DNA from: an uncultured Clostridia bacterium | Lineage (GTDB): Bacteria; Bacillota; Clostridia; Christensenellales; Borkfalkiaceae | Direction: 5' to 3' | Length of the DNA stretch: 64,000 nt | Assembly: GCA_947625385.1 (NCBI GenBank) | Contig: CANQOB010000001.1 | Location: 1-64,000, forward strand | Shown: piece after piece, positions 1 to 64,000 of the stretch | How positions within the stretch are numbered: position 1 is the first letter of the stretch | Layout of the letters: each line of letters starts with the position of its first letter | Notes under the pieces: model-generated | The model's database searches: none | Seen by the model: only the letters and a program-made list of their open reading frames with translations | Told to the model about the DNA's origin: nothing | Position numbers and translations under genes: made by a program

Positions 1-1
1 G

Positions 2-2599
2 AAAGCGGTATCGGCTGCCGTTTGCGCGGCACTGGCGACTTCCTTTGTTGCGGGCGCTGCGGCATGCGCGCCGAACGACGACGGAGGCGGCACTGCGGAA
101 GGGAAAGTGACGTATCGCACCTACACGACGGTCATGCCCAGCAACTGGAACGAGCTCACGTATTCGGACAACAACGACACCCAGATCATGGACTACATCG
201 GAAGCCCGTTCTTCGAGTACGACTATGATTTCGGCGGGGAGAGCAAGTTCAATGCGGACGGCTCCATCAATAAGGACGCCATCGTCCCCGGCGGCTTCAC
301 GGTGAAATATTCCGCCGCGACCGCGCTCAAGGACGTCACTTCGACGGTGGACGCCAAGTGGGGCTATACCGATGCGCAGAAAGAGTCGGGCGGCTATGCC
401 TGGAAGATCACCCTGCGCGAAGATCTCAAATGGGACGACGGTACGCCCATCGATGCGAACGACTTCGTCTACACGATGAAGGAGCAGCTCAATCCCGACT
501 TCTTCAACCTGCGCGCGAATCTGTATTATAATTCCACGCCTATCAAGAATGCGCGGTCCTATCTCTACGGCGGCAGACTCGGCACGGTCACGCCGATCGT
601 CAGCGAAAACCTTGGGGACGACGAGTATATCTCCATCGAAGATCTCACCACGGACGACGACGGCTACTATACCTACGATAAGGACGGCACGGTGTACTCC
701 ATTTTGCTCGACCCGAACGACGGCGGCAACTGGGGCGGAAGCCTTGCCGACTACGGCGGCGACAGCTTTTTTGCCGACTATAAGGATCCCGTCACGGGGC
801 TCGTCCGTCTCAACGAGGAGTCGCTCAATCTCTTGATGGATGTCATCGCGCAGCTGCACGGCTTCGACGATGCCGCCGACTATGCCGCGGATCCGGAGGG
901 GGGCGACTATGCCTATCAGGAATGGGAAGAGATGGCATATTTCGGCAAAGTGTTCGATGTGATCGACTTCGAGGAGGTCGGTCTGTATTCGCCGAGCAAG
1001 TATGAGCTCGTCATCTGCATGGACAGACCCATCATGTGCCTCAAAGAGGACGGGAGTCTCTCCTATCTCGCGGCTTACAACTTCTCGAGCCTTCCGCTCG
1101 TCAAGAAGGACCTCTATGAGGACTGCAAGCGCGAGCCGCAGGCGGGTTCCACCCTGTGGACGACCACCTACAATACCTCTCGTGCGACCACCGCAAGCTG
1201 GGGTCCCTACAAACTGACCGCATTCCAGAGCGGAAAATCGTATACGGTGGAGCGCAACGAGAATTGGTACGGTTACGGTCTCGAAGATAACAAGGGGCAG
1301 TACAACATCGACGCCTTCTATTGCGAGAAGATCGCGGACGTCAATACCCAGTGGATGGGCTTCCTTGGCGGCACGCTCGACGATATCGGGCTCGACGTCA
1401 GCCATAAGAACGATTTCCGCAACTCCAAATACACGCGGTTCTCACCCGGCACGGGTACCTTCGGCATCAACCTGTATGCGGGGCTCGACGGGCTCAAAGA
1501 GAACGGGCACAATGCGGGCATCCTTGCCATCAAGGATTTCCGTGAGGCGATCTCGCTCTGGATCGACCGCGACGACTACAACCAGACCATCTACACCTCG
1601 CACCAGTCCTGCTACGGTCTGCTCGGACCGAGCTACTACTATGACGTGGAGAACGGCGGCGTCTACCGCGACACCAAACAGGCGAAGGAGACCCTGCTCT
1701 CCGTCTACGGCTTCGAAAAGAATACAGACGGCAAGTGGACGGACGGTACCACCGTCTATGACGATTACGAGGATGCCTATGAGGCGATGAACGGCATGAA
1801 CCGCGACCTCGCGAAAAAGCTCGTCGCAAGCGCCTACACCGAACTCACCACCAACGCCGCAACCTACGGCTATGATTCGAGCAAAAATATCACCTTTGTC
1901 TACGGCAGTAGCGCCGACAATGACAACACCCGCCGCGGCTGGAGATATGTCAAGGCGATGATCGAAGAGCTTGTTGCGGGCACCGATCTTGAAGGTAAAA
2001 TTGACGTCACGTTCAAAAGCTTTGAAGACAGCTGGGCGAATGATTTCAGAAACGGCGCGTATGAGATCGCTGCGGGCACCGGCTTCTCGGGCGGCGCGTT
2101 CGACCCCGAGGGCTTCCTGCAATGCTATGTCGACCCCAACGCCGGGCTCATGTACTCCACATGGTGGAACACGAGCGGTGAGACCTTTACCTATACGATG
2201 CCTGCGGCAGACGTCTACGGCGACTATGCGGAAGCGGGACAGGAATATACGATGAGCGTATTCAACTGGTATGCCTGCCTCAACGGAATTGCCGATATCT
2301 ACAGTCAGCGCAACACGTTCAACTGGGGCGCAGGCGCCATTCCCGAAGGCGCGCGCATGGAACTGCTCGCCGCGCTTGAAAAGCTCGTCCTCGAAAAGTA
2401 CTATACCATCATCACGACGTCGGAGTACAGCGCCTCGCTGCTCGGAGCCAAGTTCTCCCACTTCTCCGATGACTACAACATCTTCATGGGATTCGGCGGC
2501 ACGCGCTACATGACTGTCAACTATGACGACACCGAGTGGGATGCGTATGTGAGAAGCCACAACAACGACCTCTCCACCGAATACAAGAAGGAAAACTGA
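2..2599 (+). CDS. oppA: Oligopeptide ABC transporter substrate-binding lipoprotein (OppA/SBP family 5), 5' end outside window
   Basis: Frame is open upstream of the listed GTG at 107 and reads KAVSAAVCAALATSFVAGAAAC..., a lipoprotein signal peptide with AAAC lipobox, so the listed start is internal; followed by oppBCDF-like genes. Confidence 0.85.
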   Translation, partial: KAVSAAVCAALATSFVAGAAACAPNDDGGGTAEGKVTYRTYTTVMPSNWNELTYSDNNDTQIMDYIGSPFFEYDYDFGGESKFNADGSINKDAIVPGGFTVKYSAATALKDVTSTVDAKWGYTDAQKESGGYAWKITLREDLKWDDGTPIDANDFVYTMKEQLNPDFFNLRANLYYNSTPIKNARSYLYGGRLGTVTPIVSENLGDDEYISIEDLTTDDDGYYTYDKDGTVYSILLDPNDGGNWGGSLADYGGDSFFADYKDPVTGLVRLNEESLNLLMDVIAQLHGFDDAADYAADPEGGDYAYQEWEEMAYFGKVFDVIDFEEVGLYSPSKYELVICMDRPIMCLKEDGSLSYLAAYNFSSLPLVKKDLYEDCKREPQAGSTLWTTTYNTSRATTASWGPYKLTAFQSGKSYTVERNENWYGYGLEDNKGQYNIDAFYCEKIADVNTQWMGFLGGTLDDIGLDVSHKNDFRNSKYTRFSPGTGTFGINLYAGLDGLKENGHNAGILAIKDFREAISLWIDRDDYNQTIYTSHQSCYGLLGPSYYYDVENGGVYRDTKQAKETLLSVYGFEKNTDGKWTDGTTVYDDYEDAYEAMNGMNRDLAKKLVASAYTELTTNAATYGYDSSKNITFVYGSSADNDNTRRGWRYVKAMIEELVAGTDLEGKIDVTFKSFEDSWANDFRNGAYEIAAGTGFSGGAFDPEGFLQCYVDPNAGLMYSTWWNTSGETFTYTMPAADVYGDYAEAGQEYTMSVFNWYACLNGIADIYSQRNTFNWGAGAIPEGARMELLAALEKLVLEKYYTIITTSEYSASLLGAKFSHFSDDYNIFMGFGGTRYMTVNYDDTEWDAYVRSHNNDLSTEYKKEN

Positions 2600-2628
2600 A
2601 TCGGGCAACCCGATCATTGAATCGTAAG

Positions 2629-2666
2629 TACAGTCGGGGGGCGGTCACGCCCCCCAAACTGTATTT
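2629..2666 (+). terminator. Intercistronic GC-rich hairpin (attenuator/partial terminator) between oppA and oppB
   Basis: TACAGT-CGGGGGGCG-GTCA-CGCCCCCC-AA-ACTGTA followed by TTTT. Confidence 0.6.
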
Positions 2667-2744
2667 TGACGGAGCGCATCGACCCGCCTGCTCGGCGGAG
2701 CCCGAACCCTCGGCAAGACAAACCAACCCAACGGAGAAATCGCC

Positions 2745-3752
2745 ATGTATATGTTCAAATACGTGCTCAAACGGCTGGGACTTCTCATCATGACCTTTGC
2801 CATCATCATGCTCATGTGTTTTGTCCTCATCAAGCTGCTTCCCATCGTCGTACCCATCGTACAGGGGCAGGACGCCATGATCACCTACCGCCAGCTCGAA
2901 GCAAGGGGGTATATCTGCAACCTCGTCATCGAGGGAAACACCGTGGTCGGATTCGACTATGTGCCCATCATGCAGCAGCTCGGCACCTATCTCCAACGCA
3001 TCTTTTTGCATGGGGATTTCGGCATCGGCGTGTCGCTGCCCGAATACCGCAACCAGCCCGTCTGGGACGTGTTCGTGGAGAAATTGCCGCCCACGGTGCT
3101 CATCAACGTCTATTCGTCTCTCATCGGCGTGCCCATCGGCTTGGGGCTCGGGATCTTTGCCGCCCTCAAAAAGAATAAATGGCAGGATCAGGTCATCAAT
3201 GTGGTCGTCATTCTGCTCATTTCCCTTCCGAGCATGGTGCTCGGTCTTGTCATACAGTATGTTTTCTGCTTCCGTCTCGGGTGGTTCCCGCTGACGATGA
3301 AATCGGGCTACGACTATTTCTCGTGGGATATGTTCGTGAGTATGCTGCCCGCGGTCTTTTCGCTATGTTTGGGAAGTATTGCGGGCTACACCCGTCTCAC
3401 GCGGGCGGAGCTCTCCGAGGTTTTGACGGGGGAATATATGCTCCTTGCGCGCACCAAGGGGCTCACCAAGGGGCAGGCGACGCTCCGCCATGCCCTGCGC
3501 AACTCCATGGTGCCCATCTTCCCGTCCATTCTCTCGGAGTTCGTCGCGGTGCTCTCCGGCTCGCTCATCATCGAGGCGATGTTCTCCATCCCCGGCGTGG
3601 GCGGTCTCTATCTCGATTCCATCACTTACCAGGACTATGATTTCTTCATGCTGCTCTCCGGGTTCTACACGCTCGTAGGACTTTTGGCGGGCATCGTCGT
3701 CGATATCTCCTACGGATTTATCGACCCGCGCATCAGGATGGGGGCGAAATAA
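2745..3752 (+). CDS. oppB: ABC transporter permease, OppB/DppB-like
   Basis: Multi-TM protein; EYMLLARTKGLTKGQATLRHALRNSMVPIFP (EAA-loop) typical of DppB/OppB. Confidence 0.9.
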   Translation: MYMFKYVLKRLGLLIMTFAIIMLMCFVLIKLLPIVVPIVQGQDAMITYRQLEARGYICNLVIEGNTVVGFDYVPIMQQLGTYLQRIFLHGDFGIGVSLPEYRNQPVWDVFVEKLPPTVLINVYSSLIGVPIGLGLGIFAALKKNKWQDQVINVVVILLISLPSMVLGLVIQYVFCFRLGWFPLTMKSGYDYFSWDMFVSMLPAVFSLCLGSIAGYTRLTRAELSEVLTGEYMLLARTKGLTKGQATLRHALRNSMVPIFPSILSEFVAVLSGSLIIEAMFSIPGVGGLYLDSITYQDYDFFMLLSGFYTLVGLLAGIVVDISYGFIDPRIRMGAK

Positions 3753-3753
3753 T

Positions 3754-5301
3754 ATGACGTACGAAAATATTCCCAAGGAAAAATTCGAATTTGCGGGGGA
3801 GAGGGACGTCTCTCACGACAAAAAACTTGCGACCAAGCCGCGCTCCTATTTCAGGGACGCGCTCTCGCGGTTCGCCAAGAACAAGGGCTCCATCGTCGGG
3901 GCGGTCATCATCTGCTGCCTCGTGCTGTTTGCGCTCATTGCCCCGCTGTGCACGCAATACAGCGTCGCTTACCGCGACTCCTATTATACGACGACGCTGC
4001 CCAAAGCCCATCTCTTCGAGAACACTTCGTTCTGGGACGGGTGCGAAGTAAAGGAAGCCGGCAAGACCTCCTTCATGTATTATTTGGCGATGGGGCAGGA
4101 GACGGGGCACAACGCCGTCAAAAACCAACAGTACTCCTACGATGCGGACGCCGACCTCTATACCTTCCGTCTCGATTCCTACCATAAGATCGGCATGATC
4201 TACAAGGCGTTTTTGGCGGATGAATACGAGGCGCTGCAAACCTATCAGACGGACACGGGCAAGCAGGTCATCTATCCGACGGTGCCCGTCGGCAGCCGTC
4301 CGAAGGCGCAGCAGGACAAAAACAACGCCAACTATTATTTCCAGACGAGCGGCACCACAAAGACGAATATCGTGTACGGAGAGGACGGGAACGTCATCCC
4401 CGTCTATGCGACGACTGCGGAAAAGGGTTCGGACGGCTATCATTCCCTTCGTATCGAGGGAGAGGACGGATTCACGGGTACAGACGGGGAAACGCTCTAT
4501 TATTCCTATGCCCGCCGCACTTCCTCGGGCTATGAGTGCCGCATCAACTACTACGAATACTATATCTATAACCATACCTGTGTGTTGCAGGACGGCATCA
4601 CCGAGCCGTACTTCCCGTTCGGGACGACGGGGATGGGGCAGGACATTCTCACCTGCCTTGCCTCGGGCGCGCGCTTTTCCTTCCTGTTCGCGATCGCGGT
4701 CGCTGCGGTCAACCTCGTCGTGGGCGCGATCTACGGCGCCATCGAAGGGTACTACGGCGGAAAGATCGACCTCGTCATGGAGAGAATCTCGGACATTCTG
4801 AGCGCTGTGCCCACCATGATCGTCATCACCCTTCTCAAACTGCACATGGGCGGTTCGAGCCAGATTCTGGTGCTCTTTATCGCGTTCTTTTTGACGGGCT
4901 GGATAGGGATGGCGGCAAGCACGCGCATGCAGTTTTACCGCTATAAAAATCAGGAATACATCCTTGCGGCGCGCACACTGGGCGCGCGGGACAGGCGCGT
5001 CATCTGGAAGCACATCTTCCCCAATGCGATCGGGACCCTCATCACGGGCTGCGCGCTCATCATCCCGAGCATGATCTACTCGGAGACGAGCCTCAGCTAC
5101 CTCGGAATCATCAACCTGTCCTCGGGGAACATCACGAGCGTCGGAACGCTGATCGCCGCGGGGCAGAGTTCGCTCGCAACGGCGCCCTTCATCACGATGT
5201 TCCCGTCGGTATTCCTCATTCTGCTCATGCTGTCCTTCAACCTTTTCGGGAACGGGCTGCGCGACGCATTCAATCCCACCCTGCGCGGGACGGAGGGCTG
5301 A
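3754..5301 (+). CDS. oppC: ABC transporter permease, OppC/DppC-like, with large insertion after TM1
   Basis: PFGTTGMGQDILTCLASGARFS and EYILAARTLGARDRRVIWKHIFPNA motifs of OppC; 515 aa with about 190 aa extra between TM1 and the FGT motif. Confidence 0.88.
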   Translation: MTYENIPKEKFEFAGERDVSHDKKLATKPRSYFRDALSRFAKNKGSIVGAVIICCLVLFALIAPLCTQYSVAYRDSYYTTTLPKAHLFENTSFWDGCEVKEAGKTSFMYYLAMGQETGHNAVKNQQYSYDADADLYTFRLDSYHKIGMIYKAFLADEYEALQTYQTDTGKQVIYPTVPVGSRPKAQQDKNNANYYFQTSGTTKTNIVYGEDGNVIPVYATTAEKGSDGYHSLRIEGEDGFTGTDGETLYYSYARRTSSGYECRINYYEYYIYNHTCVLQDGITEPYFPFGTTGMGQDILTCLASGARFSFLFAIAVAAVNLVVGAIYGAIEGYYGGKIDLVMERISDILSAVPTMIVITLLKLHMGGSSQILVLFIAFFLTGWIGMAASTRMQFYRYKNQEYILAARTLGARDRRVIWKHIFPNAIGTLITGCALIIPSMIYSETSLSYLGIINLSSGNITSVGTLIAAGQSSLATAPFITMFPSVFLILLMLSFNLFGNGLRDAFNPTLRGTEG

Positions 5302-5302
5302 T

Positions 5303-7510
5303 ATGGAGAGAGAAGTCAAACTCGAAGTCAATAATCTCCGCATCTCTTTCCGCACGGACGCGGGCAAAGTGCAAGCCGTGCGGGATATCTCCTTCAAACT
5401 CTATAAGGGGGAGACCCTTGCCATCGTCGGGGAGAGCGGCTCGGGAAAGAGCGTGACCAACCGCGCCGTCATGGGAATTTTGGCGGGCAACGCCATCAAA
5501 GAGGGGGGAGAGATCATCTATGACGGACAGGACCTCATGAAGATCTCCGAGGAGGATTTCCATAAGCTCCGCGGGGATAAGATCGCCATGATCTTCCAGG
5601 ATCCGCTCTCTTCGCTCAATCCCATTATGCGCATCGGGAAGCAGATGACCGAGGCGATGCTCCTCAAAGGCAAGGCAAGCCAGCGGAACAGCCGCCGGGA
5701 TTTCAACGCCATGCTCGCTCTGCTCGAAAAGAACATGAACGGCGCGCTCGGAGAGAGTTACGCTGCGGAAAATGCGGCATGGTGCAAAAATTTCGACAAA
5801 TTCGAATATAAACATATCGCGCTCGAACAGGCGTACAACCATGCGCTGGAAGCGGCGCAGGACGCTGTTTCCGACATCGAGGATATCCTGTTCCGCATTC
5901 AGAAGAGCGCATACAAAAACGTTCTGCACGATGCGCGCGAGGCGATCGCACGGGCGGGGGAGAGCGTCAACGAATATGTTGTCCATGCCCGCGCGGAGGA
6001 GCTGAAACGCGAGATCGCCGCCGCGAAGAAATTCTTGCGGATTCCCATCGCCTTGATCGCAGAGGACTTTTTCCGCGATCTGTTCGGCAGAGAGGAGCGG
6101 AAGAAAGCCGTGGAGACGGATTACGAATCGCTTGCCGTATCTCTCGGGAAGATCTCGGAGATTCTTTCCGAAGCGATCGCCTTCCCCCGCCCCGATTTCT
6201 TTGCGATGGGATACTTTCTGACCTTCGCGGAGGAGCCTATGCCCGAGATGGAGGTCGAAAAACTCAACGTATTTTTGCACAACTATCTCGCGGAACATTT
6301 TATGTACGCCTTCATCGAGCGCGCCGAGAAGGCTCTCGCGTATTCGCGGAGCCGGGCTGCGGCGAAAAAGAAGGAGGCGATTCCGCTCCTTTCGGAGGGC
6401 TCGCGCTTCTTTTTGGGCGATTTCAACAAAAAAAGCGCCGCCGCCGAGGCAAAAAAACTCTCCCTCGCGGTAGAAGCCGCCATCGACAGAGCGGAGATCG
6501 TCAAGGACAACCGCGCTTATACCTTCTCGTCCAGCCTCAAAGCTGCGGTGGACGGCTATTTCGAAGCCATTATCCGAAACCGCAAAGAGGAAGCACGCTA
6601 CGCGCGCGAGGCGCGCCGCCATGCGCGGGCTGCCGCGCGGGGGAAGGCTTCGTACGAGGTCGCAGAAAAGAATCTCACCGACCTTGCCGCAGCCAAAGAG
6701 GACATCTCCGCGCTCATTCTGCGCGTTGCGGAGGATTTCGAAGGCAAACTCGACGCTCCGCAGGATTTCCACGAGAAGGCGAACGACCTCATCGATTATC
6801 TCAAAGCGAAGGCGTCCGGCGTCGTCTATAAAGTGACCAAGGGCATGGCAAAACTGCGCGCCCTCAAACTCATGGAGGAGGTCGGGATTCCCGAACCGCA
6901 CCGCCGTTTCCGGCAATATCCCTTTGAATTTTCGGGCGGGATGCGGCAGCGCATCGTCATCGCGATCGCCCTTGCCGCCAACCCCGATATCCTCATCTGC
7001 GACGAGCCGACGACGGCGCTCGACGTCACCATCCAGGCGCAGATTCTCGAACTCATCAACAAGATCAAGCGGGAACGCAACCTCTCCGTCATCTTCATCA
7101 CGCACAACCTCGGCGTCGTCGCCAACATGGCGGACAGAGTTGCCGTCATGTATGCAGGCAAGATCGTGGAGGTGGGCACGGCGGACGACGTGTTCTATTC
7201 TCCCGCACATCCCTATACATGGGCGCTGCTCTCCTCGATGCCCGACCTCGACACCAAGGAGAAACTTGCGGCTATCCCCGGAACGCCGCCGAATATGATC
7301 TATCCCCCCAAGGGAGACGCATTCGCCGAGCGCAACGCCTATGCGCTCAAAATCGACTTCGAACAAGAGCCGCCCATGTTCCGCATCTCGGATACCCACT
7401 ATGCGGCGACATGGCTGCTTCATCCCGACGCGCCCAAGGTGGAGCCGCCCAAGACGGTCACCGACCGCATTGCGCGCATGAAGGCGAAAGGAGGACGGAA
7501 TGGACAGTGA
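5303..7510 (+). CDS. oppD: Oligopeptide ABC transporter ATPase, OppD-like, with about 380 aa helical insertion
   Basis: Walker A GESGSGKS, Q-loop MIFQDPLSSLNP, signature FSGGMRQR, Walker B DILICDEPTTALDV; Q-loop and signature separated by a long Ala/Glu/Lys/Arg-rich region. Confidence 0.88.
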   Translation: MEREVKLEVNNLRISFRTDAGKVQAVRDISFKLYKGETLAIVGESGSGKSVTNRAVMGILAGNAIKEGGEIIYDGQDLMKISEEDFHKLRGDKIAMIFQDPLSSLNPIMRIGKQMTEAMLLKGKASQRNSRRDFNAMLALLEKNMNGALGESYAAENAAWCKNFDKFEYKHIALEQAYNHALEAAQDAVSDIEDILFRIQKSAYKNVLHDAREAIARAGESVNEYVVHARAEELKREIAAAKKFLRIPIALIAEDFFRDLFGREERKKAVETDYESLAVSLGKISEILSEAIAFPRPDFFAMGYFLTFAEEPMPEMEVEKLNVFLHNYLAEHFMYAFIERAEKALAYSRSRAAAKKKEAIPLLSEGSRFFLGDFNKKSAAAEAKKLSLAVEAAIDRAEIVKDNRAYTFSSSLKAAVDGYFEAIIRNRKEEARYAREARRHARAAARGKASYEVAEKNLTDLAAAKEDISALILRVAEDFEGKLDAPQDFHEKANDLIDYLKAKASGVVYKVTKGMAKLRALKLMEEVGIPEPHRRFRQYPFEFSGGMRQRIVIAIALAANPDILICDEPTTALDVTIQAQILELINKIKRERNLSVIFITHNLGVVANMADRVAVMYAGKIVEVGTADDVFYSPAHPYTWALLSSMPDLDTKEKLAAIPGTPPNMIYPPKGDAFAERNAYALKIDFEQEPPMFRISDTHYAATWLLHPDAPKVEPPKTVTDRIARMKAKGGRNGQ

Positions 7511-8750
7511 CGTCATTCTCAGAGTAGAACATCTCTGCCAATATTTCAAGATGGGACACGGAGAGCTCAAAGCGGTGGACGACGTTAGCTTTGACATCAA
7601 ACGCGGAGAGGTATTCGGTCTCGTCGGAGAAAGCGGCTGCGGCAAGACGACGACGGGGCGCTCCATCATCCGTCTCTACGATGTGACGGGTGGGAGCGTT
7701 TGGTTCGAAGGGCAGCGTATCTGCGCGGGAACGCGCACCTATCGGGACGCTGTGCGCGCCGCAAGAAAGCAATACCGCGCGGAGCGGAAGGAGATCTCCG
7801 CCCTGCTCAAAGAGGAGGGGGCGGACAGGGAAGCGTTGCTTTCCCGCCTTTCCGCCGCCGAAAACGCTTTCCGCGCCACCGTGCGGGAGCAGACGGCAAA
7901 TATCCGCGCCGCCAATGACGACCAGCGGAACTGCAACAAAAAGTATGCCGCCGCCCAAGTGGAAAAGGTGAAGGAAGCGTATGCGCCCCGCCTCGATGCG
8001 GCTGCACCCGGGGAGGAGAGGGAAGCGCTCGAAGCAGAGTTCAAAAGAGCCGTTCTTTTCGCCAAAAAAGACAGGATCATGAACAAGATCCAGATGATCT
8101 TCCAAGATCCCATCGCCTCCCTCGACCCCCGCATGACGGTGCGGGAGATCATTGCCGAAGGGCTGGTCATCCGCGGCATCAAGGACAAAAAATACATCGA
8201 CGAACAGGTCTATAAGATGCTCGATCTCGTCGGGCTCGTTCCCGAGCATGCGGGGCGGTATCCCCACGAATTTTCGGGCGGACAGCGGCAGCGCATCGGC
8301 ATCGCCCGCGCCATCGTGCTCCACCCGGAGCTTATCATCGCGGACGAACCCATTTCCGCGCTCGATGTTTCCATTCAGGCGCAGGTCATCAATTTGCTCA
8401 ACGATTTGCGGGAGAAACTCGGGCTGACCGTGCTCTTCATCGCCCACGACCTCTCCGTCGTCAAGTATTTTTCCGACCGCATCGGCGTCATGTACTTCGG
8501 CAAACTCGTCGAGCTGGCGGCATCCGACGAGCTGTTCGCCCACCCGTTGCATCCCTACACGCGGTCTCTGCTCTCCGCCATCCCGCTGCCAGACCCCGAA
8601 TTCGAAAAGGGGAGAGTGCGCATCGTGTACAATCCCATCGCGGAACATGACTATTCGAGCGATCTTCCGTCCTTCCGGGAGGTCGCAGAGGGGCATTTCG
8701 TCTACTGCAACGATGCGGAATTTGCAAGATACAGGGAAGAACTTTCATGA
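7500..8750 (+). CDS. oppF: Oligopeptide ABC transporter ATPase, OppF-like, with about 110 aa insertion before the Q-loop
   Basis: Walker A GESGCGKTTTGRS, Q-loop MIFQDPIASLDPRM, signature FSGGQRQR, Walker B LIIADEPISALDV. Confidence 0.88.
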   Translation: MDSDVILRVEHLCQYFKMGHGELKAVDDVSFDIKRGEVFGLVGESGCGKTTTGRSIIRLYDVTGGSVWFEGQRICAGTRTYRDAVRAARKQYRAERKEISALLKEEGADREALLSRLSAAENAFRATVREQTANIRAANDDQRNCNKKYAAAQVEKVKEAYAPRLDAAAPGEEREALEAEFKRAVLFAKKDRIMNKIQMIFQDPIASLDPRMTVREIIAEGLVIRGIKDKKYIDEQVYKMLDLVGLVPEHAGRYPHEFSGGQRQRIGIARAIVLHPELIIADEPISALDVSIQAQVINLLNDLREKLGLTVLFIAHDLSVVKYFSDRIGVMYFGKLVELAASDELFAHPLHPYTRSLLSAIPLPDPEFEKGRVRIVYNPIAEHDYSSDLPSFREVAEGHFVYCNDAEFARYREELS

Positions 8751-9145
8751 AGAAAAAGCTACTCGGCTACGGCATATCTCTCCTCATCGGCGCCGCCGTC
8801 GCCCTGCTCGTCATGGGGCTGCGCGGAATTTTTACCGAAACGGAGCCGCGGGAGATCATGCGGCTGCTGTCGGACGCCTTTTTCGTCCCCGGAGTTATCC
8901 TTGCGGGCGTGGGGCTGCTCGTCTTTGCGACGAACGGCGGCGTGTTCGATATGCTTGCCTATTCGATGATTCTCTTCGTCAATCTCTTCCGCAGAAACGT
9001 GCAGGACAGAAAATACAGGGACTTTTACGAATACCGCGAAGCCAAAAAGGACAGGAAAAGAAAGAGTCTTGCCTTTTTGCTCGTGGTGGGGCTCTTCTAT
9101 ATCGCTCTCGCGGCGCTCTTTCTCATTCTCTACGGGCAGCTGTGA
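8747..9145 (+). CDS. Small membrane protein, DUF3899-like
   Basis: Overlaps oppF stop by 4 bp; three hydrophobic segments. Confidence 0.55.
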   Translation: MKKKLLGYGISLLIGAAVALLVMGLRGIFTETEPREIMRLLSDAFFVPGVILAGVGLLVFATNGGVFDMLAYSMILFVNLFRRNVQDRKYRDFYEYREAKKDRKRKSLAFLLVVGLFYIALAALFLILYGQL

Positions 9146-9173
9146 GAGAAATCGGACCGAGGCAGGTGAAACC

Positions 9174-10505
9174 ATGAAATTTCAAAAAGGTTTTTATGCG
9201 GATATCCGCGTCGAAAGAAGATATTCCGCGAGCGTTAAAATCCGTGACGGCGTCGTCGAGGAATGCAAAGAGACGACGACCGCCCGCGCTTTTTTGCGCG
9301 TGTTCGACGGTGAAATGTGGTACTACGCCTCCACTTACCGCCTCGGCGGGATTCAGGAGGAACTTGATCGTCTCTATGCGGGCGCGACCCCGCGGGCGGA
9401 TATCCTGTCCCATCCCGTCGTCGCCAGAATCGAGGCAAACCGCCAAAAGCTGTGGAAATTCAAAGAGAATTGCGTGAAGAACGTTCCGCTCTCCGAGAAG
9501 AAAAAATATCTCGAAGAGCGGCTTCCCGCGCTCGCTTCTCCCTATTTGAAAATGGGGATGGCGCGGTACGCCGATCTCTATGTGCAGAAAATTTTCGTCT
9601 CCTCCAAGGGGGCGGATCTCGGTTTCGACTTCCAGCTCGCGGGCGTGGGATTCGGCGCGTCGCTCGCATCGGAGGGCGAGACGTTCGAGACGTTTTTCAA
9701 ACAGACCAAGGACAGCTTTTCAGCCCTCAATGTCTCGCAAGAGGACGTCAAAAAGAGCGTCGAAGAGGGGGAGACCTTCCTTCTCCGCGCCAAGCCCGTC
9801 GTGCCGGGCGTGTATCCCGTCATCCTCTCGCCCGAGGTCGCGGGCGTATTCGCGCACGAATCCTTCGGGCATAAGTCGGAAGCGGATTTCATGCTCGGCG
9901 ACGAGACGATGAAGCGGGAATGGCAGCTCGGCAAACGGGTCGGTTCGGAGATTCTCTCCATTACGGACAGCGGGGAGGGCGCAGGTTCCGGCTATTGCCC
10001 CTTCGATGACGAGGGAACGCGCGCGGGCAAGACCTATCTCATCAAAGACGGCGTGCTCGCGGGCAGATTGCATTCGGCGGAGACCGCCGCCGACCTCGGC
10101 GAAGAGACCACAGGCAACGCCCGCGCCGTCAACTGCGAGTTCGAACCGATCGTCCGCATGACGAGCACCGTCATCGAGGCGGGGGATACCCCCAAGGAGG
10201 AGCTGTTCGCGAGAATCCGCCACGGGTATTTCATCAAATCGTACAAACACGGCTCGGGCATGAGCACATTCACGATCGCGCCCCACCTCGCCTATGAGAT
10301 CGTGGACGGCAAGATCGCGGGACCCGTGAAGATCGCCGTCATTACGGGCAATGTATTCGAAACGCTCGGCAAGGTGGACGGGCTTTCCGACAGGGTGGAG
10401 GTCGTCGACAATGTGTTCGGAGGCTGCGGCAAGATGGAGCAGAGCCCCCTTACGGTCTCCTTCGGGGGACCCTATGTCAGCATCTCCGGCATGAATGTTC
10501 AGTGA
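9174..10505 (+). CDS. tldD: TldD-like metalloprotease subunit
   Basis: MKFQKGFYADIRVERR start after GGCAGGTG; AHESFGHKSEADF (HExxxH metal site); paired with the next gene. Confidence 0.8.
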   Translation: MKFQKGFYADIRVERRYSASVKIRDGVVEECKETTTARAFLRVFDGEMWYYASTYRLGGIQEELDRLYAGATPRADILSHPVVARIEANRQKLWKFKENCVKNVPLSEKKKYLEERLPALASPYLKMGMARYADLYVQKIFVSSKGADLGFDFQLAGVGFGASLASEGETFETFFKQTKDSFSALNVSQEDVKKSVEEGETFLLRAKPVVPGVYPVILSPEVAGVFAHESFGHKSEADFMLGDETMKREWQLGKRVGSEILSITDSGEGAGSGYCPFDDEGTRAGKTYLIKDGVLAGRLHSAETAADLGEETTGNARAVNCEFEPIVRMTSTVIEAGDTPKEELFARIRHGYFIKSYKHGSGMSTFTIAPHLAYEIVDGKIAGPVKIAVITGNVFETLGKVDGLSDRVEVVDNVFGGCGKMEQSPLTVSFGGPYVSISGMNVQ

Positions 10506-10512
10506 GGCGGTT

Positions 10513-11730
10513 ATGGAACGGGAAACGATCGTAAATCAAAGTATATCGCAGAGCGTGCATTGTGCGGGGGGCAAAACGCAATCCCTCCGCGTCAAGGAGG
10601 ACAAACATACCGTCGTGCGCACATTCGACGGCGTACGGGTCGGCATTGCCGCCGAGATCGGGGACGCCCACGAGGATATGGTGGCGTCGGCGTCGGTCGA
10701 AAAGCTCCCGGGCGGCATCGAATATCCCTGCGCCCTGCCCGAGCACAAGACGCGCTTCCAGGACGCGAGCTCGGAAGAATTGAAAGGATTTTCCGTGCTT
10801 CCCGCGGCGAAGAGTCTCTTGTCGCGCCTCATGGACAGCTTTCCGAACTTCGCGTTTTCGGGACCGCTGCTCTCTTTGAGCGAGCGCAAGCATTCTTACG
10901 ACAATTCAAAGGGGACAAAGTACCGCTATGAGGCGAACGACGTGTCGGTCTGCGCCGTCATACGTGCAAAGAACTCCGCAAACATCATGGACGCGGCGTA
11001 TGAAGCGCGGCGCGACTTCTTTGATGAGAGCGCCGTCGTCGCGGACGTCGGCGCCATGCTCGGCGCCTACGACCGCAGGGTCGCTCTTCCGAAAAAGCAG
11101 CTACCCGTGCTCGTCGGCGAGGAAACGGCGCAGTTCCTTCTCGGGGAACTGACCGCCGAGACCTGCATGAGCGGCGCGGGCTTGCTGTCCGGGAAATACC
11201 GCGAAAAGAGCTTTTCGGAGTATTTCCGCCTCTATACCGACGTCTCTCCGGCGGCACGGGACAGGGTACCTTTCTTCGACACGGAGGGGACGACCTTGGA
11301 GGGGGATAAATTCTACTATATCAAGGACGGCGTGATCTGCGGACTCGCGACGACGAGGCGTTCGGCAAAGAAATACGGTCTGCCGCTCTCGGGCGGGGCG
11401 TGGGCGCAGCTCGACGATATCCCCGTCCCCGCATTCCTCGGCGTAGGAGTGGGGGTCACGCATACCTCGCTCAAAGATCTCGTCGGCGGGAAGGCGATCT
11501 ATGTTGCGATGACGTCGGGCGGGGACATGACTCCCGACGGGACGCTCGCGCTGCCCGTCCAGCTCGCCTATCTCTATGAGGGCGGGAGACTGGTGGGGCG
11601 CCTCCCGGAGTTTACGATCGCGGGAAATCTGTTCGATGTGTTCGGAGGCGGCTATCTCGGCTGTGCCGAGAACGATGCGTTCGGGTATCGGAGAGAGCGC
11701 CTGATCGCCGCGGACTTCAAAGTGATCTGA
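10513..11730 (+). CDS. tldE: TldE/PmbA-like subunit (ATG 10495 also possible)
   Basis: Adjacent to tldD; PmbA-like C-terminus (SGGDMTPDGTLALPVQLAYLYEGGRLVGRLPEFTIAGNLFDVF). Confidence 0.75.
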   Translation: MERETIVNQSISQSVHCAGGKTQSLRVKEDKHTVVRTFDGVRVGIAAEIGDAHEDMVASASVEKLPGGIEYPCALPEHKTRFQDASSEELKGFSVLPAAKSLLSRLMDSFPNFAFSGPLLSLSERKHSYDNSKGTKYRYEANDVSVCAVIRAKNSANIMDAAYEARRDFFDESAVVADVGAMLGAYDRRVALPKKQLPVLVGEETAQFLLGELTAETCMSGAGLLSGKYREKSFSEYFRLYTDVSPAARDRVPFFDTEGTTLEGDKFYYIKDGVICGLATTRRSAKKYGLPLSGGAWAQLDDIPVPAFLGVGVGVTHTSLKDLVGGKAIYVAMTSGGDMTPDGTLALPVQLAYLYEGGRLVGRLPEFTIAGNLFDVFGGGYLGCAENDAFGYRRERLIAADFKVI

Positions 11731-11756
11731 AAAAACGTCCCTTGCGGGACGTTTTT
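11731..11756 (+). terminator. Intrinsic terminator after tldE
   Basis: AAAAACGTCCC-TTG-CGGGACGTTTTT. Confidence 0.85.
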
Positions 11757-11779
11757 CTGTGACGCGTGAAAGCATCGGT

Positions 11780-13021
11780 TTATCGGAGGTTCAAAAACTT
11801 CAACGCAGCGGCGATATCGACGTCCTCCCGAAGATGTTCGGGCGTCCACGGGACGAAAATGTCGGGCTGTATGCCGCGCCCTCTTGTGGCTTTGCCTTCG
11901 TCGATCGCCTTGCTCCGCGACGTCGGATAAAGCAAATAATAGTCTCCGAAATCGACGTAGGCAAGGTTGGAATAGTCGCATATCCCCATGGTGGGGCGAC
12001 CGATCACGGTGACTTTTTTGAGCCTTGCCGCCGTTTCGACAAAACTTTCTCCCGACGAACCGCAGGTATAGTCAGTCAGGACAACGACTTTTTCGGGAAA
12101 ACGGGTGCCGTGCTCCGAAAATAGGAAGCCGTCCGCCTTCATGGGCACAAAGCCTTTGCCTTTGTTTTTGATTTGCTCCTCGATCAGCTCTTCGTAAAAA
12201 CGGCGCATTTCTTCGGAATACGCCTTATCGCGATAACTTTCGAAGAGTGAAAGGCGGGATTCGGAGTTGCGCTCTGTGCAGAGCAGCTCTACTGCCGCAG
12301 GGAAGATTGGCTGATTGCATAAAGCGTCATCCTCTTCGAGGCAGTATTTGAGGAGCGGCAAGAACACGGTATCGCTTCCGCCCACATTTTCCCGCACATC
12401 GATCACGAGATATTTTGTATGTTCGATCTCTTCCCGGCAGCCGTCAAGAAAATCTTTCATATCCGCCTCGTCATAGAAATCGTCGAACCGCAGATACAGG
12501 CAGTCGTCGTGAATCATCTTGTGCTCATAGGGGAGGCTTCCCGACCGCGGCGTTTTGGCGCGGACGGCAAGGTCGAACGTCTTTCCGTCTCTTTTGACGG
12601 CGATCGTTTCGGAGCGGGAAAGGATATCCTCCCACACGTCCGAGCAGCGGTCGGGCGCTTCGTCCAAAAACGCATGATAGGTCTCGGCGGTCTGCGGAAC
12701 GGACGCCCCGTCGATGGCTACGATCTCGTCGCCCTTCAAGAGGTCGTCCACCTCGGAATCCGTGACGAACAGACTGCCAAGGTACCGCCTAACCCGAAAA
12801 CCGATGTAGCAGCCGTCCGTGTGACTTTTATAGAAATTGAGATGTCCGCGCACGCCGAACGCCGCCAAATATTTTTCAACGGAAAATAAGAAGGATTTTT
12901 CATCCATCGCGTCGGAAATTTCCGAAAGGAAGGGCTCGGGGTCGACCTGTATTTCCTTGCAGAATGCAGCGTCATGCCGGCAGACATCGACGACCGTTTG
13001 CGCAATTTCTTTCTTTGTCAT
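11780..13021 (-). CDS. S41-family (C-terminal processing peptidase-like) protein, no obvious signal peptide
   Basis: YTCGSSGESFV nucleophile motif; start MTKKEIAQT with AAGGAG upstream. The longer listed ORF runs into tRNA-Ser. Confidence 0.65.
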   Translation of the reverse strand: MTKKEIAQTVVDVCRHDAAFCKEIQVDPEPFLSEISDAMDEKSFLFSVEKYLAAFGVRGHLNFYKSHTDGCYIGFRVRRYLGSLFVTDSEVDDLLKGDEIVAIDGASVPQTAETYHAFLDEAPDRCSDVWEDILSRSETIAVKRDGKTFDLAVRAKTPRSGSLPYEHKMIHDDCLYLRFDDFYDEADMKDFLDGCREEIEHTKYLVIDVRENVGGSDTVFLPLLKYCLEEDDALCNQPIFPAAVELLCTERNSESRLSLFESYRDKAYSEEMRRFYEELIEEQIKNKGKGFVPMKADGFLFSEHGTRFPEKVVVLTDYTCGSSGESFVETAARLKKVTVIGRPTMGICDYSNLAYVDFGDYYLLYPTSRSKAIDEGKATRGRGIQPDIFVPWTPEHLREDVDIAAALKFLNLR

Positions 13022-13089
13022 GAGTTCTCCTTTGAATTGGTTTTTTCTGAATGAAATTATATCACATTCCCGCGAAAAAAGCAAGATGA

Positions 13090-13119
13090 AAAAGCGGAGG
13101 AAAACATCCTCCGTTTTTT
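13090..13119 (-). terminator. Terminator downstream of tRNA-Ser
   Basis: CGGAGGA/TCCTCCG stem with T-tract on either strand. Confidence 0.65.
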
Positions 13120-13121
13120 CA

Positions 13122-13212
13122 TGGCGCAGAGACGGGGATTTGAACCCCGGGTAGACTTTTGACCTACACACGATTTCCAATCGTGCTCCTTAAGCCGCTC
13201 GGACATCTCTGC
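13122..13212 (-). tRNA. tRNA-Ser(GGA)
   Basis: Reverse complement GCAGAGATGTCCGAGCGGCTTAAGG...CACGA-TTGGAAA-TCGTG...GGTTCAAATCCCCGTCTCTGCGCCA; long variable arm, encoded CCA. Confidence 0.95.
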
Positions 13213-13397
13213 AAGCTATCTTATTTTACACGAAAAAGCATAAAATTGCAACTGATTTCCGCCGCGTTTCAAAAATTCCCGAGAATTTCTTTTTTTCGGG
13301 CTCCATTCCCGACGGTTAGCGCGGCGCTTTCAAATCCTGTTTCAGTTGATTACATGATACCATAGAGCGGCAAGAAAATCAAGTCCGAACGGCATAA

Positions 13398-13426
13398 AAA
13401 AAGCACAGCGGGAATTCCCGCTGTGC
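13398..13426 (-). terminator. groEL terminator, 24-bp perfect palindrome
   Basis: GCACAGCGGGAATTCCCGCTGTGC followed on the minus strand by TTTTTTT. Confidence 0.85.
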
Positions 13427-13442
13427 AAGATAGACTTTATTC

Positions 13443-15369
<1,927 letters not shown>

Positions 15370-15400
15370 ATTGGAATGCCTCCTTTTTTTATCCTTTTAT

Positions 15401-15428
15401 ATTATAAACCGGAAGCCCGCTCTATCAA
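15401..15428 (-). promoter_or_regulatory. Putative sigma-A promoter of groESL
   Basis: Minus strand TTGATA-16 bp-TATAAT. Confidence 0.55.
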
Positions 15429-15489
15429 ACGAAAATCAAAAAAAATTTTGGGAAATTTTGTAAGCGCTTTCCGCACTTTCCGCAAATCC

Positions 15490-15518
15490 TTGCTTTTCGT
15501 ACAAAGATATGGTATAAT
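15490..15518 (+). promoter_or_regulatory. Putative sigma-A promoter of the dCMP deaminase gene
   Basis: TTGCTT-17 bp-TATAAT. Confidence 0.65.
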
Positions 15519-15537
15519 ATGCGTCGGAGGAAGCGCT

Positions 15538-15981
15538 ATGGACAAATGGGATCGTCGATTCATGGATCTGACCGAGCAAGTCGGCACATGGGCAAGCTGC
15601 CTGCGCCGAAAAGTGGGCGCGATCATCGTCAGGGATAAACGCGTCATGACGACGGGCTATAACGGAGCTCCGTCGGGCATCCGCTCCTGTATCGAGCGGG
15701 GAAAATGCCTGCGGACGGAAAACAATATCCCGAGCGGCACGCATGCCGAGCTTTGCTATGCCACCCACGCCGAGCAGAACGCCATCATCCAGGCTGCAAA
15801 GTACGGCGTGAACATCTGCGGCGCGACGCTGTATTGCACCCACCAGCCCTGCGTCATCTGTGCGAAAATGATCATCAATGCGGGAATCAAGCGGGTCGTC
15901 TACAAGGAAGGCTATCCCGATGAGTTCTCCATGGAGCTTTTCCGCGAGGCGGGCACTTTGGTCGAAAAATTCGAGGAGTAA
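15538..15981 (+). CDS. dCMP deaminase / ComEB-like zinc deaminase
   Basis: HAEQNAI and CTHQPCVICAKMIINAGI motifs; start MDKWDRRFMDL after CGGAGG; listed 489-aa ORF is overextended through groES. Confidence 0.9.
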   Translation: MDKWDRRFMDLTEQVGTWASCLRRKVGAIIVRDKRVMTTGYNGAPSGIRSCIERGKCLRTENNIPSGTHAELCYATHAEQNAIIQAAKYGVNICGATLYCTHQPCVICAKMIINAGIKRVVYKEGYPDEFSMELFREAGTLVEKFEE

Positions 15982-15987
15982 ATCATC

Positions 15988-16506
15988 ATGCAAAATCCGA
16001 TCGTAACGTTTGAAATGGAAAACGGCAGCCTGTTCAAGGCAGAACTCTATCCCGAGACCGCACCCAATACGGTGAACAACTTTCTTTCGCTCGTCAAGAA
16101 GGGCTTCTATGACGGCGTGATCTTTCACCGGGTCATCCGCGGCTTCATGATTCAGGGAGGAGACCCGAAGGGACTGGGCATCGGCGGTCCCGGATATCAT
16201 ATCCGCGGCGAATTCGGGGCGAACGGGTTCCCCAATGCCCTCAAACATACGCGCGGCGTCCTGTCGATGGCGCGCGCACAGGACAAGGATTCCGCCGGTT
16301 CGCAGTTCTTCGTCATGCACGCGGACGCGCCCTACCTCGACGGGCAGTATGCCGCGTTCGGAAAGGTCATCGAGGGAATGGAAGTCGTCGATGAGATCGC
16401 TTCCGTGCGCGTGGACTTCCGCGACAGACCGATCGCCGAACAAAAGATGAAAAAGGTGACTGCCGAAACCTTCGGCGTCGACTATCCGCAGCCCGTAACA
16501 CTTTGA
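15988..16506 (+). CDS. Cyclophilin-type peptidyl-prolyl isomerase
   Basis: FHRVIRGFMIQGGDPKGLGIGGPGY; SMARAQDKDSAGSQFFVM. Confidence 0.95.
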   Translation: MQNPIVTFEMENGSLFKAELYPETAPNTVNNFLSLVKKGFYDGVIFHRVIRGFMIQGGDPKGLGIGGPGYHIRGEFGANGFPNALKHTRGVLSMARAQDKDSAGSQFFVMHADAPYLDGQYAAFGKVIEGMEVVDEIASVRVDFRDRPIAEQKMKKVTAETFGVDYPQPVTL

Positions 16507-16518
16507 AAGGAAAACGCC

Positions 16519-17955
16519 ATGTCAGATAAATCGGTTTATGAAAATCCGCTGAATACCCGCTACGCGAGCCGCGAAATGCAGGAAAATTTCGGCGATGAAA
16601 AGAGATTCCGCCTTTGGAGAACGCTCTGGATAGCCTTGGCGGAGAGCGAGATGGAGCTCGGGCTGCCCATCACCAAGGAGCAGATCGAGGAGCTGAAAGC
16701 GCACAGGGACGACATCGATTTTGCGCGCGCGGAGGCGTATGAGCGGGAAGTGCGGCACGACGTCATGGCGCATGTCAAGACGTTCGGGGACGCGGCGCCG
16801 TCTGCGCGGGGCATCATCCACCTCGGCGCGACGAGCTGCTTCGTCGATTGCAATTCCGAGCTCATCATTCTGCGGGACGGATTGGAGATTCTCCTCCGAA
16901 AACTTGTCAATGTGCTCGACAAACTGAAAAAGTTTGCGCTTCGTTACAGAAATTTGCCGACGCTCGGCTTCACACATTTGCAGCCTGCGCAGCTCACGAC
17001 GGTGGGCAAGCGCGCAACGCTTTGGATGCAGGACCTCATGCTCGATTATGAAAACCTGCAAAATCTGCTCTCCCATTTCCGCCTGCGCGGGGTCAAGGGG
17101 ACGACGGGAACGCAGGCGAGTTTTTTGGACCTCTTCGACGGGGATGCGCGCAAAGTGAAGGAGCTGGAAAAACGCGTCGTCGAAAAGCTCGGCTACTCGA
17201 AAGTGTACGGCGTGACGGGACAGACCTATCCCCGCAAATTCGATTACAATGTGCTCTGCGTGCTCTCGCAGATCGCACAGAGCGCGTACAAGTTCTCCAA
17301 CGATATCCGCCTCTTGCAGAACATGAAGGAGATCGAGGAGCCCTTCGAGACCAAACAAATCGGTTCGTCCGCAATGGCGTACAAGCGCAATCCGATGCGC
17401 TCCGAACGCATGGGCAGTCTTGCGCGCTATATGCTTTCGCTGCCGGTCAATTCCGCCTTTACGGCGGGGACGCAGTGGTTCGAGCGCACGCTCGACGACA
17501 GCGCAAACCGCCGCATCGTCAATGCGCAGGCGTTCCTCACGGTGGACGCCATCCTCAATATCTATATGAACGTTGCGGAAAACCTTGTCGTGCACGAAAA
17601 GGTCATCAAAAAGCATATCGCCGCCGAACTTCCCTTCATGGCGACGGAGAACATCATCATGGAATGCGTGAAGGCGGGAGGGGACAGACAGGAATTGCAC
17701 GAGCGCATCCGCGTGCTCTCGCAGGAAGCAGGGAAAACGGTCAAGGACGAGGGGAAAGAGAACGACCTCGTAAAACGCATCGAGCGCGATGAGATGTTCG
17801 CCGCCGTACACGGAAGGATGCACGAGATTCTCGATACGAAAAAATTCGTCGGCCGTGCGCCCGAACAGACAAAGGAATTTATCCGTAGTGAGATCGACCC
17901 CATCTTGCGTCGGCACAAAAATCTGCTCGGAGAGCAGGGGGACGTAAGGGTTTAA
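16519..17955 (+). CDS. purB: Adenylosuccinate lyase
   Basis: TRYASREMQENF; lyase signature GSSAMAYKRNPMRSE. Confidence 0.93.
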   Translation: MSDKSVYENPLNTRYASREMQENFGDEKRFRLWRTLWIALAESEMELGLPITKEQIEELKAHRDDIDFARAEAYEREVRHDVMAHVKTFGDAAPSARGIIHLGATSCFVDCNSELIILRDGLEILLRKLVNVLDKLKKFALRYRNLPTLGFTHLQPAQLTTVGKRATLWMQDLMLDYENLQNLLSHFRLRGVKGTTGTQASFLDLFDGDARKVKELEKRVVEKLGYSKVYGVTGQTYPRKFDYNVLCVLSQIAQSAYKFSNDIRLLQNMKEIEEPFETKQIGSSAMAYKRNPMRSERMGSLARYMLSLPVNSAFTAGTQWFERTLDDSANRRIVNAQAFLTVDAILNIYMNVAENLVVHEKVIKKHIAAELPFMATENIIMECVKAGGDRQELHERIRVLSQEAGKTVKDEGKENDLVKRIERDEMFAAVHGRMHEILDTKKFVGRAPEQTKEFIRSEIDPILRRHKNLLGEQGDVRV

Positions 17956-17964
17956 GAGGTTTTG

Positions 17965-17997
17965 CGAGGTATTATGCGTGACATAATACCTCGTTTT
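17965..17997 (+). repeat. Intergenic hairpin element copy 1
   Basis: CGAGGTATTATG-CGTGA-CATAATACCTCG then TTTT; perfect 12-bp arms. Confidence 0.85.
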
Positions 17998-18033
17998 ATC
18001 ATGAATTTATCATAGACGCGCATACTGTCCGAT

Positions 18034-18282
18034 ATGGAATATAAAAAGGTGTGCGTGGAAATTCTGGCGAGATTTTTGAGTGACGGCGGGCTTCGGCCCG
18101 TCGAACTTCTCTGGACGGACGGCGAGCGCTACCCGATCGAGCGGACAAAGTTCATCGAGCATGCGCCCGCCAACGTCGAGAGCATCCTCCCGGTGAGATA
18201 TACCGTCGTTGTAGGGGGGAAGGAGCGCTATCTCTATTTCGAGCCGGAGAAAATGCGTTGGTTCGTGGAGGTCCGCCTTTGA
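18034..18282 (+). CDS. Small conserved-looking protein, 82 aa, translationally coupled to the Y-family polymerase
   Basis: ATG ORF ending in a 4-bp overlap with the TTG start of the downstream polymerase. Confidence 0.55.
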   Translation: MEYKKVCVEILARFLSDGGLRPVELLWTDGERYPIERTKFIEHAPANVESILPVRYTVVVGGKERYLYFEPEKMRWFVEVRL

Positions 18283-19517
18283 GCAAAACGAGGTGCATTC
18301 TGCACAGCGATCTCAATAATTTTTATGCGTCTGTGGAGGTCCTCAAACATCCTGAATACAGGGATGTGCCGCTTGCCGTGTGCGGCAGCATCAAGGACAG
18401 GCACGGCGTGGTGCTCGCGAAGAATCCCCCCGCCAAGGCATGCGGCGTCAAGACGGGGGAGCCGCTCTTTCAGGCGCGCGGGAAATGTCCGGGGCTCGTC
18501 GAAATCGAAGCAGATTTCCCCTCGTATTTGCTCGTCTCCAAAGCGGTCAGAAAGATTTACGAGCGATATACCGACAAGATCGAGCCCTTCGGAATCGACG
18601 AATGCTGGCTGGATGTCACCGAGAGCACCGCTCTGTTCGGCGACGGCGTTCAGATTGCGGAGAGCATTCGCCAAACGGTGAAAAAGGAATGCGGCGTGAC
18701 CGTGAGCGTGGGGGTGAGCTGGAACAAAATTTTCGCAAAGCTTGCCTCCGACCTCAGAAAACCGGACGCCGTTACGCCCATTACCCCCGAAAATTACCGT
18801 GAAACGGCGTGGAAACTCCCTGCAAGCGATCTCCTGTTCGTCGGACAGGCTACGGCGAAGAAACTGCGCTTTCTCGGAATCGAGACCATCGGCGACCTCG
18901 CCCGCGCCGACGAGAGCCGTCTCGTCATGGAACTCGGAAAATGGGGGAAGGTGCTCTACGAATACGCGAACGGCAGGGACAACTCCTCCGTCCGGGAAAG
19001 CGGCGAGACGAGAGAGGTCAAGAGCATCGGGAACAGCCTCACTTGCTACCGAGACCTTGCGGAAGAGGATGAGATCTACATGCTCTTTTTGCTCCTCGCC
19101 GACAGTGTGGCGTTCCGCCTCGCCGAGAGCGGATTGGGGCGTGCGCACACGGTCAAGATCTCGGTGACGGACTGCGATCTGAACAGATTCGGCAAGCAGG
19201 GACAATGCAATCCGACCCGCAACGCAAAGGAGATCGCAGACTGTGCCATGCGGCTGTTCCGCGCGCTGCCGAAGAAGGGGAAACCCGTGCGGGCGCTCGG
19301 GGTCTCGGTCTCCGATTTCACGGGGCAGGAACAGCTCGACATGTTCGGCACAGCGGCGCGGGAGGAAAAACTCGAAAAAGCGGACGCCGCCGTTTCGAAG
19401 ATTCGGCAAAAATACGGAAATCATGCGATCAAGCGCGCGACCGTGCTCACCGACGAGCGGCTCAGCGGGCTCGACATCAAGGGCGCGCACGTCATTCACC
19501 CGGAAGGAAAGATTTGA
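18279..19517 (+). CDS. dinB: DNA polymerase IV (Y-family), TTG start
   Basis: LSKTRCILHSDLNNFYASVE; FGIDECWLDVT; GVSWNKIFAKLASDLRKPDAV. Confidence 0.9.
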   Translation: MSKTRCILHSDLNNFYASVEVLKHPEYRDVPLAVCGSIKDRHGVVLAKNPPAKACGVKTGEPLFQARGKCPGLVEIEADFPSYLLVSKAVRKIYERYTDKIEPFGIDECWLDVTESTALFGDGVQIAESIRQTVKKECGVTVSVGVSWNKIFAKLASDLRKPDAVTPITPENYRETAWKLPASDLLFVGQATAKKLRFLGIETIGDLARADESRLVMELGKWGKVLYEYANGRDNSSVRESGETREVKSIGNSLTCYRDLAEEDEIYMLFLLLADSVAFRLAESGLGRAHTVKISVTDCDLNRFGKQGQCNPTRNAKEIADCAMRLFRALPKKGKPVRALGVSVSDFTGQEQLDMFGTAAREEKLEKADAAVSKIRQKYGNHAIKRATVLTDERLSGLDIKGAHVIHPEGKI

Positions 19518-19539
19518 AAAAGTTTCTGTCTGTCCGCTC

Positions 19540-19568
19540 TTGATTTTGATGGAATTCTATACTATAAT
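19540..19568 (+). promoter_or_regulatory. Putative sigma-A promoter of the lipoprotein gene
   Basis: TTGATT-17 bp-TATAAT. Confidence 0.6.
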
Positions 19569-19644
19569 AGAATTAGGGAAGAAAAATCGTCGTATTGTTG
19601 GATAGTTTTCTTTCTCAAACGTTTTATAAGCAGGGAGGAGTTTT

Positions 19645-20142
19645 ATGAGAAAGTTGTTAACGCTCTGCGTAACGCTCATGGGAATCGTTTTATCGATTTC
19701 TTTTGTCGGCTGTTCTGCGGAATTGCCTTATCATCCAGAATTCTATGAGAATGCCGTCTCATGGATCAGAGAAGATTTTCAAAATGAAAATCATGTAAAG
19801 GGCGTAGAAAACGGTTCCGATGCCGAAGATGCGGAACAATATCCGGAAACGAGAACTTTTATCGTTTCCGACGAGGCAGATCACAAGCAGATTTTCTTGG
19901 ATGATATTGACGAATTGGATGTGGATCTCGCGGAGAAAACGCTCATTGTTTATACTTTTGCGGCAGAATATGTTTTACCCGCAAAAATCGTCACGATGTA
20001 TTTGAACGATGACGTTTTGACGGTGGAATATGAGATAGAGTTGATTCCGGAGACGGGAAGCGCAGTAAAACCCTTTCAACGTTGGTTTATCTTGAAACTG
20101 GATAAAACAGATTTTTCATCGGTCAACTTTGTGGAGCGGTAA
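19645..20142 (+). CDS. Uncharacterised lipoprotein
   Basis: MRKLLTLCVTLMGIVLSISFVGCSAE, lipobox FVGC; GGAGG SD upstream. Confidence 0.7.
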   Translation: MRKLLTLCVTLMGIVLSISFVGCSAELPYHPEFYENAVSWIREDFQNENHVKGVENGSDAEDAEQYPETRTFIVSDEADHKQIFLDDIDELDVDLAEKTLIVYTFAAEYVLPAKIVTMYLNDDVLTVEYEIELIPETGSAVKPFQRWFILKLDKTDFSSVNFVER

Positions 20143-20184
20143 ATAAGTTTTCAAAAACGCGTGGGTCGTCGAACCCGCACGTAC

Positions 20185-20229
20185 GGCACCAAAAAAGGGA
20201 AGGCATGAAACCTTCCCTTTTTTGGTGCC
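20185..20229 (-). terminator. tRNA-Leu terminator; 19-bp perfect inverted repeat reaching into the tRNA 3' end
   Basis: GGCACCAAAAAAGGGAAGG-CATGAAA-CCTTCCCTTTTTTGGTGCC. Confidence 0.8.
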
Positions 20230-20309
20230 GGTGATCGGGGTCGAACCGATACGGTATCACTACCACAGGATTTTGAGTCCAGCGCGTCTGCCAATTCCAC
20301 CACACCGGC
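20223..20309 (-). tRNA. tRNA-Leu(CAA)
   Basis: Reverse complement GCCGGTGTGGTGGAATTGGCAGACGCGCTGGACTCAAAATCC...GGTTCGACCCCGATCACCGGCACCA. Confidence 0.95.
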
Positions 20310-20405
20310 GCATTCGCAAAAAAATTATACCGAAATCCAAGAGAAAAATCAAGTGATTTTTCAGATATTATTGCAAAAAAAATCAATCCGTGCTAAAATA
20401 TTTCC

Positions 20406-22940
20406 ATGGACAAATTGATTCTCATCGACGGAAACAGCTTATTGAACCGCGCATACTACGCGATGAGCGTATTCACGACCAAAGACGGACTTCCCACCAA
20501 CGGAATCTTCGGCTTCATCAAACTGATTTTCAAGATCATCGACGACGAGTCTCCGCGCTATATGGCGGTGGCGTTCGACGTCCATGCGCCCACCTTCCGC
20601 CACAAGATGTACGGCGCTTACAAGGCGACGCGCAAACCCATGCCGGACGACCTCGTCAAACAAGTCCCCGTTCTCAAAGAGCTCCTCGCCGCCATGCACA
20701 TCCGCACCGTCGAATTGGCGGGCTATGAGGCGGACGACATTCTCGGCACGCTCACAAGGCGTTTCACGAACGTCCATACTCTCGTCTATACGGGGGACCG
20801 CGACGCATACCAGCTCGTCAAAGAGAATGTCGATGTCTGCTTTACGCGCAGAGGGGTGAGCGACCTCGAGCGTCTGACGGCGGAAAACTTTCAGAGCATA
20901 GTCGGCTTGACTCCCGCGCAAATCATCGACGAAAAGGCGCTCATGGGGGATTCCTCCGACAATATCCCCGGGGTGCGGGGCGTGGGACCCAAGAGCGCGA
21001 TCGATCTTCTCACGGAATACGGAGATCTCGACCAAGTGTATGCCCACCTCGGAGAGCTTACGCCGCGCCTTGCGGACCGCCTCCGCGAAAACAGGGAGCT
21101 CGCCTATCTTTCCAGAACGCTTGCGACCATCGATACGAATGTTCCCGTGCCCATCACGCTTGAAGAATGCGTCATCACGCTGCCCTTCCCCGAGGAAGCC
21201 CGTTCGTTCTTTGGGAAGCTTGAATTCCGCTCCCTTGTCAATTCCGACCGTTTCCCCGCAAAAAGAAAGGCGGACGAAGTCATTCTCGTGACCGATGCAA
21301 ACGACTTTCTCGAAAGAGTCCGCTCGCAGCATCTCTTCTCGGTCTGCTATGAAAAAGAGGGGTTCTATATCGCCTTCGGGGACGAGGAATATTTTCTTCC
21401 CATCCGCGAGAATTTTATCGAACGGGGATTTTTCCTCGAAGAGTTGAAACCTGTCCTCGCCTATCTGTTCTCCGCGGAAAACCGCGTGATCGTCCCCGAT
21501 TACAAGGCGTTTTTGCATGTGCTCGGCAGCGTCGGGCTGACGTTCGACGCGGAGGCGGAGGACGTGATGCTGCTCCGCTATCTCGGAGATTCCAATCTCC
21601 GTCCCTCGACCGCAAAGGAGATCGCGAAGGATTTCGCGCTCACCGCGGAGCACTGCGCAAAGGCGCTCTCGCTCGCCGCGGGACAGGCTCTTGCAAAGAC
21701 AAAGGGGACCACGGAAGAGACGCTGTACCGCGAGCTCGAACTTCCGCTCGCCGCCGTTCTCTATAAAATGGAAAAAACGGGCGTGCGCGTGGACGTCAAA
21801 AAATTCCCCGTGTTTGCCGAAAAATACAAGGGGGAACTCGCCGAGCTCTCCGCGCAGATCTACGCGCTCGCGGGCGTGGATTCCTTCAATCTCAACTCGC
21901 CGTTCCAGCTTTCGGAGGTGCTCTTCGACAAACTCGGGTTCGAGACGAAGGGCGTAAAGCACAATTCGAGGGGCGGATTCTCCACCAATGCGGATGTGCT
22001 CGAAAAGCTTGCCGAGGAGCACGAGATCGCGCGTCTCATCCTGCGCTATCGCGAGATTCAAAAATTGCAGTCGACTTACATCGACGGGATCCGCCCGCTC
22101 GTCATCAACGGAATCGTGCACACGACGTATCATCAGACCATGACGACGACGGGACGGCTGTCGAGCGCCAATCCCAACCTGCAAAATATCCCCGTCCGCA
22201 CGGATTCGGGCAGGGAACTGCGGAAAATGTTTGTCGCAAGGGAGGGCTGCGTGCTCGTGGATGCGGACTACTCGCAGATAGAGCTCCGCCTGCTCGCCCA
22301 ATTCTCGGGGTGCGATACGCTGATCGAGGCATACCGCACGGGCGCGGACATCCATACCGCAACGGCGTCGCGCGTGTTCGGCGTTCCCGTCGAGGAAGTG
22401 ACGCCCACGCTTCGCCGTCGGGCAAAGACCATCAATTTCGGCATCATCTACGGCATGAGCGCCTACGGACTCGCAAAGGATCTCGGCTGTTCAAGTTCCG
22501 AAGCGAGCGCATACATCAAAAAGTATTTCGAGGAGCATCCCGCGGTCAAAGCTTATATGGACGGGAACGTGCTGCGGGCGATGCAAACCGGCTATGTGAC
22601 GACCGTGCTCGGCAGAAAGCGCTATATCCCCGAGGTCCGTTCGACAAATTATAATATGCGCTCCTTCGGCGAACGCGCAGCCATGAATATGCCTCTGCAA
22701 GGCAGTGCAGCCGACATCATCAAGATCGCGATGCTGCGCGTTTCGGACCGCCTGCAACGGGACAACTTCAAGTCGAGACTCGTGTTGCAGGTGCATGACG
22801 AGCTTGTTCTCGACTCCCCGGAGGACGAAGCGGAGCGTGCCGCCGCCATGCTCAAAGAGGAGATGGAGAGCGCGTTCACGCTCGACGTCCCGCTCACCGT
22901 GGAGGTCGGGATGGGCAAAAATTGGTATGAAGCAAAGTAA
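20406..22940 (+). CDS. polA: DNA polymerase I
   Basis: 5' nuclease domain (LILIDGNSLLNRAYYA; GDSSDNIPGVRGVGPKSA) and family A motifs (DADYSQIELRLLAQFS; RRRAKTINFGIIYGMS; VLQVHDELVLD). Confidence 0.97.
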   Translation: MDKLILIDGNSLLNRAYYAMSVFTTKDGLPTNGIFGFIKLIFKIIDDESPRYMAVAFDVHAPTFRHKMYGAYKATRKPMPDDLVKQVPVLKELLAAMHIRTVELAGYEADDILGTLTRRFTNVHTLVYTGDRDAYQLVKENVDVCFTRRGVSDLERLTAENFQSIVGLTPAQIIDEKALMGDSSDNIPGVRGVGPKSAIDLLTEYGDLDQVYAHLGELTPRLADRLRENRELAYLSRTLATIDTNVPVPITLEECVITLPFPEEARSFFGKLEFRSLVNSDRFPAKRKADEVILVTDANDFLERVRSQHLFSVCYEKEGFYIAFGDEEYFLPIRENFIERGFFLEELKPVLAYLFSAENRVIVPDYKAFLHVLGSVGLTFDAEAEDVMLLRYLGDSNLRPSTAKEIAKDFALTAEHCAKALSLAAGQALAKTKGTTEETLYRELELPLAAVLYKMEKTGVRVDVKKFPVFAEKYKGELAELSAQIYALAGVDSFNLNSPFQLSEVLFDKLGFETKGVKHNSRGGFSTNADVLEKLAEEHEIARLILRYREIQKLQSTYIDGIRPLVINGIVHTTYHQTMTTTGRLSSANPNLQNIPVRTDSGRELRKMFVAREGCVLVDADYSQIELRLLAQFSGCDTLIEAYRTGADIHTATASRVFGVPVEEVTPTLRRRAKTINFGIIYGMSAYGLAKDLGCSSSEASAYIKKYFEEHPAVKAYMDGNVLRAMQTGYVTTVLGRKRYIPEVRSTNYNMRSFGERAAMNMPLQGSAADIIKIAMLRVSDRLQRDNFKSRLVLQVHDELVLDSPEDEAERAAAMLKEEMESAFTLDVPLTVEVGMGKNWYEAK

Positions 22941-23502
22941 AAAATACGCCATAACGGGCGGAATCGGCAGCGGGAAGAGCGCTTTTCTCGCGATCTTGCG
23001 GAAAAACGGGTATCCCGCTTTTTCCTGCGACGAGATCTCGGATGCGCTTTGGCGGGAGAGGTCGTACCTCGACGGGCTCGCCGCGCTCTTTCCGGAATGC
23101 GTGCGGGAGGGGACGCCCGACAAAGCTGCCGTCGCCGCCCGCGTCTTTTCCGATTCCGCGGCGCTCGAAGCTCTCAACGGATATGCGCATCCGCGCATCA
23201 TGGAGAGGCTCCTCGCCGAAATGGAGGGGTTTCCTCTCTCCTTTGCCGAAGTTCCGCTCCTCTACGAGCGCGGATACCAATCCCTGTTCGACGGCGTGAT
23301 CGCCCTGCGGCGCACGGAGGGGGAGCGGGCAAAGAGCGTCGCAAGGCGGGACGGCATGCGCATGGACGACGTAAAACGGCGCATGGCGCGCCAGCTGGAC
23401 CCGTCCGCGCTGGATATGCGCGGCTGTATCGTCATCGAAAACGACGGAACGCTCGCCGATCTCGAACGTAAGGCGAAAGAAGTTTTATCCGCATTGCTCT
23501 GA
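22927..23502 (+). CDS. coaE: Dephospho-CoA kinase
   Basis: YAITGGIGSGKSAF; overlaps polA stop. Confidence 0.85.
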   Translation: MKQSKKYAITGGIGSGKSAFLAILRKNGYPAFSCDEISDALWRERSYLDGLAALFPECVREGTPDKAAVAARVFSDSAALEALNGYAHPRIMERLLAEMEGFPLSFAEVPLLYERGYQSLFDGVIALRRTEGERAKSVARRDGMRMDDVKRRMARQLDPSALDMRGCIVIENDGTLADLERKAKEVLSALL

Positions 23503-23570
23503 CTGCGCAAAGGCAGAAGTCTGTCTCCGATTCGGTCTCAAAGAAAATTCGGTCTTGACCCAACCATAAA

Positions 23571-23594
23571 AGCCCGCAGCAAGGGCTGCGGGCT
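23571..23594 (-). terminator. tRNA-Trp terminator
   Basis: AGCCCGCAGC-4 nt-GCTGCGGGCT then TTTT on the minus strand. Confidence 0.7.
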
Positions 23595-23598
23595 GTTT

Positions 23599-23673
23599 TG
23601 GCAGGGGAGACGCGACTCGAACACGCAACAGACGGTTTTGGAGACCGTTGCTCTACCATTGAACTACTCCCCT
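23599..23673 (-). tRNA. tRNA-Trp(CCA)
   Basis: Reverse complement AGGGGAGTAGTTCAATGGTAGAGCAACGGTCTCCAAAACCGTCTGTTGCGTGTTCGAGTCGCGTCTCCCCTGCCA. Confidence 0.96.
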
Positions 23674-23754
23674 GTGCGTAAGTATCATTATATACCATTC
23701 TTTGCATTTCGTCAAGAATTTTTTTGCGGAAAATGCAGAAAAAAGGAAGGAAGC

Positions 23755-24201
23755 ATGAAAAAGAAAGTCACGCTCTATACGGACGGCGCCTGTTCGGGAA
23801 ATCCCGGCAGAGGCGGTTGGGGTGCGGTTTTGCTCTATCGCGACCACAGGCTCGAACTCTCGGGCGGGGAAGCGGAGACGACGAATAACCGCATGGAACT
23901 TCTCGCCGTCATCAGCGGGCTCGAACACTTGAAATACGCCTGTGAGGTCGACATTTACAGCGATTCCGCGTATGTCGTGCGTGCCTTCGAGGAGGGCTGG
24001 GTCGCCGATTGGGAGCGGAGCGGCTGGAAAAAGGCGGACAAAAAAGCCGTCCTCAACGACGACCTCTGGAAGCGCCTTCTCGCGCTCACCCGCAAGCACG
24101 ACATCGTCTTTCATAAGGTGAAAGGGCATGCGGACGACGAGCTGAATAATCTCTGCGACAAACTTGCCCGTGCCGCCATTAAGTCCGCATCCGACTTATA
24201 A
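23755..24201 (+). CDS. rnhA: Ribonuclease HI
   Basis: MKKKVTLYTDGACSGNPGRGGWGAVL; TNNRMELLAVI; YSDSAYVV; KVKGHADDELNNLCDKLAR. Confidence 0.95.
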   Translation: MKKKVTLYTDGACSGNPGRGGWGAVLLYRDHRLELSGGEAETTNNRMELLAVISGLEHLKYACEVDIYSDSAYVVRAFEEGWVADWERSGWKKADKKAVLNDDLWKRLLALTRKHDIVFHKVKGHADDELNNLCDKLARAAIKSASDL

Positions 24202-24239
24202 TTCCGCACGCGCGTGTATATACTAACTGTAATCGGACT

Positions 24240-25259
24240 ATGACGAAAACGATGCTCAAAGTTTTCCATACGGTGCTCATCGCGCTTGCCTGCGCGGCGA
24301 CCGAAGTCTTTTTGGTGCTCTGCCTGCTTCCCTTCCGGGAGGCGTGGGGGGAGACTTGGTTTTGGCTCGCCATCCTCGGGGGGAGCCTTTTCGATCTCGC
24401 GCTCTTTGTCACCGATCTCGTCTGCTATTTTCTCGGAAAACAAGTGATCTATAAGGCTTGCATCACGGTCTATGTCATGGCGGTGGTGTTTGCCGCGCTC
24501 CTCTATGCGCTGATCGCAACGGGCTTTTTTGACGTTTTGCGCGACCAAAAACGTCTTGAAGAATATCTCGAACGCTCCGGGAAATGGATGGGGGCGGTGT
24601 TCGTGCTCCTGCAATTTTTACAGGTCGTCATTCTGCCCATTCCGAGCACGGTCACCGTTGTGGCGGGCGCCGTTTTGTTCGGACCGCTCGTCGGGAGTCT
24701 CCTCAGCCTTCTCGGCATCGTCCTCGGCTCTCTCGTCGGCTTTCTCATCGGAAGATACGCCGGCACGCGTGTGGGGTACTGGCTCATCGGGAAGGAAAAC
24801 CTCGAAAAATGGCTGAACAAGATCAAGGGAAAGGATAAACTTCTCTTGACGGCGATGTTTCTTCTGCCCGTCTTTCCCGACGACGTTTTGTGCTTCGTCG
24901 CGGGGATGAGCTCGATGTCGCTCATCTACTTTCTCGCCGTGATCGTCATTTCGAGGATTCTCGCGATCTTCACGACGAGCTATTCCATCTCCCTCATTCC
25001 CTTCGATACGTGGTGGGGATTGCTCATCTGGGGAATCCTCGGCGTGCTCATCGTCATCCTTTTCGTCGTCCTCTACAAGAAGTCGGACGCGATCTTGGGT
25101 TGGTTCGAGAAAAAGTTCCGCCCGTCCCGCGTCAAAGAGGAGCGCAAAAAAGGGGAATTTTCCGTCGATGTCGTCAGCCCGGACGGCGATCTCGTCACAA
25201 AATCCGTGCCGAAAGAGGGGGAAGCGCCCCCGCTGAAGGGGGACGAAAATTCCGAATGA
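24240..25259 (+). CDS. VTT-domain (TVP38/DedA-like) membrane protein
   Basis: PIPSTVTVVAGAVLFGPLVGSLLSLLGIVLGSLVGFLIGRYAG. Confidence 0.75.
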   Translation: MTKTMLKVFHTVLIALACAATEVFLVLCLLPFREAWGETWFWLAILGGSLFDLALFVTDLVCYFLGKQVIYKACITVYVMAVVFAALLYALIATGFFDVLRDQKRLEEYLERSGKWMGAVFVLLQFLQVVILPIPSTVTVVAGAVLFGPLVGSLLSLLGIVLGSLVGFLIGRYAGTRVGYWLIGKENLEKWLNKIKGKDKLLLTAMFLLPVFPDDVLCFVAGMSSMSLIYFLAVIVISRILAIFTTSYSISLIPFDTWWGLLIWGILGVLIVILFVVLYKKSDAILGWFEKKFRPSRVKEERKKGEFSVDVVSPDGDLVTKSVPKEGEAPPLKGDENSE

Positions 25260-25264
25260 CTTGC

Positions 25265-25286
25265 CGCCCCGCGTGGGCGGTTTTTT
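25265..25286 (+). terminator. Intrinsic terminator
   Basis: CCGCCC-GCGT-GGGCGG-TTTTTT. Confidence 0.8.
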
Positions 25287-25320
25287 CGTGAAAATTTTTC
25301 CGAAAATTTTGTGAATCTTC

Positions 25321-25348
25321 TTGCTTTTTCCCTTAGATCGTGTATAAT
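25321..25348 (+). promoter_or_regulatory. Putative promoter of the decarboxylase/transcarboxylase-like operon
   Basis: TTGCTT-16 bp-TATAAT. Confidence 0.55.
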
Positions 25349-25394
25349 GATATGTGGTAGAAATTGGTGTTTTTTCCAACGGCAAGAGGTGTTT

Positions 25395-26738
25395 ATGAAT
25401 AAAATCGAACAGTTGAGAGCGCGTCGGGAGTCGCTGAGAAGCGCGGAAAACGCCGTGCGCGCGAGCATCGCCGCCCTTGTGGATGAGGACAGCTTCGTCG
25501 AACTCGCGGCGTTTGCGTATTCGAAGAGCGAACTCTGGCAGGAGGAAGCGCACGGAGAGGGGGTCGCGGTCGGCTTTGCGACCATCGGCGGCTATCCCTT
25601 TTACCTCGTCGCGCAGAATTTCGACGTCTGCTACGGCGGGCTCTCCAAGGCGAACTGCGACAAGATCTCCAAGGCGCTCGCCGCGGCGGAGAAGAGCGGG
25701 ACGCCCGTCGTCTATCTGCTCCATTCCTTCGGCGTCCGCATCGGCGAGGGGGTGAACGTCCTCGAAGGCATCGGACAGATGCTTTCCTCGGCGGCAAGGC
25801 TCAAAGGAAGCGTGCTGCAATTCGCCATTCTCGACGGGGAAGTCTACGGCTCGGCGGCAGCGCTTGCGTCGGTATGCGACGCCGTCCTGTTTACGGAAAA
25901 GGCTGCGCTGTGCCTCTCCTCGCCCTTTGTGCTCTCTGCCAAGGCGGGAAAAAATCTCTCCGCCGTGCAGGTGGGGGGGTACGCCGCGCTGGACCGCGCG
26001 AATTTCGCCGCGCTTTCCGTCAAAGACCTGCGGGATGCCGCCTCGAAAATTTTGAACATTTGCGACTTCGTCAAGGCGGAGACGTTGGACGCCGAACTCA
26101 ATGCGCCCTGCCCCGCGCTCAACTCTTCGGCAGACGCCAAGGCGGTGCTCTCCTTGCTCGAAGGCGGTGTGGAGCTCGGTGCGAACGCATGGAGCGAAGC
26201 GCATACCGTCCTTGCGAGGCTGGGCGGAATCGCCGTTGCCGCCGTCGTCATGGAAGGCGTGCGCCTGACGGCGGGCGTGATGAACAAGATTGCCAAATTC
26301 GTGGAGTTCGCTTGCAATTACGACCTGCCGCTTGTCTTTTTCGTGGACTGCGCGGGCGTCGAGGAAACTTGCGATGCGCAGAACAGCGGAATCTACGAGG
26401 CGATATGCGATTATCTGACCCTTCTCGGCGCGGCAGACAGGAAGATCGCCGCCGTCACGGGCAATGCGATCGGGCTCGGCTATTCGCTCTTTGCGGCGAA
26501 ATCGGCGGGGTTTGATTATACGTTTGCGCTCGCGACCGCAAAGATCGCCCTCTTCGACAGCGCGAAGAGCGCGCAGATCGAGTTCCCCGGCAAGGATGCG
26601 GCGCAAGTCGCCCGTCAGTACGATGAACAGCTTGCCGACCCCGTGCATGCGGCGAAGGGCGGGTATCTCGACGATATCGTGGAGCCGCAATTCCTCAAAC
26701 AATATCTCATCGCGGCATTGCAGACGCTCGTCCGCTGA
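25395..26738 (+). CDS. Carboxyl transferase domain protein (MmdA/PCC-beta-like, divergent)
   Basis: Crotonase/carboxyltransferase-like fold segments; first gene of a cluster with OadG, biotin carrier, OadB, OadA-like proteins. Confidence 0.65.
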   Translation: MNKIEQLRARRESLRSAENAVRASIAALVDEDSFVELAAFAYSKSELWQEEAHGEGVAVGFATIGGYPFYLVAQNFDVCYGGLSKANCDKISKALAAAEKSGTPVVYLLHSFGVRIGEGVNVLEGIGQMLSSAARLKGSVLQFAILDGEVYGSAAALASVCDAVLFTEKAALCLSSPFVLSAKAGKNLSAVQVGGYAALDRANFAALSVKDLRDAASKILNICDFVKAETLDAELNAPCPALNSSADAKAVLSLLEGGVELGANAWSEAHTVLARLGGIAVAAVVMEGVRLTAGVMNKIAKFVEFACNYDLPLVFFVDCAGVEETCDAQNSGIYEAICDYLTLLGAADRKIAAVTGNAIGLGYSLFAAKSAGFDYTFALATAKIALFDSAKSAQIEFPGKDAAQVARQYDEQLADPVHAAKGGYLDDIVEPQFLKQYLIAALQTLVR

Positions 26739-26747
26739 GGAGGAATC

Positions 26748-27074
26748 ATGGGAGCTTGTCTTTTGGATAGTTGGTTCAAGATCGACCCCGGCGAAGGCGC
26801 ATTCTATGCGCTGTTCGGGCTCTTGTTCGTCTTTGCGGGAATCGTGCTTTTGATCGTCATCCTGTGGCTCATCGGTCTGGTGATGAAAAAGGTCGAAGGC
26901 TTGCGGCAGGCGAAGCACGAGAAAAAAGCGGCGCTTGCCGTCCCGTCGGCGCCCGCGGCGCAGGAGGGGATCTCTCCCGAGACCGTGGCTGCCATCACGG
27001 CGGCGATCTCCGCGTGTTTGGAACAGGAACAGGGAAAATGCGACTTTGTCGTCCGCAGAATCAAGAGAATATAA
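26748..27074 (+). CDS. OadG-family small membrane subunit
   Basis: Single N-terminal TM followed by charged tail and EGISPETVAAITAAISACLEQ typical of OadG-like proteins; position in cluster. Confidence 0.7.
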   Translation: MGACLLDSWFKIDPGEGAFYALFGLLFVFAGIVLLIVILWLIGLVMKKVEGLRQAKHEKKAALAVPSAPAAQEGISPETVAAITAAISACLEQEQGKCDFVVRRIKRI

Positions 27075-27085
27075 AGAGGTAAATT

Positions 27086-27430
27086 ATGCGAAATTTTATC
27101 GTAACGGTAGACGGAAAACAGTATGAAGTCGGTGTGGAAGAGGTAGGCGTCGGTTCGCCGTCGGTGACGGCGACTCCCGTTGCGGCTGCCGCGCCCGCTT
27201 CGCCCGCGGCGCCCGTCAAGGGCACGAAGGTGCTCTCGCCCTTCCCGGGGCTCATCAAAAATCTGCTCGTCGCGAACGGGACGGCTGTCAAAAAAGATCA
27301 GCCGATTCTCGTGCTCGAAGCCATGAAGATGGACAACGACATCACTGCGCCGTGCGCGGGCGTCGTCACTTTCCAAGTGACAAAGGGCTCCAATGTGGAG
27401 TCGGATGCCTTGCTCGCCGTGATCGGATAA
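27086..27430 (+). CDS. Biotin carboxyl carrier protein
   Basis: VLEAMKMDNDITAP biotinylation motif after Ala/Pro-rich linker. Confidence 0.9.
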   Translation: MRNFIVTVDGKQYEVGVEEVGVGSPSVTATPVAAAAPASPAAPVKGTKVLSPFPGLIKNLLVANGTAVKKDQPILVLEAMKMDNDITAPCAGVVTFQVTKGSNVESDALLAVIG

Positions 27431-27439
27431 GGGAGAGCT

Positions 27440-28642
27440 ATGCAGACGAATTTCCTCGCCCTCGATTTCGGGGGCATCTTCACCAAGCTGTGGAATTCGA
27501 TGGGAATTTCCCAGGGGGGCTGGCAGAACTATGTGATGCTCGCCATCTCCCTTGTGCTCTTTTTCCTCGCGATCGTGAAAAAGTACGAGCCCATGCTGCT
27601 TTTGCCGATCGCGTTCGGGATGTTCCTCATCAATCTCCCCGGCGCAGAGGCGATTCTGTGGGGGACATATCCCGAAGGGCTTCCCGCAGACGCCCATACT
27701 TATGAGGCGGTAGAGGCTTCGAGCCGCGGGCTTTTGTGGTATCTCTATTACGGCGTGGATAAGGTCATCTACCCGCCGCTCATCTTCCTCGGCATCGGCG
27801 CCATGACGGACTTCGGACCGCTCATCGCCAATCCGAAGAGCATGCTCATCGGGGCGGGCGCCCAGCTCGGCATCTTTGTTGCGCTCTTCGGCGCCGTGCT
27901 CCTCGGCTTTTCGGGCGCGGAAGCGGCGGCGATCGCCATCATCGGCGGGGCGGACGGGCCGACTGCCATCTACGTCTCCAAGATGCTGGCGGAGAACCTG
28001 GTCCCGACCATCGCCATTGCGGCATATTCGTATATGGCGCTCATCCCCGCGATTCAAAAACCCGTCATGCGGCTGCTCACGACGAAAAAGGAGCGCGCCA
28101 TCCGCATGAAGCCCCTCCGCCAGGTCTCCAAAGCGGAGAAAGTGATCTTCCCGATCGCGGTCACGCTCATCGTGGGGCTGTTGCTTCCCGACGCGATCCC
28201 GCTCCTCGGGATGCTGATGCTCGGGAACCTGTTCCGCGAGTCGGGCGTGGTGGAGCGCCTTTCCTCGCAGGCGCAGAACGGGCTGATCAATACGATCACC
28301 ATCTTTCTCGGCATTGCGGTCGGCTGCAAGGCGAAGGGGGAGATCTTCCTCACGACCCAGACGCTCGGCATCCTTGCGATCGGTATTTTCGCCTTCTACT
28401 GCGGAACGATCGGCGGGCTGCTCACCGCGAAGGTGATGTGCAAGGTGACGAAGGGGAAGATCAATCCGCTCATCGGCTCGGCGGGGGTCTCCGCCGTTCC
28501 CATGGCGGCGCGCATTTCCGAGGACGTCGGACGGGAGACCGACCCCAACAACCATCTTCTGATGCACGCAATGGGTCCCAATGTCGCGGGAGTCATCGGC
28601 TCCGCGCTTGCGGCGGGCATGCTGCTTGCGTGCTTCGGGTAA
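27440..28642 (+). CDS. oadB: Sodium-ion-translocating decarboxylase beta subunit
   Basis: IIGGADGPTAIYVSKMLAE; GVSAVPMAARISEDVGRETDPNNHLLMHAMGPNVAGVIGSA. Confidence 0.93.
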   Translation: MQTNFLALDFGGIFTKLWNSMGISQGGWQNYVMLAISLVLFFLAIVKKYEPMLLLPIAFGMFLINLPGAEAILWGTYPEGLPADAHTYEAVEASSRGLLWYLYYGVDKVIYPPLIFLGIGAMTDFGPLIANPKSMLIGAGAQLGIFVALFGAVLLGFSGAEAAAIAIIGGADGPTAIYVSKMLAENLVPTIAIAAYSYMALIPAIQKPVMRLLTTKKERAIRMKPLRQVSKAEKVIFPIAVTLIVGLLLPDAIPLLGMLMLGNLFRESGVVERLSSQAQNGLINTITIFLGIAVGCKAKGEIFLTTQTLGILAIGIFAFYCGTIGGLLTAKVMCKVTKGKINPLIGSAGVSAVPMAARISEDVGRETDPNNHLLMHAMGPNVAGVIGSALAAGMLLACFG

Positions 28643-28667
28643 CGCTTCGTGAATGGAAGGAGTTTAT

Positions 28668-30086
28668 ATGGCTAAAAAAGTTTTGATCATGGATACCATT
28701 CTGCGCGACGCGCACCAATCGCAGGCGGCGACGCGCATGCGCACGGAACAGATGATTCCCGTCCTCGAACAGCTCGACGACGTAGGCTATTATTCTCTGG
28801 AAGGGTGGGGCGGAGCCACCTTCGATACCTGCATGCGCTTTTTGAGCGAGGACCCGTGGGAGCGGCTCCGTACGCTTCGCAGATACCTCAAAAAGACGCC
28901 CATCCAGATGCTCCTGCGCGGACAGAACCTTCTCGGGTACCGGAATTATGCGGACGATCTCGTCGATAAGCTCGTCGATAAGTGCTTTGAGAACGGAATC
29001 GGGGTCATCCGCGTGTTCGATGCGCTCAACGACCCGCGCAACATCGCCGCTTCCATGCGCGCGATCAAAAAATACGGGGCGCCCGTGCACGGCGTGTGCG
29101 AAGCGGCGATCTCCTATACGACGGGTCCCGTGTACACCCTCGACTATTTTGTCAACCTCGCCAAGACCTACGAGAGCATGGGGGCGGACAATATCTGCAT
29201 CAAGGACATGGCGAATCTCCTGCTTCCGTTCGAAGCATACGAGCTCGTCACCGCGCTCAAAAAGGCGCTGCGCCCGGAGACGAAACTGCATCTGCACACC
29301 CATAACACCACGGGGACGGGCGATATGGTCAATCTCATGGCGATTCAAGCGGGGGTGGATATCGTAGATACCGCGCTCTCGCCGCTCGCCAACGGCACAT
29401 CCCAGCCTGCAACGGAATCCCTCGTCGCCACTCTGCAAGGGACCCCGTACGATACGGGTATTGACCTTGCCAAGCTCATTCCCATCGCCGCGCACTTCAA
29501 AAAAGTCGCCGCCGAACTCGAAAAGGAGGGCTCGCTCAACCCGAAGGTAAGGCAGGTCGATGTCAATACGCTCATCTATCAGGTGCCCGGCGGCATGCTT
29601 TCCAACCTCATGAACCAGCTCAAAAAAGCCGGCAAAGAGGATAAACTGCCCGAAGTGCTCGCCGAGGTGCCCAACGTGAGAAGGGATTGCGGATATCCGC
29701 CTCTCGTCACGCCCTCTTCGCAAATCGTCGGCACGCAGGCGGTCATGAACGTCGTCATGGGCGAACGGTATAAGATGGTCACAAAGGAGACAAGGGATCT
29801 CTTTGCGGGCAAATACGGACGCGTCCCCATGCCCATCGACGAGGAGGTCGCCGCAAAGGTCCTCAAAGGGGAACCGCGCATCGATCACCGCCCGGCGGAC
29901 GACCTTGCGCCCGAGTACGAAAAGCTCAAAGCGGAACTCATCGAAAAGGGCTTCTATACGCAGGAGGAGGACGTGCTCTCCTATGCTTCTTTCCCGGAGG
30001 TCGCCGAAAATTTCTTCAAATGGAGAAAGGCGCGCACGGAAGGTGTGGACGGAGACCTCGCCAAAACGGGCGTCTATCCGGTCTGA
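28668..30086 (+). CDS. oadA: Oxaloacetate decarboxylase alpha / pyruvate carboxylase subunit B carboxyltransferase domain
   Basis: IMDTILRDAHQSQAATRMRTEQM; GGATFDTCMRFLSEDPWERLR; HTHNTTGTGDM. Confidence 0.88.
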   Translation: MAKKVLIMDTILRDAHQSQAATRMRTEQMIPVLEQLDDVGYYSLEGWGGATFDTCMRFLSEDPWERLRTLRRYLKKTPIQMLLRGQNLLGYRNYADDLVDKLVDKCFENGIGVIRVFDALNDPRNIAASMRAIKKYGAPVHGVCEAAISYTTGPVYTLDYFVNLAKTYESMGADNICIKDMANLLLPFEAYELVTALKKALRPETKLHLHTHNTTGTGDMVNLMAIQAGVDIVDTALSPLANGTSQPATESLVATLQGTPYDTGIDLAKLIPIAAHFKKVAAELEKEGSLNPKVRQVDVNTLIYQVPGGMLSNLMNQLKKAGKEDKLPEVLAEVPNVRRDCGYPPLVTPSSQIVGTQAVMNVVMGERYKMVTKETRDLFAGKYGRVPMPIDEEVAAKVLKGEPRIDHRPADDLAPEYEKLKAELIEKGFYTQEEDVLSYASFPEVAENFFKWRKARTEGVDGDLAKTGVYPV

Positions 30087-30106
30087 ACGCAACAGACCTC
30101 AAACGT

Positions 30107-30838
30107 ATGAGAATTTTATTGACAAACGATGACGGAATCGACAGCGAGGGAATTCGTTCCCTCGCTTACGCATTGAAAAATGCGGGACACGAGGTCTTTG
30201 TCGTCGCGCCGAGCGAAAACAATTCCGCCGTCTCGCACAAGATCAACATGCGCGCTCCCGTCAAGCTCGTGCGCGCCGATTTCGGCGGCGTGACGGCTTG
30301 GTCGGCAGGGGGAACGCCCGCCGACTGCGTTCTTATTGCCGTCCATCATCTGAAACTTCGACCGGATCTGCTCATTTCGGGCATCAATACGGGGCTCAAC
30401 CTCGGCATCGACACCTGGTACAGCGGCACGGTCGCGGGTGCGCTGGAAGGCGCGTTCTGCGGGATTCCCTCCCTCGCGCTTTCTCAAAAACTGCACGGGG
30501 ACAGGGAAGAGATCGCCGAAATCTTTCAAAACGCCTGCAAACTTGCGCTCGAAAATCTTGCGCAGTGGTATGCGTACGCGCAGGAGGCGGGCGCGGTCAA
30601 CATCAACTTTCCCGACGGGGCGCCCAAGGGCACCGTTTTTTGCCGGGTGACCCGCTCGAAATACCGCACGCAATACGAGGACGGGGAGGACGGTTTGCAT
30701 CTTCTTCCCACTTCCGCCGATTTCGAGAAGGGCGGAGATATCGATCATCTGACAAAGGGCTACATCACGGTCTCGCCCCTTACATGCGACCTCACGAATG
30801 AGCGGCTCCTGAATAAATGGAGGAAAAACCATGCGTAA
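30107..30838 (+). CDS. surE: 5'-nucleotidase SurE
   Basis: MRILLTNDDGIDSEGIRSLAYAL; SGINTGLNLG. Confidence 0.95.
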   Translation: MRILLTNDDGIDSEGIRSLAYALKNAGHEVFVVAPSENNSAVSHKINMRAPVKLVRADFGGVTAWSAGGTPADCVLIAVHHLKLRPDLLISGINTGLNLGIDTWYSGTVAGALEGAFCGIPSLALSQKLHGDREEIAEIFQNACKLALENLAQWYAYAQEAGAVNINFPDGAPKGTVFCRVTRSKYRTQYEDGEDGLHLLPTSADFEKGGDIDHLTKGYITVSPLTCDLTNERLLNKWRKNHA

Positions 30839-32045
30839 GATCGTGATAGGCGGGGGCGCCTCGGGGCTGATGGCGGCATATTTCGCCGCAAAGAGCGGGC
30901 ATGACGTCATTCTGCTCGAAAAGAACGAAAAATTCGGAAAAAAACTCTATATCACGGGCAAGGGACGCTGCAACCTCACCAACGACTGCCCTCCCGGGGA
31001 ATTTCTGGAACACGTCGTGCGCGGCGCGAAATTTTTGCACGGCGCGATCTTCCGCTTCCCGCCTGCGGAGACGATGAAATTTTTCGAAGAGCACGGACTT
31101 TCGCTCAAAGTCGAGCGAGGAAACCGCGTCTTTCCCGCTTCGGACAAGGCGAGCGACGTCACAAAGACGCTGGAACGCGCATGCCGCGAAGCGGGCGCAG
31201 AGCTGCGCTGCGGCTGCGAAGTGACAAAAATCGATATACAAGACGGCGTCGCACGGGGCGTCTTTCTGCAAAGAGAGCATATCCCCGCCGACCGCGTCAT
31301 CGTTGCGACGGGCGGACTGACCTATCCTTCGACGGGGTCGACGGGGGACGGCTACCGCTTTGCAAGAGAGGCAGGACTTCGCGTAGAACCGCAAACGCCC
31401 GCGCTCGTCGGGTTGGAGACGCAGGACGATCTCTCGGCGGCACAGGGAATTACGCTGAAAAATGTTGTCCTCACGGCAAAGTTCGGAGGGAAAACCCTGT
31501 TTTCCCATCTCGGCGAGGTGCTTTTCACCCATTACGGGGTCTCGGGACCGCTCATCCTCACGCTCTCTTCCGTCGCGAGCAAACTTTCCCCGGAAGAAAT
31601 GACGGTCGCGCTCGACTTGAAGCCCGCTCTCGACGAGAAGAAACTTTCGTCCCGTCTCGTCTCCGATCTTTCGCAGCGCTGCAACGAACAAATGAAGAGC
31701 GTCCTGCGGGGCGCGCTGCCTGCGGGACTTGTCTTGCTCGTACTGAAAAGGGCGGAGATCCCGCCGGAAAAGCGCGCGAATGCCGTGACGCGGGAGGAGA
31801 GAGAGCGCCTCGTCCGCACGATCAAAAATTTCCCCGTCCGCGGAAGGGTCTGGCGGGGATTTTCCGAGGCGGTCATCACTGTCGGCGGGGTATCCCTTTT
31901 TGAACTCGACCCGAGAACGATGGAGTCGAAGCGCGTGAGGGGACTCTGTTTTTGCGGCGAGACGGTCGACGCCGACGCGCTGACGGGCGGCTTCAATTTG
32001 CAGATCGCATTTTCCACGGGATACTTAGCGGGAATTGCCGATTAG
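30831..32045 (+). CDS. HI0933/BaiN-family flavoprotein oxidoreductase
   Basis: IVIGGGASGLMAAYFAA; GRCNLTN; FCGETVDADALTGGFNLQIAFSTGYLAG. Confidence 0.9.
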   Translation: MRKIVIGGGASGLMAAYFAAKSGHDVILLEKNEKFGKKLYITGKGRCNLTNDCPPGEFLEHVVRGAKFLHGAIFRFPPAETMKFFEEHGLSLKVERGNRVFPASDKASDVTKTLERACREAGAELRCGCEVTKIDIQDGVARGVFLQREHIPADRVIVATGGLTYPSTGSTGDGYRFAREAGLRVEPQTPALVGLETQDDLSAAQGITLKNVVLTAKFGGKTLFSHLGEVLFTHYGVSGPLILTLSSVASKLSPEEMTVALDLKPALDEKKLSSRLVSDLSQRCNEQMKSVLRGALPAGLVLLVLKRAEIPPEKRANAVTREERERLVRTIKNFPVRGRVWRGFSEAVITVGGVSLFELDPRTMESKRVRGLCFCGETVDADALTGGFNLQIAFSTGYLAGIAD

Positions 32046-32054
32046 GGCATTTTG

Positions 32055-32088
32055 CGAAGTAATATGCGTGACATAATACTTTGTTTTT
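32055..32088 (+). repeat. Intergenic hairpin element copy 2
   Basis: CGAAGTAATATG-CGTGA-CATAATACTTTG then TTTTT. Confidence 0.8.
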
Positions 32089-32100
32089 CGGGGAAATCCT

Positions 32101-32129
32101 TTGACAATTTTGGCGAAAACAGATATAAT
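32101..32129 (+). promoter_or_regulatory. Consensus sigma-A promoter upstream of the aroH-cmk fusion
   Basis: TTGACA-17 bp-TATAAT. Confidence 0.85.
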
Positions 32130-32158
32130 AGACAGTGGAAAAATCGGAGGAACAGGCA

Positions 32159-33166
32159 ATGGTTGTCATACGCGGTGCAACGACGATCGCGGTCGATGAA
32201 AAAGAGGAGATCAAGCGCGCGGTCGCGGAGCTGTTGGAGCAGATCGCAAGCTGTAACGGTCTCAACCGGGATGAATTCGTCAGTATCGTATTTTCCAGCA
32301 CATCGGATATCCACGCATATTATCCCGCAAAGGCGGCGCGGGAGGCGGGCTTTTTCAGCTGCTCGCTCTTTTCCGCCATGGAGCCCGATATCGAAGGCGG
32401 GCTCAAACTTTGCATCCGTGCAATGGTGTTCGTCGAGAAAAATATCCTCCCGCGGCACATCTATCTGCGCGGTGCGAAGATTCTGCGAAGAGATCTCTCT
32501 TCCGTATATAACGTCGCGATCGACGGACCTGCGGGGAGCGGGAAATCGACGGTGGCGAACCGCCTTGCGGCAGACCTCAATATCGTGCATCTCGACACGG
32601 GCGCGATGTACCGCGCATGTGCGGTGAAGGTCATCGACGCGGGGGTGGACGTTGAGGATGAGCACGCCGTCGTGGATATCCTCCGCGCGGTGAAGCTTGA
32701 CGTGGAATTTATCGGCGGCGTCCAGAGGACGCTGGTGGACGGCGTAGATGTCTCCGAACGCATCCGTCAGCCGCATGTCTCCATGGCGGCGTCCACCGTC
32801 TCCAAGCATCCGACGGTCCGCATCCATCTCGCCGAAAAACAGCGGGAGATCGCGCACAAGATGTCCTGCGTGCTCGACGGAAGGGATATCGGGACGTTCG
32901 TCCTTCCCGACGCGGATTACAAATTCTTTCTCACGGCGACGCCCGAAGTGCGGGCGCGCCGCCGCTATGACGAACTCGTCGCCAAGGGGCATGAAATTGA
33001 CTTCGAAGCGCTCAAAGAGGAGATCGTCCGCCGCGACGAACAGGATACGAACAGGGCGGTCGCGCCCTTGAAGCGCGCGGACGACGCGATTCTCATCGAC
33101 ACTTCCGAGATGTCCGTCGAGGAAGTCGTGTCTGCGATCAAGAGCAAAATGCAGGAGCGCATCTGA
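32159..33166 (+). CDS. Fusion of AroH-type chorismate mutase and cytidylate kinase
   Basis: VIRGATTIAVDEKEEI...AMEPDIEGGLKLCIRAM...HIYLRGAKILRRDL (AroH) followed by YNVAIDGPAGSGKSTVANRLA...HLDTGAMYRA...DGRDIGTFV (Cmk) in one frame; GGAGG SD. Confidence 0.9.
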   Translation: MVVIRGATTIAVDEKEEIKRAVAELLEQIASCNGLNRDEFVSIVFSSTSDIHAYYPAKAAREAGFFSCSLFSAMEPDIEGGLKLCIRAMVFVEKNILPRHIYLRGAKILRRDLSSVYNVAIDGPAGSGKSTVANRLAADLNIVHLDTGAMYRACAVKVIDAGVDVEDEHAVVDILRAVKLDVEFIGGVQRTLVDGVDVSERIRQPHVSMAASTVSKHPTVRIHLAEKQREIAHKMSCVLDGRDIGTFVLPDADYKFFLTATPEVRARRRYDELVAKGHEIDFEALKEEIVRRDEQDTNRAVAPLKRADDAILIDTSEMSVEEVVSAIKSKMQERI

Positions 33167-33906
33167 TGGCGGAAAAAGTTTCCCGGAAACAAAAAAAGGA
33201 GCAAAAAAGGGCGGAGATCCGCGAAAAGCGGCTGAAAGCCAATCAGACGCCCCGCTTGTTTCCCGCCGATAAAAAGGGGCGGCACATCATGCCGTTCATG
33301 GTGTTTTTGAAGATCTTGCTCACGCCCATTCATTTCCTGATCTATCCCTATGTCCTGCACGGCAACAAAAAAGCGGGGAAGGGCGCTTGTATCTTTGTCG
33401 GCAACCATTACAGCATGTTCGACGTGTTTTATCCCTTGCAGGCGACGTGGGAGGGGATCCACTATATCACCAAGCGGTCTGTGCTCGAAAAGCCCGTCCT
33501 ATGGAAGTGGGGGAAGCGCATCGGGGCGATCGGCGTTGCGCGCGACGGCTCGGACGCCCGTGCCGTCATCGACGCCATCCGCGTCCTGAAAGCGGGCGAA
33601 AAACTCTGCATGTTCCCGGAGGGAACGAGAAACAGAGAGGAAAACGGGGAATTTTTGCCTTTCCACAGCGGCGCCTCGATGTTCTCCATCCGAACCAAGT
33701 CGCCCATCATTCCCTTCGTCAGCATACGGCGCCAAAGACCTTTCCGCATTACGCATGTGGTGTTCGGCGACCCCATCGAGTTCACGGAATTTTATGACAA
33801 AAAGCCGACGCAGGAGGATTACGCCGTGTGCGACGAGCTGCTCCGGAGCAAAATGTATGAACTGCGGGACGGCTTCCTCGCCGCCCGCAAGCGCAAAAAG
33901 AAATGA
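33166..33906 (+). CDS. plsC: 1-acyl-sn-glycerol-3-phosphate acyltransferase
   Basis: [12 protein letters not shown] (Hx4D) and [21 protein letters not shown]. Confidence 0.92.
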
Positions 33907-36098
33907 AGGTCTTTCTCTCCCGCCATACAGGATTCTGTGCGGGCGTCAAAAAGGCGGTGGATACGGCTCTTGCCGCGCCGCCCGGAACGTACGCGCTCGG
34001 CGAACTCATCCATAACGAAGAAGTCACCGCGCGCCTGCAAAAGAGGGGAATCCGCGTCGTCGGCTCTGTTTCGGAAGTCCCCGAGGGCGCAAGCCTTCTC
34101 ATCCGCTCTCACGGTGCGCCGCCCGCGGTGTTCGAGGCGGCGCGGCAAAAAAACATCCGCGTCATCGACTGCACTTGCCCGTTCGTCGCCCGCACCCAGA
34201 AGATCGTCGCCCAAGGGCACGCGCAGGGCAAGAGCGTCGTCATCGCCGGAGATGCACGGCATCCCGAAGTGGAAGGGCTCGCCGGCTGGGCGGTGGAAGC
34301 GACCGTTGTGGAGGACGCGGACGCAGATCTCGCCCGGTTTGCGGGTCGCGAAGTCGTTTTCGTGGCGCAAACGACCTTTTCGGAGCAACTTTTTTCCGAA
34401 ATTGTACAAAATCTTCAAAAAGTTTGCACGAAAACACTTGAAGTTTTTCGAACAATTTGTTATACTACTGCTGACAGGCAACAAGAGGCGGCCCGTCTCG
34501 CGCGCGAATCGGATGCGGTCGTCGTGGTGGGCGGAGCCGGGAGCAGCAACACCAACCGTCTTGCGGAGATAGCGTCGGCCTGCGGCGCACATGTCGTGCG
34601 CGTCGCGAAGGCAGACGATTTCGAATATGAAACAATAAAAAATTTTGGTAGGGTCGGAGTCATAGCGGGTGCAAGCACTCCCGAATGGCTGACCCGGGAG
34701 GTTCTTTTCAAAATGGTGGAAAACAACGCGGAAGTACAAGAGACCGAGACCCGTATCGCGGCAGACGAACCCGTCGAACCCGTGGAAACGGCAGCTGAGG
34801 TCGAAGCAGAAAACCCCGCAGTCGCGGAAGAGGTCGAGCAGCCCGCATCGGCAATGAAGCAAGTTCTTGCGGACATCGACAAAGAGGAGAGCTACAAGAA
34901 GGGTCAGATCATTCGCGCCCGCATTGTCTCCGCGACAGATGAGGAGATCTTTGTCTCCGGTTCGGGGAAACTCGAAATCAGGATTCCCAAATCCGAACTC
35001 GACTGCGCAACCTACGACCGCAAGGTATATGAGGAGAAGGCAAAGGCCGGCGAAGAGATCGAAGTCATGGTCATCGGCGTACGTCCTACGCTTCTCTCCG
35101 AAAAAATGGTGAAAAAACTCCGTGAAGAGGAAGCTCTTCTCGGCGATATCAAGGCGGGCAAAGAATTCTCCGTTGTCTGCACCGACACCAACAAGGGCGG
35201 GCTCACCGCACAGCTCGGCACCTACCTCGTGTTTGTTCCCCGCCGTGAGATCCGCATGGGCTATGTGCAGGACCTTGAAAAGTACAAGGGCAAGACCTTG
35301 CGCCTGAAACTCATCGAGATCCGCAACGAGCGCAGAAAGGAGATCATCGCTTCCCAGCGCGTCGTCCTCGAAGAGGAGAGAGCCGCCCGCGAAGCTGCAA
35401 GAGCCGCCAAGGAAGAGGCGTTCTTCTCCTCCATCAATGTCGGCGACGTCGTTGAGGGGAGAGTCGAGCGCATCACGAGCTTCGGCGCCTTTGTCTCCGT
35501 CAACGGGTTCGATTGCCTTGCGCACATCTCCGATCTCTCCTGGTCGGGCGTCAAAGAAGTGAGCGACGTGCTCGAGATCGGCAAGCACTATGAATTCAAG
35601 GTGCTCAAAATCGACCGCGACAGCAAAAAGGTCTCGATCGGTTACAAACAGCTCCAGCCCCAGCCTTGGGATCTTGCGGCGGAAAAATATGCGGAAGGCG
35701 ACATCGTGCACGGAAAGGTCGTGCGTATCGTTCCCTTCGGCGCGTTCGTCGAGATCGAGCGCGGAATCGACGGGCTCGTCCATGTCTCCCAGATCTCCAA
35801 CGAATGGCTCGAAAATCCCACGAGCGTCCTCACGATCGGCGAAGAGGTCGACGCCCAGATCATCAAGTTCAACCCGGAAGAGCACAAGATCACGCTTTCC
35901 ATCAAGGCGTTGCAGCCCCGCGATTACGAGACGCACGAGTACGACGAGCAGCCCCGCCCCGCAAAAGTAAAGCGCAGCCGCGGCAGAAACAATGCTCCCG
36001 CGACGGGCGATGACGAAGATGAGTACAGAGAATGGAAAGAGGGCACGAGCTTCGGCGCTTCGATCTCCGAGCTCATCGGCTCCGACGAAAACAAATAA
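33903..36098 (+). CDS. ispH: HMBPP reductase (IspH) fused to multiple S1 RNA-binding domains
   Basis: [43 protein letters not shown]; then repeated S1 motifs ([30 protein letters not shown] etc.). Confidence 0.93.
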
Positions 36099-36111
36099 GT
36101 TACGAAATCTT

Positions 36112-36140
36112 AAAAAATCCGCTTAACGGCGGATTTTTTT
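36112..36140 (+). terminator. Intrinsic terminator after ispH-S1
   Basis: AAAAAATCCGC-TTAACG-GCGGATTTTTT. Confidence 0.85.
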
Positions 36141-36177
36141 GTTGATATAAATAGGGAAAACAAAAGGAGATGTTTCT

Positions 36178-37980
36178 ATGACACGTCAAGGCAATATCAA
36201 AATTTCCAGCGAAAACATGATGCCCATCATCAAAAAGTGGCTGTATTCCGAAAAGGACATCTTTCTCCGTGAGATCGTCGCGAATGCGGCGGATGCGATC
36301 ACCAAGCTCAAAAAACTCGTCTCCATGGGAGAAGCAAAGGACGAAGGCGCATACCGGATCACGGTCACTTCCGACCCCAAGGCGGGGACGCTCACGGTCG
36401 AGGACAACGGCATCGGCATGACAGAGGAGGAAGTGGAGAAATATATCACGCAGATCGCCTTCTCCGGCGCCGCGGACTTCCTCGAAAAATACGAGAAAGC
36501 GGGCGGAGAGGGAATCATCGGACACTTCGGGCTCGGCTTCTATTCCGCCTACATGGTCTCCGACGACATCGAGATCTTCACGAAGTCCTACCGCGAGGAC
36601 GCGCCCGCCGTGCGCTGGGAATCCGACGGAGAGAGCGTCTACACCATCGAATCCTGCGAAAAAGAGGGGCGCGGGACGAAGATCGTCATGCACCTCTCCA
36701 AAGAGGAGAAGCAATTCCTGAAAGAGGAAAGATTGCGCGAACTTCTCGGGAAATATTGCTCGTTCATGCCCTATGAGATCTATCTCAACCCCAAGGGAAA
36801 GGACGACCGTCCCGTCAATACGCCCTTCCCGCTCTATGCGAAACAGCCCAAGGATTGTACGGAAGAGGAGTACAAGAAATTCTACCGCGAAACCTTTTCC
36901 GACTTCAACGAACCGCTCTTTTGGATTCATCTCAATATGGAGTATCCTTTCCGCTTGAAGGGCATTCTGTATTTCCCGAAGGTGAGAAAGCAGGTGGAGC
37001 TCGAACGCGGGCACGTCAAGCTGTACTGCAACCAGGTCTACATCGCCGATAACATCAAGGAAGTCATTCCCGAATTCCTGATGCTTCTCAACGGGGTCAT
37101 CGACTGCCCGGATATCCCGCTCAACGTTTCGCGTTCCTTCCTGCAAAACGACGCACAAGTGCAGAAGATCGCAAAGCATATCACCAAGAAAGTCGCGGAC
37201 AAGCTCACCGAACTCTTCAAAAAGGACCGCGAGCGCTTCGAAGCGTGCTGGGACGACCTTGCCACATTCATCAAGTTCGGCTGCATCAAAGACGATTCGT
37301 TCGCGGAGAAGGTCAAGGACGTCGTCATCTTCAAGAATCTTGCGGGAGAATACCGTCCCCTTACGGGCATGTTCCGCGCGGAGGAAGCCGAAGAGGGGAA
37401 GCAGCCCGACACCGTATACTATGTGACCGATGAGAACAAGCAGGCGCAATATATCCGCATGTTCAAGGACGCCGGGCTGGATGCGCTCGTCTGCGACACC
37501 TATATCGACCCTCACTTTTTGAGCTATGTCGAATACAAGAATCCGGGCAAAGTGCGGTTTCTGCGCATCGACGCGGATGTCGCCGGCGCGCTCAAAGAAG
37601 AGGAGAGCGGGGATGACACCCTCGCCGCCGTGTTCAAAGAGGCGCTCAAAGAGAAGAACGTCGAAGTCAAGACGGAAAAGCTCAAAAATCCCGAGATTCC
37701 CGCCGTCATCAACGCCGACGAACAGATGCGCAGAATGTCCGAAATGAATGCGTTCTACCGCATGGGGGAGATTCCCGTCGCTTTGACGCTCGTCGTCAAT
37801 ACCGCCAATCCCGCCGTCATGGCGGTGAAAGAGGCAACGGGCGAGGCGCAGAGCTCCGCGGCGGAATATCTCTATCTGCTGGCGCTCATGAACTTCCGCC
37901 CCTTGACGCCCGACGAGCTGACCGCGTTCACCGCCGCGGCGGGGAGATATCTCGAAGATTCTCTGAAAAAAGTGCAATAA
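36178..37980 (+). CDS. htpG: HSP90-family chaperone HtpG
   Basis: [46 protein letters not shown]. Confidence 0.95.
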
Positions 37981-37996
37981 ACTTTCTCCGGGGGTA

Positions 37997-38025
37997 TTGA
38001 CAATCCCTTTTCGGACTGCTATAAT
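37997..38025 (+). promoter_or_regulatory. Consensus sigma-A promoter of csp
   Basis: TTGACA-17 bp-TATAAT. Confidence 0.85.
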
Positions 38026-38086
38026 GGAAAATGTGCATGTGTATCGGAAAACGATTCCGATAAACGCAAGAATAGGAGGTATCACT

Positions 38087-38299
38087 GTGACAGGAACTGT
38101 GAAATGGTTCAATGACGGAAAGGGCTACGGCTTTATTTCCAACGACGAAGGCGGGGACGATATTTTCGTGCATTTCTCGGCGATCCAGACGGACGGCTTC
38201 CGCACCCTCAAAGAGGGGCAGAAGGTCACGTTCGAAACGGAACCCGACCCCAAGGATGCGGGAAAACTCCGCGCTGTCAACGTCGTACCCGTTTCGTAA
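38087..38299 (+). CDS. csp: Cold-shock domain protein, GTG start
   Basis: [42 protein letters not shown]. Confidence 0.95.
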
Positions 38300-38316
38300 C
38301 CGTAAACGAACGACAC

Positions 38317-38348
38317 AAAAAAGACCGCACCCCGGTGCGGTCTTTTTT
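38317..38348 (+). terminator. csp terminator
   Basis: AAAAAAGACCGCAC-CCCG-GTGCGGTCTTTTTT. Confidence 0.9.
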
Positions 38349-38356
38349 CCGAGATT

Positions 38357-38376
38357 CCGCCGAAAGGCGGTTTTTT
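38357..38376. terminator. Second terminator hairpin between convergent csp and spoVG
   Basis: CCGCC-GAAA-GGCGG-TTTTTTT. Confidence 0.65.
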
Positions 38377-38655
38377 TCATCCCTCCGTTGCCGCGGCTCT
38401 GACGGCTTCGGCGTACTTCGCGAGAATGAGCTCCTGCAAGTGCGTTCTTGTCTCCGAATTGATGGGATGGGCAATATCCTTATATTCGCCTTCAGGGGTC
38501 TTGCGGCTGGGCATTGCGATGAAACATTCCCCGTCGCGCTCGAATATCTTGATATCATGCACGACAAAGCAACCGTCGATCGTAATCGACGCAACGGCAC
38601 GGAGCAGACCCTCCGTGCGATGAACAAGCCGAATCCGCACGTCTCCGATTTCCAT
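38377..38655 (-). CDS. spoVG: Septation/sporulation regulator SpoVG
   Basis: MEIGDVRIRLVHRTEGLLRAVASITIDGCFVVHDIKIFERDGECFIAMPSRKTPEGEYKDIAHPIN; GGAGGA SD. Confidence 0.96.
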   Translation of the reverse strand: MEIGDVRIRLVHRTEGLLRAVASITIDGCFVVHDIKIFERDGECFIAMPSRKTPEGEYKDIAHPINSETRTHLQELILAKYAEAVRAAATEG

Positions 38656-38793
38656 AACCAATCCTCCTCCGATGGTTTATTTATTCATTATGTTACCATA
38701 TTTTCAAAAAATTTACAATAATTTTAATAAGCTATTTTATAAATTTTTCGAATATTTTTTCACAAATTTTTCCAAAAATGAATAATATGGTGT

Positions 38794-40113
38794 ATGGACT
38801 GCATAAATTCGTGCATATCCTACTATTTCGTCGGAATCGGCGGCGTCAGCATGAGCGCGCTGGCGATGCTCCTCGGCGGACTCGGCGTCCGCGTAAGAGG
38901 AAGCGATGCGGCGGAGGGGAGATTCACCAAGCTCCTGCGCGAGCGGGGCATTCCCGTCCACATCGGCGAAGAGGAAGAGATCTCGGAGGATACGGTCGTC
39001 TATACGGGCGCGGTCGACCTTTCGCATCCGCAGCTCGCGCGCGCGGCAAAGGCGGGAAAACGTCTCATCGCGCGGTCGGAACTGCTCGGGAGCGTGGCGA
39101 AGGAATATTCGCATGTGCTCTCCGTCGCGGGCTGCCACGGAAAGACGACTTCGTCCTGCATGCTTGCCCATATCTTCCGGACATGCGGCGCGCCCTTCAC
39201 CTGCCATATCGGCGGGGAGGACTACGAACTCGGCAACTTCTTTTCCACGGGAAAAGAGTACTTTATTACCGAAGCATGTGAATTCAAGCGAAGTTTTCTC
39301 GCGCTGCACAGCGAGATCGCCGTCATTTTGAACTGCGACCTCGACCATACCGACTGTTACAGGGACGAGGAGGACCTTCTCGCCGCCTACCGCACCTTTG
39401 CGGGGCAGGCGAAAGAGGTCGTCGTCAATGCGGACGACGTCCATGCGCGCACCATCCCGCATACCCTGTCCTTCGGGCTCTACGGGGGCGATATCCGCGC
39501 GGAAAGACTTGCGGAGGACGGCGAACGCTATGCGTTCACCGTGACGGAAGGGGGGACGCCCGTCGTGAGAATCGCGCTGAATGCCGTAGGCAAAGTGCAT
39601 ATCTACAATGCGCTCGCGGCATTTGCGGCAGCGCGGCTTGCAGGCAGGACGGGCGAAGAGATCAAATGCGGGCTGGAAGCCTTCCGCGGCGTAAGGCGGA
39701 GATTCGAATATATCGGCACCTTGGGGGGAGTCCCCGTCGTATGCGACTATGCGCACCACCCGAAGGAGATCGCGGCGACCCTCTCCACGGCGGAAAAGCT
39801 GTGCAGAGGGACCGTGCACGTCGTGTTTCAGCCGCATACCTACACGCGCACGCGCGATCTTTTAGGCGAGTTCTCGGAGGTCTTGAAGCGCGCCGAAAGT
39901 CCCATCGTCTACGCCACCTATTCCGCGCGGGAGAGCTTCGACCCCGCGGGCAGCGCGGCAATGCTCGCCAGCCGAATCCCCGAAGCGCGGTACTGCCAGA
40001 CTCCCCGCCAGCTCAAAAAGCGCATGCTCGAGGGTCTGAAAGGGGGAGACCTCATCCTCGTGCTCGGCGCGGGGGATATTTACGACATCGCAAAAGGAAT
40101 TGCAGAGCCATGA
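38794..40113 (+). CDS. murC: UDP-N-acetylmuramate--L-alanine ligase
   Basis: YYFVGIGGVSMSALAMLL; VAGCHGKTTSSCMLA; DYAHHPKEIAATL. Confidence 0.92.
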   Translation: MDCINSCISYYFVGIGGVSMSALAMLLGGLGVRVRGSDAAEGRFTKLLRERGIPVHIGEEEEISEDTVVYTGAVDLSHPQLARAAKAGKRLIARSELLGSVAKEYSHVLSVAGCHGKTTSSCMLAHIFRTCGAPFTCHIGGEDYELGNFFSTGKEYFITEACEFKRSFLALHSEIAVILNCDLDHTDCYRDEEDLLAAYRTFAGQAKEVVVNADDVHARTIPHTLSFGLYGGDIRAERLAEDGERYAFTVTEGGTPVVRIALNAVGKVHIYNALAAFAAARLAGRTGEEIKCGLEAFRGVRRRFEYIGTLGGVPVVCDYAHHPKEIAATLSTAEKLCRGTVHVVFQPHTYTRTRDLLGEFSEVLKRAESPIVYATYSARESFDPAGSAAMLASRIPEARYCQTPRQLKKRMLEGLKGGDLILVLGAGDIYDIAKGIAEP

Positions 40114-40179
40114 CGCCGTCCGATAGGGCGGCGTCCCTATAAATTTTGCAAAATCAACGGAAAAATTTGGTCGATTGTA

Positions 40180-40208
40180 TTGAAACTCACGGGAAATTAT
40201 AGTATAAT
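40180..40208 (+). promoter_or_regulatory. Putative promoter of the glycogen operon
   Basis: TTGAAA-17 bp-TATAAT. Confidence 0.65.
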
Positions 40209-40260
40209 AGTAGAAGCAAAATACGCGCCCGCCGAAGGCGCCGCAATGCGAGGCAACGAT

Positions 40261-42180
40261 ATGAAGAAACGTTCGAAACCAACCGAACCCATCAAGCGGG
40301 AGACCGATTTCCCGCTCTATCTTTACCATCAGGGAAAGAGCGACAGGGCGTACGAGCTCTTCGGCGCCCACCGGGCGACGGAGGAGGGCAAGGAAGGCTA
40401 TATCTTTCGGGTCTGGGCGCCGCACGCGGCTTCCGTCTCCGTCGTCGGCGATTTCAACGGCTGGGACAAGTCCCGCAACGTCATGCACCGGATGATCGAC
40501 AACGAGACCTTCGAATGTTTCATCGAAGGGCTCGGGGAGTACGACGTCTACAAATATTTCATCACGACCCCGGACGGGAGGCAGTTCATGAAAGCCGACC
40601 CCGTCGCGTTCCATGCCGAAACGCCTCCGCGCACCGCTTCCAAGCTGTACGACCTTGACGGGTACGAATGGGGAGACGGCGACTACGTCACCGCCCGCAA
40701 GCGGGACGTGTATTCTTCGCCCGTCAATATTTACGAAGTCAATCTGCTCTCGTGGAAAAAACACGCCGACGGGAACTATCTGTCGTACAGCGATCTCGCG
40801 ACGGAGCTCGTGGCGTACGTGAAGGAGATGGGATATACGCATGTGGAGTTCATGCCCATCACCGAGCACCCGTTCGACGGTTCGTGGGGGTATCAGGTCA
40901 CGGGATACTTTTCGGTGACGTCCCGCCTCGGGACGCCGAAGGACTTCATGTATCTCGTCGACTGTTTCCACCGTGCGGGAATCGGGGTCATCCTCGACTG
41001 GGTGCCGGCGCATTTCCCGAAGGATGAGCACGGATTGTATGAATTCGACGGGCAAACGCTCTATGAGAGCGGTCAATGGGACAGAATGGAGCACAAGAGC
41101 TGGGGGACGCGCCGCTTCGATTACGGCAGGAACGAAGTCGTATCCTTTTTGGTCTCCTCGGCGTGCCTTTTCTTCGATAAATTCCACATCGACGGAATCC
41201 GCGTGGACGCGGTCGCTTCCATGCTCTACCTCGATTATGACAAGCGCCCCGGGGAATGGGTCCCCAATATCTACGGCGAGAACAAAAATCTCGAAGCCAT
41301 CGCCTTTGTGCGCAAGCTCAACGAAGCGGTCTTTCTGCGCTTCCCGTACGCGCTCATGATCGCCGAGGAGTCCACCGCATGGCCGATGGTGACGAAGCCC
41401 ACCTATATGGGCGGTCTCGGATTCAACTTCAAGTGGAATATGGGCTGGATGAACGATATGCTCTCCTATCTCTGTCTGGACCCCGTGTACCGCCGCTATA
41501 ACCACAATAAACTGACGTTCTCCATGATGTATGCCTTCTCGGAGAACTATGTTCTTCCCATTTCGCACGACGAAGTCGTCCACGGAAAGGGCTCTCTCAT
41601 CAGCAAGATGCCCGGGGAATATGCCGATAAATTCGCAGGCGTGCGCGCCTTCCTCGGCTATCAGATGGCGCACCCCGGCAAGAAATTGAACTTTATGGGC
41701 TATGAGTTCGGACAGTTCAAGGAGTGGGATTATCGCACGGGATTGGAATTTTTCCTGCGCGACCAATTCGAACTGCACGGGAAGCTCTCCGTGTTCGTCA
41801 AAGAGCTCAACGAATTTTACAGGTCGCACGCGCCTTTCTATGAGATCGAGGACGGCTGGGACGGGTTCGAATGGCTTGCGCCCGACGACAGCGACCAAAA
41901 CGTGCTCGCCTTCATCCGCCGCGACCGCTCGGGAGGGGAGATCGTCGTTCTGACCTCCTTCTCGGGCATCGACACCGAATACCGTATCGGTGTCCCGCAA
42001 AAGGGGAAGTATAAGATCGTTTTCTGCTCGGACGATGCAAAGTACGGCGGCAGGGGGATCGTCACCCGCAAGTCTTTGAGAACGGAGAAGATTTTCAGCC
42101 ACGGCAGAGAAGCTTCGCTTTCGGTCACGCTCCCGAAGTTCACGACGATGTATCTCGTCTTTGTACCCGAGAAAAAATAA
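40261..42180 (+). CDS. glgB: 1,4-alpha-glucan branching enzyme
   Basis: [51 protein letters not shown]. Confidence 0.96.
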
Positions 42181-42199
42181 TTCCGCAAAGGAGAGCAAG

Positions 42200-43396
42200 A
42201 TGATAAGGAAGAAGGAATGTGTGGCAATGCTGCTCGCGGGCGGACAGGGTTCCCGTCTGTACGCGCTCACGAACGACATTGCAAAGCCCGCGGTTGCTTT
42301 CGGCGCGAAGTATCGGATCATCGACTTTCCGCTCTCGAACTGCATCAATTCGGGCATCGATACGGTGGGCGTGCTCACGCAGTACGAGCCGCTCGAACTC
42401 AACGAATATATCGGGAACGGACAGCCTTGGGACCTCGACCGCGTCTACGGCGGCGTCCATATCCTCTCGCCCTACCAGGCGAAGAAGAAGCAGAGCTGGT
42501 TCGAGGGGACGGCGAACGCCATCTATCAGAACCTGCATTTCATGAAAAAATACGACCCCGATTATGTTCTTATCCTGTCTGGCGACCACATCTATAAGAT
42601 GAATTACGCCGAGATGCTCCGTGCGCATAAGGCGACCGGGGCGGACTGCACGATCGCGGCGATCGAAGTTCCCATGAAGGAGGCGTCCCGTTTCGGAATC
42701 CTCAATACCAACGCGGACGGCTCCATCTACGGGTTCGAAGAGAAGCCCAAAAACCCCAAGAGCAACCTCGCCTCGATGGGCATCTACATCTTCACGGCGA
42801 GCAAGCTCTTTGCCTATCTCGAAGCCGACGACGCCGACCCGAATTCCTCCAAAGATTTCGGCAAGGATGTGCTTCCCGCGATGCTTGCGGCAGGGGAAAA
42901 GCTGTTTTCCTATCGGTTCGAGGGCTATTGGAAGGACGTGGGGACGATCTCGTCGCTCTGGGAATCCAACATGGACCTGCTCGGCAAGAATCCCGCATTC
43001 GACGTGAGCGCGCCCGATTGGAAGATTCATTCCCGGAATCCGCTGGCGCCGCCCGAATATGTCGGAGACGGGGCGGTGCTGGAAAACTCCCTCGTCGCGC
43101 TCGGCTGCGAGATCGAAGGGACGGTCGTAAATTCCGTGCTTGCGGCGAGCGTCGTCGTGGAGAAGGGGGCGACCGTTCGGGACAGCGTGATCATGGCGAA
43201 CACCGTCATAAGATCGGGCGCGACGGTCGAATATTCCATCATCGACGAAAACGTCACCGTGGAGCAAGGCGCGCAAGTCGGCGAGCCCAAAGCCTCCGGG
43301 GGCGGCATCGCCGTTCTCGGCAGGGGAATCGTCATCGGCGCGGGAGCCCGCGTCGGCGGCGGAAGCATCCTCGACAAGGATGTAAAGGGGGTATGA
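42200..43396 (+). CDS. glgC: Glucose-1-phosphate adenylyltransferase
   Basis: [39 protein letters not shown]. Confidence 0.96.
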
Positions 43397-44511
43397 CCAT
43401 GGCACTTTCGACCGTAGGCGTCATTTTTTCGCATATCAACGACGCAAACCTTCCCGAACTCTCCCGTCACCGCACGACGGCGTCCGTGCCCTTCGGCGGC
43501 AGATACCGCTTCATTGATTTTGCGCTTTCCAACATGGTGAACGCGGGCATCACGACGGTGGGGCTCGTCACCAAAAACAACTATCAGTCGCTCATCGATC
43601 ATCTCGGGAGCGGCAAGGATTGGGACCTCGCGCGCAAGGACGGCGGAATCATCCTGTTGCCGCCCTATTCGGACGAAACGGAATCGCTGTATTCCACCCG
43701 TCTCGAAGCGCTCATGGGCATCACGGGATTCCTCAACCACAGGAGCGAAGATTATGTCGTCATCTCGGACTGCGACGGCATCGCCCGCTTCGACATCGCG
43801 GATATCGTGCGCTACCACGAGGAAAAACAGGCGGACATCACGATGGTCTACCACGAGGAGAGCAAAAAGGTCAACTCCTCCTATTACATCACACTCTCTC
43901 CCGACGAGACGGGGCGCGTCCGCGAACTCAAGATCAATCCAAAGACGAAGGGAAAATTCGCTCTCTATGTCAACGTCATGGTGATGAGCAGAGAGTTTCT
44001 CATCGACACCATCTCGAACGCGGTGACGAGGGGATTTTCCAGCTTCGGCAGGGATATCCTCACGAAAAATGTGGACACCCTGCGCATCTTCGGTTACAAA
44101 TTCGACGGCTATTATGCGGCGGTCACCAGCCTTCGGGACTACTTTGCGCACAGCATGGAGCTCCTTGACAAGCGCGTCCGCGACGAGCTGTTCGGCGCAC
44201 GCGATATCTATACGAAAGTGCGCGATTCGGCGCCTTCCAAATATCTCGAAGGCGCAAAAGTGCGCGATTCGCTTATCTCCGACGGCTGTCTCATCGAGGG
44301 AACGGTGGAAAACAGCATTCTTTTCCGCGGCGTCCGCATCGGAAAGGGCTGCGTCGTCAAAAATTCCATCGTCATGCAGGACAGCATCCTCGGCGAAGGG
44401 GCGAAGCTCGACTATGTTATTACGGACAAGAATGTCGTCGTCCGCGACGGGCGCGTGCTTTCCGGCTGCGCGGAACTTCCTTACTTCATTCCGAAAGGGC
44501 GGATGCTTTGA
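43393..44511 (+). CDS. glgD: GlgD-like glucose-1-phosphate adenylyltransferase homologue
   Basis: [29 protein letters not shown]; immediately after glgC. Confidence 0.92.
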
Positions 44512-44549
44512 CGCTCTGCATAAATCCAATCAAATAGGGGAAACATCGT

Positions 44550-46076
44550 ATGGCAACAAATTCCAAGACGACACGAAAGACGGGACCCGTGGAGGTCGTG
44601 GAAGCGGTCGCATCCGCAGAGCGGGCGCCCGCGCAGATCACCGTGGAGGCAAAGAAGAAAATTCTCTTCGTCGCCTCCGAAGCCGCGCCCTTCATTGCGA
44701 CGGGAGGGCTTGCCGAAGTCATCGGGTCGCTCTCGAAGGCGATCGCAAGCAGCGATCTCTATGACGTGCGCGTCATCATTCCGCTCTATCAGGACATCCG
44801 CAAGGAATACCGCAAGGATTTCCGCTACATCGGCAATTTCACCGTGCAGCTCGCATGGAGAAACCAATACTGCGGCATCTTCGAATACAAAGCGGGAAAC
44901 GTCACGTACTATTTCGTGGACAACGAATACTACTTCAAGCGCCCCGGCTGTTACGGGTATTACGACGACGGCGAACGGTTTGCCTTCTTCTGCCGCGCCG
45001 TGCTCGATACCCTCGGCTATATCGGGTTCTATCCGGACATTCTGCACTGCCACGATTGGCAGGCGGCGCTCGCGGCGATCTACCTCAAAACGAACTATTG
45101 CCATCGCAAGGAATACAGCGCCATCCGCAGCGTATTTACCATTCACAACATAGAATATCAAGGGAAATATTCTCTCGATATTCTCGGCGATCTCTTCGGA
45201 ATCGGCGATGAATACCGCAACTTCGTTGAGTACGACCGCTGTATCAACCTGATGAAGGGGGCGATCGAAGTCTCCGAGGCGGTCTCCACCGTCTCGCCCT
45301 CGTATGCGGAAGAGATCAAACATCCTTATTTTTCCCACGGGCTCGACCCCATCATCCGCCGGAACGAGTTCAAGCTCCGCGGGATCCTCAACGGCATCGA
45401 CCCCGAGTATTACGACCCCGCGACGGACGCTTCGCTCTTTGCGAACTATTCTTCGGAGCATCCCGAAAACAAGGCGGTCTGCAAAGAGGAACTGCAAAAG
45501 ATGCTCGGGCTGCCCGTCAAAGGCAATGTGCCCGTCGTCGCCATGATCTCCCGTCTCGTGGCACACAAGGGATTCGACCTTGTACGCGAAGTCATCGAAC
45601 AGGCGCTGCGCAGCGACATGCAGTTCATCCTGCTCGGGACGGGGGAATCGACTTACGAAAATTACTTTTCCGACCTGATGAAGAGGTATCCGGGGAAGGT
45701 CGTCTCCGTGATCTCCTTCAACGCCGATCTCTCGCGCAAGATCTATTCGGGGGCGGATATCTTCCTCATGCCCTCCAAGAGCGAGCCCTGCGGTCTCTCG
45801 CAGATGATCGCGAGCCGCTATGGGACGGTCGCGCTCGTGCGCGAGACGGGAGGGTTGGGGGACAGCATCACGCCCTACGGTGCGGGCGGCAACGGATTTA
45901 CCTTCCACGACTATAACGCGAATGATATGCTGTACGTCCTCTTCGAAGCCTTCGGCATCTTCCGCATGAAGGACGAATGGGCAAAACTCGTCAAAAAGGC
46001 GATGGAGACCGATTTCAGTTGGTCGACTTCGGCAAAATCTTATGAAGGACTGTATCACGACGTCCTGAATTCTTGA
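44550..46076 (+). CDS. glgA: Glycogen synthase
   Basis: ILFVASEAAPFIATGGLAEVIGSL; MPSKSEPCGLSQMIASRYG. Confidence 0.95.
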   Translation: MATNSKTTRKTGPVEVVEAVASAERAPAQITVEAKKKILFVASEAAPFIATGGLAEVIGSLSKAIASSDLYDVRVIIPLYQDIRKEYRKDFRYIGNFTVQLAWRNQYCGIFEYKAGNVTYYFVDNEYYFKRPGCYGYYDDGERFAFFCRAVLDTLGYIGFYPDILHCHDWQAALAAIYLKTNYCHRKEYSAIRSVFTIHNIEYQGKYSLDILGDLFGIGDEYRNFVEYDRCINLMKGAIEVSEAVSTVSPSYAEEIKHPYFSHGLDPIIRRNEFKLRGILNGIDPEYYDPATDASLFANYSSEHPENKAVCKEELQKMLGLPVKGNVPVVAMISRLVAHKGFDLVREVIEQALRSDMQFILLGTGESTYENYFSDLMKRYPGKVVSVISFNADLSRKIYSGADIFLMPSKSEPCGLSQMIASRYGTVALVRETGGLGDSITPYGAGGNGFTFHDYNANDMLYVLFEAFGIFRMKDEWAKLVKKAMETDFSWSTSAKSYEGLYHDVLNS

Positions 46077-46088
46077 GGAGACAGGGAC

Positions 46089-48509
46089 ATGAACCTTTCC
46101 GAAACGGAAGCAGAACGGCTGATCGCGGGCAAACTCACGCGCTATTTCGGCGTCACCCCGCAGGAGGCCGCCCGCGACCAGATCTACAAAGCCGTCGTCA
46201 TGAGCGTGAGAGACATCATGCTCGAAAAAAGGCAGAAATTCCACAAGAAAGTCAAGACCGCCAAGGCAAAGCGGGTCTATTATCTTTGCATGGAATTTCT
46301 CATGGGGCGGTCGCTGAAAAACAGCGTCTACAATCTCGGCATCCAAAGCGCACTCGAAGGAGCTTTGAAGCGCTACCGCCTCACGCTCGATGACCTCTAC
46401 GAGGAGGAACCTGACGCAGGGCTCGGAAATGGGGGACTCGGACGCCTCGCGGCATGTTTTTTGGATGGGCTCGCCACGCAGAACTATCCCGCGATGGGGT
46501 TCTCCATCTGTTACCAATACGGACTTTTCAAACAGAAGATCGTCGACGGCTGGCAGATCGAGCTGCCCGACGTCTGGCTTCCCGGCGGCGAAGCGTGGCT
46601 CACGCAGCGCACGGATAAACAGTTCATTGTGCGGTTCGACGGGGAACTCGAAGAGCGTTGGACAGACAGCGGCTTGCAGGTCGTCTATCGCAATGCAAAA
46701 GAGGTGGAGGCGATTGCATACGACATGATGATCGCGGGGGCGAACTCCGAGGCGGTCAGCGTGCTTCGCCTTTGGCGCTCCCGCGCGATGCACAAGTTCG
46801 ACATGCAGCGCTTTGCACGGGGCGATTATGACGCCGCCATCCGCGACGACAATGAGGCGCAGCTCATCTCCAAAGTCCTGTATCCCTCGGATAACCACTA
46901 TGAGGGCAAATCGCTGCGCCTGAAACAGCAGTATTTTCTCGTCTCGGCGTCGCTGCAATGTATCGTGGCTGACCACAAGCGGCGGTACGGTCCGCTCACG
47001 CTTCTGCCCGAAATGGCGTCGATCCACATCAACGACACCCACCCCGCGCTCGCCATCCCCGAACTCATGCGCATTCTCATAGATGAAAATGCCTTTTCGT
47101 GGGAGGACGCATGGAACATCACGACAGCGACCTGCGCTTACACCAACCACACCGTGCTTGCGGAGGCGCTCGAAACGTGGGCGGAAGATCTTGTCGCAAG
47201 GAGATTGCCGCGCATCCATTCCATTCTCAAAGAGATCAACCGACGGCTCTGCGAAGATCTTTGGAACAGATTCCCCGGCGATTGGAACAAGATATCCCGC
47301 ATGGCGGTTCTTGCGCACAATACCGTGCGCATGGCAAACCTCGCAGTCATCGGCGCGCACAGCGTAAACGGCGTCTCCGAGCTGCACAGCAACATCATCA
47401 AGGAGAGCATTTTCCGCGATTTTTACGATTACACGCCCGAGAAATTCACAAACGTCACGAACGGCATCGCGCACCGCCGGTGGCTCAACCAATCCAATCC
47501 CGAGCTCTGCGCCCTGCTCGACGAATGTATCGGACCGGGCTACGCAAAGGATGCGGAAAAGCTTGCCGCGTTTGCGAAATTCGAAAGCGACGAGAGCGTT
47601 CTTGCCCGCCTCGCCGAGATCAAGCACATCAAAAAGGAGCAGTTCGCCCAATATGCAAAACGGGAACAGGGCATTGTCATCGACCCGGATACGCTCTTCG
47701 ACGTGCAGGCGAAGCGCATGCACGAATACAAACGGCAGCTCCTCAACGTGCTCAACATCATCGGACAGTACGACCTTCTGAGAGAGAATCCCGATCTCGA
47801 CGTCGTGCCGAGGACGTATATTTTCGGAGCGAAAGCGGCTGCGGGATACGATATGGCGAAGCAGATCATGAAGCTCATTTGCTTCCTCGCCGAGGATATC
47901 CGGAAACATCCGAAGATTCACGAAAAGCTCAACGTCGTCTATATGGAGAACTACAATGTGACGATGTCGGAGAAGCTCATGCCCGCTTCCGAGGTCTCGG
48001 AGCAGATCTCTCTCGCGGGGAAGGAGGCGAGCGGCACCGGGAACATGAAGTTCATGATCAACGGCGCGCTCACCGTCGGCACGTTGGACGGCGCGAATGT
48101 CGAGATCGCCGAACGGGTGGGCGACGAAAACATCTTTATTTTCGGACTTCGTTCGGACGAAGTGGCGGAAATTTGGAGCAAGGGCTACAATTCGAGCGCC
48201 TACTACAATCATGACGGCTTTTTGAGGCGCATCATCGAATCTCTCATCGTCGGATTCAACGGGTATTCTTTTGCGGAGATCGCCAACTATCTCCTGCGCA
48301 ATGCGCCCGTGGCGGACCCGTACATGTGCCTGGCGGACTTTGAATCCTATGCCGCGACCCAAAGCAAGGTCTCCGCGCTCTACCGCGGCGACCCGATGGA
48401 ATGGAACCGCAAATCGCTCTTCAATATCGCAGCGGCGGGGTATTTTTCCGCAGACAGAAGCGTCAGAGAGTATGCGCGATCGATCTGGAATCTCAAACAA
48501 GTGAAATAA
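46089..48509 (+). CDS. glgP: Glycogen/maltodextrin phosphorylase
   Basis: DAGLGNGGLGRLAACFLDG; EASGTGNMKFMINGALTVGTLDGANVEI. Confidence 0.97.
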   Translation: MNLSETEAERLIAGKLTRYFGVTPQEAARDQIYKAVVMSVRDIMLEKRQKFHKKVKTAKAKRVYYLCMEFLMGRSLKNSVYNLGIQSALEGALKRYRLTLDDLYEEEPDAGLGNGGLGRLAACFLDGLATQNYPAMGFSICYQYGLFKQKIVDGWQIELPDVWLPGGEAWLTQRTDKQFIVRFDGELEERWTDSGLQVVYRNAKEVEAIAYDMMIAGANSEAVSVLRLWRSRAMHKFDMQRFARGDYDAAIRDDNEAQLISKVLYPSDNHYEGKSLRLKQQYFLVSASLQCIVADHKRRYGPLTLLPEMASIHINDTHPALAIPELMRILIDENAFSWEDAWNITTATCAYTNHTVLAEALETWAEDLVARRLPRIHSILKEINRRLCEDLWNRFPGDWNKISRMAVLAHNTVRMANLAVIGAHSVNGVSELHSNIIKESIFRDFYDYTPEKFTNVTNGIAHRRWLNQSNPELCALLDECIGPGYAKDAEKLAAFAKFESDESVLARLAEIKHIKKEQFAQYAKREQGIVIDPDTLFDVQAKRMHEYKRQLLNVLNIIGQYDLLRENPDLDVVPRTYIFGAKAAAGYDMAKQIMKLICFLAEDIRKHPKIHEKLNVVYMENYNVTMSEKLMPASEVSEQISLAGKEASGTGNMKFMINGALTVGTLDGANVEIAERVGDENIFIFGLRSDEVAEIWSKGYNSSAYYNHDGFLRRIIESLIVGFNGYSFAEIANYLLRNAPVADPYMCLADFESYAATQSKVSALYRGDPMEWNRKSLFNIAAAGYFSADRSVREYARSIWNLKQVK

Positions 48510-48513
48510 GAAT

Positions 48514-50343
48514 ATGAGTTTTTATTACGATCCGATAGACCCGCGCTGCAAATCCCTCGTCGGGGCATGCAAGCGCGGCAGTGAAATTACGTTTCGCGTC
48601 TTTCAAAACCAAAGCGGAGAGGGGACTTTCTCGGCGGAAGTTTGTTATTTCGTGCTCTACGAGGACGGAAAGCCCGAAACCGTTTTGCCCATGAAGCGGA
48701 CGAAAGAGGGCTTCGAACTCGCTTTGCGTTTTCCGCAGACGGGTCTCTTCTTCTATTACTTTACTTTCCCCGACAATGTATTTCTCGGTCGGGGCAGGCT
48801 GCGCAGAGCCGCGGTCACCCGCCATCCCGCGAGCTGGCAGATCACCGTCTTTGAAGAGGATTACCGCACGCCCGATTGGATGAAGGGCGGGGTGATGTAC
48901 CAGATCTTCCCCGACCGCTTCTGCAAATCCGGAGAAGGGAGCGTGCCGCCGCACAAGCGTCTGCGCTCCGATTGGGGCGGGTGTCCTTCCTATCTTCCCG
49001 ACGAATACGGCAAGATTCACAACAACGATTTCTTTGGGGGGAATCTGCGCGGCGTCATCGAAAAGCTCGATTATCTCGAAAGTTTGCATGTGAGCACGGT
49101 CTATTTCAACCCCATCTTCGAAGCGTATTCCAATCACCGCTACGATACGGGCGACTATCTGCGCATCGACCCGCTGCTCGGGACGCTCAAAGACTTCGAC
49201 GAACTCATCGAAAAGGCAGCCTGCCGCGGCATCAAGATCGTCCTCGACGGCGTATTCAACCATACGGGCGACGACAGCCGCTATTTCAATAAATACGGCA
49301 GATACGACTCCTTGGGCGCCTACCAGTCCCCCGCCTCTCCCTATGCGAAATGGTACCGCTTTCACGAATTTCCCACTTCCTACGACAGTTGGTGGGGCAT
49401 CGAGACGCTGCCCGCCGTCAACGAATGCGACGAGGGCTTCCGCAACTTCATCTGCGGAGAAGGCGGCGTACTGAAATATTGGCTCGCCCGCGGTATCGGC
49501 GGCTACCGTCTCGACGTCGCCGACGAGCTCCCCGATTCCTTCCTCGAGCTTTTGCGCACCTCCGTCAAGGAGGAGAACCCCGACGCCGTGATCATCGGCG
49601 AAGTCTGGGAGGACGCATCGAATAAGATCGCTTACGGCGAACGCAGAAAGTACCTGCAAGGAAAAGAGCTCGACAGCGTGATGAACTATCCGCTCAAAGA
49701 CGGCATTCTCAATTTTATGCTTTCGGGAAGCTGCGATCAGCTCCGCGAGACGATCTTCATGCTCCTCGACAACTACCCCAAAGAGACGCTCGATGTGCTC
49801 ATGAACGTGCTCTCGACGCACGATACGCCGCGCATTCTCACCGTCCTCGGCGGAAAACATTGCAGAACCAAACGGGAAATGGCGGAAACGCAGCTCACCG
49901 ACGCGGAAAAGCTGCTCGCCAAAGAACGCTTGAAGGCAGCCGCGCTCCTCGAATACACGCTCTTCGGCGTGCCCTGCATTTATTACGGCGACGAGGCGGG
50001 CATGGAGGGCTACGGCGACCCGTTCTGCCGCAGATGCTTCCCGTGGGACGGCATGGACGAAGAACTCGTGGAATACTTCCGTCTGCTCGGCGAGATTCGC
50101 ACCCAACGATTTCACGGCATCCTGACGGACGGCGGCTACCGCGAGGTCTTCGCAGACGTCTCCTGCCTCGTATTCGAACGCAGAAAGGACGACCGCGCGA
50201 TCTACGTCTTTTGCAATCTTTCGTCGTCGGAATACCGCATCCGCTTCGACGGAAGTTTCACCGAACAGCTCACGGGAAAAGTCTATGAAAACAGCTTCAC
50301 CGTGCCGCCGTATTCTTACGGAATCTTGGCGAAAACCGAATAG
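48514..50343 (+). CDS. GH13 alpha-amylase/neopullulanase-like glycosidase
   Basis: GGVMYQIFPDRF; DGVFNHTGDDS; GYRLDVADELP; NVLSTHDTPR. Confidence 0.92.
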   Translation: MSFYYDPIDPRCKSLVGACKRGSEITFRVFQNQSGEGTFSAEVCYFVLYEDGKPETVLPMKRTKEGFELALRFPQTGLFFYYFTFPDNVFLGRGRLRRAAVTRHPASWQITVFEEDYRTPDWMKGGVMYQIFPDRFCKSGEGSVPPHKRLRSDWGGCPSYLPDEYGKIHNNDFFGGNLRGVIEKLDYLESLHVSTVYFNPIFEAYSNHRYDTGDYLRIDPLLGTLKDFDELIEKAACRGIKIVLDGVFNHTGDDSRYFNKYGRYDSLGAYQSPASPYAKWYRFHEFPTSYDSWWGIETLPAVNECDEGFRNFICGEGGVLKYWLARGIGGYRLDVADELPDSFLELLRTSVKEENPDAVIIGEVWEDASNKIAYGERRKYLQGKELDSVMNYPLKDGILNFMLSGSCDQLRETIFMLLDNYPKETLDVLMNVLSTHDTPRILTVLGGKHCRTKREMAETQLTDAEKLLAKERLKAAALLEYTLFGVPCIYYGDEAGMEGYGDPFCRRCFPWDGMDEELVEYFRLLGEIRTQRFHGILTDGGYREVFADVSCLVFERRKDDRAIYVFCNLSSSEYRIRFDGSFTEQLTGKVYENSFTVPPYSYGILAKTE

Positions 50344-50378
50344 TATGTCAGACATACAATACTATGCGTGACATACTA
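50341..50378 (+). repeat. Intergenic hairpin element copy 3 (divergent, includes GH13 stop codon)
   Basis: TAGTATGTCA...TGCGTGACATACTA; 10-bp perfect arms around the invariant core start. Confidence 0.7.
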
Positions 50379-50528
50379 CCGAAGAAGATCTTCGGTCATG
50401 TTTTGCAGCCGATTTCGGAAAAAAACGGACGATCGGCAAAAGATCCGACGCAGCGATAAAAACTGTGTATGAGCGGAAATCCAGAGAAAAAAGCTGATTT
50501 TTTGCAAAAAAACTAATTTTTTGCCCAT

Positions 50529-50562
50529 AACTATTCGTAAAACAATGATTTTACGCATAGTT
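50529..50562. promoter_or_regulatory. dif-like inverted repeat: candidate Xer recombination site or operator
   Basis: AACTATTCGTAAAA-CAATGA-TTTTACGCATAGTT: 14-bp arms with one mismatch and a 6-bp spacer. Confidence 0.5.
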
Positions 50563-50583
50563 TAATTTGTCGGTATTGCAGAA

Positions 50584-50613
50584 AATCGCCTCTCCCCCGA
50601 GGGGCGGATTTTT
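50584..50613 (+). terminator. Hairpin with T-rich tail upstream of the recombinase promoter
   Basis: CGCCTCT-6 nt-AGGGGCG-GATTTTTG. Confidence 0.55.
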
Positions 50614-50651
50614 GATTTTTCATAAAAATTCCCCTTTAACTATTCGTAAAA

Positions 50652-50680
50652 TTGACAGCGCTCTCTTTTTTTGCTATAAT
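50652..50680 (+). promoter_or_regulatory. Consensus sigma-A promoter of the recombinase gene
   Basis: TTGACA-17 bp-TATAAT. Confidence 0.85.
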
Positions 50681-50686
50681 TGTCGT

Positions 50687-51751
50687 ATGAAAGATTCGGG
50701 AAATTTCCATCAGGACAGAAATTTTCATAACCTCGATAAGATCAACGCGCTTTTGGCGGAACTTCCCTATTGCTGCGAAGATTTTTTGCGCGGCGTCGAG
50801 ACGCGCACAAGCACGCTGACCCGTCTCAACTACTGCTATGACCTGCGTATCTTTTTCGATTTTCTCTGCAAGAAAAAGTTCCGCGGCACAAAAGACGTTC
50901 TTTCCCTCACGCTCGAGGACCTCGAACAGGTGACGGAAACCGATTTGGAGATCTTCCTCGCTTATCTCACCCACTACGAATTCCGCGGGCACAGTCTTTC
51001 ATGCGACGAACGCGCCAAGGCGCGCAAGCTCTCCACGGTGCGTTCTTTCTATAAGTATTTCTTCAACAAAGGTCTTATCGAAGTCAACAATACCGCAAAA
51101 GTCCCCACCCCGAAGCTCCACGAGAAGGAAATCATCCGCCTCGAAGGCGATGAGGTCGAAAAACTGCTCGACACAGCCGAATTCGGCAGCGGGATGTCCC
51201 GTCACATGGAGGGATATCATGAGCGTACGAGCGTAAGGGATACCGCCATTTTGACCCTCTTTCTCGGCACGGGCATCCGTATCTCCGAACTTGTCGGGCT
51301 GAACAACGACAGTATCGATTTCAAGACGAATTCTTTTGTCGTCACCCGCAAGGGCGGGAACCAGGCGATCTTATATTTTTCGGAGGAGGTCGGGGACGCC
51401 CTCGCCGCCTATCTCGCACAAAAAGAGAACGACAAAAAGGTGCCGCCCAACGAAAAAGCCCTCTTTTTGTCCCTGCAATACAGACGCATTTCGGTGCGGG
51501 CGGTCGAAAATCTCGTCAAAAAGTACGCGCGCATCGTCTCCCCTCTCAAAAAAATCACGCCGCACAAGCTCCGCTCCACCTACGGCACCGCCCTCTACCG
51601 GGAAACGGGCGACATCTTTATCGTTGCAGACGTCCTCGGTCATAAGGACGTCAACACGACGCGCAAACACTATGCCGCCATCACGGAGGACCGTCGCCGC
51701 TCCGTTGCGGGAAAGGTAAAACTGCATAAGGACGACGGGGAGGACGGCTGA
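50687..51751 (+). CDS. Xer-type tyrosine recombinase, 354 aa (XerS-like architecture suspected)
   Basis: LGTGIRISELVGLN, VTRKGGNQ, ITPHKLRSTYGTALY, VLGHKDVNTTRKHYA: R-K-HxxR-H-Y catalytic set. Confidence 0.88.
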   Translation: MKDSGNFHQDRNFHNLDKINALLAELPYCCEDFLRGVETRTSTLTRLNYCYDLRIFFDFLCKKKFRGTKDVLSLTLEDLEQVTETDLEIFLAYLTHYEFRGHSLSCDERAKARKLSTVRSFYKYFFNKGLIEVNNTAKVPTPKLHEKEIIRLEGDEVEKLLDTAEFGSGMSRHMEGYHERTSVRDTAILTLFLGTGIRISELVGLNNDSIDFKTNSFVVTRKGGNQAILYFSEEVGDALAAYLAQKENDKKVPPNEKALFLSLQYRRISVRAVENLVKKYARIVSPLKKITPHKLRSTYGTALYRETGDIFIVADVLGHKDVNTTRKHYAAITEDRRRSVAGKVKLHKDDGEDG

Positions 51752-52953
51752 TGGAAGAAATTTTTATCATCCAGCCCGTTTTCGGAGCCGATTGGGAGGT
51801 CCTGCATGCGGAGGCAGTCTCTCTCATCGACAGCGCGGGCGCCCGCTATGCCGGCAGCATCTTTCAGAACATCCGCGAGATCGACCCTGCGACCTTCGTT
51901 GGCTCCGGGAAACTCGCCGAACTCAACGAATCTTTGGAAGATAAGGACGTCACGGTTCTCTTCAACGGCGAGCTCTCCCCTTCCCAGACCCTGAACATCT
52001 CCAAGGCGCTGGGCGGCAGAAAAGTCATTGACCGCACGACGCTCATCCTCGACATCTTCGCCCTGCGCGCGGAGAGCAGCGAGGGAAAGATTCAAGTCGA
52101 ACTTGCCCAGCTCAAATACCTCTATCCGCGCCTGAAAGGCAAGGGAGAAGCGCTGTCGCGGCTCGGCGGCGGAATCGGCACGCGCGGACCCGGGGAGACG
52201 CAGCTCGAAACCGACCGCAGACATATCCGTACACGCATCCACGCGCTCGAAGAACGCTTGAAGGACATCGAACAGCGGCGCACACTGCTCGCCGAGCGCA
52301 GAAAAAAAGAGCGGACGATCACCGTCGCGCTCGTGGGATATACCAATACGGGCAAATCGACCTTGCTCAATGCGCTCACGGGTTCGGATGTGCTCGTCAA
52401 GGATGCGCTGTTCGCCACGCTCGACCCCACGTCCCGCGCGATGGAGATCGAGGGCGTGCCTTTTTTGCTCGTGGACACCGTGGGATTTTTGCAGAGTCTG
52501 CCCCATCATCTCATCGACGCCTTCAAATCCACGTTGGAGAGCGCGCTCTCCTGCGATCTTGCGCTCATCGTCTGCGATGCGTCCGATGAATTCGAAATGC
52601 AGCGCAAAACCACGCTCGACACGCTCAACGGGCTCGGCTTTTCCTCGCCCTATCTCGTCGTGATGAACAAGTGCGACCTCGCGCCCGACGTTCGGCTCCC
52701 GAAGGACAGCATTGCGATCTCCGCCGCGACTGGAGAAGGGCTCGACCGCTTGAAAAGCTGCATTTTCCATGCGGTAAAGAACCGTTTCCTGCGGATGGAG
52801 CTCTTCGTCCCCTACGCCGATATGGCGGCTTACGGCGCCGTCAGAAATCTCCTCTACGAGCGCGCCGTATTCTATACCGACGAGGGCGCGCGCATCCTTG
52901 CGATCGTCCCCGCCGTCTATGCGGAAACATTCGCGAAATTTCTCGCCAAATGA
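51751..52953 (+). CDS. hflX: GTPase HflX
   Basis: LGGGIGTRGPGETQLETDRRHIRTRI; VGYTNTGKSTLLNAL. Confidence 0.95.
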   Translation: MEEIFIIQPVFGADWEVLHAEAVSLIDSAGARYAGSIFQNIREIDPATFVGSGKLAELNESLEDKDVTVLFNGELSPSQTLNISKALGGRKVIDRTTLILDIFALRAESSEGKIQVELAQLKYLYPRLKGKGEALSRLGGGIGTRGPGETQLETDRRHIRTRIHALEERLKDIEQRRTLLAERRKKERTITVALVGYTNTGKSTLLNALTGSDVLVKDALFATLDPTSRAMEIEGVPFLLVDTVGFLQSLPHHLIDAFKSTLESALSCDLALIVCDASDEFEMQRKTTLDTLNGLGFSSPYLVVMNKCDLAPDVRLPKDSIAISAATGEGLDRLKSCIFHAVKNRFLRMELFVPYADMAAYGAVRNLLYERAVFYTDEGARILAIVPAVYAETFAKFLAK

Positions 52954-53142
52954 TCAATCCTCTTTGTAATCGTTCGGATTCGTGATGACCTTGTCGATCT
53001 TGATGGTCGCAAATTCTTTGATATCGAGACATTTCCCGCAGTTATCGCAGATCTTCGAGGGGTCGAGGTCGCAAACTTCGCACTCCATACAGCCGTCGCA
53101 CTCCTTCCCGTCATAGAGAACGCATTCTTTTCCGAGTTCCAT
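52954..53142 (-). CDS. Cys-rich mini-protein (62 aa), putative metal binding
   Basis: MELGKECVLYDGKECDGCMECEVCDLDPSKICDNCGKCLDIKEF..., SD GAGGTG; listed longer start lacks support. Confidence 0.65.
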   Translation of the reverse strand: MELGKECVLYDGKECDGCMECEVCDLDPSKICDNCGKCLDIKEFATIKIDKVITNPNDYKED

Positions 53143-53218
53143 CTCATTCACCTCGCTCCTATTATAGAACGCCGCGCAAAAAAAATCAAGAAAAAACGGA
53201 AAAAATTTCCCAAATCTT

Positions 53219-53232
53219 GAAACAAATGTTTG
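53219..53232. promoter_or_regulatory. Putative LexA (SOS) box overlapping the lexA -35 region
   Basis: GAAACAAATGTTTG matches the Gram-positive SOS consensus CGAACRNRYGTTYG at 12 of 14 positions; followed by TTGCAA-17-TATACT. Confidence 0.65.
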
Positions 53233-53275
53233 CAATTATTTTCAAATCGTGCTATACTGTAATCGGAGGTAAGGT

Positions 53276-53884
53276 ATGCTCAACAAAAACAAGCTTCTCG
53301 ACGTGCTCGACTATATCAACCGCTATATCGCAGACAACGGATTCCCGCCCACCGTCCGCGATATGTGCCGCGATCTCGGCATCAAATCCACCGCAACCGC
53401 TTACGACTACATCAACCGTCTGCGCGATATGGGATATCTCGACAAAGCGGAAAATAAAAAGCGCGCCGTCTCGGTGCGGAGCGAAAACGTTGTCCGCGTT
53501 CCCCTCCTCGGCACGGTCACCGCAGGTCAGCCCATCCTCGCGGCGGAGAATTTCGAGGGATATTATCCCCTCCCCACCGCCGAATTCAAGGGCGACGACC
53601 TCTTTTTGCTGTATGTCAAGGGGGACAGCATGATCGAAGCGGGAATCTTCGACGGCGATAAGATCGTTGTCCGCAAACAGGACACTGCGGAAAACGGCGA
53701 CATCGTTGTCGCGCTCTTTGATCCCGACGGAATCGAGCAGGGCGCGACCGTCAAACGCTACTTCCGCAGGGACGGAAAGGTCATTCTTCACCCGGAAAAT
53801 GCCGCGCTTTCCGATTTTGTGCTCGACTCCGACAGCGAGGCAATGATCGTCGGCAAAGTCGTCGGACTGCTCCGGAGTCTGTAA
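53276..53884 (+). CDS. lexA: LexA repressor
   Basis: HTH GFPPTVRDMCRDLGIKSTATAYDYI; VKGDSMIEAGIFDGD. Confidence 0.95.
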   Translation: MLNKNKLLDVLDYINRYIADNGFPPTVRDMCRDLGIKSTATAYDYINRLRDMGYLDKAENKKRAVSVRSENVVRVPLLGTVTAGQPILAAENFEGYYPLPTAEFKGDDLFLLYVKGDSMIEAGIFDGDKIVVRKQDTAENGDIVVALFDPDGIEQGATVKRYFRRDGKVILHPENAALSDFVLDSDSEAMIVGKVVGLLRSL

Positions 53885-53900
53885 AACGATCGAAAACAGC

Positions 53901-53931
53901 ACGCCGCCCGATGTTCGGACGGCGTTTTTTT
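53901..53931. terminator. Terminator between convergent lexA and rluB
   Basis: ACGCCGcCCGA-TGT-TCGGaCGGCGT-TTTTTT. Confidence 0.8.
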
Positions 53932-54640
53932 ACAGATTTTTCAGATAAAATACCTCTTCCGGGGTGAGTCTTCTGCATTCGCCGCGATCGAGTCCCGAAA
54001 GGGTAAGCTCCCCGAGCTTCGTGCGCTTCAAAAAGACCACCTCCTTGCCGACGGCTTGGAACATCTTTCTGATCTCGCGGTTTTTGCCCTCGGTGAGCAC
54101 GACTTGGAGCTTCGTGAAGCTTTTGTCCGTCTCCACGACGGTCACGCGGCACTTCTTCGTGACGACGCCTTTTTCGATCTCCACGCCGGTGCGCAGTTTG
54201 TTGAGCTGGACCTGCGTCACCGTTCCTTCCACTTTCACAAGATAGGTTTTCGGAATTTCGCTCTGCGGCGCCGTGAGGCGGTAGGCGAGGTCGCCGTCGT
54301 TCGTGAGGATGAGCAGCCCTTCCGAATTGTAGTCCAGCCGCCCCACCGGAAAGACATGCGCGCCTTCGGGCAGAAATTCCATGACGGTCTTGCGCGGACG
54401 CTCCGTCTTTTCGTCATGCACCGTACAGACGCACCCCTTGGGCTTATACAGGATAAAATATTCATAGCGGACTTTGTGGGAGAGAATTTTTCCGTCGAGC
54501 ATGACGACGTCGTTTTCTCCGACTTCCGTCCCCAAAACCGCCGATTTGCCGTTGACGGTCACGCGGCCTTGGTGGATGATCTCATCCGCACCCCGCCGCG
54601 AAGCGATGCCCTGCTCCGCCAAAAATTTGTTGATTCGCAT
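53930..54640 (-). CDS. rluB: RluB/RsuA-type pseudouridine synthase
   Basis: RINKFLAEQGIASRRGADEII (S4); GRLDYNSEGLLILTNDGDLAYRL. Confidence 0.94.
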   Translation of the reverse strand: MRINKFLAEQGIASRRGADEIIHQGRVTVNGKSAVLGTEVGENDVVMLDGKILSHKVRYEYFILYKPKGCVCTVHDEKTERPRKTVMEFLPEGAHVFPVGRLDYNSEGLLILTNDGDLAYRLTAPQSEIPKTYLVKVEGTVTQVQLNKLRTGVEIEKGVVTKKCRVTVVETDKSFTKLQVVLTEGKNREIRKMFQAVGKEVVFLKRTKLGELTLSGLDRGECRRLTPEEVFYLKNL

Positions 54641-54664
54641 ACTATGTCACGCAGAGTACTCTGC
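54636..54664 (-). repeat. Intergenic element copy 4, abutting rluB start codon
   Basis: Minus strand GCAGAGTACTCTGCGTGACATAGTATG; core TGCGTGACATA at 54643-54653. Confidence 0.7.
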
Positions 54665-54697
54665 ACCCCTTTGTATAGAGGGCTTTTCAGCCTGTCT

Positions 54698-55693
54698 TTA
54701 TTCCATAATATACAAATTTTCGGAAAAAATCAAGTCGTTTTCGAGGGAAATTTTTAATTGACCCGCAAGTTCCCCCTTCCCTTGGGGAACGGGCGTTAAA
54801 AGGTCGGTGGCAAAGCGCAATTTCCGCAGTTCCGTCTTTTTGAGCGGGTATGCGAACCCGCCCTTGACGGCATACCCCTCCCATCCGGCGGCGACATCGA
54901 CGAGCGGAATCATGCGGTATTCCCCGAATGCCGCGTCGAGAAGCTCGGCGGAGCGTTCGTACATTTCGGGACAGTTCAGAACGACGCAGACGAGCCGCAT
55001 GCCGTCCCTCTCCGCGGCCGTCACGAGGCAGCGTCCCGCCTGTACGGTGAAGCCCGTCTTGACGCCGATCGCCCCCTCGAAGTCCCAAAGCATTTTGTTT
55101 TTGTTTTTCCAGCCGCGCGGCTCGTAAAATTTGCAGGAGACGATCTCGGTGAACGTCTCGTTTTGCAGGGCATGCGCCGCAATGAGGGCAAGATCGCGCG
55201 CTGTCGTGTGATGCCCCGCCGCGGGCAATCCGTGCGGGTTGACGAATTTACTGTCCTTTGCGCCCATGAGCGCGGCGCGGCGCGTCATTTCCGCGGCAAA
55301 CGCCTTCGTGCTTGCGCTGTGATGCAGGGCGAGCGCGACGGCGCAATCGTTTCCCGAGCGCAGCATGAGTCCATAGAGAAGGTCGCGCACGGAATAGGGA
55401 TCCCCCGCGCGAAGATATACGCTCGACCCCTCGACGCCCTCCGCCTCCTTGGGGATTCGGACGGTATCGTCGAGATCGCAATCCTCGATGACGACGATCG
55501 CCGTGAGGATCTTCGTCGTGCTCGCCATGGGGAGAGGGACGTCGGCGTTCGTCTCGGACAAAAATCTGCGTGAGGAGACCTCCGCCACACATTCGCCCTG
55601 CGCCGGTCCGGCGGCATGGGCGGGCAGCGTCGGCACCGCGGCAGCGATGCCCAAAATCAGCGCAAAAACAGCGGTCGCTCTACGAATTTTCAT
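54698..55693 (-). CDS. D-alanyl-D-alanine carboxypeptidase (DacF/DacB type)
   Basis: LPMASTTKILTAIV (SxxK), SGNDCAVALA, GVKTGFT (KTG). Confidence 0.9.
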   Translation of the reverse strand: MKIRRATAVFALILGIAAAVPTLPAHAAGPAQGECVAEVSSRRFLSETNADVPLPMASTTKILTAIVVIEDCDLDDTVRIPKEAEGVEGSSVYLRAGDPYSVRDLLYGLMLRSGNDCAVALALHHSASTKAFAAEMTRRAALMGAKDSKFVNPHGLPAAGHHTTARDLALIAAHALQNETFTEIVSCKFYEPRGWKNKNKMLWDFEGAIGVKTGFTVQAGRCLVTAAERDGMRLVCVVLNCPEMYERSAELLDAAFGEYRMIPLVDVAAGWEGYAVKGGFAYPLKKTELRKLRFATDLLTPVPQGKGELAGQLKISLENDLIFSENLYIME

Positions 55694-56075
55694 CTTTTTT
55701 CAGGTTCGCAATGATCTCTCCCGCCTTCTCGATGAGCCCGTCCAAGGGGTCCTCGGTAATGCGGATGACGCGGCATTCTCTGCCGTCGTCGATGAGGAAT
55801 CCCGCAGGTTTGATGTTGACCACCGTGCCTGCGCCCCCCGCGAAGGGAAAGCTCTCGTCGTCCTTGATCGCTTTGACTTCGCCGTATTCGCCACCCCCGG
55901 AGAGATAGCCCATCGTCACTTTCGTGAACGGGATGATCTGCGTGCCGCTTGCGGATACCACGGGCTTGCCGATGACGGTATTCACGTCTACAAGTTTTAC
56001 GAGGCGCTCCGCTGTCTTTTCCATGATGCCGTCGATTTGAGTTTTCTTATCCAATTTATCAATGCCTCCATACAT
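55680..56075 (-). CDS. ytfJ: YtfJ/GerW-family sporulation protein
   Basis: ANTVIGKPV-like DVNTVIGKPVVSASGTQIIPFTKVTMGYLSGGGEYG. Confidence 0.88.
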   Translation of the reverse strand: MYGGIDKLDKKTQIDGIMEKTAERLVKLVDVNTVIGKPVVSASGTQIIPFTKVTMGYLSGGGEYGEVKAIKDDESFPFAGGAGTVVNIKPAGFLIDDGRECRVIRITEDPLDGLIEKAGEIIANLKKDENS

Positions 56076-56581
56076 TTTTTAGCGATCGCCGTGTTGAGAA
56101 TGAGCAGATTGAACACCGTTGCCACTTCCGCGGTGAGCTTGAAGGAGGAACGGTTCGAGAGCAGAATTTTGTTCTTGACGGAAAGAAAGGGATGCTTCGT
56201 CCGAAGGACCGAAAAAGCCGTTCCTCCCGCGATCGCAAACGCTGCACCGTACAGCGCGCTGTAAGGGCTCCGGGCGCCCCCCGTCTCCAACGTCTGATGC
56301 AGCCGCCAAAGCTGAAACCCCTTCATGATCTCGAACTTTTTCCTTGTGGCGTTCATATCCGCATATTTCACGAGCAGGGCAAATTTCTTCGTCACATGGA
56401 AGGCAATGCCGTCCCGCCGCAGCTCCGCATACCCCCCGAACACCCGGAAATACTTGAACAGGCTGACGGAAAACCACGCCTTCGGTCGCCCGGCGTCCAC
56501 ATAGAGGTCCACATAGACAAAGACGGGAAAGAAGAGCAGCAAGAGACCGAAGAAGGCGCCGTATACAAAAAAATCGCCCAT
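55997..56581 (-). CDS. DUF2953-like protein
   Basis: N-terminal TM, position directly upstream of ytfJ and downstream of scpB; overlaps ytfJ start. Confidence 0.6.
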   Translation of the reverse strand: MGDFFVYGAFFGLLLLFFPVFVYVDLYVDAGRPKAWFSVSLFKYFRVFGGYAELRRDGIAFHVTKKFALLVKYADMNATRKKFEIMKGFQLWRLHQTLETGGARSPYSALYGAAFAIAGGTAFSVLRTKHPFLSVKNKILLSNRSSFKLTAEVATVFNLLILNTAIAKKCMEALINWIRKLKSTASWKRQRSAS

Positions 56582-56622
56582 ACACGTAATATGGGCGAAG
56601 TCTGTAAAAATATGAGCGGCGG

Positions 56623-57396
56623 TCAGGAGATTTTGACGATGTTCGTGCCGTCCAACCCTTTGAGGAAATCGGGAATCTCAAATCCGTCCTCGACGGCTTC
56701 CCGGGGCTCTTCCCTCTTCTTGGACGCGGGACGCATCTCGCCGTCCCCGCCACCTCCGCTTTCTCCGTCGTCCCCGCTCTCGCCGCCGTCCCCGCTGCCG
56801 AGCGTACTGTCTTTGGACGCGTCGATGGCGCCCCACTCTTCGCGGTTGTAGAGATAGACGTCCCGCTCCGCGTCGGGCTGTTCGATCTTTTTCAGGAGCT
56901 CTTCGTAATCGGGAAGTTCATCCAGCGAATGCAGTTTGAAGCGCTTCAAAAATTCGTCGGTCGTCGCAAAGAGCACGGGATGCCCGATCGCATCCTTTCT
57001 GCCGCAGGGGTAGATCAGTTTGAGCTCGAGCAGCGCGTTGACGCCGTAGTCGCTGTTGACGCCGCGGAGCGCTTCGATCTCCGCGCGGGTGATGGGCTGT
57101 TTGTAGGCGATGATCGCCGCGCATTCGAGAATGGTGCGAGTCAGCTCCTTTTCGCGGATGGGATTGAGCACGGCGGCAACGCCTTCCTTGTAATCCGGAT
57201 TGGAGGCGAACTGCACTTTTTTATTGAATTCGAGAAGCTGGATGCCGCGCTCCCCGCTGTAACGCTCTTTGAGCTCGGCAACTGCTTTTTTGACCGCATT
57301 TTCGGTCACGCCGAGCTTTTCGGCGATGTCGGCGATCGGGACGCTCCTTCCGGACGCAAACAAGATCGCTTCGATGATATTTGTGAGATTTTCCAC
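56623..57396 (-). CDS. scpB: Segregation and condensation protein B with low-complexity C-terminal extension
   Basis: IIEAILFASGRSVPIADIAEKLGVTENAVKKAV; AIIAYKQPITRAEIEALRGVNSDYGVNALLE. Confidence 0.93.
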   Translation of the reverse strand: MENLTNIIEAILFASGRSVPIADIAEKLGVTENAVKKAVAELKERYSGERGIQLLEFNKKVQFASNPDYKEGVAAVLNPIREKELTRTILECAAIIAYKQPITRAEIEALRGVNSDYGVNALLELKLIYPCGRKDAIGHPVLFATTDEFLKRFKLHSLDELPDYEELLKKIEQPDAERDVYLYNREEWGAIDASKDSTLGSGDGGESGDDGESGGGGDGEMRPASKKREEPREAVEDGFEIPDFLKGLDGTNIVKIS

Positions 57397-57411
57397 TGCC
57401 GTGTCCTCTTT

Positions 57412-58347
57412 TTATTCGTATTCGTCGATCTGCTGTCCTACCCAAGTATGCGTGGATTCGGGGTTGAAGCGGATGTAGATCTGCCCGAACTCCTCCTCCT
57501 GCCGCACATGCAGGTACTGGTGTTTCAAAAGTTCAAGAAGCGCCTGGAAGGTCGTCACGATCTCCGAGCGGGTGTAATCCTCGGTGAAGAGCTCTTCGAA
57601 CCGCAGTTCGTCCGTATCGTCGAACACTTCGAGAATGTAGACGATCTTCTGCTCGACCGTGTATTCGTCGCGGGGAATCTCGCGGACTTCATCCTCGATG
57701 ATGGCGCGTTCCCGCTCGACGAGCAAGGCGGTGAAAGCGGTGACCAGCCCGTCGAGGGTGAGGTTTTCGAGGGAGAACACGGTGCGCGTCTCCCCGACGT
57801 CCTTGTCGGGCTCCTTGAAGTAATACCCCACCGTTTCCAGCTCTTTCAGCTTGCCCATCTCTTCTTTGATGAGCTTGTATTCTTCGAGAGCGCGGATAAG
57901 TTCGGCTTTGTCGTCGTCGTCAAACTCACCGGTATCGGGCTCGACCTCGTCGAAGCTCGGGACGAGCGCCTGCGCCTTGATCTTGATGAGGGTCGCGGCG
58001 ATGTTCAGATAATCCGTCACCTTGTCCACGTCGATATACGGGAGCCCTTTCATATAGTCGAGGAATTGCTCGGTGACCTGCGAGACAAAAATGTCCCTTA
58101 TCTCGATCTCGGCGCGGTTGACAAGATAGAGCAAGAGGTCGAGCGGTCCCTCGAAGTTGCTGAGCACCGTCGTGTAATCCACGTTGGATTCGAATTTTGC
58201 CCGCGCGGCGCGGTACGGGTCGTCTTTGCCGCCCGTAATTCCCTGTTCGCTCTGCTCTTCCGCGGAGATCGCGACGTTTTCATCCACGAAAGCGACCGGC
58301 TCTTCGGTCTCTTCGGCGCTCTCATCGGTTGTTCTTTCGTCTACCAT
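57412..58347 (-). CDS. scpA: Segregation and condensation protein A
   Basis: NFEGPLDLLLYLVNRAEIEIRDIFVSQVTEQFLDYM; start MVDERTTDES. Confidence 0.92.
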   Translation of the reverse strand: MVDERTTDESAEETEEPVAFVDENVAISAEEQSEQGITGGKDDPYRAARAKFESNVDYTTVLSNFEGPLDLLLYLVNRAEIEIRDIFVSQVTEQFLDYMKGLPYIDVDKVTDYLNIAATLIKIKAQALVPSFDEVEPDTGEFDDDDKAELIRALEEYKLIKEEMGKLKELETVGYYFKEPDKDVGETRTVFSLENLTLDGLVTAFTALLVERERAIIEDEVREIPRDEYTVEQKIVYILEVFDDTDELRFEELFTEDYTRSEIVTTFQALLELLKHQYLHVRQEEEFGQIYIRFNPESTHTWVGQQIDEYE

Positions 58348-59066
58348 ATCAAATAACTCCAAATCGTTTCCACGGGCACGCCGAACGCAAGCGACCAGAT
58401 CGCAAGAATGGGGAAGCCGAGATACTTGATCGCAAATTTCATGATCCAACCTAAAATATCGAAATTTTCCATGATGGCGACCCCGAGATAGTCATAGAAA
58501 ATACGGCAGAGAAAGCTCTCCGCGATGAGACCGATCAAAATCCAATAGCCGTATTGCCGAAGGAAACGGAATATCTTCCCCCGCCGTTTATTGAGCGCAT
58601 CGACGATGCGGAAGCCGTCCAGCGGGTAAAACGGCAGGAGGTTGAATACGCAGAAACCCAAGCTCATGCTGTAAATCAAACTGAAAAAGTCGAATAAAAA
58701 CTCTTTCAGGAAGGGAACATACGGCATGAAATTGATGATCACGAGCGCGATCGGATAGAATAAAAACGCCATGATATAGTTCACGACGACGCCTGCGCTC
58801 GCGGTGAGCCCCAATCCGAGGCGGTAGTGCTTGAAATTGTTCGGGTCGATCGGAACGGGTTTCGCCCAGCCGAAGCCGACGAGCGCGAACAGGACGAGCC
58901 CGATCGGGTCGAAGTGCCTGAGCGGGTTCAAGGAGAGTCTGCCCGCCAATTTGGGCGTGGGGTCGCCGCACCGATAGGCGACAAAGGCATGCGCAAACTC
59001 GTGAAGGGTCAATACGACGGTCACTGCGAGCAAATTTGCCAATAGCCTGATAAGTGTACTCTCCAT
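58341..59066 (-). CDS. Site-2 protease family (M50) membrane metalloprotease
   Basis: LHEFAHAFVAYRCGDPTPKLAGRLSLNPLRHFD; NLLPFYPLDGFRI. Confidence 0.92.
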   Translation of the reverse strand: MESTLIRLLANLLAVTVVLTLHEFAHAFVAYRCGDPTPKLAGRLSLNPLRHFDPIGLVLFALVGFGWAKPVPIDPNNFKHYRLGLGLTASAGVVVNYIMAFLFYPIALVIINFMPYVPFLKEFLFDFFSLIYSMSLGFCVFNLLPFYPLDGFRIVDALNKRRGKIFRFLRQYGYWILIGLIAESFLCRIFYDYLGVAIMENFDILGWIMKFAIKYLGFPILAIWSLAFGVPVETIWSYLIW

Positions 59067-59153
59067 ACTTGTCCATTATATAACAAATGGCAAAAAAATG
59101 CAAGAGAAAAGCGGAGATTTCGAAAAATTTCCGCCTTCCCTTACAAGATGTTG

Positions 59154-59175
59154 TTATTATGTCACGCATAATACT
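59154..59175 (-). repeat. Intergenic element copy 5
   Basis: Minus strand GAGTATTATGCGTGACATAATAA directly after the dacB-like stop codon. Confidence 0.8.
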
Positions 59176-59179
59176 CTGT

Positions 59180-60331
59180 TTATTGCCATTTTCGCGCTGT
59201 CTCGCGGAGGGCGTCCCACCATGACAGCGCAGGGGCGTCCTCGCCCGCCCGCAGCGTCACGCGTTTGACCTCCACGCCTCCCACATGGAGAGCCGCAAAA
59301 CCGACCTCTGCGCCTGCGGCAACGGGCGCCCGCAGATCGGATATTTGGATATCAACGGCATAATCCCCCTTTTCCGACCGCTTGCAAAAGTACGTGAGCG
59401 GACTCTCCGCAACGACGGAGATCTCCTTTTTCTTGCTGCCCGCAACGGCGGCTTTGAGGTCGAGCTCTCCGCGCGGCAAAAGCGGCTTGCTCTCATACGT
59501 CGCAAAGGCGTAGTCGAACATCGAGGAAATGTCCGAAAATCTCTGTTGGGAGCTGTCCGCCCCGATGACGACGGCGACGAGCCGCATGTCGTCCCGCTTT
59601 GCGGTCGCAGCCAAGCAGAAACCCGCTTCGTTCGTAAATCCCGTCTTGCCGCCGTCGCAACCCCGATATGAGCGTATCAGCTTGTTGGTATTCGTGATCG
59701 AGGTCGTTCTGCCGTCGGGGTGCGGGAAATCTTCCAGCCAGACCTTGCAGAGCTCAAAATACTTTTCGTGCGAGGTGAGCGCACGGAGCATGAGCGCGAC
59801 ATCCTTCGCGCAGGAGTACTGCGGGTCTTTGGGGAGCCCAGTACAATTCGCAAACAGCGTATTGGTCGCGCCGAGCTCGGCTGCGCGTTTGTTCATCATG
59901 GCGACGAACCCCTCTTCGCTCCCCGCGATGCGCTCGGCGAGCGCGACACAGGAATCGTTTGCGGAACAGACCGCGACCGTCTTGACGAGCGCCTCCGCCG
60001 TATAGGAGAGCCCGGCGTCGAGAAAGACCTGTGAGCCGCCCATTCCCGAGGCATTTTCGCTCACCGTGATCATCTCGTCCCATGCGAGATTCCCGCTCTC
60101 TGCGGCTTCGAAGCAGAGCGTGAGCGTCATGATCTTGCACATGCTCGCGATGGGAAGCCGTTTTTCTTCCTCTTTGGTATAAACGACCGTGCCGCTATCC
60201 GCATCACACAGATATGCCGCCTTGCAGACGGGCGAGAGCGCGTCACAGCTCGCGGCGTCCGACGCTTGTGCGGGAATCCCCGCCGTTGCGGCGGAGAGCG
60301 CCGCCATTGCGATCATCCAAACTTTGTTCAT
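59180..60331 (-). CDS. D-alanyl-D-alanine carboxypeptidase (second copy)
   Basis: LPIASMCKIMTL (SxxK), SANDSCVALAERI, GGKTGFT. Confidence 0.9.
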   Translation of the reverse strand: MNKVWMIAMAALSAATAGIPAQASDAASCDALSPVCKAAYLCDADSGTVVYTKEEEKRLPIASMCKIMTLTLCFEAAESGNLAWDEMITVSENASGMGGSQVFLDAGLSYTAEALVKTVAVCSANDSCVALAERIAGSEEGFVAMMNKRAAELGATNTLFANCTGLPKDPQYSCAKDVALMLRALTSHEKYFELCKVWLEDFPHPDGRTTSITNTNKLIRSYRGCDGGKTGFTNEAGFCLAATAKRDDMRLVAVVIGADSSQQRFSDISSMFDYAFATYESKPLLPRGELDLKAAVAGSKKKEISVVAESPLTYFCKRSEKGDYAVDIQISDLRAPVAAGAEVGFAALHVGGVEVKRVTLRAGEDAPALSWWDALRETARKWQ

Positions 60332-60367
60332 ACCCGCAGTTTGTGCACTTTCCCCGAAAATAACCGC

Positions 60368-60964
60368 TTAAAAGAGATTTCCGAGCGGGTGAAATATGGC
60401 AAGCAAAAGAATTGCTTCCAAGAGACATACCGCCGCCACGAGGAGCAGGAAACAGCCGTAATCCCGCAAGAGATCGCAAAAGTCCTGTTTCCGGAAGCGG
60501 AAGCTGCGGGCGCGGCAACAGGAGACGGAAGAAGTGCAGATGAGAATAAAATCGATCATGAGGTGGACGGGCAGATACAAAACGAGCGCGACGATCGCGC
60601 CCGAGACGCCGTAAGCGCCGAAGAACACGGCGATACAACCGCCGAACGTGTATGCCCGGTAGACCAAAACGGCGGGAATGAGCGCGAGCGCCGCCAAATG
60701 CACCCCCGCGGCCGTGCAGACCGCAACGAGGACCGCTCCGCCCGCCGTTCTCTCACAAAAGATGACAAAGACGCTCCTGTCCGCATAGCAGACGGAGTAC
60801 AGGAAGCGGTCGCAGAGATTGAGAAGATAGTCATAAAAGAGCGCCGTCCCCGAAAAGACGATGCCGAGCAGCATCGCTACGGCAAACAGGATGGCGAGCG
60901 CGATGGGAACGGCTTTCCTTTCGAATGCGCGCGCGAAACGATCCCGCAAGAAAGAAAGGTTCAT
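60368..60964 (-). CDS. spoIIM: Stage II sporulation protein M
   Basis: Multi-TM protein with MNLSFLRDRFARAFERKAVPIALAILFAVAMLLGIVFSG; neighbourhood of sporulation genes. Confidence 0.7.
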   Translation of the reverse strand: MNLSFLRDRFARAFERKAVPIALAILFAVAMLLGIVFSGTALFYDYLLNLCDRFLYSVCYADRSVFVIFCERTAGGAVLVAVCTAAGVHLAALALIPAVLVYRAYTFGGCIAVFFGAYGVSGAIVALVLYLPVHLMIDFILICTSSVSCCRARSFRFRKQDFCDLLRDYGCFLLLVAAVCLLEAILLLAIFHPLGNLF

Positions 60965-60997
60965 ATCCCATGATATGAACCCTTCTCCGGAAAAATG

Positions 60998-62008
60998 TTA
61001 ATCCCCTATCATCTGTTCGATACCGATGCCGTATCCGCGCGTCGGGTCGTTGAGAAACACATGAGTGACGGCGCCGATCAGTTTTCCGTTCTGCAAGATG
61101 GGGCTTCCGCTCATCCCCTGTACAATGCCGCCCGTCTCTTCGATCAACCGGGAATCCGTCACTTTGATGACGAAATTCTTGTTGTCGCGGTTGTTGGCAT
61201 CCACCTTAACGATGTCGATGTCATACTTTTGCGGATAAACGCCGTCCACCGTCGAATAGATGACCGCTTTGCCGATGGTCGCCTCCGCAAGGGGCGCCGC
61301 CTCGACGAGTTCGCAGTGGGAAAAGTCGTAATCCTCGGAAAATGTTCCGTAGAGACCGGTGTCCCCCACGCTCTCTGCCCTCCCGATGACGGTGTCGTTC
61401 AAAAAGAGTCCGCGGAGTTCCCCCGCTTTCCCGCGCTTTCCCTTGGTGACGCCGACCACGCTGCAACGGTACATCTGCGGGTCGGAGATCGTGAGAAGAT
61501 TGTGGTCGTCGTCGCATACCGCGTGCCCGAGGGCGCCGAAGCGGTATGATTTGCTGTCCACGTAGGTCACCGTCCCTATCCCCGCGAGCGTATCGCGGAT
61601 GAGAACGCCGATTTTATAGCGCGACGACTTCTTATCCTTGACGGGACAGACCTTGACGGTCGCCGTCTCCCCCTTTCTCTGCAATGTAACCGAAACCTGC
61701 CGCCCTCCGCTGCGTTCGAGCGCGTCGTTGAGCTCGGAGATCGTCTTGACGCGGATGCCGTCGACGGCAACGATGGTGTCGCCGATACAGATTCCCGCGT
61801 CCTCCGCGGGATGGTGGAGCCCATCCTCGCTGACAACTTCGCTAAGACCGATCACTTCGGCGCCGCCCGCAGAGAGCATAAACCCCGCGGTCATGCCGCC
61901 GATATAATATTTTGCCGTCGCCGCTTCTGCCGGAACGGAAGCGTTTCCGAAGAAAAATCCTGCCGACAGCAGCGCGGCGGCAAGGCATAAAAATTTCAGC
62001 TTACGCAT
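60998..62008 (-). CDS. spoIVB: SpoIVB serine peptidase (S55) with PDZ domain
   Basis: AGICIGDTIVAVDGIRV (PDZ); GGIVQGMSGSPILQNGKLIGAVTHVFLNDPTRGYGI. Confidence 0.94.
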   Translation of the reverse strand: MRKLKFLCLAAALLSAGFFFGNASVPAEAATAKYYIGGMTAGFMLSAGGAEVIGLSEVVSEDGLHHPAEDAGICIGDTIVAVDGIRVKTISELNDALERSGGRQVSVTLQRKGETATVKVCPVKDKKSSRYKIGVLIRDTLAGIGTVTYVDSKSYRFGALGHAVCDDDHNLLTISDPQMYRCSVVGVTKGKRGKAGELRGLFLNDTVIGRAESVGDTGLYGTFSEDYDFSHCELVEAAPLAEATIGKAVIYSTVDGVYPQKYDIDIVKVDANNRDNKNFVIKVTDSRLIEETGGIVQGMSGSPILQNGKLIGAVTHVFLNDPTRGYGIGIEQMIGD

Positions 62009-62077
62009 TCATACCTCCGTTATACGGAAGTTAATTTGCGTAAGCCGAATCCTTTCTATGCGAATTTTGAAAATCCA

Positions 62078-63766
62078 TTAAAGGGAGTTTTTGTAAGCGG
62101 TGGCTTCTTCGATGAGGTCGCGCGCATGCGCGAGGACGTGCTCGCTCTCGCCCCCGATGAGACGGGCAAGTTCCGCAAGGCGCTCCCGACCCGCAGCTTC
62201 GCGGATGGTCGTGACCGTTTTGGCGCCGATCTCCTTTTTCTCGATGACGAGGGAGGTGTCCGCGAACGCGGCGATCTGCGCGAGATGGGTCACGGCGATG
62301 AGTTGCACGTTCTTTGCGATCTTTGCGAATTTTTCCGCGACGACGCGCGCCGTCTTGCCGCCGATTCCCGCATCGATCTCATCGAAAAGATATGTCCCGA
62401 TTCCCCCCGCCGTGGAGAGCTGCGCCTTGACGGCGAGCATAAATCGGCTCATTTCGCCTCCGCTGATGATCTTGCCGAGTTCTTTGAGGGGTTCGCCCTT
62501 GTTTGCGGAGAATAAAAACCGAACGCCGCCGAGCCCCTCCGCGGTCGCTTTGCCGACGTCATCGAAGCTCTCTTCGTCGAACTGCACTTCGAAGCGGGCG
62601 GAAGGGATATTCAGGGTGACGAGTTCATCCGTCACGCGCTTCGTAAAGCTTTCCGCCGCGCGTTTCCGCTCGTCAGTGAGCGCACAGCACGCCGCAAAGA
62701 GCGCTTTTTCCGTCGTTTGAAGTTCGTCGGTGAGTTCGCGGTAGCGCTCTCCGCTGTTTTCGAGGAGACGGTATTCCTCCTCGGCTTGTTGCGCGAACGC
62801 GAGCGCCGATTCCACGCTGCCGCCGTATTTCTTTTTGAGCGCCTTGATCTCGTCGTAGCGCGTTTCCACCCGCTCGACCTCGCGCTCGTCGACATCCAAT
62901 TCCGCGATGAACTCTTCCAGCCTTCCCGCAATATCGTCAAGTTCGGCAGCCGCGGCGTCCAATCTTTCGCTGAGCTCTTCGCAGCGGGAGTCGTACTTTT
63001 CGAGGGACGCGACCGACCGCCGCGCGGAGCGAACCGCATCCGTTCCCCCTCCGTCCGCTACGAGTTCTTCGCGCGCGCCGTTCAAGCCTTCGAGAATTTT
63101 CTCGGCGCTGCGATAGCGGGTGCGCAGGGCGTTGAGCGTCTCATCCTCGCCGACCTTCGGCGAGACACGCCCGATCTCGTCGATCTGGTACCGCAGGATA
63201 TCCATCCTGCGCGAACGTTCCCCTTCGTCGCCGCCGATCAGGCGCAGTTCGGAAAGAATTTCTTTCCGCTTCGAGAGCTGCTCTGCGACCGCGTTCTTTT
63301 TTTCGGAGACGGGTGCGCCCGCAATGGAATCGAGCAGTTTAAGTTGGTTGCTCTCTTTGAGAAGAAAGAAATGCTCGCTCTGCCCGTGCACGTCGACGAG
63401 ACGGGAGGTGACTCTTCGCAGCATCGCCGCCGTCACCGTACAGCCGTTGAGTTTCAGCGTGCTCCTTCCGTCCTCCGTGAGCCTGCGCGAGACGATGAGC
63501 GAATCCTCCGCCTCGATGTCCATTTCTTCGAGCAAACGAAAGATCTCACGGTCATCCGTGAGAAATTCCGCCCGGACATAGCAATCCCGCTCCCCCGCGC
63601 GCACCATGCTCTTGTCCGCTTTGGCGCCGAGAACAAAGTCAATCGAATCGAGAATGACCGATTTGCCCGAGCCCGTCTCCCCCGTCAGAACGTTGAGTCC
63701 TTCCGAAAATTCGAGCTCGGCATGGTCGATGAGCGCGACATGATGAATGACAAGACTTTTGAGCAT
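62078..63766 (-). CDS. recN: DNA repair protein RecN
   Basis: MLKSLVIHHVALIDHAELEFSEGLNVLTGETGSGKSVILDSI; ISGGEMSRFMLAVKA; LFDEIDAGIGGKTA. Confidence 0.96.
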   Translation of the reverse strand: MLKSLVIHHVALIDHAELEFSEGLNVLTGETGSGKSVILDSIDFVLGAKADKSMVRAGERDCYVRAEFLTDDREIFRLLEEMDIEAEDSLIVSRRLTEDGRSTLKLNGCTVTAAMLRRVTSRLVDVHGQSEHFFLLKESNQLKLLDSIAGAPVSEKKNAVAEQLSKRKEILSELRLIGGDEGERSRRMDILRYQIDEIGRVSPKVGEDETLNALRTRYRSAEKILEGLNGAREELVADGGGTDAVRSARRSVASLEKYDSRCEELSERLDAAAAELDDIAGRLEEFIAELDVDEREVERVETRYDEIKALKKKYGGSVESALAFAQQAEEEYRLLENSGERYRELTDELQTTEKALFAACCALTDERKRAAESFTKRVTDELVTLNIPSARFEVQFDEESFDDVGKATAEGLGGVRFLFSANKGEPLKELGKIISGGEMSRFMLAVKAQLSTAGGIGTYLFDEIDAGIGGKTARVVAEKFAKIAKNVQLIAVTHLAQIAAFADTSLVIEKKEIGAKTVTTIREAAGRERLAELARLIGGESEHVLAHARDLIEEATAYKNSL

Positions 63767-63767
63767 A

Positions 63768-64000
63768 TCAAAGTTTGAGGAGCACGGACAGCTTGTCGCT
63801 CACCGCCTGCGCGCCCGCGGGCGTATCACAGATGACGAGGGTGGTGTCCACGCCGGCGACGGTCCCGACGACTTCGTGGTAGTCGAGCCGGTCGACGACG
63901 TTGCCCGCGCTGCCCCCGTTGCCGTTGATGGTTTTGAGAATGATCAAATTCCCGGCGACGCGAATCTCCTCAACGCAGTCCTGGAAGAGCGAGCGCAGTT
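63768..64000 (-). CDS. argR: Arginine repressor ArgR/AhrC, C-terminal part (truncated by window end)
   Basis: Reverse-strand reading LRSLFQDCVEEIRVAGNLIILKTINGNGGSAGNVVDRLDYHEVVGTVAGVDTTLVICDTPAGAQAVSDKLSVLLKL*; not listed in the ORF track. Confidence 0.88.
   Translation of the reverse strand, partial: LRSLFQDCVEEIRVAGNLIILKTINGNGGSAGNVVDRLDYHEVVGTVAGVDTTLVICDTPAGAQAVSDKLSVLLKL

Follow-up and report, generated by a model that had tools for sequence, protein, structure and literature searches.

What is the function of a 14-6-14 inverted repeat that lies just upstream of the gene for a single Xer tyrosine recombinase in a Clostridia genome? The question is raised by one locus in the window (the whole stretch of 64,000 nucleotides that was analysed, the start of contig CANQOB010000001.1 from an uncultured Clostridia bacterium), where the letters at positions 50529-50562 read AACTATTCGTAAAA-CAATGA-TTTTACGCATAGTT, exactly as a preliminary description of this DNA had reported, and the two arms match at 13 of 14 positions. 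The dyad ends 124 bp before the ATG of the recombinase gene (‘xer’), in agreement with the distance of about 125 bp given in that description, which went on to propose a self-contained locus for the resolution of chromosome dimers. As set out below, the dyad is highly likely to serve as dif in an Xer system with a single recombinase, in that the site is unique, conserved and at the terminus, and no XerC or XerD passes its cut-off; the ‘self-contained’ part of the proposal does not hold, because site and gene are found apart in several relatives. The features of the locus are collected in the table.

Features of the recombinase locus (positions in the window)
Feature	Position	Strand	Remarks
Glycosidase gene (alpha-amylase/pullulanase-like by sequence reading)	48514..50343	+	Upstream, syntenic
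Putative dif, left arm AACTATTCGTAAAA	50529..50542	+	Conserved position by position in 46 orthologous loci
Putative dif, 6-bp central (strand-exchange) region CAATGA	50543..50548	+	Length fixed, sequence differs between species
Putative dif, right arm (AACTATGCGTAAAA on the - strand)	50549..50562	-	Conserved in orthologous loci
Third recombinase half-site (exact AACTATTCGTAAAA), candidate autoregulatory operator	50638..50651	+	Adjoins -35 box; 28/33 genus loci
-35 box TTGACA	50652..50657	+	Consensus promoter in 29/33 genus loci
-10 box TATAAT	50675..50680	+	6 nt before ATG
xer, single Xer tyrosine recombinase, 354 aa	50687..51751	+	Catalytic R198, K222, H293, R296, Y329

Pattern searches established that the site is unique within its own genome (1.66 Mb, 95% complete): zero-mismatch half-sites are confined to the dyad and to a further half-site at the xer promoter, which the preliminary description had overlooked, and with one mismatch allowed there are eight scattered single half-sites, compared with four for a reversed-pattern control. 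Among 200 genomes of the same order, the strict pattern is present in exactly one copy in 106 and in more than one copy in none (the reversed control matches one of the 200), which settles in the affirmative the question of uniqueness raised by the preliminary description. A search for the full dyad that permitted centres of 4-8 bp recovered it from 28 of 61 relatives, with a 6-bp centre in every match, while the reversed control recovered 0 of 61. The exact half-sites found nowhere else, the fixed centre in those 28 relatives and the empty control together place the dyad far beyond chance.

Conservation upstream of orthologues, which the preliminary description had named as a check, is also evident: a dyad with the consensus arm AACTATKCGYAAAA lies within 1.6 kb upstream of xer in 46 of 60 orthologous loci, usually at a distance of 70-500 bp. 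In these 46 loci, located with a pattern that itself fixed the CG, the AAAA and the 6-bp centre, arm positions 4, 6, 8, 9 and 11-14 are invariant in both arms, and the sequence of the centre varies between species. Read in the direction of the gene, 29 loci have T at position 10 of the left arm and C at the same position of the right arm, and one locus has the opposite arrangement; this asymmetry is a small, consistent polarity; for the polarity of the site across whole replichores, two genomes (G037 and G006) give opposing results. A strict match is missing in about half of the order's genomes, some of which have diverged arms (as in L029, with one arm reading AACTATTCTTAAAA) and others of which are incomplete MAGs. 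Of 143 genomes from elsewhere in the class, 4 have the pattern, each with an Xer that is 54-57% identical, and three of these four also carry a strong XerD-like gene.

Two database entries filed as gut phages, MT835555.1 and MT835478.1, carry an Xer of 49-51% identity. They were rejected as phages and read as bacterial scaffolds, with genes of the mreB, minD, rodA and lexA type by sequence reading in L298 and L299 (18620-20000, MT835478.1), one of which has a dif-like dyad 1.3 kb upstream of Xer. On the strength of these two scaffolds, the system may extend further in Clostridia.

The dyad is located at the replication terminus. In G160, a genome assembled as one contig of 2.77 Mb, the sampled skew is positive to about 1.2 Mb and negative beyond, and the local cumulative GC-skew maximum (1,210,486) lies 848 bp from dif (1,211,334); the corresponding distances are 743 bp in G037 (maximum 125,344, dif 126,087) and 63 bp in G041 (264,540 and 264,603). 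The two are about 10 kb apart in G006 (119,167 and 109,184) and about 7 kb apart on the contig of the window (43,395 and 50,530), where the skew is weak. The preliminary description had suggested a comparison with the GC-skew minimum: the location at the terminus stands, to within 63-848 bp in three relatives, whereas the sign does not, the peak being a cumulative maximum when read 5' to 3'.

Adjacency of site and gene, although common, is not universal. The dyad is single-copy, with xer 33-54 kb away or on another contig, in G188, G113, G038, G036, G053, G147, G077 and G099, and where the skew peak of such a genome is clear it stays near the site. In G188, dif (74,588) lies 2.4 kb from the skew maximum (76,962) and 54 kb from the gene (20,475), while in G038 the site (ATCTTTTCGCAAAA-GCCGTG-TTTTGCGAAAAGAT, at 64,304) lies 14 kb from the maximum (50,453) and 54 kb from a gene (118,040) with no dyad upstream of it. 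The skew maximum of G113 is 37 kb from the site, yet gene orientation switches near the site. In both G188 and G113, large ORFs are mainly on the + strand up to dif and mainly on the - strand beyond, and the interval between dif and gene is occupied by housekeeping genes (MutS, MutL, PheS and PheT among them, by sequence reading), with no prophage. Since the site, not the gene, marks the terminus in G188, G113 and G038, a genome-level dif function is separable from an operator function.

The locus also has the appearance of a regulatory region. Gene order within the genus is glycosidase - dif - xer - hflX - lexA, and in G036, which has xer at another location, dif is still beside the glycosidase gene. 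Immediately 5' of the ATG, 29 of 33 genus loci have a near-consensus sigma-70 promoter with a spacer of 17 (n=23) or 18 (n=6); in the window it has the form TTGACA-N17-TATAAT and directly follows the third half-site. Exactly 6 nt separate the -10 box from the ATG in 22 of the 29 promoter-bearing loci, which predicts a leaderless xer mRNA. In most of these 29 loci the half-site abuts TTGAC, an arrangement that suggests autoregulation, with repression of xer by its own recombinase as the simplest reading. The dyad, too, is upstream of the gene, and it could be argued that it is a mere operator, bound by the recombinase or a regulator that controls xer transcription, with no recombination involved. 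That reading is very unlikely: the promoter half-site fits an operator role better than the dyad does, the dyad stays single-copy at the terminus where the gene is distant or on another contig, its centre is fixed in length while varying in sequence, and mobile elements (described below) are located exactly at it.

The protein itself carries the domains of its family (Phage_integrase, PF00589, 103 bits; SAM-like N-domain, PF02899), and its catalytic R198, K222, H293, R296 and Y329 are invariant in 25 clade members. An orthologue or relative is present in 58 of 61 relatives. The genome contains three PF00589 genes, the other two encoding shorter integrases (~300 aa). A second XerC/D gene, for which the preliminary description had advised a search, was not found over cut-off: in the genome itself TIGR02224 and TIGR02225 both score below theirs, and none of the 61 relatives has an XerD (TIGR02225) above the curated cut-off, although a few have additional XerD-like recombinases below it (207-280 bits). 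FtsK-gamma is encoded in the genome (71 bits).

The assignment of the protein to XerS rather than to XerC/XerD, also made in the preliminary description, survives in part. Of the NCBIfam models, XerS (NF003462) matches best, but the score of 192.7 bits falls short of the cut-off of 267, and in a tree of 40 sequences the Clostridia Xer form one group (99/92), apart from both XerS (100/99) and XerC/XerD (96/92). This tree was rooted at its midpoint, and XerS is represented in it by sequences that pass the XerS model and one annotated plasmid XerS, with no streptococcal sequences. The protein is thus ‘XerS-like’ but, by the curated model, not XerS. More distant relatives of the recombinase are found on the Butyrivibrio megaplasmid pCY360 (L302) and in the ~100-kb Enterocloster phages CB473P1/P2 and CB457P2.

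Single-recombinase Xer systems described previously are XerS, XerH, XerA and XerL (PMC5357621, PMC2731167, PMC3025954, PMC9765430). One of the closest is XerS/difSL, in which one recombinase of ~355 aa acts on a site at the terminus that is usually just upstream of the gene. Its difSL site is 31 bp in length, with arms TTTCCGAAAA and TTTTCTTGAAA and an 11-bp centre (PMC5357621); the resemblance to difSL that had been noted at the outset is partial, extending to the CG plus AAAA of the arm. The arms of the Clostridia site (AACTATTCGYAAAA) are 14 bp and nearly symmetric, and its centre is fixed at 6 bp. The Clostridia site can, in addition, be tens of kb from the gene (the adjacency seen in 46 of 60 loci is lost in G188, G113, G038 and others), and it is accompanied by an additional half-site at the promoter. 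A true XerS/difSL system, held in common with streptococci and lactococci by vertical or horizontal descent, would account for the best NCBIfam match, for the position on the same side of the midpoint root as XerS, and for the similar length and gene-site linkage; it is a less likely reading still than a mere operator, given the score below the model cut-off, the separate, fully supported clade formed by the XerS sequences that pass it, and the contrast between 13-14-bp, nearly symmetric arms around 6 bp and the unequal arms around 11 bp of difSL (PMC5357621).

The remaining systems differ in other respects. XerH/difH of Helicobacter and Campylobacter likewise consists of a single recombinase of 354-362 aa and a terminus-located dif close to its gene, but its arms (AGTTATGAAAA and AAAAGTTTGA; PMC5357621) differ from those in Clostridia, and no XerH chain was among the PDB matches at E 1e-5 in a sequence-only comparison. 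XerL/dif of Legionellales shares the single recombinase, the long, uninterrupted inverted-repeat arms, a site that may be far from the gene, and exploitation by a mobile element (PMC9765430); it differs in sequence and phylum, and the site of L. pneumophila is >400 kb from its gene, whereas adjacency is common in Clostridia. XerCD/dif has the same core geometry with a 6-bp centre, the location at the terminus, FtsK-gamma in the genome and exploitation by single-stranded DNA phages, yet the Clostridia system has one recombinase instead of two and long arms, and the pairing of two recombinases with a 28-bp asymmetric dif is not what is found here.

From these observations, a mechanism can be proposed in which each of the two near-identical 14-bp arms would be occupied by one molecule of the 354-aa recombinase, the two dif copies of a chromosome dimer would synapse, and each pair of strands would be cleaved and exchanged where the 6-bp centre meets the arms. 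Division would thus be preceded by separation of the dimer at the terminus, a step for which the FtsK encoded in the genome is probably the licensing factor. The polarity of the site would be set by the asymmetry of the arms (CGT on the left and CGC on the right, in the direction of the gene) together with the asymmetric centre, and through the half-site beside the -35 box the recombinase would be able to repress xer transcription. We infer binding, cleavage, dimer resolution, FtsK dependence and autoregulation alike from sequence.

The site is very probably the dif of a single-Xer lineage without a description in the literature searched, which was mostly that outside subscription journals; within that scope, no single-recombinase Xer system was described for this part of Clostridia. 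The bacterial single-recombinase lineages in the same literature are only XerS, XerH and XerL, to which the Clostridia system would add another, one that occurs across an order of gut Clostridia and in some Clostridia outside that order. Its dif could serve as a terminus marker for MAGs, and its near-symmetric arms would make it a clean model for the order and polarity of strand exchange by one enzyme. The same dif is, apparently, a ‘landing pad’ for small single-stranded DNA elements.

Two such elements occupy the interval from dif to xer. In L062 (685-5013), an inovirus-like element of ~4 kb follows dif (685-719) and encodes a Rep_OBD replication protein (55 bits), with weak matches to inovirus G7P and to Zot, the latter short of its cut-off at 17.4 bits; its gene-proximal end, AACTATGCGTAAAAG...CTTTTACGCATAGTT, is built from dif arms and folds as a forked hairpin whose centre is unpaired (z -7.35). 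The element in L056 (6441-9942), of the rolling-circle Rep_1 type (58.5 bits) and with a sigma-like gene, has the same layout and a forked hairpin formed from dif arms (z -6.94). Relatives of the Zot-like protein of L062 and the Rep protein of L056 were not found in viral contigs. The design recalls the attP(+) of CTXphi: as in IMEX of that type, an element resides at dif, and two inverted dif-like sites at its end form a forked hairpin in which the centre is left unpaired (PMC4246890), although the hosts here are Clostridia with a single Xer, and one element is of the Rep_1 rolling-circle kind while the other is inovirus-like. Judged by their anatomy, both appear to use dif through the host Xer and single-stranded DNA. 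The presence of such insertions in some relatives, and of a tyrosine recombinase beside a core-type site, might suggest that a mobile element attaches at the dyad and has the 354-aa protein as its integrase; this is the least likely reading of all, as the gene is chromosomal, at the terminus, in conserved synteny and present in 58 of 61 relatives, while the inserted elements have replication genes of their own and no integrase genes were seen in them.

The dif reading can be widened into a single, more ambitious picture, which is offered tentatively and as a whole is somewhat doubtful: a separate lineage of single-recombinase dimer resolution would span this whole order of Clostridia, with negative autoregulation via the half-site at its leaderless promoter. 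Single-stranded DNA elements would hijack it by means of folded attP hairpins like those of CTXphi, in hosts that are not of the XerCD kind, and tailed gut phages would mimic it with an identical dif beside their terminase genes. In IMG/VR, the strict dyad is present on 16 contigs, about half of them with the dyad beside terminase-type genes; the tailed-phage contigs L095, L099, L100, L101, L102, L103, L105 and L107 have it between or beside such genes. Tailed phages with the dyad possibly rely on the Xer of the host to integrate or to resolve dimers.

In G007, a copy of dif next to the glycosidase gene has a microvirus major capsid gene (PF02305, 321 bits) beside it (L110 744-3249, G007:C78), a single case in a MAG that is 75% complete with 5% contamination. 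Microvirus relatives showed no convincing dif half-site, and a Phage_F search of the 200 genomes gave zero matches, as did its control search. Finally, short palindromic repeats (TATGTCAGACATAC and TATGCGTGACATAC) lie directly 3' of the glycosidase gene at positions 50345-50382 of the window, and they recur at the same location in G007:C83.
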